Origin: Oscillospiraceae bacterium | Lineage (GTDB): Bacteria > Bacillota > Clostridia > Oscillospirales > Ruminococcaceae | Reading direction: 5' to 3' | NCBI GenBank assembly: GCA_017439985.1 | Contig: JAFSIC010000006.1 | Location: 1 to 43,067, forward strand | Length of the DNA stretch: 43,067 nt | Part shown: positions 1 through 43,067 of the stretch, piece by piece | Layout: every line of letters starts with the position of its first letter | How positions within the stretch are numbered: position 1 is the first letter of the stretch | Position numbers and translations under genes: made by a program | The notes under the pieces: model-generated | Database searches by the model: none | What the model was told of the DNA's origin: nothing | The model's input: the letters and a program-made list of their open reading frames with translations, nothing else

Positions 1-24
1 AAAAATCAAATTAGCAAAAACCAT
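1..24 (-). CDS. Start of a probable MBOAT-family O-acyltransferase (partial)
   Basis: Only eight codons lie in the window, read leftwards as MVFANLIF, preceded by a good ribosome binding site (AAGGAGAG, minus strand, about 32-40). The start M-V-F-x-x-L-x-F is typical of membrane-bound O-acyltransferases of the AlgI/DltB type, which open with this hydrophobic stretch. The family assignment is an inference from eight residues and could be wrong. That a minus-strand gene starts here is better supported, because a TATAAT box with an upstream TG lies at 72-77. Confidence 0.45.
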
Positions 25-71
25 AACAATACTCTCTCCTTACAGGGAGTTTCAAAACTCCATACCTTTGT

Positions 72-77
72 ATTATA
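72..77 (-). promoter_or_regulatory. Extended -10 box for the gene leaving the left edge
   Basis: On the minus strand TATAAT is preceded by TGA, the extended -10 arrangement. No strong -35 is visible. A short hairpin (GGAGTTT, CA, AAACTCC at 46-61) lies between it and the ribosome binding site. Confidence 0.45.
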
Positions 78-179
78 TCACAAAGCATCACAGAAAACAG
101 ACGGTTACAATAATTTTACCTTTCCTCTTTTCGGAATATCTCTCTTCCCTTTGCACAAGCTGTATGTGAGGTGATAAAT

Positions 180-416
180 GTGAAACGAAGACCAAATTCT
201 TCCCCTCGTGGCAGGATGCAGCGACAGGATTATCCCCGGCCTTTGATGAATACGAATGAAATACCAAAGGATATGCTGGATAATATCCGTCTGAATCCGG
301 AAAAACGAATCTGCCCCTCCTATGATTATCTTTCTATCGCGGAATATCGCGTTGCAGACAGGGACAAAATGGGATTTCGCGTCATTGATGATGCTGTGTG
401 GGAGCATATCATGTAA
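180..416 (+). CDS. Small protein of unknown function
   Basis: A 78-codon gene starting GTG at 180. The start was chosen because GAGGTGAT (168-175) sits just upstream; an in-frame GTG at 171 would lie inside that site. The product is hydrophilic, Arg/Pro-rich at the N-terminus, and contains Met-Asp-Asn-Ile and Cys-Pro-Ser-Tyr-Asp-Tyr segments. It has no membrane segment or signal peptide. It is followed directly by a strong terminator at 425-457, which supports a real transcript ending here. I do not recognise the family. Confidence 0.55.
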   Translation: MKRRPNSSPRGRMQRQDYPRPLMNTNEIPKDMLDNIRLNPEKRICPSYDYLSIAEYRVADRDKMGFRVIDDAVWEHIM

Positions 417-424
417 CCTCAAAA

Positions 425-457
425 GAAAAACAGGCGGCAGCTGCCGCCTGTTTTTTA
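425..457. terminator. Bidirectional intrinsic terminator
   Basis: Perfect palindrome CAGGCGGCAGCTGCCGCCTG (431-450) flanked by A-run and T-run. It serves both the unknown plus-strand gene and the leftward dnaG-rpoD-rrf2 operon. Confidence 0.85.
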
Positions 458-844
458 CATAAAGTCAGAGAATTTGTAAGATTCCAGCTTCGTCTGTACA
501 TCGCGGGAAATCTCGCAGAAGACCTTACGGAATTTGCAAGGTTCTCTGCGTCCGCAGTTGTAATCCTCATCCTGACAACGGGAAATGTGGTATTCCCCTT
601 CCAGCGTACGAATCACATCATACAGAGAGATCTCATCCAGCGGACGAGCGATCTCATAGCCGCCCTGTGTGCCTTTGTAGGAGCGCACGATTCCGGCAGC
701 CACCAATTTTCTCAGAATCTTCAGAGAGAAGCGCAGAGTCACTGCACACTGCTCTGCGATGGTTTTAGCATCCATTCGTTTGGCGGATTTCGCCAGACAA
801 TATACGATACGGATGGCATAATCAGTTTCCATGGTAAAACGCAT
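455..844 (-). CDS. Rrf2-family transcriptional regulator with Fe-S-type cysteines
   Basis: 129 residues with the Rrf2 winged helix at the N-terminus (start MRFTMETDYAIRIVYCLA, dimerising and recognition helices to about residue 65). A C-terminal cluster has Cys90, Cys97, Cys103 and Cys110; the first three have a spacing (C-x6-C-x5-C) close to that of the [2Fe-2S] ligands in IscR. Family members repress or activate genes for Fe-S assembly, cysteine metabolism or nitrosative stress; which applies here cannot be told. The gene starts 17 bases after the rpoD stop and has its own TGAGGTG site, so it is probably the last gene of the dnaG-rpoD operon. That neighbourhood is unusual for Rrf2 genes. 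Confidence 0.88.
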   Translation of the reverse strand: MRFTMETDYAIRIVYCLAKSAKRMDAKTIAEQCAVTLRFSLKILRKLVAAGIVRSYKGTQGGYEIARPLDEISLYDVIRTLEGEYHISRCQDEDYNCGRREPCKFRKVFCEISRDVQTKLESYKFSDFM

Positions 845-861
845 AGCTTCACCTCAGCTGA

Positions 862-1944
862 CTAATCAAGGAAGTCTTTCAGACGTTTGCTGCGGCTTGG
901 ATGACGCAGTTTACGCAGGGCTTTTGCTTCGATCTGACGGATACGTTCGCGAGTAACGTTAAATTCCTTACCCACTTCTTCCAGAGTGCGGTTTCTGCCG
1001 TCTACCAGACCAAAACGCAGCTCCAGAACTTTCTTTTCTCTTGGAGTCAAAGTGGAGAGAACATCTTCCAGCTCTTCTCTCAGCAGGGTGTGGGAAGCAG
1101 CATCAGCAGGTGCCGGTGCATCATCGTCAGGGATGAAGTCGCCCAGATGGCTGTCTTCTTCCTCACCGATTGGGGTTTCCAGAGAAACCGGCTCCTGAGC
1201 CACACGCATGATTTCGCGGACTTTATCCAGCGGCATATCCAGTTCGGCAGCGATCTCTTCTGCAGTTGCTTCATGGCCATTTTTATGCAGCAGCTGGCTG
1301 GATACTTTCTTTACTTTATTGATGGTTTCAACCATGTGTACAGGGATACGAATGGTTCTTGCCTGATCCGCGATAGCACGGGTAATTGCCTGACGGATCC
1401 ACCAAGTTGCGTAGGTGGAGAATTTGAAGCCTTTGGTGTGGTCGAATTTCTCTACCGCTTTGATCAGACCCAGATTACCTTCCTGAATCAGATCCAGGAA
1501 CTGCATGCCGCGGCCTACATAGCGTTTTGCAATGGAAACAACCAGACGCAGGTTTGCTTCAGACAGACGTTTTCTTGCATAAGGATCGCCCTCGGACATA
1601 CGCTCTGCCAGCTCCACTTCTTCTTCCGGAGTCAGCAGCGGAACACGACCGATCTCTTTCAGATACACTTTTACCGGGTCGTCGATGCTGATACCGTCAA
1701 CAGACAGCAGTGCTTCATCGTCTTCCACAGGGTCGGTACCTTTTTTGTCCAGATCGGACAGATCCAAATCATCGACAATGTCGATATTCAGTGTTTCCAG
1801 AGTATCATAGAGCTTGTCCACTTTCTCCACGTCAAAGTCCAACTGCTCCAGAGCATCATTGATCTCCTGTGCAGTCAGCTTACCGTTGGCTTTACCGGAC
1901 TCGATCAGCTCGCGAATGACCTCTTTTTTATCTTTAGTAGCCAT
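862..1944 (-). CDS. rpoD: Primary RNA polymerase sigma factor (sigma-70/SigA)
   Basis: 360 residues, the usual short Gram-positive form. Order: region 1.1-like acidic N-terminus (to about residue 80), region 1.2 ([16 protein letters not shown]), region 2 with [20 protein letters not shown] and the -10-recognising [14 protein letters not shown] segment, region 3, and region 4 with the helix-turn-helix [20 protein letters not shown] near the C-terminus. It directs RNA polymerase to housekeeping promoters; TTGACA/TATAAT-like promoters in this window fit. It follows dnaG after a 16-base gap carrying AGGGAGG, the conserved primase-sigma arrangement of Firmicutes. Confidence 0.98.
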
Positions 1945-1960
1945 AGTTTTCCTCCCTAAC

Positions 1961-3718
1961 CTAACTCTTTCTTGCTTTCAAGGATTCCACGTAGCGCAAA
2001 TACTCGTCGGGATCCATATCACGGATCTCCTGCTCCGAACGCTGCTGACCATGTTCTTTCAGAATACGAATGTATTCATCCAGCTGCGTACGGTCGGCTC
2101 GCTGTATGGTTTCGGAAGCCAGGATACCCGATAAACGATCCATCGCCTCCTCTGACAAATCTGCCGACAGGGCCATTGGCTCCACCGAGCGATGGGCCTG
2201 TATCCTGTCACAGAGCAGAGTGACGATTTCACGGTTCACTTCAGTTACAAATTCAGATGGGGCACACTGCTTGATAAAATGAGGCACATAATCCGGATTT
2301 TTCATCAAAATCTCAATGATATGCTCCTCCGCAACGGCGTATTTCAAGTTTCGTTTCCGATCCATGTCCTTCCGGACCGAAGCAATGTCTCCGATATAAA
2401 TACTGGTATCATTTTTTTCTTTTTTCGCCTGGGCATTTTTTCTGCCCTTCTGGATGGAGTTGATCTGTGCCGTAATGGCTGCAGGTGCAACACCCAATTC
2501 CTCGGCGGTTTTTGTCAGATAAACCTCTCGTTCCAGAGGGTTGCGGATATCTGCCAGCAGTCTTGCAAAATCCTTCAAGAAGCTGACTTTTCCGTCCGCG
2601 GTGCTGACATCATATTTATTGCGGATCTTCGCAATTTCAAACTCCAGAGCGTTGGTACAGCCCTCCAGCAGCATCTGAAAGCGTTCCGGACCGAACTTCT
2701 TCAGATATTCGTCCGGGTCCTTGGCATCCGGAATGGTCAGTACGTTGACCTTGACACCAACCTCCGAGAAGATATTGATGGCTCGTTTGGTCGCTGCCTG
2801 ACCGGCATTATCTGAGTCATAGGCAATGATGATGGTATCCGTATACTGTGCAATGATGCGAGCCTGTTCTTCTGTCAAGGATGTGCCCAGCGTCGCCACA
2901 GCATTATCAAAGCCAGCCTGATGGATGGCAATGACGTCCATATAACCTTCAGCCAATATCAAATTCGGGGCTTTGGAAGCTTTTGCAAAGTTCAGCGCAA
3001 ACAAATTTTTACTCTTCTTGAAAACAGGCGTATCCGAGGAGTTCAGATACTTTGGTCCGCGCTCTCCCATGGCTCGCCCGCCAAAAGCGACCACATTGCC
3101 GCGCAGGTCGATAATAGGAAAGATGACTCTGCCGCGGAAACGGTCATACAAGCCGCCTTTCTTTGTGCGTCCGCAGATGCCGGAAGCCACCATTTCTTCT
3201 TCCCGGAATCCCTTGGATTTCAGATGATCCACCAGAGAGTTCCAGTCGTCGGGAGCATAGCCCAAACCAAAGCGCCGAATGATTTTCGGTGTTCTTCCGC
3301 GCTCGATCAAATAGCGATACGCGTCCTTTCCCACATCGGAAACCAGACACTGATGATAGAAGCGGGCTGTTTCACGGTTGATTTCCAAGGTTCGGGCTTT
3401 CAATCTTGCACCGCTGTCGTCCATGGAATCTTCCGGCACAGGCACACCGGCCTTTTGAGCCAGCAAGCGAACCGCTTCCGCATAGTCCAGATTTTCGATA
3501 CGCTTCAGAAAGCTGATGGTATCGCCGCCTGCACCGCAGCCAAAGCAGTAAAAGGATTGTGTCTGCGGATAAATGAAGAACGAACCTGTTTTTTCCGAAT
3601 GGAAAGGACAGAGACCAACCAGATTTTTACCCTTTCGCGTCAACTTCACATAGCCGGAAACGATGTCTTCAATATCACAGGATGCTTTCAGGTCCTGAAT
3701 AAAGGAATCAGGGATCAT
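1961..3718 (-). CDS. dnaG: DNA primase
   Basis: 585 residues from the ATG at 3718, chosen because AAGGAGG lies six bases upstream; an in-frame start 18 bases earlier would overlap that site. Domains in order: CHC2 zinc finger (Cys37, His40, Cys58, Cys61), RNA polymerase core, Toprim fold ([17 protein letters not shown], then [11 protein letters not shown]) and a C-terminal DnaB-helicase-binding part. It makes the RNA primers for replication. It leads the dnaG-rpoD-rrf2 operon. Confidence 0.98.
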
Positions 3719-3821
3719 AGCTGTCCTCCTTTCCAATCAAAAATCACGTATTTCGATGTTTCCGGAAGAAATATCTTAGAGTTCGATAGTTTCCCTATAT
3801 TATTTATACCGAAAAAAAGAA

Positions 3822-3855
3822 AAAACTCCTGCTAAAAAAGCAGAAGTTTTTTGAA
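3822..3855 (-). terminator. Terminator downstream of the YigZ gene
   Basis: On the minus strand an A-rich stem containing CTGCT/AGCAG with one mismatch is followed by a run of T. It ends the YigZ transcript and separates it from dnaG. Confidence 0.7.
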
Positions 3856-3887
3856 ATTTTCGATTTTTTTACTGAAAAAGCTACACT

Positions 3888-4511
3888 TTACAGAGGAAAT
3901 TCGCCCATAAGACGCTCTACTTCCACAGCTTCCACAGTTGCAGCCGTCATTTCCGTCAGTTCCGCACGGAATGCTTCCACATCTCTCTCAATAAAGAGGA
4001 TTCGCATGGTTACCATATCGGTAAATGCCGTATCCTGCACAATCGCTGTGTACTTGGAAAGCACATTGTTGATACGTCCATACTGATTGTAGTCCATCTG
4101 CATTTCCACCAGAACTGCCGGGCTCATGACCTTGCGCTGTGCCGCATCCACAGCCAGTTTCGCTGCATGAGCATAAGCTCGTACCAAACCGCCTGCTCCC
4201 AACAGGATACCGCCGAAGTAGCGGGTCACCACTACGATAACATCGGTCAGGCCTTCACGCTCCACCACTTCCATGATGGGAACGCCGGCTGTTCCTTGAG
4301 GCTCACCGTCATCGGAGGCGCGCTTCACGCCATTCTGAAGAATATAAGCAAAGCAGTTGTGTCGTGCGTCGCGGTGTTTTGCGCGGATTTCCGCGAGAAA
4401 AGCAAGAGCTTCCTCTTCGCTGCTGACCGGCGCAATATAACCAATAAATTGGCTCTTTCTCTCAAAGAAATCATCCTCTGCCCGCTGGGCGATGGTAACA
4501 TACTCTTTCAT
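3888..4511 (-). CDS. YigZ/IMPACT family protein
   Basis: 207 residues, the normal length for bacterial YigZ/YvyE proteins. The N-terminal UPF0029/IMPACT domain contains the conserved ARHNCFAYIL and DDGEPQGTAGVPIMEVV segments followed by VVTRYFGGILLGAGGLVRAY. The C-terminal part is the ferredoxin-like second domain. Eukaryotic IMPACT regulates Gcn2; the bacterial role is not settled. The start at 4511 is supported by GAGGAGG on the minus strand. It lies between the rpmE terminator and its own terminator, so it is probably transcribed alone or by readthrough. Confidence 0.93.
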   Translation of the reverse strand: MKEYVTIAQRAEDDFFERKSQFIGYIAPVSSEEEALAFLAEIRAKHRDARHNCFAYILQNGVKRASDDGEPQGTAGVPIMEVVEREGLTDVIVVVTRYFGGILLGAGGLVRAYAHAAKLAVDAAQRKVMSPAVLVEMQMDYNQYGRINNVLSKYTAIVQDTAFTDMVTMRILFIERDVEAFRAELTEMTAATVEAVEVERLMGEFPL

Positions 4512-4539
4512 GGCGTGACCTCCTCATGTTTCAGGATAA

Positions 4540-4570
4540 ACAAAAAGCGGTGCAGAATCTGCACCGCTCC
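4540..4570 (-). terminator. Terminator after rpmE
   Basis: Eleven-base-pair stem AGCGGTGCAGA/TCTGCACCGCT (4546-4568) with a T-run on the minus strand. Confidence 0.85.
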
Positions 4571-4583
4571 AGATAGCTTAAGA

Positions 4584-4787
4584 CTATTTGTCCATGTTGA
4601 AACGTTTGTTGAAACGATCTACACGGCCGCCAGAATCAACCAGTTTCTGTCTGCCAGTAAAGAAAGGATGACACTTGGAACAAATTTCAACGCGCAGATC
4701 CTTTTTGGTAGAACGAGTTTCAAATTCTGCACCACATGCACATCTTACTACTGTTGGCTCATACTTAGGATGGATACCCTGTTTCAT
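4584..4787 (-). CDS. rpmE: 50S ribosomal protein L31, zinc-binding type
   Basis: 67 residues from the ATG at 4787, preceded by AGAGGTGA. Cys16, Cys18, Cys36 and Cys39 form the zinc site, so this is the Zn-containing (C+) form rather than the zinc-free paralogue. Conserved segments MKQGIHPKY and [13 protein letters not shown] are present. It is a peripheral large-subunit protein. It has its own promoter and terminator. Confidence 0.98.
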
Positions 4788-4831
4788 TACGGAGTCACCT
4801 CTTTCTGTATACACGAAAAATAACATGATAT

Positions 4832-4860
4832 ATAATATCACAGGAATTTTGAAATTGCAA
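4832..4860 (-). promoter_or_regulatory. Promoter for rpmE
   Basis: Minus strand: TTGCAA (4855-4860), 17-base spacer, TATTAT (4832-4837). The -10 sits within a small dyad TGATAT-ATA-ATATCA. Confidence 0.7.
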
Positions 4861-4892
4861 GGCAAAATCGAAAAAAAGGCAAAATACCTATA

Positions 4893-5801
4893 TTATTTGT
4901 TTTTCAAAGCCTCGATACGTTGCTTATCGTCCAATTTAATGCTGAAACCGTTGCCATGTACTTCGTTCACGCGGTTTACAACCATAAATGCGTTCGGGTC
5001 AACCTCTTTGACAACGTTAGTCAGAGCGTGCAGTTCACGGTTATTGATGACAGACATAACCACTTTCTGAGGGTGTTTCAGATGACCGGTCACAGACTCC
5101 AGCAGAGTGGTACCACGATCGATTTTTTCATGGATCGCATTGTTGATTTCCATGTATTTTTCACTCATGATCATAACCTGAGTCTGAGTTACGCCCAGCA
5201 TTGCCACTTTATCCATTGCGATGGTGGTGCAGATAATGATCACAATACTGTAGAACAGAATCTGTGGGGTGGAGTATGGGATCTGAGTACACATGATAAG
5301 AATATCTACCGCATTCATGGTATATGCAACCGCAATGCCGGTTTTCTTGGTGATGATGATCGGTACTACGTCCATACCACCGGTGGATGCGCCCACACGG
5401 ATAACCAGACCAACACCGAAGCCGATCATCAGACCGCCGAACACAGCACCAAGGAGAGGGTCCGTATTCAAGGTAGATACTGTAGGAATACTCTCCAGAA
5501 CGCGGAGCGCAAACGGATACAAGAAGGTACTGAGCAGGGTATTGGCAGAAAAGCGTTTGCCCAAGAAAATATAACCAATGATAAAACAAATCACATTGAG
5601 TACTGCTACCGTAGAAGACAGTGGGATACCGGCCACTCTTTCCATCAACAGTGCAAGACCGGTTGCGCCGCCTGTCATAAAGTTCATCGGCGATACAAAA
5701 ATCATAATACCGCAAGCCAGAATAAAGTTACCGATAAAAATCAATACTACCGTTTTCAGGTAATCCAAAACAGTTTCTTTTGTGATCTTAATCTTTCCCA
5801 T
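4893..5801 (-). CDS. YitT family membrane protein
   Basis: 302 residues. About five or six hydrophobic segments fill the first 200 residues (for example FIGNFILACGIMIFVSPMNF and a Gly-rich segment ending GVGLVIRVGAS), followed by the conserved STGGMDVVPII motif and a soluble DUF2179 domain at the C-terminus (VVMSVINNRELHALTNVVKE). Substrate and role are unknown for most of the family; DUF2179 may bind a small regulator. The gene lies 3 bases after the YifB stop, with GGAGGAAATG overlapping that end, so the two are an operon. Confidence 0.92.
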   Translation of the reverse strand: MGKIKITKETVLDYLKTVVLIFIGNFILACGIMIFVSPMNFMTGGATGLALLMERVAGIPLSSTVAVLNVICFIIGYIFLGKRFSANTLLSTFLYPFALRVLESIPTVSTLNTDPLLGAVFGGLMIGFGVGLVIRVGASTGGMDVVPIIITKKTGIAVAYTMNAVDILIMCTQIPYSTPQILFYSIVIIICTTIAMDKVAMLGVTQTQVMIMSEKYMEINNAIHEKIDRGTTLLESVTGHLKHPQKVVMSVINNRELHALTNVVKEVDPNAFMVVNRVNEVHGNGFSIKLDDKQRIEALKNK

Positions 5802-5804
5802 AAA

Positions 5805-7331
5805 TCATTTCCTCCAATATTTTCGATCCAGCGAACGATACTGCAGAGCTTCCATCAAATGCTTGCTCTCGATCTGCTGGCTTCCGCTTAAATCAGCAAT
5901 CGTTCTTGCTACTTTGAGTATGCGGTCATAAGCACGTCCGGACAAACCCATGCGGTCAAAGGCTGCCGCCATTTTCTTCGAGGCTTCCTCCGTCAGCTGA
6001 CAGAATTCCCGCAGCTGCGATGAGGTCATGCCTGCGTTGCATTTCGTCTCTGTGCCTTTGAAGCGTTCTTCCTGAACCGCTCTTGCTTTACAGATGCGCT
6101 CCCGTACCTGTGCAGAGCTTTCTTCCGGCTTTTGAGACGTCAAGTCGCTGTACTCCAACGGAGCCACCTCAACCTGAATATCCATTCGATCCAATAAGGG
6201 ACCGGACACCTTTGACAAGTACTTGTCCACTGCTTTCTCACTGCAGCGGCAGGCAATCGTCGGATGTCCCAGATAACCGCAGGGGCAGGGGTTCATCGCC
6301 GCTACCACCATTACATTACAGGGGTAGGTCACGCGGGAACTTGCCCTCGAGATGGTCACTTCGCCATCCTCGATAGGCTGACGAAGAATTTCCACCGCCT
6401 GTCGACTGAATTCCGGCAGCTCATCCAAAAACAGGACACCGTTGTGTGCCAGCGAAACTTCTCCCGGCAGAGGATTGGAACCGCCGCCGGACAAACCGGC
6501 CGCACTCACCGTATGGTGCGGAGAGCGGAAGGGGCGCTGCACATTAAGAGTGTCGCCCTTGTTCAGCAGACCGGCCACTGAGTGGATCTTTGCCGTTTCA
6601 ATACTCTCTCTTTCCGTAAGAGGCGGCAAAATCGTCGGGATACGCTTAGCCAGCATGCTTTTACCGGTACCGGGCGGCCCGATAAACAGAAGGTTGTGTC
6701 CTCCTGCTGCAGCTACCTCCAGCGCACGTTTCGCCAGAGCCTGTCCCTTCACATCACTGAGGTCGATCGGATAGCTTTGCTCTCTCTCCTGCAGGATCTT
6801 ATGTTCCCGCGGCTTCAAAAGCACCTCTCCATTCAGGTGTTTGATGATATCCGATACCGTCTTTGCCGGGTAGATGGTGATACCATCCACCGCTGCACCT
6901 TCTTCCGCATTGTCGTATGGCAGGAACAGCTCTTTGATGCCATCCTCTCTCGCCTGCAGTACCATAGGCAGAACACCTTGGATCGGCCTCAACTCACCAA
7001 AGAGGGACAGTTCTCCAATGAAAGCCTGATACTCTTTCGGATCAGGCAGACAGCCTCTTGCTGTGATGACCGACAATAAAATCGGCACATCGTAGACGGG
7101 GCCGGTCTTTTTTACTGCCGCCGGCGCCAGATTGACGACGATCTTCCCCAACGGAAACGGAAAACCAGTGGAAGAGATCGCTGCACGAACACGATCGCGG
7201 GATTCTTTGACCGCCGCATCCGGCAGACCGACAATGTCAAAGCCCGGCATGCCTCTGGAAAAATCCACTTCCACCTGCACCTGATACGCATCAATGCCGG
7301 TGACCCCGTAGCTTTTGTAGCAGCAGTACAT
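5805..7331 (-). CDS. YifB/ComM family AAA+ ATPase (Mg-chelatase-like)
   Basis: 508 residues starting ATG at 7331, with AGGAGGG at the right distance. N-terminal S5-fold/Lon-like domain (to about residue 180) followed by a Mg-chelatase-type ATPase with Walker A GPPGTGKS, Walker B LFLDELPEF and a zinc-like CPCGYLGHPTIACRC segment, then a C-terminal lid domain. In Haemophilus and Vibrio the ComM homologue is a helicase for branch migration during natural transformation; here that role is inference. Confidence 0.94.
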   Translation of the reverse strand: MYCCYKSYGVTGIDAYQVQVEVDFSRGMPGFDIVGLPDAAVKESRDRVRAAISSTGFPFPLGKIVVNLAPAAVKKTGPVYDVPILLSVITARGCLPDPKEYQAFIGELSLFGELRPIQGVLPMVLQAREDGIKELFLPYDNAEEGAAVDGITIYPAKTVSDIIKHLNGEVLLKPREHKILQEREQSYPIDLSDVKGQALAKRALEVAAAGGHNLLFIGPPGTGKSMLAKRIPTILPPLTERESIETAKIHSVAGLLNKGDTLNVQRPFRSPHHTVSAAGLSGGGSNPLPGEVSLAHNGVLFLDELPEFSRQAVEILRQPIEDGEVTISRASSRVTYPCNVMVVAAMNPCPCGYLGHPTIACRCSEKAVDKYLSKVSGPLLDRMDIQVEVAPLEYSDLTSQKPEESSAQVRERICKARAVQEERFKGTETKCNAGMTSSQLREFCQLTEEASKKMAAAFDRMGLSGRAYDRILKVARTIADLSGSQQIESKHLMEALQYRSLDRKYWRK

Positions 7332-7369
7332 CAAAATCCCTCCTGTTCGCAGAAATCACATCATAACAT

Positions 7370-7398
7370 AGTGTAACATATTTCCTTTTGCGCTTCAA
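7370..7398 (-). promoter_or_regulatory. Promoter for yifB-yitT
   Basis: Minus strand: TTGAAG (7393-7398), 17-base spacer, TACACT (7370-7375). Confidence 0.5.
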
Positions 7399-7463
7399 TT
7401 CTTTGGATTAAAGTGCACTCAAAAAATTTTCCTCACTTTCTTTAGAAAAACTCGACAAAAATA

Positions 7464-7493
7464 TTCCCAAACATACGCAAACTATGGTATAAT
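7464..7493 (+). promoter_or_regulatory. Extended -10 promoter of the phosphohexomutase gene
   Basis: TGGTATAAT (7485-7493) is an extended -10. The -35 is weak (TTCCCA, 18-base spacer). A small TGCGCA-based hairpin follows in the 5' leader at about 7504-7520. Confidence 0.6.
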
Positions 7494-7568
7494 AAGTATA
7501 AGAATGCGCATCGTGTGCGCAAAGTCTATGGAAAGAGCCAATAATAAGACAATGGAGGGTCATTATTT

Positions 7569-9266
7569 ATGAGTTACATGGACACTTATCACATTTGGGA
7601 ATCCGTTAAAATGGAAGATCCTGCTCTTGCTGCTGAACTGGAAAGCATCAAAGGCAACGACAAAGAGATCATGGAACGCTTCTATAAGAGCCTGGAATTC
7701 GGTACCGCAGGTCTCCGCGGTGTTCTGGGCGTGGGCACTAACCGTATGAACATCTACACCGTTCGTCAGGCTACTCAGGCTATGGCTGACTACCTGAACA
7801 ACGCTAACGAAAGCAACACCGTTGCCATCGGTTATGACAGCCGTATCAACAGTGATGTTTTCGCAAAAGAAACCGCTTGCGTTTTCGCTGCAAACGGCAT
7901 CAAAGTACGCATCTTCTCTGAACTGATGCCTGTCCCTGTTCTGTCCTATGCGGTTCGCGAGCTGAAATGCGAAGCAGGTATCGTTATCACCGCAAGCCAC
8001 AACCCTGCAAAATACAACGGCTACAAAGCTTACGGCCCTGATGGCTGCCAGCTGAACCCGGACGCTGCTGCTGTTGTTCTGGATTATATGACCAAAACCG
8101 ACATCTTCACCGGTGTAAAACACGTTTCCTTCGAAGAAGGTATGGAAAAAGGCCTCATCGAATACATTCCTGAAAGCCTTGTACAGGCCTTCCTGGATCG
8201 TGTTTACAGCCTGCGTGTCAACAAAGATGCTCACTCCGATCTCCATGTTGTTTACTCCCCACTGAACGGTTCCGGTAACCGCTGTGTTCGCAGCATCCTG
8301 GATCGCATGGGTGTAAAAACCACCGTTGTTCCGGAACAGGAAAAACCGGACGGCAATTTCCCAACCTGTACTTATCCAAACCCGGAAGAAAAAGCAACTC
8401 TGGAACTGGGTATCAAACTCTGTAAAGAACTGGACGCTGACCTGGTTCTGGCTACCGACCCTGACTGCGACCGCGTTGGCTGCGCAGTAAAACACAACGG
8501 AGAATACATCCTGCCAACCGGTAACGAAGCCGGCGTTCTGATGCTGGACTACATCTGCCGCTGCAAAAAAGAACTGGGCACCTTCCCTGCAAACCCTGTT
8601 GCAGTAAAATCCATCGTATCCTCCCCACTGGCTGACGAAGTAGCAAAATACTACGGCGTTGAAATGATCAACGTGCTCACCGGTTTCAAATACATCGGCG
8701 AACAGGTTACCATCCTCGCTGACAAAGGCGAACCGGAACGCTTCCTGCTGGGCTTCGAGGAAAGCTACGGCTACATGACCGGCGACCACGTTCGCGACAA
8801 AGACGGTGTCAACGGCGCAATGATGATCGTGGAAATGGCTCAGTACTACAAACAGAAAGGCATGACCCTGATCGATGCTCTGGAAGAGATCTTCTCCCGC
8901 CATGGCATCTACAACGCACAGGTAAAAGGCTACAACTTCGAAGGCGCTGACGGTATGGAAAAAATGAAGAACATCATGGCTTCCCTGCGCCAGAACCCAC
9001 TGAATGAAATCGGCGGCTACAAAGTAGTCGGCTACGCTGACTACCAGACCGGCAAACGCACCGTAAACGGTGTTGAATCCGAAATCGGTCTGCCTCTGTC
9101 CAACATTCTGGAATACAATCTGGAAAACAACCTGAAAGTGATCGTTCGTCCATCCGGTACCGAACCTAAGATCAAAGTATATCTGACCATCGTTACCAAC
9201 GACCGTGAACAGATTCCTGTGATCGCACAGAACCTCTTCGCTGCTTGTGAAGAACATCTGAAATAA
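7569..9266 (+). CDS. Phosphoglucomutase/phosphomannomutase
   Basis: 565 residues of the alpha-D-phosphohexomutase superfamily, PGM2-like length. The phosphoserine loop is TASHNP with Ser143; the metal loop is DPDCDR near residue 300; the sugar-binding loop GFEESYGYM is near residue 394; the phosphate-binding RPSGTEPKIKVY is near the C-terminus. It interconverts hexose 1- and 6-phosphates for cell-wall and polysaccharide precursors. GGAGGG lies nine bases upstream of the ATG. Strongly biased codons (AAC, TTC, GTT, CTG) suggest high expression. It stands alone between its promoter and terminator. Confidence 0.96.
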   Translation: MSYMDTYHIWESVKMEDPALAAELESIKGNDKEIMERFYKSLEFGTAGLRGVLGVGTNRMNIYTVRQATQAMADYLNNANESNTVAIGYDSRINSDVFAKETACVFAANGIKVRIFSELMPVPVLSYAVRELKCEAGIVITASHNPAKYNGYKAYGPDGCQLNPDAAAVVLDYMTKTDIFTGVKHVSFEEGMEKGLIEYIPESLVQAFLDRVYSLRVNKDAHSDLHVVYSPLNGSGNRCVRSILDRMGVKTTVVPEQEKPDGNFPTCTYPNPEEKATLELGIKLCKELDADLVLATDPDCDRVGCAVKHNGEYILPTGNEAGVLMLDYICRCKKELGTFPANPVAVKSIVSSPLADEVAKYYGVEMINVLTGFKYIGEQVTILADKGEPERFLLGFEESYGYMTGDHVRDKDGVNGAMMIVEMAQYYKQKGMTLIDALEEIFSRHGIYNAQVKGYNFEGADGMEKMKNIMASLRQNPLNEIGGYKVVGYADYQTGKRTVNGVESEIGLPLSNILEYNLENNLKVIVRPSGTEPKIKVYLTIVTNDREQIPVIAQNLFAACEEHLK

Positions 9267-9272
9267 GATTTT

Positions 9273-9316
9273 TTCAGCAGAGACTGTCTTTGAGACAGTC
9301 TCTGCTTCTTTTTGTC
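9273..9316 (+). terminator. Terminator of the phosphohexomutase gene
   Basis: Stem AGCAGAGACTGTCT/AGACAGTCTCTGCT with a three-base loop, then TCTTTTT. A second small hairpin TTCCGCA/TGCGGAA follows at 9332-9350. Confidence 0.88.
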
Positions 9317-9359
9317 TCTTTTCCTCAAAAGTTCCGCAGAATATGCGGAAAATTTCATC

Positions 9360-9387
9360 TTGCAACTGCAGGATTTTATGTTATAAT
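9360..9387 (+). promoter_or_regulatory. Promoter of the corA leader transcript
   Basis: TTGCAA (9360-9365), 16-base spacer, TATAAT (9382-9387). Transcription from here would give a leader of about 150 bases before corA. Confidence 0.75.
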
Positions 9388-9394
9388 TAGACTG

Positions 9395-9544
9395 TTATAG
9401 GAATACCCAAGGGCGTGTTGCGCCCAATTGATGATTTCAAATGATATTGAGGTGAACGTATGAATCCTGACCCGAGTAGCAGTAAACAGAAAATCAGCGG
9501 TCAGGACTCTGCAAAGGCTTCCTGATCCGGAAAGAAGGTCGCCT
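9395..9544 (+). promoter_or_regulatory. Structured corA leader with mutually exclusive hairpins
   Basis: A first hairpin GGGCG-TGTTG-CGCCC lies at 9411-9425. Inside the leader ORF, segment A TCCTGACC (9465-9472, the codons for Asn-Pro-Asp-Pro) is perfectly complementary to segment B GGTCAGGA (9499-9506). Segment B is also complementary, with one G-U pair, to segment C TCCTGATC (9520-9527), which contains the leader stop codon and ends just before the corA ribosome binding site (AAGAAGG, 9532-9538). A:B and B:C cannot form together. No T-run follows, so control would act on translation or Rho rather than an intrinsic terminator. The pairing is seen; the function is inferred. Confidence 0.6.
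9460..9525 (+). CDS. 21-residue leader peptide upstream of corA (M-N-P-D-P start)
   Basis: A short ORF with an excellent ribosome binding site (GAGGTGA, four bases before ATG), starting M-N-P-D-P-S-S-S-K-Q and ending 19 bases before corA. The alternating Pro/acidic opening resembles the MgtL peptides that precede the Mg2+ transporter gene mgtA in enterobacteria (MDPEP in Salmonella, MEPDP in E. coli), where such codons destabilise ribosomes at low Mg2+. The gene downstream here is also a Mg2+ channel of a different family. The hairpin segments it contains link its translation to RNA folding. No experimental evidence. Confidence 0.65.
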   Translation: MNPDPSSSKQKISGQDSAKAS

Positions 9545-10477
9545 ATGCTCAATTTCTATAAAACTATCAACAATCGTATTGAAGAAATCTCTGCCATGGA
9601 AGAAGGCTGCTGGGTAAGCGCCATCGCACCGACTGAAGAAGAAGTATCTTTCCTGGTGAATACGCTTCGTATCGACCCGGACTTTGTTCGCTCCGCATTG
9701 GACGAAGAGGAAGCTTCCCGTGTTGATACCGACGACGAAAACAACACTCTTGTCATCGTCGACGTTCCGATCGCGGAAGGCCAGAAAGAGGATAACACCA
9801 TCGTTTACTCCACCATTCCAATGGCAATCATTTATACACCACAGCAGGTCGTTACCATCTCCCTGAAAACCAATTCCATCATCGAAGAGTTTCGTCAGGG
9901 CGTGGTGAAAAACCTGCAGACAGCACAAAAAACACAGTTTCTGCTGAAGCTGCTGCTTCGTATCGCGACCCGCTTCCTGCAGTATCTGAAACAAATCGAT
10001 AAGCTGTCCACTACAACGGAGAGTTTGCTTCATAAAATGATGCGTAATAAGGAGATCATCCAGCTGCTGAACTTGGAAAAATCTCTGGTTTACTTCTCCA
10101 CTTCTCTGAAATCCAACGAGGTCACACTGGAAAAAATCATGCGTGGCCGCATTATTAAGCTGTACGAAGAAGACGAAGATCTGCTGGGCGATGTCATCAT
10201 CGAGATCAAGCAGGCAATCGAGATGTGCAGCATTTATTCCAACACCCTGTCCGGAACCATGGACGCTGTTTCGTCCATCATTTCCAACAATCTGAACAAC
10301 GTGATGAAAGTTCTGACTTCTCTGACCATTATCATGACGATCCCAAACATCATCTTTGGTATGTACGGCATGAATGTCAGCGGACTGCCGTTCCCGACTT
10401 TCGGCGCTGCCTTTGCAATGGCAGCTGTTCTGATGCTCATCGGCACCATCATACTGAACCGGAAGGGCCTGTTATAA
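9545..10477 (+). CDS. corA: CorA-family magnesium/divalent cation transporter
   Basis: 310 residues: a soluble alpha/beta N-terminal domain, a long helical stalk (about residues 130-240), then two membrane helices at the C-terminus with the signature Gly-Met-Asn at 275-277 (in MYGMNVSG) between them. This motif forms the pore entrance of the pentameric channel. Usual CorA length. The ribosome binding site AAGAAGG is weaker than most in the window, which suits control by the upstream leader. No intrinsic terminator is seen before murA. Confidence 0.95.
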   Translation: MLNFYKTINNRIEEISAMEEGCWVSAIAPTEEEVSFLVNTLRIDPDFVRSALDEEEASRVDTDDENNTLVIVDVPIAEGQKEDNTIVYSTIPMAIIYTPQQVVTISLKTNSIIEEFRQGVVKNLQTAQKTQFLLKLLLRIATRFLQYLKQIDKLSTTTESLLHKMMRNKEIIQLLNLEKSLVYFSTSLKSNEVTLEKIMRGRIIKLYEEDEDLLGDVIIEIKQAIEMCSIYSNTLSGTMDAVSSIISNNLNNVMKVLTSLTIIMTIPNIIFGMYGMNVSGLPFPTFGAAFAMAAVLMLIGTIILNRKGLL

Positions 10478-10496
10478 ATTTGATTGAGAAAAATTT

Positions 10497-10560
10497 CAGC
10501 CGTTAATTGAGAGCGGCTGTGACATACTATCATCGATATTCCCGAACGATTTGATCGTTC
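10497..10560 (+). other. Two hairpins between corA and murA
   Basis: CAGCCG/CGGCTG (10497-10519, 11-base loop) and GAACGAT-TTG-ATCGTTC (10544-10560). Neither has a T-run, so they are not clear terminators. They may be RNA-stability or regulatory structures in the murA leader. Confidence 0.4.
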
Positions 10561-10603
10561 CCTTCACGCAACCCAAATAAAACAACGTAAGGGGAGACCC
10601 ATT

Positions 10604-11887
10604 TTGGAAAAATACATCATCGAGGGCGGTAACCGCCTCAACGGCGAGGTGGAGATCAGCGGCGCAAAAAATGCAGTCGTTGCAATCATCCCTGCCACTA
10701 TCCTTGCGAAAGACCGCTGCGTCATTGAAAATGTTCCAAACATCAGCGACGTGACGATCCTGTTCCGCATCCTGCGCGATCTTGGCGCAAAAGTAAACTA
10801 CCTGACCAAAAACAGTGTTGAAATCGACACTTCTCATATTTCCGAACCGGTGGTTCCGTATGAATCCTCCCGCCATCTGAGAGCTTCTTACTACTTCCTG
10901 GGTGCTTTCCTCGGCCGATTCAGCGAAGCTCACGTTTCCCCTCCGGGTGGCTGCAACTTTGGTGTACGTCCGATCGACCAGCATATCAAAGGCTTTGAGG
11001 CTCTTGGTGCGGAAATCACTACCGACTACGGCTTCATTCATGCAACTTCTCCACAGCTGTACGGTTCCCACATCTATCTGGACGTGGTTTCTGTTGGTGC
11101 GACCATCAACATCATGCTGGCCGCAGTAAAAGCAAAAGGTCTGACCGTCATCGAAAACTGTGCAAAAGAACCGCACATTGTTGACCTGGCCAACTTCCTG
11201 AACTCCATGGGTGCAGATATCCGCGGTGCAGGTACCGATGTTATCAAAATCCACGGTGTAGACATCCTGCATGGTACCACCTATTCCATCATTCCGGACC
11301 AGATCGAAGCCGGAACCTATATGACCATGGCAGCTGCTACCGGCGGCGATGTGCTTATCAAAAATGTCATTCCAAAACATCTGGAATCCATCACCGACAA
11401 GCTTCTGCAGGCCGGTGTTGAAGTTCTGGAGTATGACGATTCCATCCGTATCCGCCGCAGCAATCCGCTGAAAAAGGTCAATGTCAAAACCCTGCCTCAT
11501 CCGGGCTTCCCAACCGATATGCAGCCTCAGATGACCGCTCTGCTGTCTCTTGCTCAGGGTACCAGTATTGTTACCGAGGGCGTGTGGGATAACCGCTTCA
11601 AATATGTGGACGAGCTTGCTCGCATGGGTGCGAAAATCCAGGTTGACGGTAAAGTTGCTGTTGTAGAAGGCGTTGCTCAGCTGAGCGGTGCACCGGTCAA
11701 AGCGACCGACCTCCGTGCCGGCGCTGCACTGCTTCAGGCTGCACTCTGCGCACATGGTACTTCCGTCCTCGAGGATATCCACTACATCGAACGTGGTTAC
11801 GAAGATATTATTCCAAAACTGCAGAATCTCGGCGCAAACATCAAAAAGGTCAACACCCCGGATGCTGCCGTTTCTCAGGCACAGTAA
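10604..11887 (+). CDS. murA: UDP-N-acetylglucosamine 1-carboxyvinyltransferase
   Basis: 427 residues starting TTG at 10604, preceded by AAGGGGAG. It transfers enolpyruvate from PEP to UDP-GlcNAc, the first committed step of peptidoglycan synthesis. Visible: Lys22 in SGAKNA, catalytic Cys117 in PPGGCNFGVRPIDQHIKG (so a fosfomycin-sensitive type is expected rather than a Cys-to-Asp variant), and the C-terminal Arg in DLRAGAAL. The second MurA copy usual in Firmicutes is not in this window. Confidence 0.97.
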   Translation: MEKYIIEGGNRLNGEVEISGAKNAVVAIIPATILAKDRCVIENVPNISDVTILFRILRDLGAKVNYLTKNSVEIDTSHISEPVVPYESSRHLRASYYFLGAFLGRFSEAHVSPPGGCNFGVRPIDQHIKGFEALGAEITTDYGFIHATSPQLYGSHIYLDVVSVGATINIMLAAVKAKGLTVIENCAKEPHIVDLANFLNSMGADIRGAGTDVIKIHGVDILHGTTYSIIPDQIEAGTYMTMAAATGGDVLIKNVIPKHLESITDKLLQAGVEVLEYDDSIRIRRSNPLKKVNVKTLPHPGFPTDMQPQMTALLSLAQGTSIVTEGVWDNRFKYVDELARMGAKIQVDGKVAVVEGVAQLSGAPVKATDLRAGAALLQAALCAHGTSVLEDIHYIERGYEDIIPKLQNLGANIKKVNTPDAAVSQAQ

Positions 11888-11897
11888 CAGAACATCA

Positions 11898-11929
11898 TGA
11901 CCGGACAGGTCCGCCTGTCCGGTTTTTTC
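11898..11929 (+). terminator. Terminator of murA
   Basis: Stem ACCGGACAGG/CCTGTCCGGT (11900-11922) followed by six T. Confidence 0.92.
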
Positions 11930-11965
11930 TTGCAAGAAATACAACTTTCGGAAAGGAGGCCTCCC

Positions 11966-12748
11966 ATGGCTGAACTTTGTCCGCTTGGAAGCGGAAGCAG
12001 CGGCAACAGCACCTTGATTCGCAGCGGCGGTACATCCATCCTTGTGGATGCCGGATTGAGCTGCAAGGCCATCTGCAGCGCTTTGGAACAAGTCGGCTCT
12101 CATTATGAAGAGCTGGATGCCATTTTCCTGACTCACGAACACTCCGACCACATCAAGGCTCTGCCTGTCCTGCTGAAAAAAGTGAACTGCCCGGTCTATG
12201 CCACTGCACCGGTACTGGATTACATCAGCCGCAGCCTGAAAATCCCGGCACATACTGCGTTGGTTCCGCTGGAGGACAAGCCGCTGGCTCTGCATGACTT
12301 GGAAGTTCGCTCCTTTGCCACCCCTCATGACAGCGTGGGCAGCGTAGGCTATCAATTCCGCACGCAGGACGATAAACTGCTGGCTGTCGCCACTGACTTA
12401 GGGCACATGACTGACGAAATCATGAGCTTTTTGCTTCCTTGTAAGGCTATCCTGCTGGAATCCAACTACGATGACGGTATGCTCATGTGCTCCTCTTATC
12501 CTTATATTTTGAAGCGCCGTATTGCATCTTCCATGGGACATCTTTCCAATATAGACTGCGCTGCTTCCGCGGTCACCTTGGCACAAAACGGCGTGGAACA
12601 TTTTATTTTAGGACATTTGAGCCAGAATAATAATCTGCCGGAACTGGCTTTTACCGCCACCAAAAACGCACTGGAACTGGCCGGCTGCGGAGCTGTTGAT
12701 CTCCGTGTCGCCAAACGCTCTCAAGTCAGCGAACCCATTCAATTTTAA
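11966..12748 (+). CDS. Metallo-beta-lactamase-fold hydrolase, WalJ/YycJ type
   Basis: 260 residues from the ATG at 11966, five bases after GGAGGCC; the reading frame extends upstream through the murA terminator but that part is not coding. The metal motif THEHSDH is near residue 53, with further His and Asp ligands (ATDLGH near residue 140). The opening LGSGSSGNSTLI and length fit the YycJ/WalJ family, linked in Bacillus to cell-wall and division control. Twelve bases separate it from rlmH; in Firmicutes rlmH (yydA) often follows the wal locus, so the pairing is expected. Confidence 0.92.
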   Translation: MAELCPLGSGSSGNSTLIRSGGTSILVDAGLSCKAICSALEQVGSHYEELDAIFLTHEHSDHIKALPVLLKKVNCPVYATAPVLDYISRSLKIPAHTALVPLEDKPLALHDLEVRSFATPHDSVGSVGYQFRTQDDKLLAVATDLGHMTDEIMSFLLPCKAILLESNYDDGMLMCSSYPYILKRRIASSMGHLSNIDCAASAVTLAQNGVEHFILGHLSQNNNLPELAFTATKNALELAGCGAVDLRVAKRSQVSEPIQF

Positions 12749-12760
12749 GGAGGTACTTCT

Positions 12761-13243
12761 ATGCTGAAGATCGATCTCATCACCGTCGGAAAACTGAAAG
12801 AGGATTATCTGCGCAAAGCCTGCGAAGAATATCAGAAGCGCCTGTCCTCCTACTGCAAACTGAACATACTGGAATTGCCGGAAAGCAAGCTGCCGCAGGA
12901 CCCATCCCCTGCACAGATCGCAGACTGCATCGAAAACGAAGGCCAGTCTATCCTTGCAAAGATCCCCGCTCAGAGCTATGTGATCACCATGTGCATCGAA
13001 GGCGAGATGTTGTCCTCTCCACAGCTAGCGCAGAAAATCTCCGCCGCACAAGTGCAGGGTGCCAGCCATATTTCTTTTGTTATCGGCGGTTCCTGGGGCT
13101 TGTCTGAAAAAGTAAAGAAGCAGTCTCAACTGCGTCTTTCCATGTCCCGCATGACCTTCCCTCATCAGCTTGCCCGAGTTATGGTACTGGAACAGCTGTA
13201 CCGCGCCTGCGCCATCAACAATAATTCCAAATACCATAAATAA
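12761..13243 (+). CDS. rlmH: 23S rRNA (pseudouridine-1915-N3)-methyltransferase
   Basis: 160 residues, full family length, with AGGAGGT before the ATG. SPOUT fold: N-terminal LITVGKLKEDYLRKACEEY, SAM-binding FVIGGSWGLSEKV, and C-terminal MTFPHQLARVMVLEQLYRAC ending in YHK. It methylates pseudouridine 1915 of 23S rRNA on assembled 70S ribosomes. The Gly-Gly-Ser-Trp-Gly loop replaces the more usual GGADG or GGAYG. Same operon as the metallo-hydrolase. No terminator is visible after it. Confidence 0.97.
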   Translation: MLKIDLITVGKLKEDYLRKACEEYQKRLSSYCKLNILELPESKLPQDPSPAQIADCIENEGQSILAKIPAQSYVITMCIEGEMLSSPQLAQKISAAQVQGASHISFVIGGSWGLSEKVKKQSQLRLSMSRMTFPHQLARVMVLEQLYRACAINNNSKYHK

Positions 13244-13381
13244 AGCCTCTCTCTTTTGCCGAAAATAGGTAGTAAGTTAGCATGTTTTTACAACTACTTA
13301 TCCAAAATTTATTTTTTCATTGACAGAAGTATCGCAATCAACTGAAATTTGTTTTATAATATAAGTGTCGAAATTTGTATC

Positions 13382-13397
13382 AGAGTCCCCGGACTCT
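13382..13397 (+). other. Hairpin in the PRPP synthetase leader
   Basis: AGAGTC-CCCG-GACTCT directly upstream of the ribosome binding site, downstream of a TATAAT at about 13353-13358. Function unknown. Confidence 0.4.
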
Positions 13398-13430
13398 ATG
13401 AACAACGATCATTGAGGAGGAAGATTCCCT

Positions 13431-14597
13431 ATGGCAAACAAACATGAAGTTTCTATCCCAGTCGGTATGCTCAGCGTAGTAGGCATGAGAGGCTGCGAAG
13501 ATATGTGCAGCAAAGTAGACGCTTACCTTGCTGAATGGCGTGCAGCTCGCCACGGCGAACTGACCGAAGACGCTGATTTCAACGGCTACATCCGTGATTC
13601 CTACCTGCTGAAAACCAAATGCCCACGTTTCGGCTCCGGTGAAGCAAAAGGTACCATTCTGGAATCCGCTCGTGGCCATGATATTTTCATCGTATGCGAC
13701 GTATTCAACTACGGTGTGACCTACGATATGTACGGCATGAAAGTTCCAATGAGCCCGGATGACCACTTCCAGGACATCAAACGTATCATCGCTGCAATCG
13801 GTGGTAAAGCTCGTCGTATCAACGTTATTATGCCTATGCTGTACGAAGGCCGTCAGCACAAACGCTCCACCCGTGAATCTCTGGACTGCGCACTGGCTCT
13901 TCAGGAACTGGTAAACATGGGTGTTGAAAACATCATCACCTTCGACGCTCACGACGCTCGTGTACAGAACGCAATTCCTCTGCGCGGCGGTTTTGAAAGC
14001 GTTCAGCCTACCTATCAGTTCGTAAAAGCTCTGGTTAACAATGTTCCTGATCTCGACCTGAGCAAACTGATGATCATCTCCCCTGACGAAGGCGGTATGG
14101 GTCGCTGCATGTACTACTCCTCCGTTCTCGGTGTTGACCTGGGTATGTTCTACAAACGCAGAGACTACTCCGTAATCGTAAACGGCCGTAACCCAATCGT
14201 TGCTCATGACTTCCTGGGTTCTGACGTAGCAGGCAAAGATCTGATCGTTGTTGACGATATGATCTCCTCCGGTGACTCCGTTCTGGATATCGGTAAAAAA
14301 CTGAAAGCTGCCGGTGCAAACAGAATCTTCATCTGCACCACCTTCGGTCTGTTCTGCAATGGTCTGGAGAACTTCGACAAAGCTTACGAAGCTGGTCACA
14401 TTACCAAAGTCTTCACCACCAACCTGAACTACCGTCCACAGGAACTGATCGACCGTCCATGGTATCAGGAAGTTGACATGTCCAAATACATCGCTTACCT
14501 CATCGATACTCTGAACCACGACGAATCCATCAGCGGCCTGCTTGAGCCTGTTCACAGAATCAACAAACTGCTGGCTGAAAAAGGTCTCAAAAAATAA
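13431..14597 (+). CDS. prs: Ribose-phosphate pyrophosphokinase (long form)
   Basis: 388 residues, longer than the 310-320 of classical Prs. The PRPP-binding loop DLIVVDDMISSGDS is near residues 266-279, and the catalytic-flexible region contains MLYEGRQHKRSTRES near residue 140. FDAHDARVQNA matches the conserved FDLHA-type segment. It makes PRPP from ribose 5-phosphate and ATP for purine, pyrimidine, His, Trp and NAD synthesis. GAGGAGG precedes the ATG. Codons are strongly biased, like the phosphohexomutase gene. An N-terminal extension of about 60 residues is typical of the long clostridial form. Confidence 0.92.
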   Translation: MANKHEVSIPVGMLSVVGMRGCEDMCSKVDAYLAEWRAARHGELTEDADFNGYIRDSYLLKTKCPRFGSGEAKGTILESARGHDIFIVCDVFNYGVTYDMYGMKVPMSPDDHFQDIKRIIAAIGGKARRINVIMPMLYEGRQHKRSTRESLDCALALQELVNMGVENIITFDAHDARVQNAIPLRGGFESVQPTYQFVKALVNNVPDLDLSKLMIISPDEGGMGRCMYYSSVLGVDLGMFYKRRDYSVIVNGRNPIVAHDFLGSDVAGKDLIVVDDMISSGDSVLDIGKKLKAAGANRIFICTTFGLFCNGLENFDKAYEAGHITKVFTTNLNYRPQELIDRPWYQEVDMSKYIAYLIDTLNHDESISGLLEPVHRINKLLAEKGLKK

Positions 14598-14608
14598 TCG
14601 CACTTTTT

Positions 14609-14638
14609 ACTCCTCCGCTAATGCGGAGGAGTTTTTTT
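14609..14638 (+). terminator. Terminator of prs
   Basis: ACTCCTCCGC-TAAT-GCGGAGGAGT followed by seven T. Confidence 0.92.
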
Positions 14639-14641
14639 ATG

Positions 14642-14682
14642 CAAAAACAGTAGGAGCGCCCATAAGGACGCTCCTACTGCTG
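14642..14682 (-). terminator. Terminator of the ABC operon
   Basis: CAGTAGGAGCG (14648-14658) pairs with CGCTCCTACTG (14669-14679); the minus-strand tail is T-rich. Confidence 0.88.
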
Positions 14683-14709
14683 TTATAGATGAAATTTTAC
14701 GTAGTTCTC

Positions 14710-17262
14710 TTAGAAACCAATGGTGATGCGGCTGCCATCAGCATTGAGGAATGGAGTCTCCTCCATGCAGCGCAGCTCTGCAGCGGATTTGTCTTCGAGG
14801 ATTTGTGGACAATACTGCTCGCAGTACACCTTCATGGAAACGGTGTTTTCCAATGTTTTCACCTGCTTCCAGCTGAGGTATTCCTCTGTTTTCGGAATCA
14901 GTTCTGTTGTCGTCAGCAGGATGGTACCATTTTCCGCAATCTGCGGAGCATCTTTTTCTGCTTTATTCAGCAAATCTTTCTCTGCGTGGGAGAGAACATA
15001 CGGAACTACGAAATCGTTGTTCTTCACCATGGCCTCTGCCACAATCGCACGATCGATAAAGTACTGCATGTTACTAATATGAATACCATCCTCGTTATTG
15101 GCAAACAGCTCAACGTAGTACTGGTCTCCGTAACCATTGTAAACAGAAGTTGCGTTTTCTACGAAGATTCTCATGGTCTCCGGATCCGTCAGCTCATTTT
15201 CACCCAGATAGTAGTCATATTTTTCAAAGATGCCCATATCGGTTGTACGAGCCAGACCCGGCAGATCGCTCTTATAACTTTCGCCCAGATTCACGCTGAG
15301 CAGACGGTCATAGAAGCTCTCCTGCACCTGCAGGTCCAGTCCTGTTTTTTCCAGAACCTGGCGGGTATTGCTGTCATTCATGCGAACAATGAAGTGCTCT
15401 ACGGAGTCAAAGTGGTACAGCTCACCGTATTCCTCATAGATTTTTTTCGGATACTTGGCAGCAAAAATCAGCTGAGCTACTTCCTGATTGTTGTCGGTAT
15501 CGCGAAGCTGTGCCGCATCGGTGTTTTTCAGGTCGCTGCGGATGGCCTCCAACAGCGCTGCCCAATACTCTGCAGAAATCTCACCTTCACCGATCAGGTT
15601 ACCCATTTTATCGGTGATATGAACGAATTCCAGATACTCCGGTTTCAATTCAAAGAATGGATTATATTTTTCCAGCATTTCATCGCTGTATTTGAGCGTC
15701 AACAGCGTGTCGGTGCTGTTGTCACGGAAATTCAGGCGACGGTTGATGGTAAATGGACCATCTTCATAGGAAACTTCTCCCCAGCCCAGATACGTACCTT
15801 CCGCGTTAAGGGACTGCTCATGGAGCTTTGTTACCAGCTCGATGGTTTCCTTCTCCTCCAGCTCATAAAGAGGAATATAAATATCGCCTTGAATCTCTTC
15901 GCGGGTGTTTTCTTTTCCATCCGGCAGAACCTCGTACTTCATGGCGTACTCGTCCGAATGGATTCTCTCACTCATGATGAAATCCAGCTCCAGCTGAACC
16001 GTCTTGACAGATTCCACTTCCGGGATTTTCGCATCGAAGCCAAAGCCGTCGAAAGCAAAGTACAAGCTTGCCACCACAATGATTCCGGTGGATGCCGCCA
16101 AATATGGCAGGCATTTCTTCATGTTATGGAAGCCGCGATTGGTAACAGCTTCGATGATGAGGTAAACCAGCGGGGCACCGGTCAGTGCACCGAACAGGAA
16201 GATAAAGCGGCTGTCCAGACCCAGCACATCGCCGAATACAACACCGAAGAGGAAGCCGCCTACAATAGCGGACATCAGTTTTACAACAAAGCCGATATAA
16301 CTCTGACGACCCCACTGTTCTGCACGCTCGCTCTGGCGTTTGCTGTACAGTTTCAGTGCCATCCACAATGCAGCTGCACCCAGCAGCAGCCAGAAAACAA
16401 GCGGCATCCAAGTGTCGATACCCGCATAGATCTTGCCCTGATAAAAGACATTGGAGATTCCATCCAACTGCAGAACGATGACCTTACCCAATGCAAAAAC
16501 AGGAGACAGGAAGTACAGCAGGTTCTCAAAAATAGAGTGAACATCGCCGCCTTCGAAAACGGAAACGTAGGTGTCGAATACCATACCACAGGCTAGATCC
16601 CAGATCAGCATCAGGATGGAGCCCTCCAGCAGCAATGCCACTGTATAGCCTACATTCTCCACCGCGGTAGAAACCGTTACCGCCACTAACGTACTGATAG
16701 CAAAGAGGATAAAGGCTCCCATGGTCCAGGCCAGCACTTCCAAGCCGATGACGCCCCAAATATTGAGCCAATCCAGTTGCGGGAGAAATACAGGATAGGA
16801 CAGCATGGAAATCAAGCTTGTTATCCAAATCGGTACCACAAGTGCGGTACAGCCTGCTGCAAAGTTTGCCCCCAACATGACGCCGCGATCCACAGGCATA
16901 CTGTGGAAGAAGTCCGCCGAGCGTTTTCCATGCATATACGAGTAGAGAACGGCGGAAAATACCAATACCATGACGCACATCAGTGCAGATACCGCAAAAG
17001 AGGTCAAGAGATGGTGGTCCGTATAATAGTAAGCCAAATTTCTTTCAAAATCTGCATGGCGGATGGAATTTTCATAGTTCTCTTTCCATGTGATCAGCGG
17101 ATAGCAGAGCAGCAAAAGAATGCTGTAAATAGCGGTCCAGCCGGCACTCTTCCGCAGGGCAAAACCATAAAGGAAGCCAAACTGGGATTTTTTCAGCGCG
17201 GACAGGTCTTTATTTGAATTCTTACTCATATTCGGATTAGAAGAGGACGTTGTTGTAGTCAT
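14710..17262 (-). CDS. ABC transporter permease of a YtrA-regulated system
   Basis: About 850 residues from the ATG at 17262 (GGAGG nine bases upstream; a later ATG at the MSKNSNKDL segment is possible). The N-terminal 400 residues hold many hydrophobic segments in the ABC-2 export arrangement, with a conserved YSYMHGKRSADFFHSMPV motif between the second and third. The C-terminal half is a large hydrophilic domain outside the membrane core (about residues 430-850), as in DUF6449-type permeases. The start overlaps the end of the ATPase gene by 26 bases, so the two are translationally linked. The substrate is unknown; related Ytr systems respond to cell-wall-active compounds. Confidence 0.88.
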   Translation of the reverse strand: MTTTTSSSNPNMSKNSNKDLSALKKSQFGFLYGFALRKSAGWTAIYSILLLLCYPLITWKENYENSIRHADFERNLAYYYTDHHLLTSFAVSALMCVMVLVFSAVLYSYMHGKRSADFFHSMPVDRGVMLGANFAAGCTALVVPIWITSLISMLSYPVFLPQLDWLNIWGVIGLEVLAWTMGAFILFAISTLVAVTVSTAVENVGYTVALLLEGSILMLIWDLACGMVFDTYVSVFEGGDVHSIFENLLYFLSPVFALGKVIVLQLDGISNVFYQGKIYAGIDTWMPLVFWLLLGAAALWMALKLYSKRQSERAEQWGRQSYIGFVVKLMSAIVGGFLFGVVFGDVLGLDSRFIFLFGALTGAPLVYLIIEAVTNRGFHNMKKCLPYLAASTGIIVVASLYFAFDGFGFDAKIPEVESVKTVQLELDFIMSERIHSDEYAMKYEVLPDGKENTREEIQGDIYIPLYELEEKETIELVTKLHEQSLNAEGTYLGWGEVSYEDGPFTINRRLNFRDNSTDTLLTLKYSDEMLEKYNPFFELKPEYLEFVHITDKMGNLIGEGEISAEYWAALLEAIRSDLKNTDAAQLRDTDNNQEVAQLIFAAKYPKKIYEEYGELYHFDSVEHFIVRMNDSNTRQVLEKTGLDLQVQESFYDRLLSVNLGESYKSDLPGLARTTDMGIFEKYDYYLGENELTDPETMRIFVENATSVYNGYGDQYYVELFANNEDGIHISNMQYFIDRAIVAEAMVKNNDFVVPYVLSHAEKDLLNKAEKDAPQIAENGTILLTTTELIPKTEEYLSWKQVKTLENTVSMKVYCEQYCPQILEDKSAAELRCMEETPFLNADGSRITIGF

Positions 17263-18139
17263 AACCCACAGCCTCCATTTCATAGATAAAGATTTCTTCC
17301 AGCATCATCGGAACTGCCTCACAGAATAGAGGATGGAACTGTTCCAGCTTCTCGCTGACTTCCTCCACCGTACCTCTTGCCACAATGCTGACCATACTGC
17401 CGCTGACCTCCAGCTTCAGAATATCCAACGCTTGCTTGAACTCTGCCTCCGGTAACATCGGCTTGAATGCCGCCTGCACCTTGCAGAAGCCCAATTTCAA
17501 GTCATCCAATTCCCTCTGGAAGAGAATATGACCCTGATGGAGCAGACCTACCTGATCGCAGACATCTTCCAGCTCACGCAGGTTGTGAGATGCAATGATG
17601 ACAGTCATACCTCGCTGTGCCACATCATCTGCCATGATTTTTCTCAGCGCCAGACGCAAAACCGGATCCAAACCGTCAAAAGCTTCATCCAGAAGCAAAT
17701 ATTTCGGCTGGCAGGACAGTGCCAGAATCAGCGCCGCCTGGCGACGCATACCCTTGGAACTGTTGTGCAGCTTATTTTTGCGGCTCATCGGAAATTTTGT
17801 CAGCAGATCCTCATAGCGCTGCTGATTCCAGTTCACATAGAGTTTTTTCAGATATTTCGCCATATCATCCATGGTGGAACCGGGGAAGAAATACAAATCA
17901 TCCGGTACAAAATAAATCTGCTGTTTGATGCTTTCGTTTTCGTAAATCGGCTCATCGTCGATGGTGATGCTGCCCTCTGTCGGCTGATACACACCGGCAA
18001 TCAAGCGCAGCAACGTAGATTTACCTGCACCGTTGGAACCAACCAGACCGCAAATGCAGCCATTTTCGATGGTAGTATTCAGACAGTCCAACGCAGTGAA
18101 CTGTTCAAAGCGTTTAATCAAACCTGTTGCTTTAATCAT
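17237..18139 (-). CDS. ABC transporter ATP-binding protein, YtrB type
   Basis: 300 residues. Walker A GSNGAGKSTLL near residue 36, a signature-like NSSKGMRRQAALILAL near residue 135 (LSGGQ degenerated to SSKGM, usual in this family), Walker B KYLLLDEAFDGLDP, and switch His in IIASHNLRE. The C-terminal 90 residues form an accessory domain. It powers the adjacent permease. Its ATG overlaps the GntR stop by eight bases. Confidence 0.95.
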   Translation of the reverse strand: MIKATGLIKRFEQFTALDCLNTTIENGCICGLVGSNGAGKSTLLRLIAGVYQPTEGSITIDDEPIYENESIKQQIYFVPDDLYFFPGSTMDDMAKYLKKLYVNWNQQRYEDLLTKFPMSRKNKLHNSSKGMRRQAALILALSCQPKYLLLDEAFDGLDPVLRLALRKIMADDVAQRGMTVIIASHNLRELEDVCDQVGLLHQGHILFQRELDDLKLGFCKVQAAFKPMLPEAEFKQALDILKLEVSGSMVSIVARGTVEEVSEKLEQFHPLFCEAVPMMLEEIFIYEMEAVGYDYNNVLF

Positions 18140-18509
18140 GGACTGTACCCTCCTTTATGCTCTCTCTCACTCGTTGAAGAACTTCTTCCTCACTGCAGCC
18201 GCTGTCACAAGCCTGTCTGACTGCTGCCGCTACTTCATCCAAGGCTTTTTGTCGGCGCAGATGGACGCCTTCATAATTTCCTGCAACAAAACTTCCTTTA
18301 CCGCCGACTGTGTAAATAATTCCATCGCGCTCCAGCTCCTGATACGCTTTTTGCACTGTATTCGGATTGATACCCACATCCCGCGCCAATGAGCGAACTG
18401 ATGGCAGCTTTTCGTCAGCAGACAGAACGCCCAGCATAGTCAGACGCAAAATCTGCTCCTTCAACTGCTCGTAAATCGGTTTTCGGCTCTGCATATCCAG
18501 TTTGATCAC
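18132..18509 (-). CDS. GntR-family regulator, YtrA subfamily
   Basis: 125 residues from a GTG at 18509, six bases after AAGGGGGAG; an ATG 30 bases upstream would lie before that site. The N-terminal winged helix (KPIYEQLKEQILRL, then PSVRSLARDVGINPNTVQKAYQELE) is followed by only about 50 residues, the short C-terminus typical of YtrA. It is first in an operon with the ATPase and permease and probably represses it; a matching operator lies upstream at 18545-18571. Confidence 0.94.
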   Translation of the reverse strand: MIKLDMQSRKPIYEQLKEQILRLTMLGVLSADEKLPSVRSLARDVGINPNTVQKAYQELERDGIIYTVGGKGSFVAGNYEGVHLRRQKALDEVAAAVRQACDSGCSEEEVLQRVRESIKEGTVHD

Positions 18510-18544
18510 CGCAGCTCCCCCTTCCCTGTATGATTTCATGTATC

Positions 18545-18571
18545 AACTGTATTAGTTCGCTTAGTACAGTT
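18545..18571. promoter_or_regulatory. YtrA-type operator
   Basis: ACTGTA (18546-18551), exactly 13 bases, TACAGT (18565-18570), with the dyad extended by one A/T pair. The known Bacillus YtrA site is AGTGTA, 13 bases, TACACT. On the minus strand the dyad overlaps a possible -10 (TGTACT) set 16 bases after TTGTCC, a position suited to repression. Confidence 0.7.
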
Positions 18572-18634
18572 TTAATATAGCATGGGACAATTCCCCTGTC
18601 AATAGAATTTAGGGTGAGTTCAAAAATTGTTCAT

Positions 18635-18662
18635 TTTATTTTCTGCATCCTCGTGGTATGAT
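18635..18662 (+). promoter_or_regulatory. Promoter of the patatin gene
   Basis: TTTATT (18635-18640), 16 bases, TATGAT (18657-18662) with an upstream TGG making an extended -10. Confidence 0.55.
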
Positions 18663-18690
18663 GGTAGCAGAAGGAAAGGTTGGTGATTCC

Positions 18691-20019
18691 ATGGCAAAAC
18701 GAGCATTGGTTCTTGCCGGCGGCGGTTCCCGCGGTGCCTATCAGATCGGCGTATGGAAAGCATTAAGAGAGCTTGGTATCGATTTTGATATCGTAACAGG
18801 CTCCTCTGTTGGCGCTTTGAATGGCGCACTGATGGTTCAGGGAGATTTTGACGCTGCGATGCAGCTTTGGGAAAATATCACGACACAGGACGTCATGACC
18901 GATATTCTCACGGAAGATGATCTGAGCTCTATGAAAGAGGCTGACATCTGGCGAAATTTTGTCCACGACGTTCTGGAACAGGGCGGCTGTGACATCACAC
19001 CATTGGAAAATAAGATTCGCAGTCTCCTGGATGAAAAACGCTTTCGCGATTCTGCCATCGATTATGCGCTTGTTACTGTCGAATACCCCAGCCTAAAACC
19101 ACTGGAACTGTCGAAAAGTCAAATCCCCGAAGGGCAGGTCTGCGATTATCTTCTGGCCTCCTCTGCCTGCTTCCCTGCCTTCAAAATCAAGGAAATCAAC
19201 GGAAGTAAATACATCGACGGCGGCTACCACGACAACCTCCCTATGAATTTAGCGCTGAAACTGGGCGCCGAGGAAATCATCGCCGTTGATTTGCAGTCTA
19301 TGGGTATCATTCGTAAGCCAAAAATTGATGAGGATAAGTTGACTGTCATCCGTTCCCACTGGAATCTGGGGCCTTTCATCCTCTTTGATAAAAGCTATGC
19401 CCGCCGCAATATCGCACTGGGCTATCTGGATACTATGAAAGTTTTCGGTCGTCTGTACGGCTGGAAATTCGCCTTTACGCCGTCAGACAGCAAACATAAC
19501 GCACAACAGTTGCTGACCATTCTCATTACGACTCTGACTGAAGCCCGCATGAATAATCTGCGCTTTGTAAACACTCTGGAATCCTCGCTCTACCGCAGTA
19601 TTCTAAAGGAATTTGAAAATCTGGATATCCCGGAGAAACAGGTCACCATCGGTCAGATTTTCCTGCTGATGGCGGAACATGCCGGCGAGATTTTTTGCGT
19701 CGATCCGACGGAAATCCAAACCTTCGACCGTTTTAACCGAACCGTTCTGCGGGAATTCCATGAAGTTCAGCGGGAGGCTGACCTTTCTCTGCAAGGCTGG
19801 AGCTCCATTCCCAAAATCATCGAAGAGTTGAAAGAACACGACCGTATGTACATCTGTGCTTATCTCTACGAACAGCTGCAGCTTTTGTTCCGCAAGGACA
19901 GCGCACCGAAGAATCTGCTGCTCTTCGTTTCCGCCTTCCCGGAAGAGTTACAGGCTGCGCTCTATCTCACCCTGCTGGAGCGCCAGAGTCAGCCGTATCA
20001 GTGGCCGGAATTATTCTAA
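18691..20019 (+). CDS. Patatin-like phospholipase
   Basis: 442 residues from the ATG at 18691. The frame is open to 18658, but the -10 box overlaps that earlier ATG, so the later start with AAGGAAAGG is better. Oxyanion loop GGGSRGAYQIG (residues 10-20), nucleophile Ser39 in GSSVG, and the catalytic Asp in DGGYHDNLP near residue 178. The remaining 200 residues have no motif I recognise. Such enzymes hydrolyse lipid acyl esters. There is no signal peptide, so a cytoplasmic or membrane-associated role is likely. Confidence 0.93.
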   Translation: MAKRALVLAGGGSRGAYQIGVWKALRELGIDFDIVTGSSVGALNGALMVQGDFDAAMQLWENITTQDVMTDILTEDDLSSMKEADIWRNFVHDVLEQGGCDITPLENKIRSLLDEKRFRDSAIDYALVTVEYPSLKPLELSKSQIPEGQVCDYLLASSACFPAFKIKEINGSKYIDGGYHDNLPMNLALKLGAEEIIAVDLQSMGIIRKPKIDEDKLTVIRSHWNLGPFILFDKSYARRNIALGYLDTMKVFGRLYGWKFAFTPSDSKHNAQQLLTILITTLTEARMNNLRFVNTLESSLYRSILKEFENLDIPEKQVTIGQIFLLMAEHAGEIFCVDPTEIQTFDRFNRTVLREFHEVQREADLSLQGWSSIPKIIEELKEHDRMYICAYLYEQLQLLFRKDSAPKNLLLFVSAFPEELQAALYLTLLERQSQPYQWPELF

Positions 20020-20027
20020 AACATGAC

Positions 20028-20058
20028 AACAGGCAGACCTTACGGTCTGCCTGTTTCT
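20028..20058. terminator. Terminator between patatin and GNAT genes
   Basis: AACAGGCAGACC-TTAC-GGTCTGCCTGTT then TCTT. The two genes converge here. The same GGCAGACC/GGTCTGCC stem recurs in the terminator at 34526-34556. Confidence 0.8.
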
Positions 20059-20585
20059 TATACAATAAAACTGTTAAAGTCCTGCGGAAGCAGTTCATAA
20101 TCCACGGAGCTTTGCCATTGACCATTCTGATCCTGCCACTCATTTTCATGAATCTGCACCATGTGGAACCCTATGCTCTCATAAACATGCTGTGCCCGTT
20201 TATTATTCAAATTTGTATCTAATACAATTTTTTCGTATCCCATGGAGAACAGCTCAGTAATCAGCATACTAAGTAATTTACGCCCATAACCTTTCTCTTG
20301 CTTGGTACTGTCACAAATCTTTATTCCAATTTCTACAGAATCATCATTAAGATTTCGATAGGACATCTCACCTGCCGGTATTCCGTTAATTTCAATGATA
20401 AGTCTGCGTTTTGTGTCGTCGGTATGTGCCGCCAATTCTGCTTTTACTTGTCCAACCGTTGTGTCTAAACCGTTTGGCCAACCTGCGTGTGCCATCACAT
20501 TGCCGTCATTCCACCAACGACATAATTGCTCTGCATCCATCGCTTCTGCATTACGAATGATCAACTCTTGGTATTTTATAAACAC
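20058..20585 (-). CDS. GNAT-family N-acetyltransferase
   Basis: 175 residues from GTG at 20585, preceded by AAGGTGA. The open frame extends to 20642 through the next gene's terminator, which argues against the longer form. The acetyl-CoA motif is KQEKGYGRKLLSMLI, followed by DTNLNNKRAQHVYESIGF (motif B). An opening like RNAEAMDAEQLCRWWND resembles RimJ/RimL-type proteins. The substrate is unknown. Confidence 0.85.
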   Translation of the reverse strand: MFIKYQELIIRNAEAMDAEQLCRWWNDGNVMAHAGWPNGLDTTVGQVKAELAAHTDDTKRRLIIEINGIPAGEMSYRNLNDDSVEIGIKICDSTKQEKGYGRKLLSMLITELFSMGYEKIVLDTNLNNKRAQHVYESIGFHMVQIHENEWQDQNGQWQSSVDYELLPQDFNSFIV

Positions 20586-20607
20586 AAAATCACCTTCTGT
20601 ATAGAAA

Positions 20608-20637
20608 AAGCGCCCTCCAAAGAGGGCGCTTTGTTGT
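20608..20637 (-). terminator. Terminator of the EF-G-like gene
   Basis: AAAGCGCCCTC-CAAA-GAGGGCGCTTT with a T-run on the minus strand. Confidence 0.9.
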
Positions 20638-20642
20638 TTCAA

Positions 20643-22715
20643 TTAGTCTTCATTGTTCAGCTTAGCAGCTTCTTCAATGATTTTAGCTTCCAGATGAGAT
20701 GGAACCTGTTCGTAGCGTGCGAATTCCATAGTGAAGTAACCACGGCCCTGAGAAATGGATCTCATAGCGGTAGCGAAGTCAGACATTTCGCTCTGTGGAA
20801 CGTCAGCCAGGATTTCCTGCAGGCCATCTTCGGTTGGGTTCATGCCGAGAACTCTACCGCGACGTTTGTTCAGTTCACCGATGATATCGCCGGTGTTGCT
20901 GTCAGGAATGTATGCGCTCAGGCTGCAGATTGGTTCGAGCAGAACTGGAGATGCGTCTGGAATACCAGCTTTGAATGCGATGGAAGCAGCCATCTTGAAG
21001 GCCATTTCAGAGGAGTCTACTGGATGGTAGGAACCGTCAATCAGAGTAGCCTTCAGACCAACTACTGGGTAGCCTGCCAGAGTACCTTTTTTGATTGCTT
21101 CCTGCAGACCTTTTTCAACTGCTGGGAAGAAGTTTTTAGGAACTGCGCCACCGAATACTTTTTCTTCGAATACGAAATCGCCTACGGTTGGCTCGAATTC
21201 GATCCAAACGTCACCGAACTGACCATGACCGCCGGACTGTTTCTTATGACGACCCTGAACTTTTACTTTCTTGCGGATAGTTTCACGGTAAGCAACGCGA
21301 GGCTGTTCCAGAGTAACTTCTACGCCGAATTTATTTTTCAGTTTGGACAGAACAACTTCCAGATGCTGATCGCCCAGACCGGAGAGGATCTGCTGTTTGG
21401 TTTCTACGTTGTTTTCGTAGGAAACGGTTGGATCTTCTTCCAGAACTCTCTGGATAGCAGCAGCGATCTTGGATTCGTCTGCTTTGTCTTTGGATTTGAT
21501 TGCTTTGGAGAAGCAAGGTGCTGGCATAGCGTTCTGCTCAAAACGAACCTGGAATTTAGGATCGCAGAGAGAGTCGCCGCTGAGAGCGGTAGCCAGTTTG
21601 GTTACAGCACCGATATCACCAGCGGTGATGTAAGCGGTGTCTTCCTGTTTTTTACCACGGAGGTAAACGATTTTGCCCAGACGTTCCGGCTGACCGGTAC
21701 GTACGTTGATTGGGTTGGAGTCTGCGCCCAGTTTACCGGAAACAACTTTCACGTAAGAAAGTTTGCCTACGAATGGGTCTGCAACGGTTTTGAACACGTA
21801 AGCAGCCAGAGGAGCTTCGTCGGTGCATTTTACTTCTACCATTTCACCGTTCATGTCCTCAGCAATTTCGGTGCCTTTTTCCCATGGGGATGGGAGCAGG
21901 TCAACGATTGCGTCCATAACCATATCAATACCTTCCAGAGTGATGTTGGAACCACAGAGGACAGGAGAAATTGCGCCGTTATTTACGCCATTGTGTACGC
22001 CTTTGATGATTTCATCGCGGGTGAACTGTTCACCGGAGAAGTATTTCTCGAACAGTTCTTCGTCGGTTTCTGCAACTGCTTCGGAAATAGCAGCCTGCAG
22101 ACCTTCCAGACGGTGGCCCATATCAGGCATAGCCACTTCAGAAGGTTCACCTTTTTCGTCGTATTTGTATGCTTTCTGGTCGATCAGGTTGATGTAGCAC
22201 TGTACTTTGTCATTTTCGCTGTAAGGAACAACGATTGGGCAGACAGAAGGACCGAACTGTCCTTTCAGTGCTTCCAGAACTTTATAGAAGTCGCTGTGTT
22301 CAACATCCAGTTTGGATACGAAGAACATGGTAGCTTTCTGCTGTTTTTTAGCCAGACGGTATGCTTTTTCGGTACCAACGGAAACGCCGTCTTTACCGGA
22401 AACTGCGATCAGTACAGATTCTGCAGGACGGATACCTTCGTACAGGCCTGCTTCAAAGTCGAACAGACCAGGAGTGTCCAGCAGGTTGATTTTGGTGGAG
22501 CCCCATGCGAATGGTGCTACGGAGGAAGACACGGAAGCCTTTCTCTTAATGGATTCAGGATCGTGGTCGCAAACGGTGTTGCCTTCTGCTACTTTGCCCA
22601 GACGCTCAGTTGCGCCGGTTTTGTAGAGCATAGCTTCAGCCAGAGAAGTTTTACCGGAGTCAGAGTGACCAGCCAGTACCACGTTACGAACCTTTCCTGC
22701 AAGATATTGTTTCAT
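20643..22715 (-). CDS. Elongation factor G paralogue (EF-G-like GTPase)
   Basis: 690 residues with the five-domain EF-G plan. G1 is GHSDSGKTS near residue 16 (canonical EF-G has AHIDAGKTT), G3 is DTPG, and G4 is SKLD instead of NKMD. The domain IV loop GGHGQFGDVWIEFEPT and the C-terminal domain V ending in MEFARYEQVP are present. These departures mark the second, non-essential EF-G-like family common in Clostridia, not the translational fusA that sits with rpsL/rpsG. The role is uncertain: ribosome recycling, rescue or stress are possible. AAGGGG precedes the start. Confidence 0.92.
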   Translation of the reverse strand: MKQYLAGKVRNVVLAGHSDSGKTSLAEAMLYKTGATERLGKVAEGNTVCDHDPESIKRKASVSSSVAPFAWGSTKINLLDTPGLFDFEAGLYEGIRPAESVLIAVSGKDGVSVGTEKAYRLAKKQQKATMFFVSKLDVEHSDFYKVLEALKGQFGPSVCPIVVPYSENDKVQCYINLIDQKAYKYDEKGEPSEVAMPDMGHRLEGLQAAISEAVAETDEELFEKYFSGEQFTRDEIIKGVHNGVNNGAISPVLCGSNITLEGIDMVMDAIVDLLPSPWEKGTEIAEDMNGEMVEVKCTDEAPLAAYVFKTVADPFVGKLSYVKVVSGKLGADSNPINVRTGQPERLGKIVYLRGKKQEDTAYITAGDIGAVTKLATALSGDSLCDPKFQVRFEQNAMPAPCFSKAIKSKDKADESKIAAAIQRVLEEDPTVSYENNVETKQQILSGLGDQHLEVVLSKLKNKFGVEVTLEQPRVAYRETIRKKVKVQGRHKKQSGGHGQFGDVWIEFEPTVGDFVFEEKVFGGAVPKNFFPAVEKGLQEAIKKGTLAGYPVVGLKATLIDGSYHPVDSSEMAFKMAASIAFKAGIPDASPVLLEPICSLSAYIPDSNTGDIIGELNKRRGRVLGMNPTEDGLQEILADVPQSEMSDFATAMRSISQGRGYFTMEFARYEQVPSHLEAKIIEEAAKLNNED

Positions 22716-22839
22716 AGAGAATCGCCCCTTTCAAATATTGCCGGTTTCGGCACTGTGCTGCGGGATGCAGCGTATATCATCGAATCAGATATGTCAAAAT
22801 ATAAGAATTTTACTCATCTTTTTTTTCGATTACTATTCA

Positions 22840-22868
22840 ATTATAATAAACTCCCCCTGCTTTTGCAA
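22840..22868 (-). promoter_or_regulatory. Promoter of the EF-G-like gene
   Basis: Minus strand TTGCAA (22863-22868), 17 bases, perfect TATAAT (22840-22845). The leader is about 115 bases with no clear structure. Confidence 0.8.
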
Positions 22869-22973
22869 GGATTATTTTCAGAAACTATGCCAATCGACAG
22901 TAAAAAATAGCCTGTTGATTCTGTACAGGTTATCCAAATTTTACGCTTTTTCTACCACAAAACTGGATTTTTA

Positions 22974-23004
22974 CAAAAAAGAGCGCGGTAAATGCCGCGC
23001 TCTT
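22974..23004 (-). terminator. Terminator of the binding-lipoprotein gene
   Basis: GAGCGCGG-TAAATG-CCGCGCTC with six T on the minus strand. Confidence 0.9.
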
Positions 23005-23008
23005 CCGT

Positions 23009-24076
23009 TTATTTTTCTTTCTTTTCCTTTTCGGCACTTGCTGCCGCCTCTGCTTCAGCAGCAACCTGAGCCGCAGCTTCCTCCGCAGCTTTGCGTTCAG
23101 CAATCACATCCAGCACTTCTGCCCACTGTTCTGGATAAACCTGTTCCACCATCGTACCCAGCAGTTCCGGCAATTTCATATCCTGCATCTGCAGAACAGA
23201 CCAGTCGATCGGATATAGTGCACCATTGACAACTGCATCTGTGTTCATATACAGCTCGCTGGTTTTGATACTTTCCACATCCAGCTCACTACTATGGAAG
23301 ATAATCGCAGGATTCCACTCAACGACCGTTTCACCATACAGATAGGTTTTACTGCCGTCCTCTGCTGTCTGTACCTCCGGCAGCTGCCAATCGCTGCCCT
23401 CGTTCGCCAGATTATTCAGACTCAGGCTGTCCAACAGCTGACCTTCCCACACATCGCCGGTTGCTGCCAAATCCAAATCTGCCAGCAGCAGAGCAGAAAC
23501 CTTCTCCTCCTCGGAAAACATATTCAGAGGCTCCCAAGCCTCGTCCCAGATTGCAGCAAATTCTTCTGCTTTCTTCGCGCCGTCCTCTTTGCCGTAAAGA
23601 GCCAGCAAAATCAGCTCCGCACGGTCGTACAGCTCCTCAACCTGCTGTGGGCGAGGAATATAGAGCACCTCTGCACCCATCTGCTGCAGCGCTGTCAGCT
23701 GATGATCCAGCAAAATCGTATCGGTAAACAGCAGATCCGGAGAGAGTTTTTTCACCGCCTCCAAGTCCACATTCTGCGCTGTGCCGCAATCGGTCTTTCC
23801 GTCAGCAAAATTCGGTGCATAGCTGCTGACACCGTCCAGGATACCCTCTTCTCCCAGATCATAGAACAGAGCTGTGATTGCCGGAGACAGAGATACCACG
23901 CTGTCAGGAGCTTCATGAAGTGTCAGAGTATCTTGCTCCAGCTCCAATGTGATTGGGAAGTTTGGATCCACCGGCTCCTCCGGAATCTCCGGTTCTTCCT
24001 CTTCTTTTTTGCAGGCTGCAAGGCTCAGCAGCAGACAAAAAGCCAACAGCAAAGCCAATATTTTCTGATATGTCAT
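23009..24076 (-). CDS. BtuF/FepB-like substrate-binding lipoprotein (orphan)
   Basis: 355 residues from the ATG at 24076 (AAAGGA nine bases upstream; an in-frame TTG 18 bases earlier is less likely). Signal peptide with lipobox LAAC and Cys22, then an acidic Lys/Glu-rich spacer. The core has the helical-backbone metal-receptor pattern: SVVSLSPAITALFYDLG, then LSPDLLFTDTILLDHQLTAL, and the long linking helix. Family members bind cobalamin, haem or siderophores. No permease or ATPase gene is adjacent. The C-terminus is an Ala/Glu/Lys-rich tail of about 30 residues, probably helical. Confidence 0.85.
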   Translation of the reverse strand: MTYQKILALLLAFCLLLSLAACKKEEEEPEIPEEPVDPNFPITLELEQDTLTLHEAPDSVVSLSPAITALFYDLGEEGILDGVSSYAPNFADGKTDCGTAQNVDLEAVKKLSPDLLFTDTILLDHQLTALQQMGAEVLYIPRPQQVEELYDRAELILLALYGKEDGAKKAEEFAAIWDEAWEPLNMFSEEEKVSALLLADLDLAATGDVWEGQLLDSLSLNNLANEGSDWQLPEVQTAEDGSKTYLYGETVVEWNPAIIFHSSELDVESIKTSELYMNTDAVVNGALYPIDWSVLQMQDMKLPELLGTMVEQVYPEQWAEVLDVIAERKAAEEAAAQVAAEAEAAASAEKEKKEK

Positions 24077-24185
24077 GGATTTCAATCCTTTCAATGCTAC
24101 ATTCTATACACCAGTTTACCTTTTTCGGTCGAACCTTGTCAATGATCTTTGCAGTTTATTTACAAATTTAAGGTAGGAAAAAAAT

Positions 24186-24215
24186 TTGAAAGTACGACAG
24201 AAATCGACCGATTAT
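24186..24215 (+). promoter_or_regulatory. Possible promoter of the NlpC/P60-like gene
   Basis: TTGAAA (24186-24191), 18 bases, GATTAT (24210-24215). Confidence 0.35.
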
Positions 24216-24233
24216 CGCTTTACAAGAACGCAA

Positions 24234-24281
24234 ATTTATGTTACACTCGTTACGTCGTTTCGTTACGAGCGTTACATAAAT
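24234..24281. repeat. 48-base imperfect palindrome in the 5' region of the NlpC/P60-like gene
   Basis: Arms 24234-24254 and 24261-24281 match at 18 of 21 positions around a six-base loop TCGTTT. There is no T-run. It sits 11 bases before the AAAGGAG site, so it could be a leader hairpin or a protein-binding site. Confidence 0.6.
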
Positions 24282-24303
24282 TCTACTTGAAAGGAGCGAG
24301 TCC

Positions 24304-24939
24304 ATGCTGAAAATCCGACCACTTGCGGCTCTGCGGAAACTTCATCTTCATTTTCAGAAAAAAACCTTCGAGCGTATCTGGAATCATCAGGAACAGAATG
24401 AGCACAGCAAAAAAATATCCATCTTGCTGACTCGCTTCCCGGATAACGGTTCCCGCTTTATTTCTTTGTTGACCGGTTATTACTACACCCACGCATCCAT
24501 CGGTCTTCCTGAGGAGCAGGACACCTACTACAGTTTTGTACGCAAAGGCTTTATCGTAGAAAAAGCAAGCCGCTATATTCGCCCAAATTGGAAACCACTG
24601 CCCTGTCAGCTGTATGAGATCCCTGTTTCCGAAGAAACATATCATCATATTAAGCATCTGCTGCACTCCTTTGTGGAACGTAAACCATCGCTGCAGTATT
24701 CCAATTTAGGTGTGGTCCTCAGCCTCTGCCGCATTCGCCACAAAAGACAGGATCGCTATTTCTGTTCTCAGTTCGTTGCGGAGATCCTGAAAGAGACTCG
24801 TGCTGCTTACTTGAAAAAGGATCCTTCCCTCTGTATGCCAAAGGATCTGAGCCGCCTCCCCTCCAACAATCTGATCTTCCAAGGTACCTTACCGGAAATG
24901 GTTCGCTCCTTTACCGGTGGCATCAATGAACTCTCATAA
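24304..24939 (+). CDS. Circularly permuted NlpC/P60 (YiiX/YaeF-like) hydrolase
   Basis: 211 residues. A conserved His precedes the Cys: His63 in YYTHASIGL and Cys154 in YFCSQFVAEIL. This order is that of permuted papain-like NlpC/P60 enzymes, which act on lipids, amides or peptides, rather than of classical cell-wall NlpC/P60 (Cys first). No signal peptide or membrane segment is seen, so it is probably intracellular. AAAGGAG precedes the ATG. The neighbours (a binding lipoprotein upstream, SASP downstream) give no clear substrate. Confidence 0.8.
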   Translation: MLKIRPLAALRKLHLHFQKKTFERIWNHQEQNEHSKKISILLTRFPDNGSRFISLLTGYYYTHASIGLPEEQDTYYSFVRKGFIVEKASRYIRPNWKPLPCQLYEIPVSEETYHHIKHLLHSFVERKPSLQYSNLGVVLSLCRIRHKRQDRYFCSQFVAEILKETRAAYLKKDPSLCMPKDLSRLPSNNLIFQGTLPEMVRSFTGGINELS

Positions 24940-24941
24940 AA

Positions 24942-24968
24942 AAAGCAGCCACTTGGGCTGCTTTTTCT
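24942..24968. terminator. Bidirectional terminator between NlpC/P60-like and SASP genes
   Basis: AAAAGCAGCC-ACTTG-GGCTGCTTTT with flanking A- and T-runs. Confidence 0.88.
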
Positions 24969-24969
24969 T

Positions 24970-25173
24970 TTACTGTTCAGATTTCAGTTTGTTCTCATAA
25001 GATTCGATCATCTTTTTCACCATCTGACCGCCAACAGAACCTGCTTCACGGGAGGTCAGGTGACCGTTATAACCCTGTTTCAGATCAACGCCAACTTCAT
25101 TGGCTGCTTCCATTTTGAATTTGTTCATCGCATCTTTGGCTTCCGGTACAACGATTCTATTATTGCTTCTCAT
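24970..25173 (-). CDS. Small acid-soluble spore protein, alpha/beta type
   Basis: 67 residues from the ATG at 25173, preceded by AAAGGAG; the frame is open further upstream without a ribosome binding site. Conserved SASP features: KMEAANEVGVDL (contains the GPR-protease cleavage region) and the C-terminal GHLTSREAGSVGGQMVKKMI. It coats and protects DNA in the dormant spore. It is the clearest sign that this organism sporulates. A sigma-G-like promoter is suggested at 25221-25249. Confidence 0.96.
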   Translation of the reverse strand: MRSNNRIVVPEAKDAMNKFKMEAANEVGVDLKQGYNGHLTSREAGSVGGQMVKKMIESYENKLKSEQ

Positions 25174-25220
25174 AAGGGATTCTCCTTTAACTGATTGTTT
25201 TGTTTCGGTGTTTGCAGTAA

Positions 25221-25249
25221 TAGTATCAACACGAAGCAAAAAAATATCA
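25221..25249 (-). promoter_or_regulatory. Possible sigma-G-type promoter of the SASP gene
   Basis: Minus strand TGATAT (25244-25249), 16 bases, GATACTA (25221-25227), compared with the sigma-G consensus TGAATA and CATACTA. Confidence 0.35.
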
Positions 25250-25271
25250 GCGGAAAATTTCGGGAAATGAT

Positions 25272-25706
25272 TCAAAATTCGAACACCGGTTGTTTCCGAT
25301 CCAAAAGCAGCAGCACTGCCGTGCAGAGCAGAAGCGTCATATCCGAATATTCTTCACTTTTTTGAATCAGGAAGTCTCCCGGCTCCACCACCTGACCCGA
25401 AACCGTTCGAATCTCCCGCTGTAAGCTGACCAGCGCCTGCCCCCGCTCCGAACTGGACAGCACCAAAGTGTCATACGGAGAAAAACCGCAGGTCAATGTC
25501 TTATACTGTTTTGATCGTGCCAGCTCCATCACAGAGTGCTGCGAACTGTCAAAGATACACCACACGTCTTCCATTCGAATCAGAATGAAATCACCCTCAT
25601 CTTCCGATTGGAAAAACGAAAGATCGAGCATCAGACTGTTCTTCTCCAAAATCTGTCGACATTCATTTCGGAACATTCTTCCAAAAATCTGTACTTCCGG
25701 ATCCAT
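25272..25706 (-). CDS. Protein of unknown function (144 residues)
   Basis: A single reading frame with AGGAGG 11 bases before the ATG. Mixed alpha/beta, no signal peptide; a hydrophobic stretch near the C-terminus (TLLLCTAVLLLLD) is only about 13 residues and may be a buried helix rather than a membrane segment. Features: CRQILEKNSLMLDLSFF, WCIFDSSQHSVMELARS and FSPYDTLVLSS. It stands between SASP and thioredoxin. I do not recognise it. Confidence 0.65.
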   Translation of the reverse strand: MDPEVQIFGRMFRNECRQILEKNSLMLDLSFFQSEDEGDFILIRMEDVWCIFDSSQHSVMELARSKQYKTLTCGFSPYDTLVLSSSERGQALVSLQREIRTVSGQVVEPGDFLIQKSEEYSDMTLLLCTAVLLLLDRKQPVFEF

Positions 25707-25760
25707 TTTTCATTCAACCTCCTGCTTTTAGTATGAGCAGAAGCAAAAAGAGCATACAAA

Positions 25761-25793
25761 AAAATCCCGGTCATAAGACCGGGATTTTCATTG
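25761..25793 (-). terminator. Terminator of the thioredoxin gene
   Basis: AAAATCCCGGTC-ATAA-GACCGGGATTTT (25761-25788). Confidence 0.9.
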
Positions 25794-25796
25794 TAC

Positions 25797-26111
25797 TTAT
25801 TTCAGGGAATCAACGATTTCCAGATATTTTGCTTTTGGATAACCGCCAACCAGACGATTTACTTCCTTACCGTCTTTGAAGAATACAACGGTAGGAATAC
25901 TCATTACGCGGAATTCTTTTACCAGTTCGCGGTTTTCGTCACAGTTCACTTTACCTACTTTTGCAACGCCTTCCAGACTCTGACCCAGTTCTTCGATTAC
26001 AGGCAACAGAGCCTGACATGGCATACACCATTCAGCCCAGAAGTCAATGAGAGCGATACCCTCAGAAGTCATTTCCTTAAAAGTTTCATTATTCAGATGT
26101 GCAACAGCCAT
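25797..26111 (-). CDS. trxA: Thioredoxin with WCMPC active site
   Basis: 104 residues, standard thioredoxin length. The active site is Trp-Cys29-Met-Pro-Cys32 rather than the classical WCGPC; the change at the first X is expected to alter redox potential. The cis-Pro segment is SIPTVVFFKDG. It reduces protein disulfides in the cytoplasm. AAGGAGG precedes the ATG. Two promoters precede it. Confidence 0.95.
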   Translation of the reverse strand: MAVAHLNNETFKEMTSEGIALIDFWAEWCMPCQALLPVIEELGQSLEGVAKVGKVNCDENRELVKEFRVMSIPTVVFFKDGKEVNRLVGGYPKAKYLEIVDSLK

Positions 26112-26145
26112 TAGAAAGCCTCCTTAAAATTCTGTCTTTTCTTTT

Positions 26146-26235
26146 ATTATACCATCTTTTCTACGAGAATAAAGAGCGATGATATAATTTCTTCTCCTTG
26201 CTTTATATTATACCACAAAGGTACACTTTTGCCAA
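26146..26235 (-). promoter_or_regulatory. Tandem promoters of the thioredoxin gene
   Basis: Distal: TTGGCA (26230-26235), 17 bases, TATAAT (26207-26212). Proximal: TTTATT (26168-26173), 16 bases, TATAAT (26146-26151). Both -10 boxes carry an upstream TGG (extended -10). Confidence 0.7.
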
Positions 26236-26290
26236 TACTATGGCCTAAAATAACTTCAGAAAAAAGTTTTAATTTTTTTGAAAAAAGGTG

Positions 26291-26318
26291 TTGACATTTC
26301 CAAAAAAAGCGTTATAAT
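26291..26318 (+). promoter_or_regulatory. tRNA operon promoter
   Basis: Consensus TTGACA (26291-26296), 16 bases, TATAAT (26313-26318), the strongest promoter in the window. Confidence 0.88.
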
Positions 26319-26351
26319 AATAAACGTTGATTCGGTCAACAAACAACATAT

Positions 26352-26425
26352 TGCCCGATTGTGTAAGGGTAGCACGACAGACTCTGACTCTGTTTGTCTG
26401 GGTTCAAATCCTAGTCGGGCAGCCA
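26352..26425 (+). tRNA. tRNA-Gln (anticodon CTG)
   Basis: Acceptor TGCCCGA/TCGGGCA, anticodon stem ACAGA/TCTGT around loop CTCTGAC (anticodon CTG), T arm CTGGG-TTCAAAT-CCTAG, encoded CCA. This reads CAG codons. Confidence 0.95.
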
Positions 26426-26428
26426 CCA

Positions 26429-26462
26429 TCAAAATCCCAATCCTTAGTGATTGGGATTTTGA
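26429..26462 (+). terminator. Perfect hairpin between tRNA-Gln and tRNA-Pro
   Basis: TCAAAATCCCAATC (26429-26442), loop CTTAGT, GATTGGGATTTTGA. The stem is 14 perfect pairs and the T-run is only four. It may be a weak terminator or an RNA-processing element, since no good promoter is seen for tRNA-Pro alone. Confidence 0.6.
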
Positions 26463-26484
26463 CTATCCGGAAATATTTTTCCAA

Positions 26485-26561
26485 CGGGGTATAGCGCAGT
26501 TTGGTAGCGCGCTTGGTTCGGGTCCAAGAGGCCGTGGGTTCGAATCCCGCTACTCCGACCA
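26485..26561 (+). tRNA. tRNA-Pro (anticodon CGG), integration target
   Basis: Acceptor CGGGGTA/TACTCCG (one G-U), anticodon stem CTTGG/CCAAG around loop TTCGGGT (anticodon CGG), T arm GTGGG-TTCGAAT-CCCGC, encoded CCA. The sequence from the last base of the 5' anticodon stem onward (26516) is repeated at 32358, so the mobile element entered at the anticodon loop and the complete gene was kept. Confidence 0.95.
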
Positions 26562-26768
26562 ACTTCGTAGAAAAGCTTGAAACCATGCGGTTTCAGGCTT
26601 TTTTTCTGTTTTATGGCAAATACGCTTGGTTTTTCTACAAATTACAACGAACCAAGAGGAGTGCCAAACGATGAAGAAAATGCCGAAAATCCGCATGATT
26701 ACGCGGGAAACTGCCACCGAAACCTTTGAGCGATTTTTGCTAACCAAGCGCGCTCACGGAATAAAAAC
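26516..26768 (+). repeat. Left 253-bp direct repeat (attL plus integrase start)
   Basis: It runs from the tRNA-Pro anticodon loop through the tRNA 3' half, a terminator and the integrase leader into codon 33 of the integrase gene. It matches 32358-32610 without gaps at offset 5,842. I find one difference (C here, T there, in the integrase leader). Confidence 0.95.
26574..26606 (+). terminator. tRNA operon terminator inside the left repeat
   Basis: AGCTTGAAACC-ATGC-GGTTTCAGGCT followed by seven T. It is copied at 32416-32448. Confidence 0.88.
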
Positions 26769-27624
26769 CAAGACTGTTGATACATACTCACAGCATTTTC
26801 ATGCAATTTCAAAGCATTTAGATACCAGTCGGGAGGTCGCAGAAATGACTTCCGAGGACTTACAGAATATGATTATTTCCATGCAGGAAAGTGCCCTTTC
26901 CCCCAACTCCATCAAGAGCTACACCATCACTTTGAAAGCCTTTCTTTCTTGGTGCAATAGTGAGGGCATTACCAATCTGAATATTGCAAAATACAAAGGT
27001 GAGGAGACCATCAAGGAAACCTATACCGATGAAGAACTGTTTATCCTGCTCCAAAAGCCGAACATGAAGAAATGCAGTTTTGCCGAATATCGGAGCTGGG
27101 TCATCATCAATTTTCTTGTAAACTGCGGTTGCCGCGCATCGACCATTCGATACATTCAAAACAGAGATGTTGATTTAGATAGTCATGTTATTTACGCACG
27201 ACACACCAAGAACCGTAAAGCCCTTGTTATCCCTCTTTGTTCTGAAATGGTTCTTGTCCTGCGGGAATACATGAAAATCCGTTGTGGAGAGCCAGAGGAC
27301 TTTCTGTTCTGCAATGAACACGGGGAACAGCTAACAGAAAATGCTCTGCGTTGTAGCATTGTAGTATACAATAGGCGGCGCGGACTCCAAAAGACAAGTA
27401 TTCATTTGTTCCGACATACCTTTGCCCGCAAATATCTGATTGACTGCGGTGGCAATGCTTTTACCTTACAGAAACTGCTTGGACACTCTACGTTGGATAT
27501 GACAAAACATTACTGTGAAATTTTCGATGCAGATATTGCAAAGAACTTTGACAGCTTTTCTCCTTTAGAGCAAATGAAAGCCTCCAAAAGTACCAAGATA
27601 CAAATGAATCCAAAACGGAGATAA
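26671..27624 (+). CDS. int: Tyrosine recombinase (integrase) of the element
   Basis: 317 residues from ATG at 26671 with AAGAGGAG nine bases upstream. N-terminal SAM-like core-binding domain (about residues 14-105), then the catalytic domain with Arg155 (NCGCRAST), Lys180, His245-x-x-Arg248 (HLFRHTF), His272 (LGHST) and nucleophile Tyr281 (TKHYCEIF). All catalytic residues are present, so it should be active. It would integrate and excise the element at tRNA-Pro. Its first 33 codons are duplicated at the other end of the element. The leader contains CTTGGTT/AACCAAG arms resembling the tRNA anticodon stem. Confidence 0.96.
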   Translation: MKKMPKIRMITRETATETFERFLLTKRAHGIKTKTVDTYSQHFHAISKHLDTSREVAEMTSEDLQNMIISMQESALSPNSIKSYTITLKAFLSWCNSEGITNLNIAKYKGEETIKETYTDEELFILLQKPNMKKCSFAEYRSWVIINFLVNCGCRASTIRYIQNRDVDLDSHVIYARHTKNRKALVIPLCSEMVLVLREYMKIRCGEPEDFLFCNEHGEQLTENALRCSIVVYNRRRGLQKTSIHLFRHTFARKYLIDCGGNAFTLQKLLGHSTLDMTKHYCEIFDADIAKNFDSFSPLEQMKASKSTKIQMNPKRR

Positions 27625-27629
27625 ACGAA

Positions 27630-27664
27630 AAAGCGAGAGGTAATACGCCTCCCGCTTTCTTTTA
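27630..27664. terminator. Terminator between integrase and GIY-YIG genes
   Basis: AAAGCGAGAGG pairs with CCTCCCGCTTT with one mismatch, between converging genes. Confidence 0.75.
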
Positions 27665-27671
27665 TATAACT

Positions 27672-28094
27672 TTATGACAAGAACTGCTCATAAATCGCCT
27701 GTTCGTCTATTTCTCGTACATCAAAGGTTTGCCAGTTCTCTTTCTTCGGAATTTGTGTGTTGAGGCACGGACGATACTCACGAATGTATTCGCCCTCTTT
27801 CTCTCCAATCTCCCAATCAATCGCTAAATAGTTTGTATTCTTTGCGTAATACAGCACTCCAAAAGTGATAGGATGTCCCTGTCGCTGAATATCTGACATG
27901 ATGCAGTATTTCTTTTTAGTCCGCAAACGGATTCCGACATAGTGTTGCGCCACACGCTTTAACATATTAGTGCTTTTTCCAATATAAACAATCGTCTTGC
28001 CTAACTGGATAAAGTAAATTCCTGCGTGCTCATATTTTTCATCATACCCTTGCCGTTTGAGGAAGTGGTACATATTATCTTGATAAGTTGCCAT
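27672..28094 (-). CDS. GIY-YIG nuclease-domain protein
   Basis: 140 residues. Gly25-Ile-Tyr27 and Tyr37-Ile-Gly39 give the motif; Arg47 and a downstream Glu (EGEYIREYRPCLN) match the catalytic positions. The fold is a small single domain as in phage or plasmid accessory proteins. It may nick or cleave DNA in replication, repair or element mobility; the exact function is unknown. Its ATG overlaps the stop codon of the upstream winged-helix gene (TAATG), so the two are translated together. Confidence 0.88.
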   Translation of the reverse strand: MATYQDNMYHFLKRQGYDEKYEHAGIYFIQLGKTIVYIGKSTNMLKRVAQHYVGIRLRTKKKYCIMSDIQRQGHPITFGVLYYAKNTNYLAIDWEIGEKEGEYIREYRPCLNTQIPKKENWQTFDVREIDEQAIYEQFLS

Positions 28095-28675
28095 TAGAAT
28101 TCAAATGTTTCCTCCTTTGCATATCCAAGTAGTTTTGCTCTTTCTTTTGTCATTGCCTCTGGACTTTTAATAAAGATTGTCTTTACTTCTGGAACTTTGA
28201 TTTCATTATTTATTCCTCCATTATTTACCGATTTTCTATTATTTATTTCTGTATTCCGTTGGTCAACGGTTTGAACGGCTGTCGTTTGACTTGTGGAGCT
28301 ACCCGTACCAATTTTATTTACCTGTCCGTCGGAAAACTCCTCACTTCTTACACGCGCTACGGATTGTGGGCGTTCATAAAATGCGTATGTGTTGCCATGT
28401 GAGTGTAGCAAATAGCCTTTATCCACTAACTTGTGGAACTGGTCATGGTAGGTGGAACGAGCCATCCCAATCGCTTCACGGATTGCCGCAGGAGAAAGCG
28501 AGAGAGTATAGTTGTTGGCGTTGCTTGCAAGATATAGATATAACATCAATGCGTGCGCTCCCAAGTCTTTCGCGGCATCCTGCCAGTTTTCATTCTTGAT
28601 TCCCAAGAAGTCCGACGTCGCGCGCTCACGATGGATGTTGATTGTTCTCTGATTAGCAAAACTATAATTAGGCAT
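28094..28675 (-). CDS. Winged-helix DNA-binding protein (replication-initiator- or regulator-like)
   Basis: 193 residues, preceded by AAGGAGGG. Residues about 30-100 form a predicted winged helix (KDLGAHALMLYLYLASNAN, then LSLSPAAIREAIGMARSTYH as the helix-turn-helix, then LVDKGYLLHSHGNTYAFYE as the wing). The rest is a polar low-complexity linker rich in Ser, Thr, Asn and Gln, ending in a short basic segment. The arrangement resembles primase- or replication-linked proteins of small mobile elements, but this is inference. It is likely autoregulated through the operator at 28707-28732. Confidence 0.65.
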   Translation of the reverse strand: MPNYSFANQRTINIHRERATSDFLGIKNENWQDAAKDLGAHALMLYLYLASNANNYTLSLSPAAIREAIGMARSTYHDQFHKLVDKGYLLHSHGNTYAFYERPQSVARVRSEEFSDGQVNKIGTGSSTSQTTAVQTVDQRNTEINNRKSVNNGGINNEIKVPEVKTIFIKSPEAMTKERAKLLGYAKEETFEF

Positions 28676-29131
28676 TTTTATGCCCTCCTTCTTCTTTTGT
28701 TTTATTGATAAATCATATATTTTTGATTTATCTTATGTATATATTGTACAAAATTTTTAATAAAAAATCAAAAAAGACCGTAAATCGGGACTGAATCTGC
28801 CCTCGTTCTTGTGGTGGGGGCGTATATTTCGGGATATTCGGAGCGGAACGACGCGAATCACAGTAGAAACGACCTGCTTCGCCACGAAATCGCATAAAAT
28901 TTGCTCGTTTTCGTGGGAATTCACTTCATAACGCTCTAAAATGAACGCAAACAAGTCATAACGCGGTGATTTTATATCAAAACGAATCGAAATACGGTGT
29001 TTGGATTTATTTTTGCAAGAATTACGCCATAATTAGAGAAGTTTCCAATACTATGCAGTCAGCTTATGGTTTTTTAATGTATTTTGTCGTATTCTGGAAT
29101 AAAATAAATCATCAAAGGAGGAATATTACCT
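28676..29131. other. 456-base non-coding region inside the element
   Basis: No convincing gene. It holds the divergent control region: a perfect 9-bp inverted repeat (28707-28732), an inverted repeat CCACGAAA/TTTCGTGG (28882-28889, 28909-28916), two copies of TCATAACGC exactly 30 bases apart (28926-28934, 28956-28964), and AT-rich stretches. Together with the adjacent winged-helix gene this could be a control or replication region. Confidence 0.5.
28707..28732. promoter_or_regulatory. Operator-like inverted repeat upstream of the winged-helix gene
   Basis: GATAAATCA, 8 bases, TGATTTATC: perfect 9-bp arms centred about 45 bases before the winged-helix start. Confidence 0.6.
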
Positions 29132-29341
29132 ATGCGTATTATTCTGGATACTGAAAAGAAAACAATCACTGTTCCTTGGAATTATGCTGATAAGCTGGAT
29201 GCAATTAATCAAATCATCAAACAAGGTGATGGTACCAAGAAGTATGATTTCAAAAGCTACCTTGAAGAAAAGTGGAATGAATGTATGGCCGATACAGATG
29301 CTCATTTGAAAGTTGCAGAGAAACCTGCAAAGCGCAAATAG
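29132..29341 (+). CDS. Small mobile-element protein of unknown function
   Basis: 69 residues with a strong AAAGGAGG site. The opening MRIILDTEKKTITVPWNYAD is a pattern I associate with small conserved proteins of clostridial mobile elements and prophages; no function is known to me. The C-terminus is basic (AEKPAKRK). It overlaps almost directly with the next HTH gene (one base between stop and ATG). Confidence 0.7.
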   Translation: MRIILDTEKKTITVPWNYADKLDAINQIIKQGDGTKKYDFKSYLEEKWNECMADTDAHLKVAEKPAKRK

Positions 29342-29342
29342 C

Positions 29343-29534
29343 ATGGGCGCGCCACGAGTAACACCGGAAGAAATTGTTGAAATGCATCGTTTGTATAGAC
29401 GCCTTGGAACGTATTCTGCTGTTGGTCGTGAGATAGGCAGAGCTGGTTCAACCGTTTCAAAATACATTCAGATGCGTGGTGTTTCTGACAATATCAGAGT
29501 GACCGTTTACAATTTGCTTAATGAAACAGCATAG
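29343..29534 (+). CDS. Small helix-turn-helix protein
   Basis: 63 residues starting ATG at 29343, one base after the preceding stop, with no good site of its own, so translation is probably coupled. Residues about 20-42 (LGTYSAVGREIGRAGSTVSK) match the helix-turn-helix of resolvase/Hin and transposase N-termini. It may be a regulator or a recombination directionality-type accessory protein; this is inference. Confidence 0.65.
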   Translation: MGAPRVTPEEIVEMHRLYRRLGTYSAVGREIGRAGSTVSKYIQMRGVSDNIRVTVYNLLNETA

Positions 29535-29585
29535 TGTCGTATACATTCCATAATTGATTTTATCCCCAAAATAAGGTAAACTTAA

Positions 29586-29626
29586 AAAAGGAACATGATG
29601 AAGATAAAACATCATGTTCCTTTTGG
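29586..29626 (+). terminator. Long perfect hairpin before the S41 lipoprotein gene
   Basis: Arms 29586-29600 and 29610-29624 pair perfectly over 15 bases (AAAAGGAACATGATG with CATCATGTTCCTTTT). The tail TTTTGG is short. It ends the small-gene pair or attenuates the next gene, whose ribosome binding site follows at once. Confidence 0.7.
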
Positions 29627-29642
29627 TATAAGGAGGGGTAGT

Positions 29643-31517
29643 ATGAAAAGATATATAGCCTTTTTACTGGCAGCATTGATGTGCACTAATTTGTGTGCTT
29701 GCGGAGCTGAACAGACAGAGCCAGAAGTAGAAGAAGTACCTGTTGAAGAGGAAGTGCAGGAACAACCTGTACCAGAAGAACCAAAGCAAGAGGAAGTTCT
29801 CGCAGAACCTGTACCAGAAGAACCGAAAGTAATAGAATACCAAGAAGCAGAGGAAATCAATTTTACAGAACTGTTAGCAGAAGTTAGTGAGAAACACAAA
29901 GAGGTAAACACTGCTGCAACAAGTTTTGAAGGCTTTGAAGATTACCTTGTAGAAGACCCATCTGCAAAAGGATTGCTTACTTATCAAGAAATTCAAGCAA
30001 TACAGGGAGAAAACCCAAAGGTTGATAGTCTGACTTATGAACAAGCAGTAGCCGATATTGACTTATATTTCCGCACACTGAAATACGGCTATGGCGCATA
30101 TTATTACTTTGGTGGTGATGAGGTCTTTGATGCGGCAAAAGAATCTGCTCTTTCAAGGATAAACGGAAAAGAAAATGTAGATTACAATGAATTAGAAAGC
30201 GCAATTAAGCAATCGGTTAATTTTATCAGAGATGGACATTTTGGCATCAATGGTCCGACATTGGTGACAAGCAGACGTTATGTGTATTTATATTGTGAGG
30301 GTCAGGAGTTTAATAAAGATGAAAATGGCTTCTACAAAGTATCCACCGATGGGGAGAAATGGTACTTCATTTCATGTGATAATGTAGAAGTATCCATTGT
30401 CCCGAGCTTAAATCAAGAGGGCAAATTGATTTACAGTCCTATTTTGTTTTCAACAAAGTCAAATTGGAGCTCTGTAATAACTCTAAGTAATGGCGAGGAA
30501 ACCATCGAAGAAGAGATTAAGTGGATATTCAGTGAGACTTATGCCGAATCTTATCACGATGATGCGGATTATAAGTTCGTTAAAGAAAGCGGTGTAGCAT
30601 ATATCTCAATCCGTAGCTTTGATACAGATATGTGTTATGCTGATTTGACACAGTTTGTTCAGGATGCAAATAAGGTACGAGATGCAGAAGTCATTATCTT
30701 TGACATTCGAGCAAATGGTGGTGGCAGTAGCCAGTGGACAAATCAGTGGACAGCATACTTTAAGGGTGAGCCATTGTTAAATATGGTTCATAGTAATAGA
30801 AATACTGCATTGAGAGACGGAGGAAATTACAGAGCATTGGGCTATGAAGAATACACTTATGGGACAACAAGAGGAACATTTGTAGCAAATGATATCCCGA
30901 TAGTTCTTTTGGTTGATAGCTCATGTGGTTCCTCAGGCGAAGATATGTTATTACGATTAATGGCAAATGAAAATGTTATTGTGGTAGGTAGCAATAGCTC
31001 CGGTTGCGATGTTTGTGGTAATGTTATGGGGTTCTCATTACCGAATTCAGGTATTTCATTTAATTTTGGAGCAAGTCTATACTTCTATAATGTAATGGAG
31101 AACATCGATAGTAAAGGATATATGCCTGATGTTTGGTGTAATCCCAAAGATGCATTAGATTTCGCCATCGAGCTGATTCGTAATTATGAATTGGTAAGTA
31201 CCGAAGCGTTGGAGGCATTTGAAACTACTTTTGAGAGTCAAAAACCTATTTCAATTAACTTACGATGGGATAATGGTGATAATATTATCTTAAAACCAGG
31301 AGTTGGTTTTGGACGCCCTCAAGGAACACAAACCTTTACTGTATTAGTCGATGGAGAACCTTACACTGATTTTCAAGTAGTTAATGAAGATGACAAAGTT
31401 TGTAAGGTAGAAATAATTGATGGAAAAATAAAGTTGATTCCTATGGTTTCTGGTGATAGTAATCTTACAATTATCATTGGAAATAATCAAGCATCATTTA
31501 GATGGCACAAAGACTAA
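29643..31517 (+). CDS. S41 (C-terminal processing protease-like) lipoprotein carried by the element
   Basis: 624 residues from the ATG at 29643 (AAGGAGGGG). Signal peptide with lipobox LCAC, then a Pro/Glu-rich spacer containing a 19-base direct repeat (29764-29782 and 29806-29824) encoding PVPEEP. The middle part has the S41 fold: VAYISIRSFDTD, VIIFDIRANGGGSSQ, and LLVDSSCGSSGED holding the likely catalytic Ser. Where CtpA-type enzymes have the general-base Lys (GKG), this protein reads SSGCDVCG, so a Lys is missing and catalysis would need another base, or is lost. The last 90 residues look like an Ig-like domain. Surface-exposed; AT-rich codons differ from the host. Confidence 0.8.
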   Translation: MKRYIAFLLAALMCTNLCACGAEQTEPEVEEVPVEEEVQEQPVPEEPKQEEVLAEPVPEEPKVIEYQEAEEINFTELLAEVSEKHKEVNTAATSFEGFEDYLVEDPSAKGLLTYQEIQAIQGENPKVDSLTYEQAVADIDLYFRTLKYGYGAYYYFGGDEVFDAAKESALSRINGKENVDYNELESAIKQSVNFIRDGHFGINGPTLVTSRRYVYLYCEGQEFNKDENGFYKVSTDGEKWYFISCDNVEVSIVPSLNQEGKLIYSPILFSTKSNWSSVITLSNGEETIEEEIKWIFSETYAESYHDDADYKFVKESGVAYISIRSFDTDMCYADLTQFVQDANKVRDAEVIIFDIRANGGGSSQWTNQWTAYFKGEPLLNMVHSNRNTALRDGGNYRALGYEEYTYGTTRGTFVANDIPIVLLVDSSCGSSGEDMLLRLMANENVIVVGSNSSGCDVCGNVMGFSLPNSGISFNFGASLYFYNVMENIDSKGYMPDVWCNPKDALDFAIELIRNYELVSTEALEAFETTFESQKPISINLRWDNGDNIILKPGVGFGRPQGTQTFTVLVDGEPYTDFQVVNEDDKVCKVEIIDGKIKLIPMVSGDSNLTIIIGNNQASFRWHKD

Positions 31518-31520
31518 GTC

Positions 31521-31552
31521 AAAAGGAGCTGATTCGTTCAGCTCCTTTTTCT
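31521..31552 (+). terminator. Terminator of the S41 lipoprotein gene
   Basis: AAAAGGAGCTGA-TTCGT-TCAGCTCCTTTTT. Confidence 0.9.
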
Positions 31553-31628
31553 CACACTTTCAATAGGGTATACCTTAATGACAAAAATAATTCACTCGTT
31601 TTTGTGTGTCACAAAACTCATATTTTAG

Positions 31629-31648
31629 TATTTGAAATATTTCAAATA
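31629..31648. promoter_or_regulatory. 20-bp perfect palindrome upstream of the serine recombinase gene
   Basis: TATTTGAAATATTTCAAATA. Its core TTTGAAATAT recurs at 31674-31683 within the promoter spacer, inside arms CATATTT/AAATATG. It is a candidate recombinase-binding (res-like) or operator site. Confidence 0.65.
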
Positions 31649-31662
31649 CATCCGCAACTCTA

Positions 31663-31691
31663 TTGACACATATTTTGAAATATGTTATTAT
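31663..31691 (+). promoter_or_regulatory. Promoter of the serine recombinase gene
   Basis: TTGACA (31663-31668), 17 bases, TATTAT (31686-31691). The spacer contains the second TTTGAAATAT copy. Confidence 0.8.
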
Positions 31692-31716
31692 GATGACAAT
31701 GAAAGGAGTGAGTTTC

Positions 31717-32277
31717 ATGCGTGTAGGTTATGTACGTTGTTCGACCTTAGAGCAGAACGAGGCTCGTCAGCTTGTTATGATGGAAGAGCAGAAAGCGGAG
31801 AAGCTGTTTGTTGACAAAACAAGCGGTAAGAACACAGAACGCCAAGAGTTCAAAGCAATGATGGCTTTTGTACGCAGTGGTGATATTGTAATCGTGGAGA
31901 GCATTTCCCGAATTGCAAGGAACACAAGAGATTTGCTATCCATCATTGAAGAACTAACAAACAAAGGTGTTGAGTTTGTCAGTTTGAAAGAAAACATTGA
32001 TACTACTACTCCTACTGGACGCTTTATGCTGACTGTCTTTGGTGCATTGGCAGAATTGGAACGAGAGAACATTCTCGAACGTCAGAGAGAGGGTATTGCA
32101 ATCGCCAAAGCCGAGGGCAAGTACAAAGGTCGAAAACCAGTAGCAGTTGATGAAGAACAGTTCAAAGCTGTCTGCAAACGATGGAGAAACGGAGAAATCA
32201 CCGCGGTTTCTGCCATGAAAGAAGTAGGGTTAAAGCCAAATACATTCTATCGCAGAGTGAAAGAATTGGAATTATAG
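31717..32277 (+). CDS. Serine recombinase, small resolvase/invertase type
   Basis: 186 residues from the ATG at 31717, preceded by AAAGGAG; the upstream in-frame part overlaps the promoter. Catalytic Ser9 in YVRCSTLEQN, with Arg in ARQ, then IVESISRIARNTRDLL and the E helix LAELERENILERQREGIAIA. The last 45 residues contain the helix-turn-helix (ITAVSAMKEVGLKPNTFYRR). Such enzymes resolve multimers or invert DNA at short palindromic sites; a candidate site is the palindrome just upstream. Confidence 0.95.
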   Translation: MRVGYVRCSTLEQNEARQLVMMEEQKAEKLFVDKTSGKNTERQEFKAMMAFVRSGDIVIVESISRIARNTRDLLSIIEELTNKGVEFVSLKENIDTTTPTGRFMLTVFGALAELERENILERQREGIAIAKAEGKYKGRKPVAVDEEQFKAVCKRWRNGEITAVSAMKEVGLKPNTFYRRVKELEL

Positions 32278-32329
32278 TTGTCAAAACAAGCGTATGCTGT
32301 AAAATGAGTAAACACGCAGTTTCATTCAA

Positions 32330-32348
32330 GGCATTGCATAGCAATGCC
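32330..32348. other. Perfect hairpin next to the right attachment site
   Basis: GGCATTGC-ATA-GCAATGCC, ten bases left of the right repeat. No T-run. Confidence 0.5.
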
Positions 32349-32357
32349 AAGTGCGTC

Positions 32358-32610
32358 GTTCGGGTCCAAGAGGCCGTGGGTTCGAATCCCGCTACTCCGA
32401 CCAACTTCGTAGAAAAGCTTGAAACCATGCGGTTTCAGGCTTTTTTTCTGTTTTATGGCAAATACGCTTGGTTTTTCTACAAATTATAACGAACCAAGAG
32501 GAGTGCCAAACGATGAAGAAAATGCCGAAAATCCGCATGATTACGCGGGAAACTGCCACCGAAACCTTTGAGCGATTTTTGCTAACCAAGCGCGCTCACG
32601 GAATAAAAAC
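32358..32610 (+). repeat. Right 253-bp direct repeat (partial tRNA-Pro plus integrase start)
   Basis: Copy of 26516-26768. It begins with the 3' 46 bases of tRNA-Pro including CCA (32358-32403), which lacks the 5' half and cannot be a working tRNA. Then follow the terminator, integrase leader and 32 integrase codons. Identity stops abruptly at 32610. Confidence 0.95.
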
Positions 32611-32641
32611 TTGTAAACCTGTTTGCTTTCTGATACAATAA
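32513..32641 (+). pseudogene. Truncated integrase start, remnant of a second element
   Basis: ATG at 32513 with the same AAGAGGAG site. The first 33 residues equal those of the intact integrase; after the repeat ends the frame continues with unrelated residues (CKPVCFLIQ) and stops at 32639-32641. It is the stub left when most of a second, nearly identical element was lost. Confidence 0.85.
32611..32639 (+). promoter_or_regulatory. Promoter of the MFS gene at the repeat boundary
   Basis: TTGTAA (32611-32616), 17 bases, TACAAT (32634-32639). The -35 begins at the first base after the repeat. Confidence 0.65.
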
Positions 32642-32730
32642 ATCCAGATACAGGAAAACGGAGGTTTTGTTATATGTAGTTTCGCCAATGGCGTCAAAAT
32701 ATATAACAATTTCATATTGAGGTGAAAATC

Positions 32731-33918
32731 ATGGCACCAAAACAAATTCCGCAGAAACTGATGTTGATCGGTTTTCTGAACGGCTTATGTTTTTATGCTC
32801 CCGTTGCCTTGCTTATCCGTACACAAAACGGTATCAGCATCTCTCAGTTCTTTATCCTGCAGATGATCCTATCTATTGGCATTTTTCTGACAGAAATTCC
32901 TGCCGGATACTTGTCTGACCGCATTGGCTACAAGAATACCATGGTGCTGTCGCAGCTTTTTCTGCTCATTGCAAGATTTCTTCTGCTTCTGTCCGATACA
33001 TTTTGGCTCTTCGCCGCGGAAGCCGTTGTGGAAGCACTATCCATCAGTCTCAGTTCCGGCACGGAATCGGCCTACATTTACTCCTATTATCAAGAAGAGG
33101 AGTACGCCTTGTTCAACAGTAAAATCGGCCGCGCTGGCACCCTTGGCTTTTTGCTGTCTACCGTGAGCTATCCTTTCCTTTTGCAGTACTCAGGCATTGC
33201 TGCTCTGGTCGCTGCGACTTGTATTACAACTCTGCTGGCTTTCGTTGTGACGATCACTTTGCCAAGAGAAGCAAAATACCATGTAACCGCCGAAACCATA
33301 AAGCCACATAGCACACTCCCAAAGAGCAGCTGGCTGTTTTTCCTGCTTCTCAGCGCGATCTCCATGGCTTATCTGGTGTTTAATTTCTTCTGTGCGGTCA
33401 AAATCAACCGCATCGGCCTTTCTTACGAGTCTTTGACCTTTGTGATTTTGGGATACTCAGCTGTTGAGCTTCTTGCTCCAATGCTGATTCGCCCTCTGCG
33501 GAAAGAACAATATCGCTGCTTCATCCCTATTTTATTGGCTTTATATTCCACGGCTTTCTTTGGACTTTACGCACTGGACAATCTGCTCAGTCTTCTGCTG
33601 ATGCTCTTGATTCCGTTGCTGCTCTCTGTTTTGAGTACACTCAGCAGCGAAGTCATCAACGAAAGCATCGATCGTCATGGACTCTCTGAACAGCGTGCTA
33701 CTGTTTTATCCATCTTCAACATCGGAAACAGTGTTCTGGAAATCGTCTTTCTGGCTGCATCTGCGCTGCTCTCCGACAGCGACGGCAACAGCGCCTTTCT
33801 TTTTGTTGCCGCCTACGCTCTGCTGGTCTGCGCCCTAGCCTCTGTTATCTTTCTCCGCAAACACTTGCCAAGTGACACGCAATCCTCTATAATGAAAACA
33901 GGAAAGGCAGGTGAATGA
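32731..33918 (+). CDS. Major facilitator superfamily transporter
   Basis: 395 residues from ATG at 32731 (GAGGTGA five bases upstream; an in-frame GTG lies within that site). Twelve hydrophobic segments are expected; the loop between segments 2 and 3 has GYLSDRIGYKNTM, the MFS signature variant of GxLaDRxGrkxxl. Family members of this type export drugs or small molecules; the substrate is unknown. The stop at 33916-33918 is one base before the ATG of the small leader ORF, which links the transporter with the GNAT gene behind it. Confidence 0.9.
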   Translation: MAPKQIPQKLMLIGFLNGLCFYAPVALLIRTQNGISISQFFILQMILSIGIFLTEIPAGYLSDRIGYKNTMVLSQLFLLIARFLLLLSDTFWLFAAEAVVEALSISLSSGTESAYIYSYYQEEEYALFNSKIGRAGTLGFLLSTVSYPFLLQYSGIAALVAATCITTLLAFVVTITLPREAKYHVTAETIKPHSTLPKSSWLFFLLLSAISMAYLVFNFFCAVKINRIGLSYESLTFVILGYSAVELLAPMLIRPLRKEQYRCFIPILLALYSTAFFGLYALDNLLSLLLMLLIPLLLSVLSTLSSEVINESIDRHGLSEQRATVLSIFNIGNSVLEIVFLAASALLSDSDGNSAFLFVAAYALLVCALASVIFLRKHLPSDTQSSIMKTGKAGE

Positions 33919-33919
33919 T

Positions 33920-33979
33920 ATGAACAATCCAACAAACCGTTTCGGGGCTTCCTGTCATTCACAGCTTGTGCTTTCATAG
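33920..33979 (+). CDS. 19-residue leader ORF between MFS and GNAT genes
   Basis: MNNPTNRFGASCHSQLVLS, with AGGTGA (33909-33914) five bases upstream of ATG. Codons Asn6-Arg7-Phe8-Gly9 overlap an antiterminator arm; the stop codon lies in an outer stem arm that reaches the GNAT ribosome binding site. It is followed at once by an intrinsic terminator. The arrangement is that of attenuator leader peptides; function is inferred. Confidence 0.55.
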   Translation: MNNPTNRFGASCHSQLVLS

Positions 33980-34057
33980 CCATCACTTTCTGTGCTGAAC
34001 AAAAATCAACGTGTTCCCGAAATGGGAACACGTTTTTTCTTTGGCTATGAAAAGGAG
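33937..34057 (+). promoter_or_regulatory. Attenuator-like structure upstream of the GNAT gene
   Basis: Antiterminator: CCGTTTCGGG (33937-33946) pairs with CCCGAAATGG (34016-34025), ten pairs including one G-U. This uses the loop and both inner arms of the terminator at 34008-34038, so the two are exclusive. An outer stem, TTTCATAGCCA (33972-33982) with TGGCTATGAAA (34042-34052), is perfect over 11 bases and runs into the ribosome binding site AAAGGAG (34051-34057). Confidence 0.6.
34008..34038 (+). terminator. Intrinsic terminator before the GNAT gene
   Basis: AACGTGTTCCC-GAAAT-GGGAACACGTT followed by T-run. Confidence 0.88.
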
Positions 34058-34063
34058 TTATTT

Positions 34064-34522
34064 ATGACACACGATATTTTTATTTCCGACTTTAATGACG
34101 AACGCTTTCAGACCGCATTCAAGCAATATTTTGCCGAACTAGGACATCACCTCAGCAACTGGGAACCGCTGTTCCACGAGATGAACAACGACGGCAGCGG
34201 TACTCACGCCTACGTTCGCCTAACAGAAAATGACCAGGTTGTGGGCTTTATCATGTTCTGCTGCATGGATCTGTCTTCCTGGTTCTTTGACACGAAGTTC
34301 GGTTTTATCCGCGAGTTCTGGATTTCCGCCGACCAGCGCAGCTGCGGTCACGGCAGCGAACTGCTGGCCCTTGCGGAAGATTGGTTCCGTTCACAGGAGG
34401 TATACAAAAGCATCCTGACCACCCACAGTGCGAATGCGTTTTATCTTCGCCATGGCTACCGCGAGGACTGCGATATTCACGCCCGCAACAAAGACAACGT
34501 TTTCATCAAATCTCTGCGATAG
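34064..34522 (+). CDS. GNAT-family N-acetyltransferase behind an attenuator
   Basis: 152 residues from ATG at 34064 with AAAGGAG. The acetyl-CoA site is RSCGHGSELLALAEDWF near residue 95; motif B is THSANAFYLRHGYRED. A variable N-terminus (FNDERFQTAFKQYFAELGHHL) would hold the acceptor site. The substrate is unknown. Cotranscription with an MFS exporter suggests detoxification of a small molecule. The leader structure suggests control by translation of the short ORF. Confidence 0.85.
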   Translation: MTHDIFISDFNDERFQTAFKQYFAELGHHLSNWEPLFHEMNNDGSGTHAYVRLTENDQVVGFIMFCCMDLSSWFFDTKFGFIREFWISADQRSCGHGSELLALAEDWFRSQEVYKSILTTHSANAFYLRHGYREDCDIHARNKDNVFIKSLR

Positions 34523-34525
34523 GAA

Positions 34526-34556
34526 AAAGGCAGACCGTACGGTCTGCCTTTTTTAT
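34526..34556. terminator. Bidirectional terminator between GNAT and beta-lactamase-fold genes
   Basis: AAAAGGCAGACC-GTAC-GGTCTGCCTTTT with flanking A- and T-runs. Confidence 0.9.
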
Positions 34557-35335
34557 TTCTGCTGAACAGCATATAAATCATAGGTCGCACGGCGCATCAG
34601 GTCCTCCCAGCGATACACATCCGTGCCATGACCTGCGAAACAAACAATAAATGGCTCCTCCGCGAAAACGATACCCACATCGTTGCTCAAATTATCATCC
34701 TCGCCTGTCTTATGCGCCACAGGAACCACATTACAGAGCTTGCCGTTCAATTTGTGATCCACCTGCTGCTGAAGAAGAATGTCCAAAGCTTCCTTGCAGA
34801 CTGCCTCATTGACAAATTCATTCCGGTACAGCTGCTCTAACAGAACAGCAATCTCTTTCGGACAAATGTAGTTCTGCAGTCCCAGTTTCGCCCTCTCAAA
34901 ATCAAACATTTTTCGATTCAGAATAGTTTTCTCCAGACCCATAGCTCGGAAAGAGTTCTTCAGTTCCTCAACGCCGCAGAAATCGATGAGTTTATTGGTC
35001 GCGGTATTGTCGCTGATGGAGATCATCAGATGGCACAAACTGCGGATATCCGCTGTCACATCACCGCTGAACAAGGTCAGCGCGCCGCAGATCGGCACCT
35101 TGTCTTCGGCTGTCACTGTCAGCTGCTGCGTCATATCCAGCTTGCCCTCCGCCGCCTGCTGCAAAATATGCAGATACAGCGGCAATTTGATGACACTGGC
35201 TGCTAAATAGCTTTCATCAGCTCCGACACCGAATTCCTCACCGCTAACCAAATTTTTATAGTAGAAGCCAACATGACCGGGAAGCTTTTTCATTTCCTCG
35301 GCAATGTTGTTCAGGATATTTTGTTCTTTCATCAT
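34553..35335 (-). CDS. Class A beta-lactamase-fold serine hydrolase without signal peptide
   Basis: 260 residues; starts at either of two adjacent ATG (35335 or 35332), GGAGG upstream. Ser47-Val-Ile-Lys50 (SxxK), Ser109-Asp-Asn111 (SDN) and Lys210-Thr-Gly212 (KTG) are all present. The omega-loop ExxLN motif of true class A enzymes is not seen (the region reads FERAKLGLQN). There is no signal sequence, so it would stay in the cytoplasm. It may be an esterase, peptidase or other hydrolase of the PF13354 type, and resistance is not implied. It lies between terminators and is probably monocistronic. Confidence 0.88.
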   Translation of the reverse strand: MMKEQNILNNIAEEMKKLPGHVGFYYKNLVSGEEFGVGADESYLAASVIKLPLYLHILQQAAEGKLDMTQQLTVTAEDKVPICGALTLFSGDVTADIRSLCHLMISISDNTATNKLIDFCGVEELKNSFRAMGLEKTILNRKMFDFERAKLGLQNYICPKEIAVLLEQLYRNEFVNEAVCKEALDILLQQQVDHKLNGKLCNVVPVAHKTGEDDNLSNDVGIVFAEEPFIVCFAGHGTDVYRWEDLMRRATYDLYAVQQK

Positions 35336-35385
35336 TCAGCCTCCTTCCATCTGCATTATAGCAAAATTTCATTTCACAAACAATA

Positions 35386-35414
35386 AAAAGGACCTCCGTA
35401 CGGAGGTCCTTTTT
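35386..35414 (-). terminator. Terminator of the YaaH transporter gene
   Basis: AAAAGGACCTCC-GTAC-GGAGGTCCTTTT. Confidence 0.9.
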
Positions 35415-35423
35415 ATTGTAAGA

Positions 35424-35987
35424 TTAGCCCAGAGGGATAATGGTTTTGCCGTATTCAGCATTTACGATCTGGCCCATCGCGCTGTAAATAGCGGAAGCGC
35501 CACAGAAGATACCTTCAAAACCGGCGATAGTGGTGATGGTGTGGTTACCGGTGAAGTCACCCAGAGCCAGCAGCAGGAACAGGATGGTCAGGGAACCGAA
35601 AACAACCTGAGTAGCACGGTTGTGTTTCAGGGTGCCGATGAACATGAAGAAGGTGAAGATACCCCACAGCAGCAGATAGAATGCCAGAGTCAGGGTGTCG
35701 CCTGCGATGCCTGCTTCAGCAAATGGGTTAACCCAGATGAGAACCAGAGACCACCAGAACAGACCGTAAGCAGTGAATGCAGTACCGGCGAAGGTGTTGC
35801 CGTTACGCAGCTCAAAGATACCTGCAATGATCTGTGCCAGACCACCCATTGCAATACCCATTGCAACGATAACGATGGACAGTGGGAGCAGACCGCAGTT
35901 GTGCAGGTTCAGCAGAACGGTGGTCATACCGAAACCAAGCAGACCCAGAGGACCTGGATTTGCAACTTTTGTTTTCATTTCAGACAT
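35424..35987 (-). CDS. GPR1/FUN34/YaaH family acetate/succinate transporter
   Basis: 187 residues from ATG at 35987 (AGGAGG ten bases upstream). Six hydrophobic segments; the family motif is [14 protein letters not shown] near residue 10. Homologous SatP/YaaH proteins carry acetate and succinate as hexameric channels, probably with protons. In an anaerobe it could release or take up acetate. It stands alone with its own promoter and terminator. Confidence 0.95.
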
Positions 35988-36049
35988 ATTATATATCCTC
36001 CTCAAAAATGATCCGTCCGAATATTTTCCGCATTCAGACAGTTTCCCTT

Positions 36050-36079
36050 ATTATACGGGGTAAAGCCTCCTCTTGGCAA
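36050..36079 (-). promoter_or_regulatory. Promoter of the YaaH gene
   Basis: Minus strand TTGCCA (36074-36079), 18 bases, TATAAT (36050-36055). Confidence 0.65.
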
Positions 36080-36100
36080 TCCCGCAATTTGACAAAATCT

Positions 36101-36129
36101 TTGCTTTCTTTTGCCCTCTGATATATAAT
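36101..36129 (+). promoter_or_regulatory. Promoter of the diaminopropionate ammonia-lyase gene
   Basis: TTGCTT (36101-36106), 17 bases, TATAAT (36124-36129). Confidence 0.65.
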
Positions 36130-36173
36130 AATTTATAGATAGTAAAGCACATTTTCGCTAAGGAGGACTTATC

Positions 36174-37367
36174 ATGGATTTCAAACTGATCACTTACCAT
36201 CCAAAAGCAGCGGATATCGGCTTTTTCCGCAGTTTCTCTATGGAAGAAGCCAAAAAGGCACAAAGCTATCATGCCAGCTTTCCCATGTATCAAACAACAC
36301 CCCTCTGTGACTTATCTTCCCTTGCCCGTTCTTTAGGAGTACAGAGTATTCAAATCAAGGACGAAAGCAAACGTTTTGGACTCAACGCATTCAAAGTTTT
36401 GGGCGGCAGCTACGCACTGGGGTGCTATATCGCGGAAAAACTGAACTGCGATATCTCCGAACTGCCCGCTGAAAAGATCCTCCCCGAGGAGGTTCGCAAA
36501 CAACTGGGAGAATTGTGCTTCGTTACCGCTACCGACGGAAATCATGGTCGCGGCGTAGCATGGACAGCCACACAGTTGGGACAAAAATCAGTCGTATACA
36601 TGCCGAAGGGCTCCGCTACAGAACGCTTGGAGAACATCCGCTCTGCCGGCGCAGACGCCTCTATCACAGATCTTAATTATGATGATACGGTTCGTTTTGC
36701 CGCAAAACAAGCAAAAGAACAAGGCTGGGTACTGGTTCAGGACACCACACAGGAAAGCTATGTGGACATTCCTCTCCACATCATGCAGGGTTACACTACC
36801 ATGGGCTATGAGTTGATCCAACAGCTGAAAGAGCCTCCGACCCATCTCTTCCTACAGGCAGGAGTGGGCAGTATGGCAGCGGCTGTTGCCGCCTTCTTCC
36901 GTTCCTACTACAGTGAGAATTGCCCGCATATTATCATTGTAGAACCCCATGCAGCCAACTGCTTCTACCGCACCGCCGAAGCGAACGACGGCACACTTCA
37001 CAGTGTTGGCGGCGATATGAACACCATCATGGCAGGCTTAGCCTGCGGAGAACCCTGCTCCCTTGCATGGGATCTCTTAGAGCACTGTGCGGCTGCGTTC
37101 ATCAGCTGTCCAGACTACGCCGCTGCTGATGGTATGCGCGCCCTTGCTGCCCCGCTGGACGACGACCCTGCTCTGATTTCCGGCGAATCAGGAGCCTCTG
37201 CATTCGGCTGTGCTCTCAATATCCTCCGCAATCCTGAGTTGAGCGTCCTGAAAGAACAGCTGAAGATCGGTGAAAACAGTCGTCTGCTCTTTATCAGCAC
37301 AGAAGGTGATACCGACAAGGAAAATTATCGCCGCATCGTGATGGAAGGTGCTTATTCCAAAGCATAA
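36174..37367 (+). CDS. dpaL: Diaminopropionate ammonia-lyase
   Basis: 397 residues, the length of E. coli YgeX. It is a PLP enzyme of fold type II; the Schiff-base Lys is Lys74 in GLNAFKVLGGSYAL, and the Gly-rich phosphate cup is near AGVGSMAAAVAAF. ATDGNHGRGVAW is the substrate-side loop. It breaks 2,3-diaminopropionate to pyruvate and two ammonia. GGAGGACT precedes the ATG. The three small genes that follow may be in the same transcript, with gaps of about 20 and 10 bases and no terminator until 38273. Confidence 0.94.
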   Translation: MDFKLITYHPKAADIGFFRSFSMEEAKKAQSYHASFPMYQTTPLCDLSSLARSLGVQSIQIKDESKRFGLNAFKVLGGSYALGCYIAEKLNCDISELPAEKILPEEVRKQLGELCFVTATDGNHGRGVAWTATQLGQKSVVYMPKGSATERLENIRSAGADASITDLNYDDTVRFAAKQAKEQGWVLVQDTTQESYVDIPLHIMQGYTTMGYELIQQLKEPPTHLFLQAGVGSMAAAVAAFFRSYYSENCPHIIIVEPHAANCFYRTAEANDGTLHSVGGDMNTIMAGLACGEPCSLAWDLLEHCAAAFISCPDYAAADGMRALAAPLDDDPALISGESGASAFGCALNILRNPELSVLKEQLKIGENSRLLFISTEGDTDKENYRRIVMEGAYSKA

Positions 37368-37389
37368 ATTCAAACAAAGGAGATTTTAT

Positions 37390-37803
37390 ATGGAAAACAA
37401 AGAATTGATGGAACAGATCCACGCTTCATTGGAAAAACAAAACCGCTATGCCAAATGGCAGCTGATTTTTACGGTCGCTTTGGTTGTCTGCTGTGTCGGT
37501 CTTGCTCTGATGGTCTTTGATCTGCTTCCAAAAGTACAGGCTCTGATCCCTCAGGTAGAATCTTTGACTCAGCAAATAGAAGTGACCCTTATCGACCTGC
37601 AGGGTATCACCAAACAGCTGGCAGAAGCCGACCTGAAAGGCATGGTGGATAATGTAGATCAGCTGGTTGGCAGCAGCCAGACTGCTGTAGAGCAGACCAT
37701 GGAAAAAATGAACTCCATCGACTTGACTACCCTCAACAAAGCCATCAAAGATCTCGCCGCTGTCATTGAGCCAATGGCGAAATTCTTCAGCATGTTCGGT
37801 TAG
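37390..37803 (+). CDS. Small membrane-anchored coiled-coil protein
   Basis: 137 residues from ATG at 37390 with AAAGGAG. One hydrophobic segment near residues 20-42 (LIFTVALVVCCVGLALMVFD), followed by a helical region with regular hydrophobic spacing (VQALIPQVESLTQQIEVTLIDL) resembling a coiled coil. A short N-terminal cytoplasmic part is expected. No family recognised. It lies between dpaL and a Nudix gene. Confidence 0.7.
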   Translation: MENKELMEQIHASLEKQNRYAKWQLIFTVALVVCCVGLALMVFDLLPKVQALIPQVESLTQQIEVTLIDLQGITKQLAEADLKGMVDNVDQLVGSSQTAVEQTMEKMNSIDLTTLNKAIKDLAAVIEPMAKFFSMFG

Positions 37804-37813
37804 GAGGTTTCTC

Positions 37814-38269
37814 ATGGCAAGATCCGAGCGAGCTGTTTTTACCAACATGTGTATGATTTCGGATGAAAACGGCAACGTCCTCGTCATTGATCGTCAAAAA
37901 GCTGATTGGCCGGGAGTCACCTTCCCCGGCGGTCATGTGGAAAAAGGCGAGTCCTTTGTCGAATCAGTGATCCGTGAAGTTAAGGAAGAGACCGGTTTGG
38001 ATATCGAAAATCCACAGCTCTGCGGCAGCAAACAGTTTCAGGACAACGACGACGCCCGCTACGTCGTCCTGTTCTACAAAACAAATCGCTTCCGCGGAGA
38101 GCTGGCTTCCTCCGAGGAAGGTAAGGTCTTTTGGGTTCCTCGCAATGAACTGAAAAACTACCGCCTTTCCGTTGACTTTTTGGATATGGTGAAAATTTTT
38201 GAGTCTGATGAACTCAGCGAATTCTACTATTACAAAGAAAACGATGACTGGCATTTTAAGATTCTGTAA
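37814..38269 (+). CDS. Nudix hydrolase
   Basis: 151 residues from ATG at 37814 with AGGAGG. The Nudix box is complete: GGHVEKGESFVESVIREV continuing to the EETGLDI end, with the REVKEE catalytic helix. It hydrolyses nucleoside diphosphates linked to another moiety; 8-oxo-dGTP cleaning (MutT-like) is the usual guess but unproven here. It ends at the strong terminator at 38273. Confidence 0.93.
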   Translation: MARSERAVFTNMCMISDENGNVLVIDRQKADWPGVTFPGGHVEKGESFVESVIREVKEETGLDIENPQLCGSKQFQDNDDARYVVLFYKTNRFRGELASSEEGKVFWVPRNELKNYRLSVDFLDMVKIFESDELSEFYYYKENDDWHFKIL

Positions 38270-38272
38270 GAA

Positions 38273-38300
38273 AAAAGGCACCTCAATGAGGTGCCTTTTC
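38273..38300. terminator. Bidirectional terminator between Nudix and alarmone synthetase genes
   Basis: AAAAGGCACCTC-AAT-GAGGTGCCTTTT. Confidence 0.9.
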
Positions 38301-38981
38301 TTATTCTTCATTATGTGACAAGGCCCGTACTTCCTTGTACAGATCCTGCATTTCCGCATCGGTAGCCGCGATCGTTTCCGCGCACTGACGCAGACGATAG
38401 CTGATCTCATCGGGAATTTGAGATTCCATTTTGTAGCGGATCTGATGTTCCAGACTTGCCCAGAAGTCCATGGCAATGGTTCTCAGCTGAATCTCCACAC
38501 GGACATAACGTTTGCTGTCCGACAGGAAAACCGGCACCTCCACTACCATGTGGAAACTACGGTAGCCATTTGCTTTCGGATATTTGATATAGTCTTTTTC
38601 AATTAACACCCGCAGGTCGTCCTGACGGCGGATGCGCTCGGCAACCACATAAATATCGTCAATATACGGGCAGATAACACGCACACCGGCCACATCATAG
38701 AGATTTTTTTCCACCGACTCCATAGAAACCTCGAAGCCCTTGCGGTTCAGCTTTTCAATCACGCTGAAGATATTTTTCACACGGCTTTTGATGGACTCAA
38801 TCGGGTTATGAATGCCCTGAACCTGCGCTTCTCTCTGCAGGATTTCCAGCTTGGTACAAATTTCCTTAATACCGGACTCATACAGCGACATGGAACGCTG
38901 CATTTTCATGGCCATTGCAAGAATTTCCTCTGCGCTGTGTCCTTGAGGGACATTGTTTTCCAGAATATTTTTGAATTCCAA
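38301..38981 (-). CDS. Small alarmone synthetase, RelQ type
   Basis: 226 residues starting TTG at 38981 with GGGAGGT upstream. Single RelA/SpoT synthetase domain: DVAGVRVICPYIDDIYVV, then KDYIKYPKANGYRSFHMVVE, then VEIQLRTIAMDFWASLEH; no hydrolase, TGS or ACT domains. It makes (p)ppGpp or pGpp from GTP/GDP and ATP, acting in stress and growth control. A C-terminal helical tail is typical of RelQ tetramers. Confidence 0.95.
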   Translation of the reverse strand: MEFKNILENNVPQGHSAEEILAMAMKMQRSMSLYESGIKEICTKLEILQREAQVQGIHNPIESIKSRVKNIFSVIEKLNRKGFEVSMESVEKNLYDVAGVRVICPYIDDIYVVAERIRRQDDLRVLIEKDYIKYPKANGYRSFHMVVEVPVFLSDSKRYVRVEIQLRTIAMDFWASLEHQIRYKMESQIPDEISYRLRQCAETIAATDAEMQDLYKEVRALSHNEE

Positions 38982-39072
38982 AACGGCTACCTCCCGTGTT
39001 GATACTATACTTTAATCCTACTTCGTTTCCGTGACAAAATCAACGCTTTCCTGTGAATTTTTGATAAACGAT

Positions 39073-39100
39073 AAAAAGGGCTCTGTACTGAGCCCTTTGA
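39073..39100 (-). terminator. Terminator of the LysR pair
   Basis: AAAGGGCTC-TGTACT-GAGCCCTTT, T-run on the minus strand. Confidence 0.88.
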
Positions 39101-39106
39101 TGGATC

Positions 39107-39973
39107 TTATTCGATTGCTGCACAAATTTCCGTCAGTGCCTTGCTGCTGTTCTGTCGGCGGAACAGTAAAATTTCCTTCAGTTCCGGCGGAGCGTCACTG
39201 AGAGTATATTCTTTCAAATCATCCGGCAGCTGATTCGGTAGGTCTGCCGTAAGAACCACAGCCTGATTGATGCTCGCCATCGGCAACAGCAAATCAGAGT
39301 CATGGAACCACTGAATATTCTCCTTCTTTTCTTTGGAGATCAAGTCTAATGAGCAAAGCTGCGTCCAGACATCGTAGCTCATATAGATTTTATCCGCCTG
39401 CTCCAGAAGCTGTTCCAAAGACAGAGACTCCTCACCTGCCAGAAGATTTTTTTCGGAAATCAGGACCTGGATCGGTTTACGTTCCAATTCTTTATACGCA
39501 AACTCTTTGTTGTCATCCTGCGGGGTCCAGTAACAGAGCAACGCATCATAGAGCTGCTGGCCCAGTTCTCGGCGGCTGTACTCCGGGCTGTAACGCTGCA
39601 GTTTCACCTCAATCTGTGGGAATGCCTGCTTCCACTGGGCAATGCGTTCACAGAGCTTCGCAGAGGAGCCCAAACCGGGAATACCAATAACCAGAGAATA
39701 ATCTTCTTTGCGGCAGGCAATCGCTTGTGCTTTCTGTACTGCCTGCTGATACAGAACCTGAATACGGCGCGCATCTTCAAACAAAATCTCGCCCTGTGGG
39801 GTCAGCTCCACAGAACGTCCGTTGCGTCGGAACAGAACACAGTTCAAATCATTCTCCAACGATGCAATCTGCTGGCTGATGGCAGACTGAGCTACGCCGC
39901 ACTCTCGTGCAGCTTTTGTGAAATTGCGGTACTTCGCAGCACACACAAAATAATCCAGCTTTTCGATGCCCAT
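39107..39973 (-). CDS. LysR-family transcriptional regulator
   Basis: 288 residues, normal length. N-terminal winged helix (FTKAARECGVAQSAISQQIA, recognition helix at about residues 30-48), linker helix, then the periplasmic-binding-like effector domain (DYSLVIGIPGLGSSAKLC, then YDALLCYWT). It begins three bases after the stop codon of the mini-LysR gene, and its ribosome binding site AAGGAG lies inside that gene's last codons, so translation is coupled. Target genes are unknown; no divergent neighbour is present. Confidence 0.95.
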   Translation of the reverse strand: MGIEKLDYFVCAAKYRNFTKAARECGVAQSAISQQIASLENDLNCVLFRRNGRSVELTPQGEILFEDARRIQVLYQQAVQKAQAIACRKEDYSLVIGIPGLGSSAKLCERIAQWKQAFPQIEVKLQRYSPEYSRRELGQQLYDALLCYWTPQDDNKEFAYKELERKPIQVLISEKNLLAGEESLSLEQLLEQADKIYMSYDVWTQLCSLDLISKEKKENIQWFHDSDLLLPMASINQAVVLTADLPNQLPDDLKEYTLSDAPPELKEILLFRRQNSSKALTEICAAIE

Positions 39974-39976
39974 AGT

Positions 39977-40258
39977 CTACTCCTTCGTTTCTTTCTGTTC
40001 TGCGCAGTCATGCACACGCTGTATACTTGCTTCGTACTCGTCCAGCAAACAGGAAATGGACTGATAGAACTGCTCTCCCGCCTCGGTCAGTTCCACACGG
40101 CGGTTCTTTCTTTCAAAGAGTTGGAAACCGAGCTCTTTTTCCAGAGACAACATCTGCTTACTGATGGCAGGCTGTGCAATATGGCATTCCTGTGCGGCTT
40201 TTGTAAAATTGCGATGTTTCGCCACGCTGAGAAAATAATAGAGCTTTTCGATCTTCAT
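39977..40258 (-). CDS. Stand-alone LysR DNA-binding domain (mini-LysR)
   Basis: 93 residues containing only the winged helix (FTKAAQECHIAQPAISKQML) and the dimerising linker helix (residues about 60-88), then a stop. There is no effector domain. It is similar to the N-terminus of the next gene, including IEKL, NFTKAA, and the recognition helix. The frame is intact with a clean stop and coupled downstream start, so this looks like a working small gene from a tandem duplication rather than a broken one. It could form heterodimers with the full-length protein. Confidence 0.85.
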   Translation of the reverse strand: MKIEKLYYFLSVAKHRNFTKAAQECHIAQPAISKQMLSLEKELGFQLFERKNRRVELTEAGEQFYQSISCLLDEYEASIQRVHDCAEQKETKE

Positions 40259-40306
40259 AGTCCGCTTCCTTCATTCTGATGATTTCATACATTTTGTAAC
40301 AAATTT

Positions 40307-40336
40307 ATTGTAGCAAACCTCCGAAAAAAGAACCAA
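40307..40336 (-). promoter_or_regulatory. Possible promoter of the LysR pair
   Basis: Minus strand TTGGTT (40331-40336), 18 bases, TACAAT (40307-40312). Confidence 0.35.
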
Positions 40337-40420
40337 TCAGTTTTATTTATACTTTTTTCTGATTCAATCTAAAAAATCAATATCACCTTCAAAAATGCAA
40401 AAAATATCCATAAAATAACA

Positions 40421-40449
40421 AAAATCCTGCAGTTTCTGCAGGATTTTTG
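40421..40449 (-). terminator. Terminator of the ATP-grasp/hydrolase operon
   Basis: AAAATCCTGCAG-TTT-CTGCAGGATTTT. Confidence 0.9.
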
Positions 40450-40477
40450 CATTTCAATTTATATTTTCGATAAGTAA

Positions 40478-41233
40478 TTATGCGTTTGGAGCACCGAACA
40501 GATGGTTCAGGAAGTATGGCATCTGTACTTTCCACCATGGCCAGTCATGATTGACATCGTGACCCCAGTAATCGAACCAGCCTTTGATGCCTTTATCTGC
40601 AAAAATTTTCTGCAGAGTGCGGGTGCTGTCCAGCATCACATCTTCCCAAGCGCCCTGACCAACACAAACAATGATGTTACTGTTGTTATACTCATTGATA
40701 TAGAAGTGGTCATTTGGCAGGTTTGGCAGGAAGTCATTTGGAGAGTTGTTGTACAGGGTTTCATCCATGTAACCGCCAAAGAATTCGCTTGCATGGTACA
40801 CGCCGCTGAGTGCAACAACGGTGTCGAAGATATCCGGGCGGCGCAGGAAGAAGTTCACGCTGTGGGTCGCACCCATGCTGCAGCCGGTACACATCATTTT
40901 TTCACCGGTGCCGTTGATCTCGCGAACCAGCGGAACGAATTCGTCCACTACATAATGATACCATTTTTCCTGCATCTGTGCGCGGTAAGCACCATCTCCG
41001 TACTTGTCGGACCAGCTTTCCCTATCGATGCTGTCCACACAGAACAGCTGGATTTTTCCCGCTTCGATCCATGGACCCATCACTTCGTCATGCATACGGT
41101 TGCCTTCCCAGTCATAGAAATGGCCATCCTGGCATGGGAACACCACGCAAGGTTTGCCTCCGTGACCGTACACATTGAACTCCATGTCACGGTTCAGATT
41201 ATAGCTGTATGTTTTGAAATACTGCTTTTGCAT
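40478..41233 (-). CDS. Alpha/beta hydrolase (esterase D/PF00756-like)
   Basis: 251 residues. Nucleophile Ser119 in GCSMGATHSVNFFL; catalytic His in WGHDVNHDWPWW near residue 230. The opening (YNLNRDMEFNVYGHGGKPCVVFPCQDG) matches esterase-type hydrolases rather than lipases. No signal peptide, so intracellular. It follows the ATP-grasp gene by 25 bases and probably shares its transcript; the pair suggests a pathway that makes an amide or ester bond and cuts or activates an acyl group. The substrate is unknown. Confidence 0.88.
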   Translation of the reverse strand: MQKQYFKTYSYNLNRDMEFNVYGHGGKPCVVFPCQDGHFYDWEGNRMHDEVMGPWIEAGKIQLFCVDSIDRESWSDKYGDGAYRAQMQEKWYHYVVDEFVPLVREINGTGEKMMCTGCSMGATHSVNFFLRRPDIFDTVVALSGVYHASEFFGGYMDETLYNNSPNDFLPNLPNDHFYINEYNNSNIIVCVGQGAWEDVMLDSTRTLQKIFADKGIKGWFDYWGHDVNHDWPWWKVQMPYFLNHLFGAPNA

Positions 41234-41258
41234 TGTCGATCCCTCTCAATTTCCTTAT

Positions 41259-42452
41259 TTATGCCAGACCCAGAACGAAGTCATTGTATTCCCACAATTC
41301 TTCTTCCGTGTCCAATTTTGCTGTGTACATTTCATTGCCCATAGCACCGGAAAGAATTTCCGGCATACGTTCACGCATCACGATACGATCGCCGTATTTT
41401 GCCCAGATCTCTTCCTCGCTGTGACGATAGTTTTTGCCGTCGCGGCGTGCGCAGTAAGCTGCGAAGTAGTGCTGCTTATTCAGATCCACATAGGTTTTTC
41501 CGAAAGCAACCATATCCGCCCAGATCTGATACACGTCCACACTATTGGCATAGTTGATCATATCCGGTGTATAGCCGCCCGGTGCGCGCATATTTACTTC
41601 CAGTGCAACGATATCACCAACCTCACCCAAGCCTTTTTTCGCTTTGGTCAGGCGGAAGAACTCCAGATGGAAGAAGCGATTTCTCGCATTGAACGCCTTC
41701 AGAACTCGTTCTCCGCAGTCACGCAGAACAGGAGAAACCTCCTTCACCGTGTGATAAGCCAGATGGTCGTTGGTATTCACGATATCCATAATGGACGGCG
41801 GGAATTCATTGGACGTTGCGAAGATGACCTCTGCATCGTTACCGGAAATACCATCAAAGGATACAATGGTACCCTCAATAAATTCTTCCATAATATACTG
41901 AATATTTGGCAGTTCATTGTAAAATGCATGGACATCCTCTTCGCATTTCAGCTTGTAGGTTTTTGCCGCACCTACACCGATATCCGGCTTCACAATAACA
42001 GGATACCCTACTTCTGCAATAAAGGCAAGACCTTCCTCCCGATTTGCATTGACCATGTGGTGGCGCGCTACAGGAATATTTGCTTTTTTGTAGGAAGATT
42101 TCATGGCAGATTTGCTCTTGAATGAGCCGATTTCTTCCGCTTTCATGCCGGTGGTGATATTAAAATCGGTACGGATCTTTGCATCCAGTTCCAGCCAATA
42201 TTCATTGTTTGATTCGACCCAATCGATTTTGCCGTACTTATGGGTGAAGTAACCGATAGCACGGATTACTTCGTCATAATTCTCCAGATTATCGACTTTG
42301 TAGTATTCAGTCAAGCAGTTTTTCAGCTCCCAAGGCAGAGCATCGTAAGGGGTATCGGCCAGACCCAGCACGTTGACGCCATTCTTTTTCAGGCGGTCGC
42401 AGAAATTCCAATAACTTTTCGGGAAATGTGGTGAAATAAATACAAAGTTCAT
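41259..42452 (-). CDS. ATP-grasp ligase
   Basis: 397 residues. N-terminal pre-ATP-grasp domain (MNFVFISPHFPKSYWNFCDRL), then the ATP-grasp core with FIAEVGYPVIVKPDIGVGA (substrate/ATP loop), IMEEFIEGTIVSFDG, and the metal-binding ALEVNMRAPGGYTPDM near the C-terminus. Such enzymes join a carboxylate to an amine or thiol with ATP. It is first in an operon with the hydrolase at 40478. The substrate is unknown; not one of the purine, D-Ala-D-Ala or biotin enzymes I recognise. Confidence 0.88.
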   Translation of the reverse strand: MNFVFISPHFPKSYWNFCDRLKKNGVNVLGLADTPYDALPWELKNCLTEYYKVDNLENYDEVIRAIGYFTHKYGKIDWVESNNEYWLELDAKIRTDFNITTGMKAEEIGSFKSKSAMKSSYKKANIPVARHHMVNANREEGLAFIAEVGYPVIVKPDIGVGAAKTYKLKCEEDVHAFYNELPNIQYIMEEFIEGTIVSFDGISGNDAEVIFATSNEFPPSIMDIVNTNDHLAYHTVKEVSPVLRDCGERVLKAFNARNRFFHLEFFRLTKAKKGLGEVGDIVALEVNMRAPGGYTPDMINYANSVDVYQIWADMVAFGKTYVDLNKQHYFAAYCARRDGKNYRHSEEEIWAKYGDRIVMRERMPEILSGAMGNEMYTAKLDTEEELWEYNDFVLGLA

Positions 42453-42498
42453 ACCGAAGCCTCCATCTCTATTCTTTTACGCATTTCAGCGCTAAAGC

Positions 42499-42540
42499 AG
42501 TCCTATCTGAAAAAAGTCCCGCCTTTCAGGTAGGACTTTT
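42499..42540 (-). promoter_or_regulatory. Competing hairpins at the 5' end of the ATP-grasp transcript
   Basis: On the minus strand the transcript would begin near 42538 with AAAAGTCC, which pairs with GGACTTTT (terminator-like, T-run at 42511-42516). The same 5' arm can pair instead with TCAGATAGGACT (42499-42510), a 12-base stem with one mismatch. The second partner is downstream of the T-run, so it is not a textbook antiterminator. Confidence 0.45.
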
Positions 42541-42544
42541 GTCA

Positions 42545-42573
42545 AGTATACCACTTTTCTTTTGCTTTGTGAA
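42545..42573 (-). promoter_or_regulatory. Promoter of the ATP-grasp operon
   Basis: Minus strand TTCACA (42568-42573), 17 bases, TATACT (42545-42550) with upstream TGG. Confidence 0.7.
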
Positions 42574-42673
42574 GTGTTTTTTGTACCCATTTATAGTATA
42601 ACGTAAAAAAGAGGCAATTTTGGACACTGTAAAACAACAAAACTTTCCTTCTTCTTTTTGTAAACTCTGAATA

Positions 42674-42702
42674 TTGTATTTAGCTCCTGAATCAGTTATT
42701 AT
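42674..42702 (+). promoter_or_regulatory. Promoter of the secreted-protein gene at the right edge
   Basis: TTGTAT (42674-42679), 17 bases, TATTAT (42697-42702). Confidence 0.65.
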
Positions 42703-42706
42703 AAAA

Positions 42707-42722
42707 TTACCAAATTTGGTAA
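42707..42722. promoter_or_regulatory. 16-bp perfect palindrome, operator-like
   Basis: TTACCAAATTTGGTAA, four bases after the -10 box at 42697-42702, at the expected transcription start. A repressor site is likely. Confidence 0.6.
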
Positions 42723-42756
42723 AATCAATCCATTTCAAAGAAAGGTGCGTGAATCG

Positions 42757-43067
42757 ATGAACAAAACCATTGTAAAAGTCTTTGCTCTGCTGCTTGTTGT
42801 TGTCCTGCTCGCCGTACCTGTCTTTGCCGGCGGTGACCAGCCAAATCTGCCGGAGGAGCATGAACAGGAAGCTGTTTTAACAGAAAACGCAGAAGGTCAA
42901 GCCCATGTGGCTGTGTGTGACCACTGTCTAAAAGGTTATATGCAGTACTTGCGAACCGATTATGGTAACGAGTACTTTATTGGAACGATCCCTTATTGCC
43001 ATGACACCGGCGCTACCGACCATAGTGACAAAGTATATACCTATTCTATAACTAAAGTGTACCAGTG
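42757..43067 (+). CDS. Secreted Cys/His-containing protein, 3' end outside the window
   Basis: Open from ATG at 42757 (AAAGGTG upstream) to the window edge, 103 codons. Signal peptide with hydrophobic core VFALLLVVVLLAVPVFA, cleaved probably after VFA. The mature part is acidic then has Cys-x-x-Cys in VAVCDHCLKGYMQY and a Cys-His at PYCHDTGATDH, which could bind a metal. No family recognised. Its promoter contains a palindromic operator. Confidence 0.7.
   Translation, partial: MNKTIVKVFALLLVVVLLAVPVFAGGDQPNLPEEHEQEAVLTENAEGQAHVAVCDHCLKGYMQYLRTDYGNEYFIGTIPYCHDTGATDHSDKVYTYSITKVYQ

Follow-up and report, generated by a model that had tools for sequence, protein, structure and literature searches.

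The corA gene in the window, that is, the whole 43,067-nucleotide stretch of DNA that was analysed, is preceded by a short ORF that is a genuine, conserved regulatory leader. Clostridial leader peptides of this type probably sense low Mg2+ through an early faltering of the ribosome, and we regard it as likely that this ORF acts in cis as an MgtL-like leader peptide, controlling corA translation through the pausing or destabilization of ribosomes at low Mg2+.

The features of the locus are collected in Table 1. A terminator-like site after the phosphoglucomutase gene would set the leader and corA apart as a unit from this upstream gene. The small hairpin of the 5' leader has a similar counterpart with changed bases in the two nearest relatives, as judged by eye. 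The preliminary description had noted that the ORF possesses a better ribosome binding site than corA itself, which agrees with the Shine-Dalgarno (SD) motifs found at the two genes (GAGGTG versus the weaker-looking GAAGG). The encoded channel scores 97 bits with the NCBIfam corA model TIGR00383, under the cut-off of 200.75. The covariance-model scan of the leader region returned zero Rfam families at the gathering score, the M-box (RF00380) being absent at this score as well. The M-box, which occurs in the leaders of bacterial Mg2+ transporter genes, is a Mg2+-responsive aptamer RNA without a peptide; none was present among the matches up to an E value of 1 in 14 relatives, including the window's own stretch (L002). 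The genome behind the window comprises 1.68 Mb in 63 contigs. Further along the window, between positions 28001 and 32000, the G+C content decreases to 0.37-0.39 and the GC skew is positive with respect to the rest, possibly marking acquired DNA; two tRNA genes (26352-26558) are placed just ahead of this stretch.

Table 1. Sequence features and predicted structures around the corA gene of the window.
Feature	Position	Strand	Basis
Terminator-like hairpin 3' of phosphoglucomutase gene (pgm)	9276..9306	+	Consensus scan; 14 pairs, then T-rich tail
Promoter-like site TTGCAA-16-TATAAT, TG ahead of second hexamer (extended -10)	9360..9387	+	Consensus match only
Small hairpin GGGCGU-GUU-GCGCCC in 5' leader	9411..9425	+	Predicted fold
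Leader ORF Shine-Dalgarno (SD) GAGGTG	9449..9454	+	Sequence
Leader ORF, 21 codons, MNPDPSSSKQKISGQDSAKAS, opens M-N-P-D-P	9460..9525	+	ORF scan; x-x-[D/E]-P start in 74/80 relatives
Codons 2-5, Asn-Pro-Asp-Pro, proposed pausing/abort motif	9463..9474	+	Conservation
Arm 1, UCCUGACC	9465..9472	+	Sequence
Arm 2, GGUCAGGA, partner of arm 1 or arm 3	9499..9506	+	Sequence, fold
Closed hairpin (predicted) with part of corA SD (9536-9538) and start codon	9511..9548	+	Fold
Arm 3, UCCUGAUC, across leader stop codon region	9520..9527	+	Sequence
corA SD GAAGG, seemingly weaker than leader SD	9534..9538	+	Sequence
corA, CorA-family Mg2+ channel, GMN motif	9545..10477	+	Pfam PF01544, E 3.7e-52

The start of the ORF is conserved. 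The 260 nt ahead of corA contain a start codon with x-x-[D/E]-P directly after it in 74 of 80 related loci, usually behind a strong SD; this count comes from a search without an SD rule, and an SD list lacking GGGGGTGG undercounts the leaders. The six misses were L008 (MNPDA), L018, L021, L035, L062 (MSGDS) and L070; the MNPDA leader (L003/L008) is that of a near relative. A comparison of related corA leaders had been proposed in the preliminary description as a check, and for the ORF its outcome is positive.

Genomes drawn more widely contained a corA relative in 52 of 147 cases for the class (49 upstreams read) and in 63 of 199 for the phylum (28 further upstreams read). An SD-preceded M-x-x-D-P was present in 19 of these 77 upstream regions and missing from 58, with one locus whose corA start is mis-anchored (L177) retained as a miss; the same pattern appeared in 2 of 784 windows taken elsewhere in these loci, in none of the 77 reverse complements and in 2 of 1540 shuffles. 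When any SD-preceded acidic/proline leader was accepted, the count rose to 33 of 77 (44 without), versus 14 of 676 control windows. Starts such as MDADP, MDTDP, MDCDP, MGADP, MEADP and MDGDP occur across several families, together with the variants MDDP, MDSGP and MDSDG, and many upstream regions of these draws have no leader at all. The reading of the ORF as an MgtL-like leader peptide is strongly supported by this distribution, which is broader than had been supposed, M-x-x-D-P being a conserved start ahead of corA in many clostridial families. Four corA loci of family f31 (L145, L146, L147 and L150) show no M-x-x-D-P leader; by eye, L145 and L147 show a terminator-like hairpin (GGTCCGC...GCGGACC, with a T-run) and L146 and L150 carry short ORFs with the ending ...PLSRTF, and this family perhaps uses a transcription-attenuation version.

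Searches blind to the identity of the next gene pointed in the same direction. Among 394 genomes of the order, an SD followed by M-[K/N/S/R]-P-D-P gave 18 matches, of which 16 are directly before a CorA gene, a figure that measures specificity and not discovery since the pattern was drawn partly from loci of the same genomes. With M-D-x-D-P, 15 matches were obtained in 293 genomes of the class, eight before corA, two before mgtE and the remaining five at the starts of long unrelated frames. Because of the two mgtE cases, the upstream regions of mgtE genes were inspected directly. A mgtE relative is present in 96 of 146 class genomes (query NCBIfam mgtE, 520 bits), and an SD-preceded acidic/proline leader was found in 20 of 30 upstream regions (gene starts anchored by alignment where flanks were cut) versus 8 of 336 control windows. 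These leaders start with sequences such as MDFDPLPS, MDPEPLSG, MDSGPLPG and MDPVPLPV, close to that of E. coli MgtL (MEPDPTPLP in the K-12 record), which extends the earlier MgtL comparison to a second gene. An SD followed by M-D-x-x-P-[L/F]-P matched 15 times in the 293 genomes, 12 times before mgtE (one of these, L231, placed by its position in the mgtE homologue search) and three times elsewhere. The link of the leaders to CorA and MgtE genes is thus established.

An M-box was detected in 8 of 20 mgtE loci scanned, and in five of the eight (L198, L209, L210, L212 and L215) a MgtL-like peptide leader belongs to the same mgtE gene, located in L209 and L212 between the riboswitch and mgtE. Such an arrangement suggests two Mg2+ gauges in series. 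A NiCo riboswitch was also noticed near one mgtE locus (L208, 349-436). For other transporters the association is a weaker hint than for corA and mgtE: leaders were seen in 4 of 19 MgtA genes above the cut-off (among them MDSCP, MDGSP and MDTYP at L248, L253 and L254) and in 3 of 30 CNNM genes (MDDSP, MDDIP and MDDSP at L295, L297 and L301), while none appeared in eight P-type ATPases below the MgtA cut-off, three of the 11 fetched having been excluded for in-frame stops. The CNNM genes, considered as a clean negative control, were rejected as such on account of those three leaders.

The leaders before corA differ in their spacing. In the compact type, represented by 44 distinct sequences, the leader starts 85-125 nt before corA. 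In a short-spaced architecture (16 loci) it starts 58-70 nt before the gene, and all 16 ORFs cross the corA start and end within the gene, at a depth of 23 to 101 nt. A long type (183-224 nt, MSSDPWSRKR) occurs for example in Flavonifractor and Pseudoflavonifractor.

A closer look at the window leader confirmed the three complementary arms reported in the preliminary description. Arms 1 and 2 form a perfect stem of 8 bp and arms 2 and 3 one of 8 bp including one G-U pair, and this arrangement, with the arm 1:2 stem and arm 2 also able to pair with arm 3, was matched in 0 of 2000 shuffles in which the first 18 nt were held fixed and the remainder shuffled; the first stem alone was equalled in 27 of 2000. 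The fold of positions 9455-9560 is mildly more stable than that of shuffled sequences (z -1.80, this stability being equalled or exceeded in 10 of 200 shuffles), and in the predicted structure arms 1 and 2 are paired (P 0.99) and the closed hairpin is also formed. In an alignment of seven sequences (A1) the arms appeared by eye out of register from one sequence to another, and for this reason an alignment-free shuffle test was used instead of column-based covariation. It evaluates a stem at the SD region (3:4) together with a rival upstream stem (2:3) in which the 5' arm of 3:4 takes part. Both stems were stronger than in shuffles in 24 of the 44 compact leaders (p≤0.05, with a p floor of about 0.01 and related leaders counted separately), and the arms therefore exceed chance in about half of them. 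In five of these 24 (L013, L041, L045, L046 and L047) the 3' arm is placed at -22 to -15 and reaches no further than the edge of the SD region. In six the leader ends immediately ahead of arm 2, which a finishing ribosome would cover, thereby leaving the SD hairpin closed, and in 16 a ribosome at codon 5 is clear of arm 2. The stem that uses codons 2-5 (arm 1) reached p≤0.05 in 6 of the 44 leaders, namely L059, L071 and four from the genus of the window, and two further distinct leaders of that genus do not have it; arm 1 is mostly not conserved. The window leader itself was not significant in the 2:3/3:SD stem score (p 0.27) and fits the switch scheme by complementarity, not by this score. 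The RNA switch that had been proposed for the window has some support for the leaders as a class, and little from the stem score of the window or from the codon 2-5 stem.

The accessibility of the corA SD was modelled by folding 60 leaders, the 44 compact ones included, with a ribosome at different positions. The modelled exposure in the window was 0.44 for the free RNA, 0.51-0.56 with a ribosome on codons 4-5 and 0.68 when the ribosome is at the stop codon, and the means for the compact leaders were 0.47, 0.54 (P site at codon 3 or 5) and 0.71, respectively, this last position being one in which the ribosome often overlaps the SD itself. Placing codon 5 in the P site increased the exposure with respect to the free RNA in 15 leaders, decreased it in eight and left it unchanged in 21. 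The rise that would correspond to the freeing of the corA SD by a ribosome on codons 4-5 is present in the model and small. The highest modelled exposure, with the ribosome at the stop, would run counter to the proposed switching direction; occupancy folding lent this direction little support and was dropped as evidence for it. The maximum at the stop is the behavior anticipated from plain translational coupling, in which the leader would be translated constitutively, termination about 20 nt before corA would open the hairpin and re-initiation would follow with no Mg2+ sensing, and the distance of 19 nt between leader stop and corA in the window fits this scheme. We nevertheless consider coupling of this kind unlikely, given that leader stops are found from more than 140 nt ahead of corA to 101 nt within the gene, so that no single coupling distance explains the conserved start, that conservation is placed on the first five codons, and that the same start precedes MgtE genes.

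The codon usage of the leaders gives information on what is maintained. It was tabulated for 75 distinct leaders pre-selected by a start-xx-GA.-CC. pattern (two of them by a relaxed search), and the counts of Asp/Glu4 and Pro5 in this table are therefore conditional, the unconditional figure being the 74 of 80 loci given above. All four proline codons are used at codon 5 (CCT 53, CCG 16, CCC 3 and CCA 2), Asp4 is encoded by GAC in 71 leaders, and codon 3 is Pro in 49, with the other codons variable. Leader length ranges from about 13 to more than 50 codons and the sequence varies beyond the first residues. As a result of this variety of codons and lengths, the target of selection seems to be the opening residues of the ORF, not a whole protein, and the bias towards GAC would allow for some constraint at the RNA level. 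After Asp-Pro, codon 7 encodes Gly or Ser in 62 of these selected leaders, AGT and CGA are found repeatedly at codons 7-10 (with 19 instances of CGA at codon 8), and this region of the corA leaders is perhaps a second slow spot.

The predominance of Asp-Pro codons could also be read as the mark of another translation stress, such as the state of charged tRNA-Pro, of EF-P or ABC-F factors, of polyamines or of energy, with Mg2+ transport only indirectly involved. There are enterobacterial parallels in the accessible text of two reports, mgtP responding to charged tRNA-Pro (PMC8092293) and EttA modulating MgtL (PMC11282234). This explanation seems to us distinctly improbable, as the leaders are tied to two unrelated families of Mg2+ transporters and as the proline found at codon 3 in only 49 of 75 leaders indicates that the number of prolines is not what is kept. 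A structured RNA element in which the ORF is incidental would account for the nearly uniform GAC codons and for the overlap of arm 1 with codons 2-5 in the window. It is highly improbable in view of the use of all four proline codons at codon 5, the rarity of arm 1 pairing, the overlapping leaders, which have no room for the arms, and the lack of any Rfam match above the gathering score. Finally, the position of a short conserved ORF beside a membrane channel gene would suit a small protein acting on CorA in trans, which is scarcely credible for a product that varies in sequence and length past its first residues and whose start is the same before MgtE.

In the MgtL-like mechanism that we favor, ribosomes would initiate from the strong SD of the leader and encounter Asn-Pro-Asp-Pro as part of the first five codons. 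With ample Mg2+ translation of the leader would proceed, and the SD and start codon of corA would remain in, or return to, the closed hairpin (OFF). At low Mg2+, ribosomes would pause or be destabilized at the early acidic and proline codons, and with arm 1 covered, or arm 2 kept free of later ribosomes, arm 2 would form its stem with arm 3, opening the ribosome site of corA (ON). In the overlapping architecture a finishing ribosome would have to cross the corA start, and an abort at codon 5 would leave this start uncovered. We infer from the sequences that the leader is translated, that Mg2+ is the signal, that ribosomes abort rather than stall stably, and that the switch operates in this direction; sensing of Mg2+ is argued from gene context and from the enterobacterial precedent, and the precedents of MgtL and mgtQ suggest destabilization or drop-off in preference to a stable arrest.

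On a wider reading our opinion is evenly divided: Clostridia and their relatives may have a Mg2+ regulon that spans several families (CorA, MgtE and in part MgtA/CNNM) and is governed by MgtL-type translation-abort leaders, including a structure-free overlapping version and versions stacked behind an M-box. If this is true, ribosome instability would be an ancient or repeatedly evolved gauge of cellular Mg2+ and not an enterobacterial speciality. MgtL, mgtQ and corL were described in enterobacteria, and the clostridial leaders extend the same start chemistry to two unrelated Mg2+ transporter families; if so, ribosome destabilization would be a general bacterial Mg2+ sensor. The leaders would also point to a means of control for corA genes that lack a riboswitch, their natural motif variants (NPDP, DADP, DSGP and DDP) would provide material on what destabilizes ribosomes, and the overlapping type represents a minimal design that is directly testable. 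No such leader was found described for Bacillota in the open PMC literature, preprints and most subscription papers being outside this scope.

Among known systems, the M-box shares with these putatively Mg2+-responsive leaders the place at Mg2+ transporter genes, as in the eight mgtE loci above, and differs in being an aptamer RNA with no peptide and in not being found in the window. A mycobacterial M-box with a uORF is a different arrangement, as far as the accessible part of its report describes it (PMC12810186). The uORF corL, also placed ahead of a corA gene, is expressed inversely to corA in enterobacteria; unlike the clostridial leaders it contains few proline and acidic residues, and Rho-dependent termination is involved (PMC11552253, in the portion available). 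The Salmonella mgtQ, an intergenic ORF before mgtB, is similar in its acidic codons near the start, which impede the leader and promote a switch from 1:2 and 3:4 pairing, with the RBS in 3:4, to a 2:3 pairing that opens the mgtB RBS. According to the accessible text of the same report (PMC8092293), however, mgtQ has eight codons with Asp2 and Glu5, is located inside an operon, and its Pro4 acts by pairing and not as a residue, whereas the constant part of the clostridial leaders is Asp-Pro at codons 4-5 and their arm 1 is mostly not conserved. Chadani et al. (2017) is cited as the study behind the work on MgtL, mgtQ and corL in the available sections of PMC11282234, PMC8092293 and PMC11552253.

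The closest likeness is to MgtL, the leader of mgtA in E. coli and Salmonella, which is likewise short, preceded by a strong SD and located ahead of a Mg2+ transporter gene, with acidic and proline codons at its very start (M-E-P-D-P in E. coli, M-N-P-D-P here). The mgtE leaders additionally share its later x-P-L-P, a striking resemblance. The clostridial leaders belong to another class of bacteria and serve other transporter families, CorA and MgtE. In the parts of the reports at hand, MgtL ribosomes drop off or abort on EPDP at low Mg2+ (PMC11282234) and the effect is exerted on Rho-dependent termination (PMC11282234, PMC11552253), whereas the arms described here point to the SD of the transporter gene, that is, to translation. 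The peptides are too short to trace descent and the likeness is one of resemblance; the leader most likely works in the way of MgtL and mgtQ.
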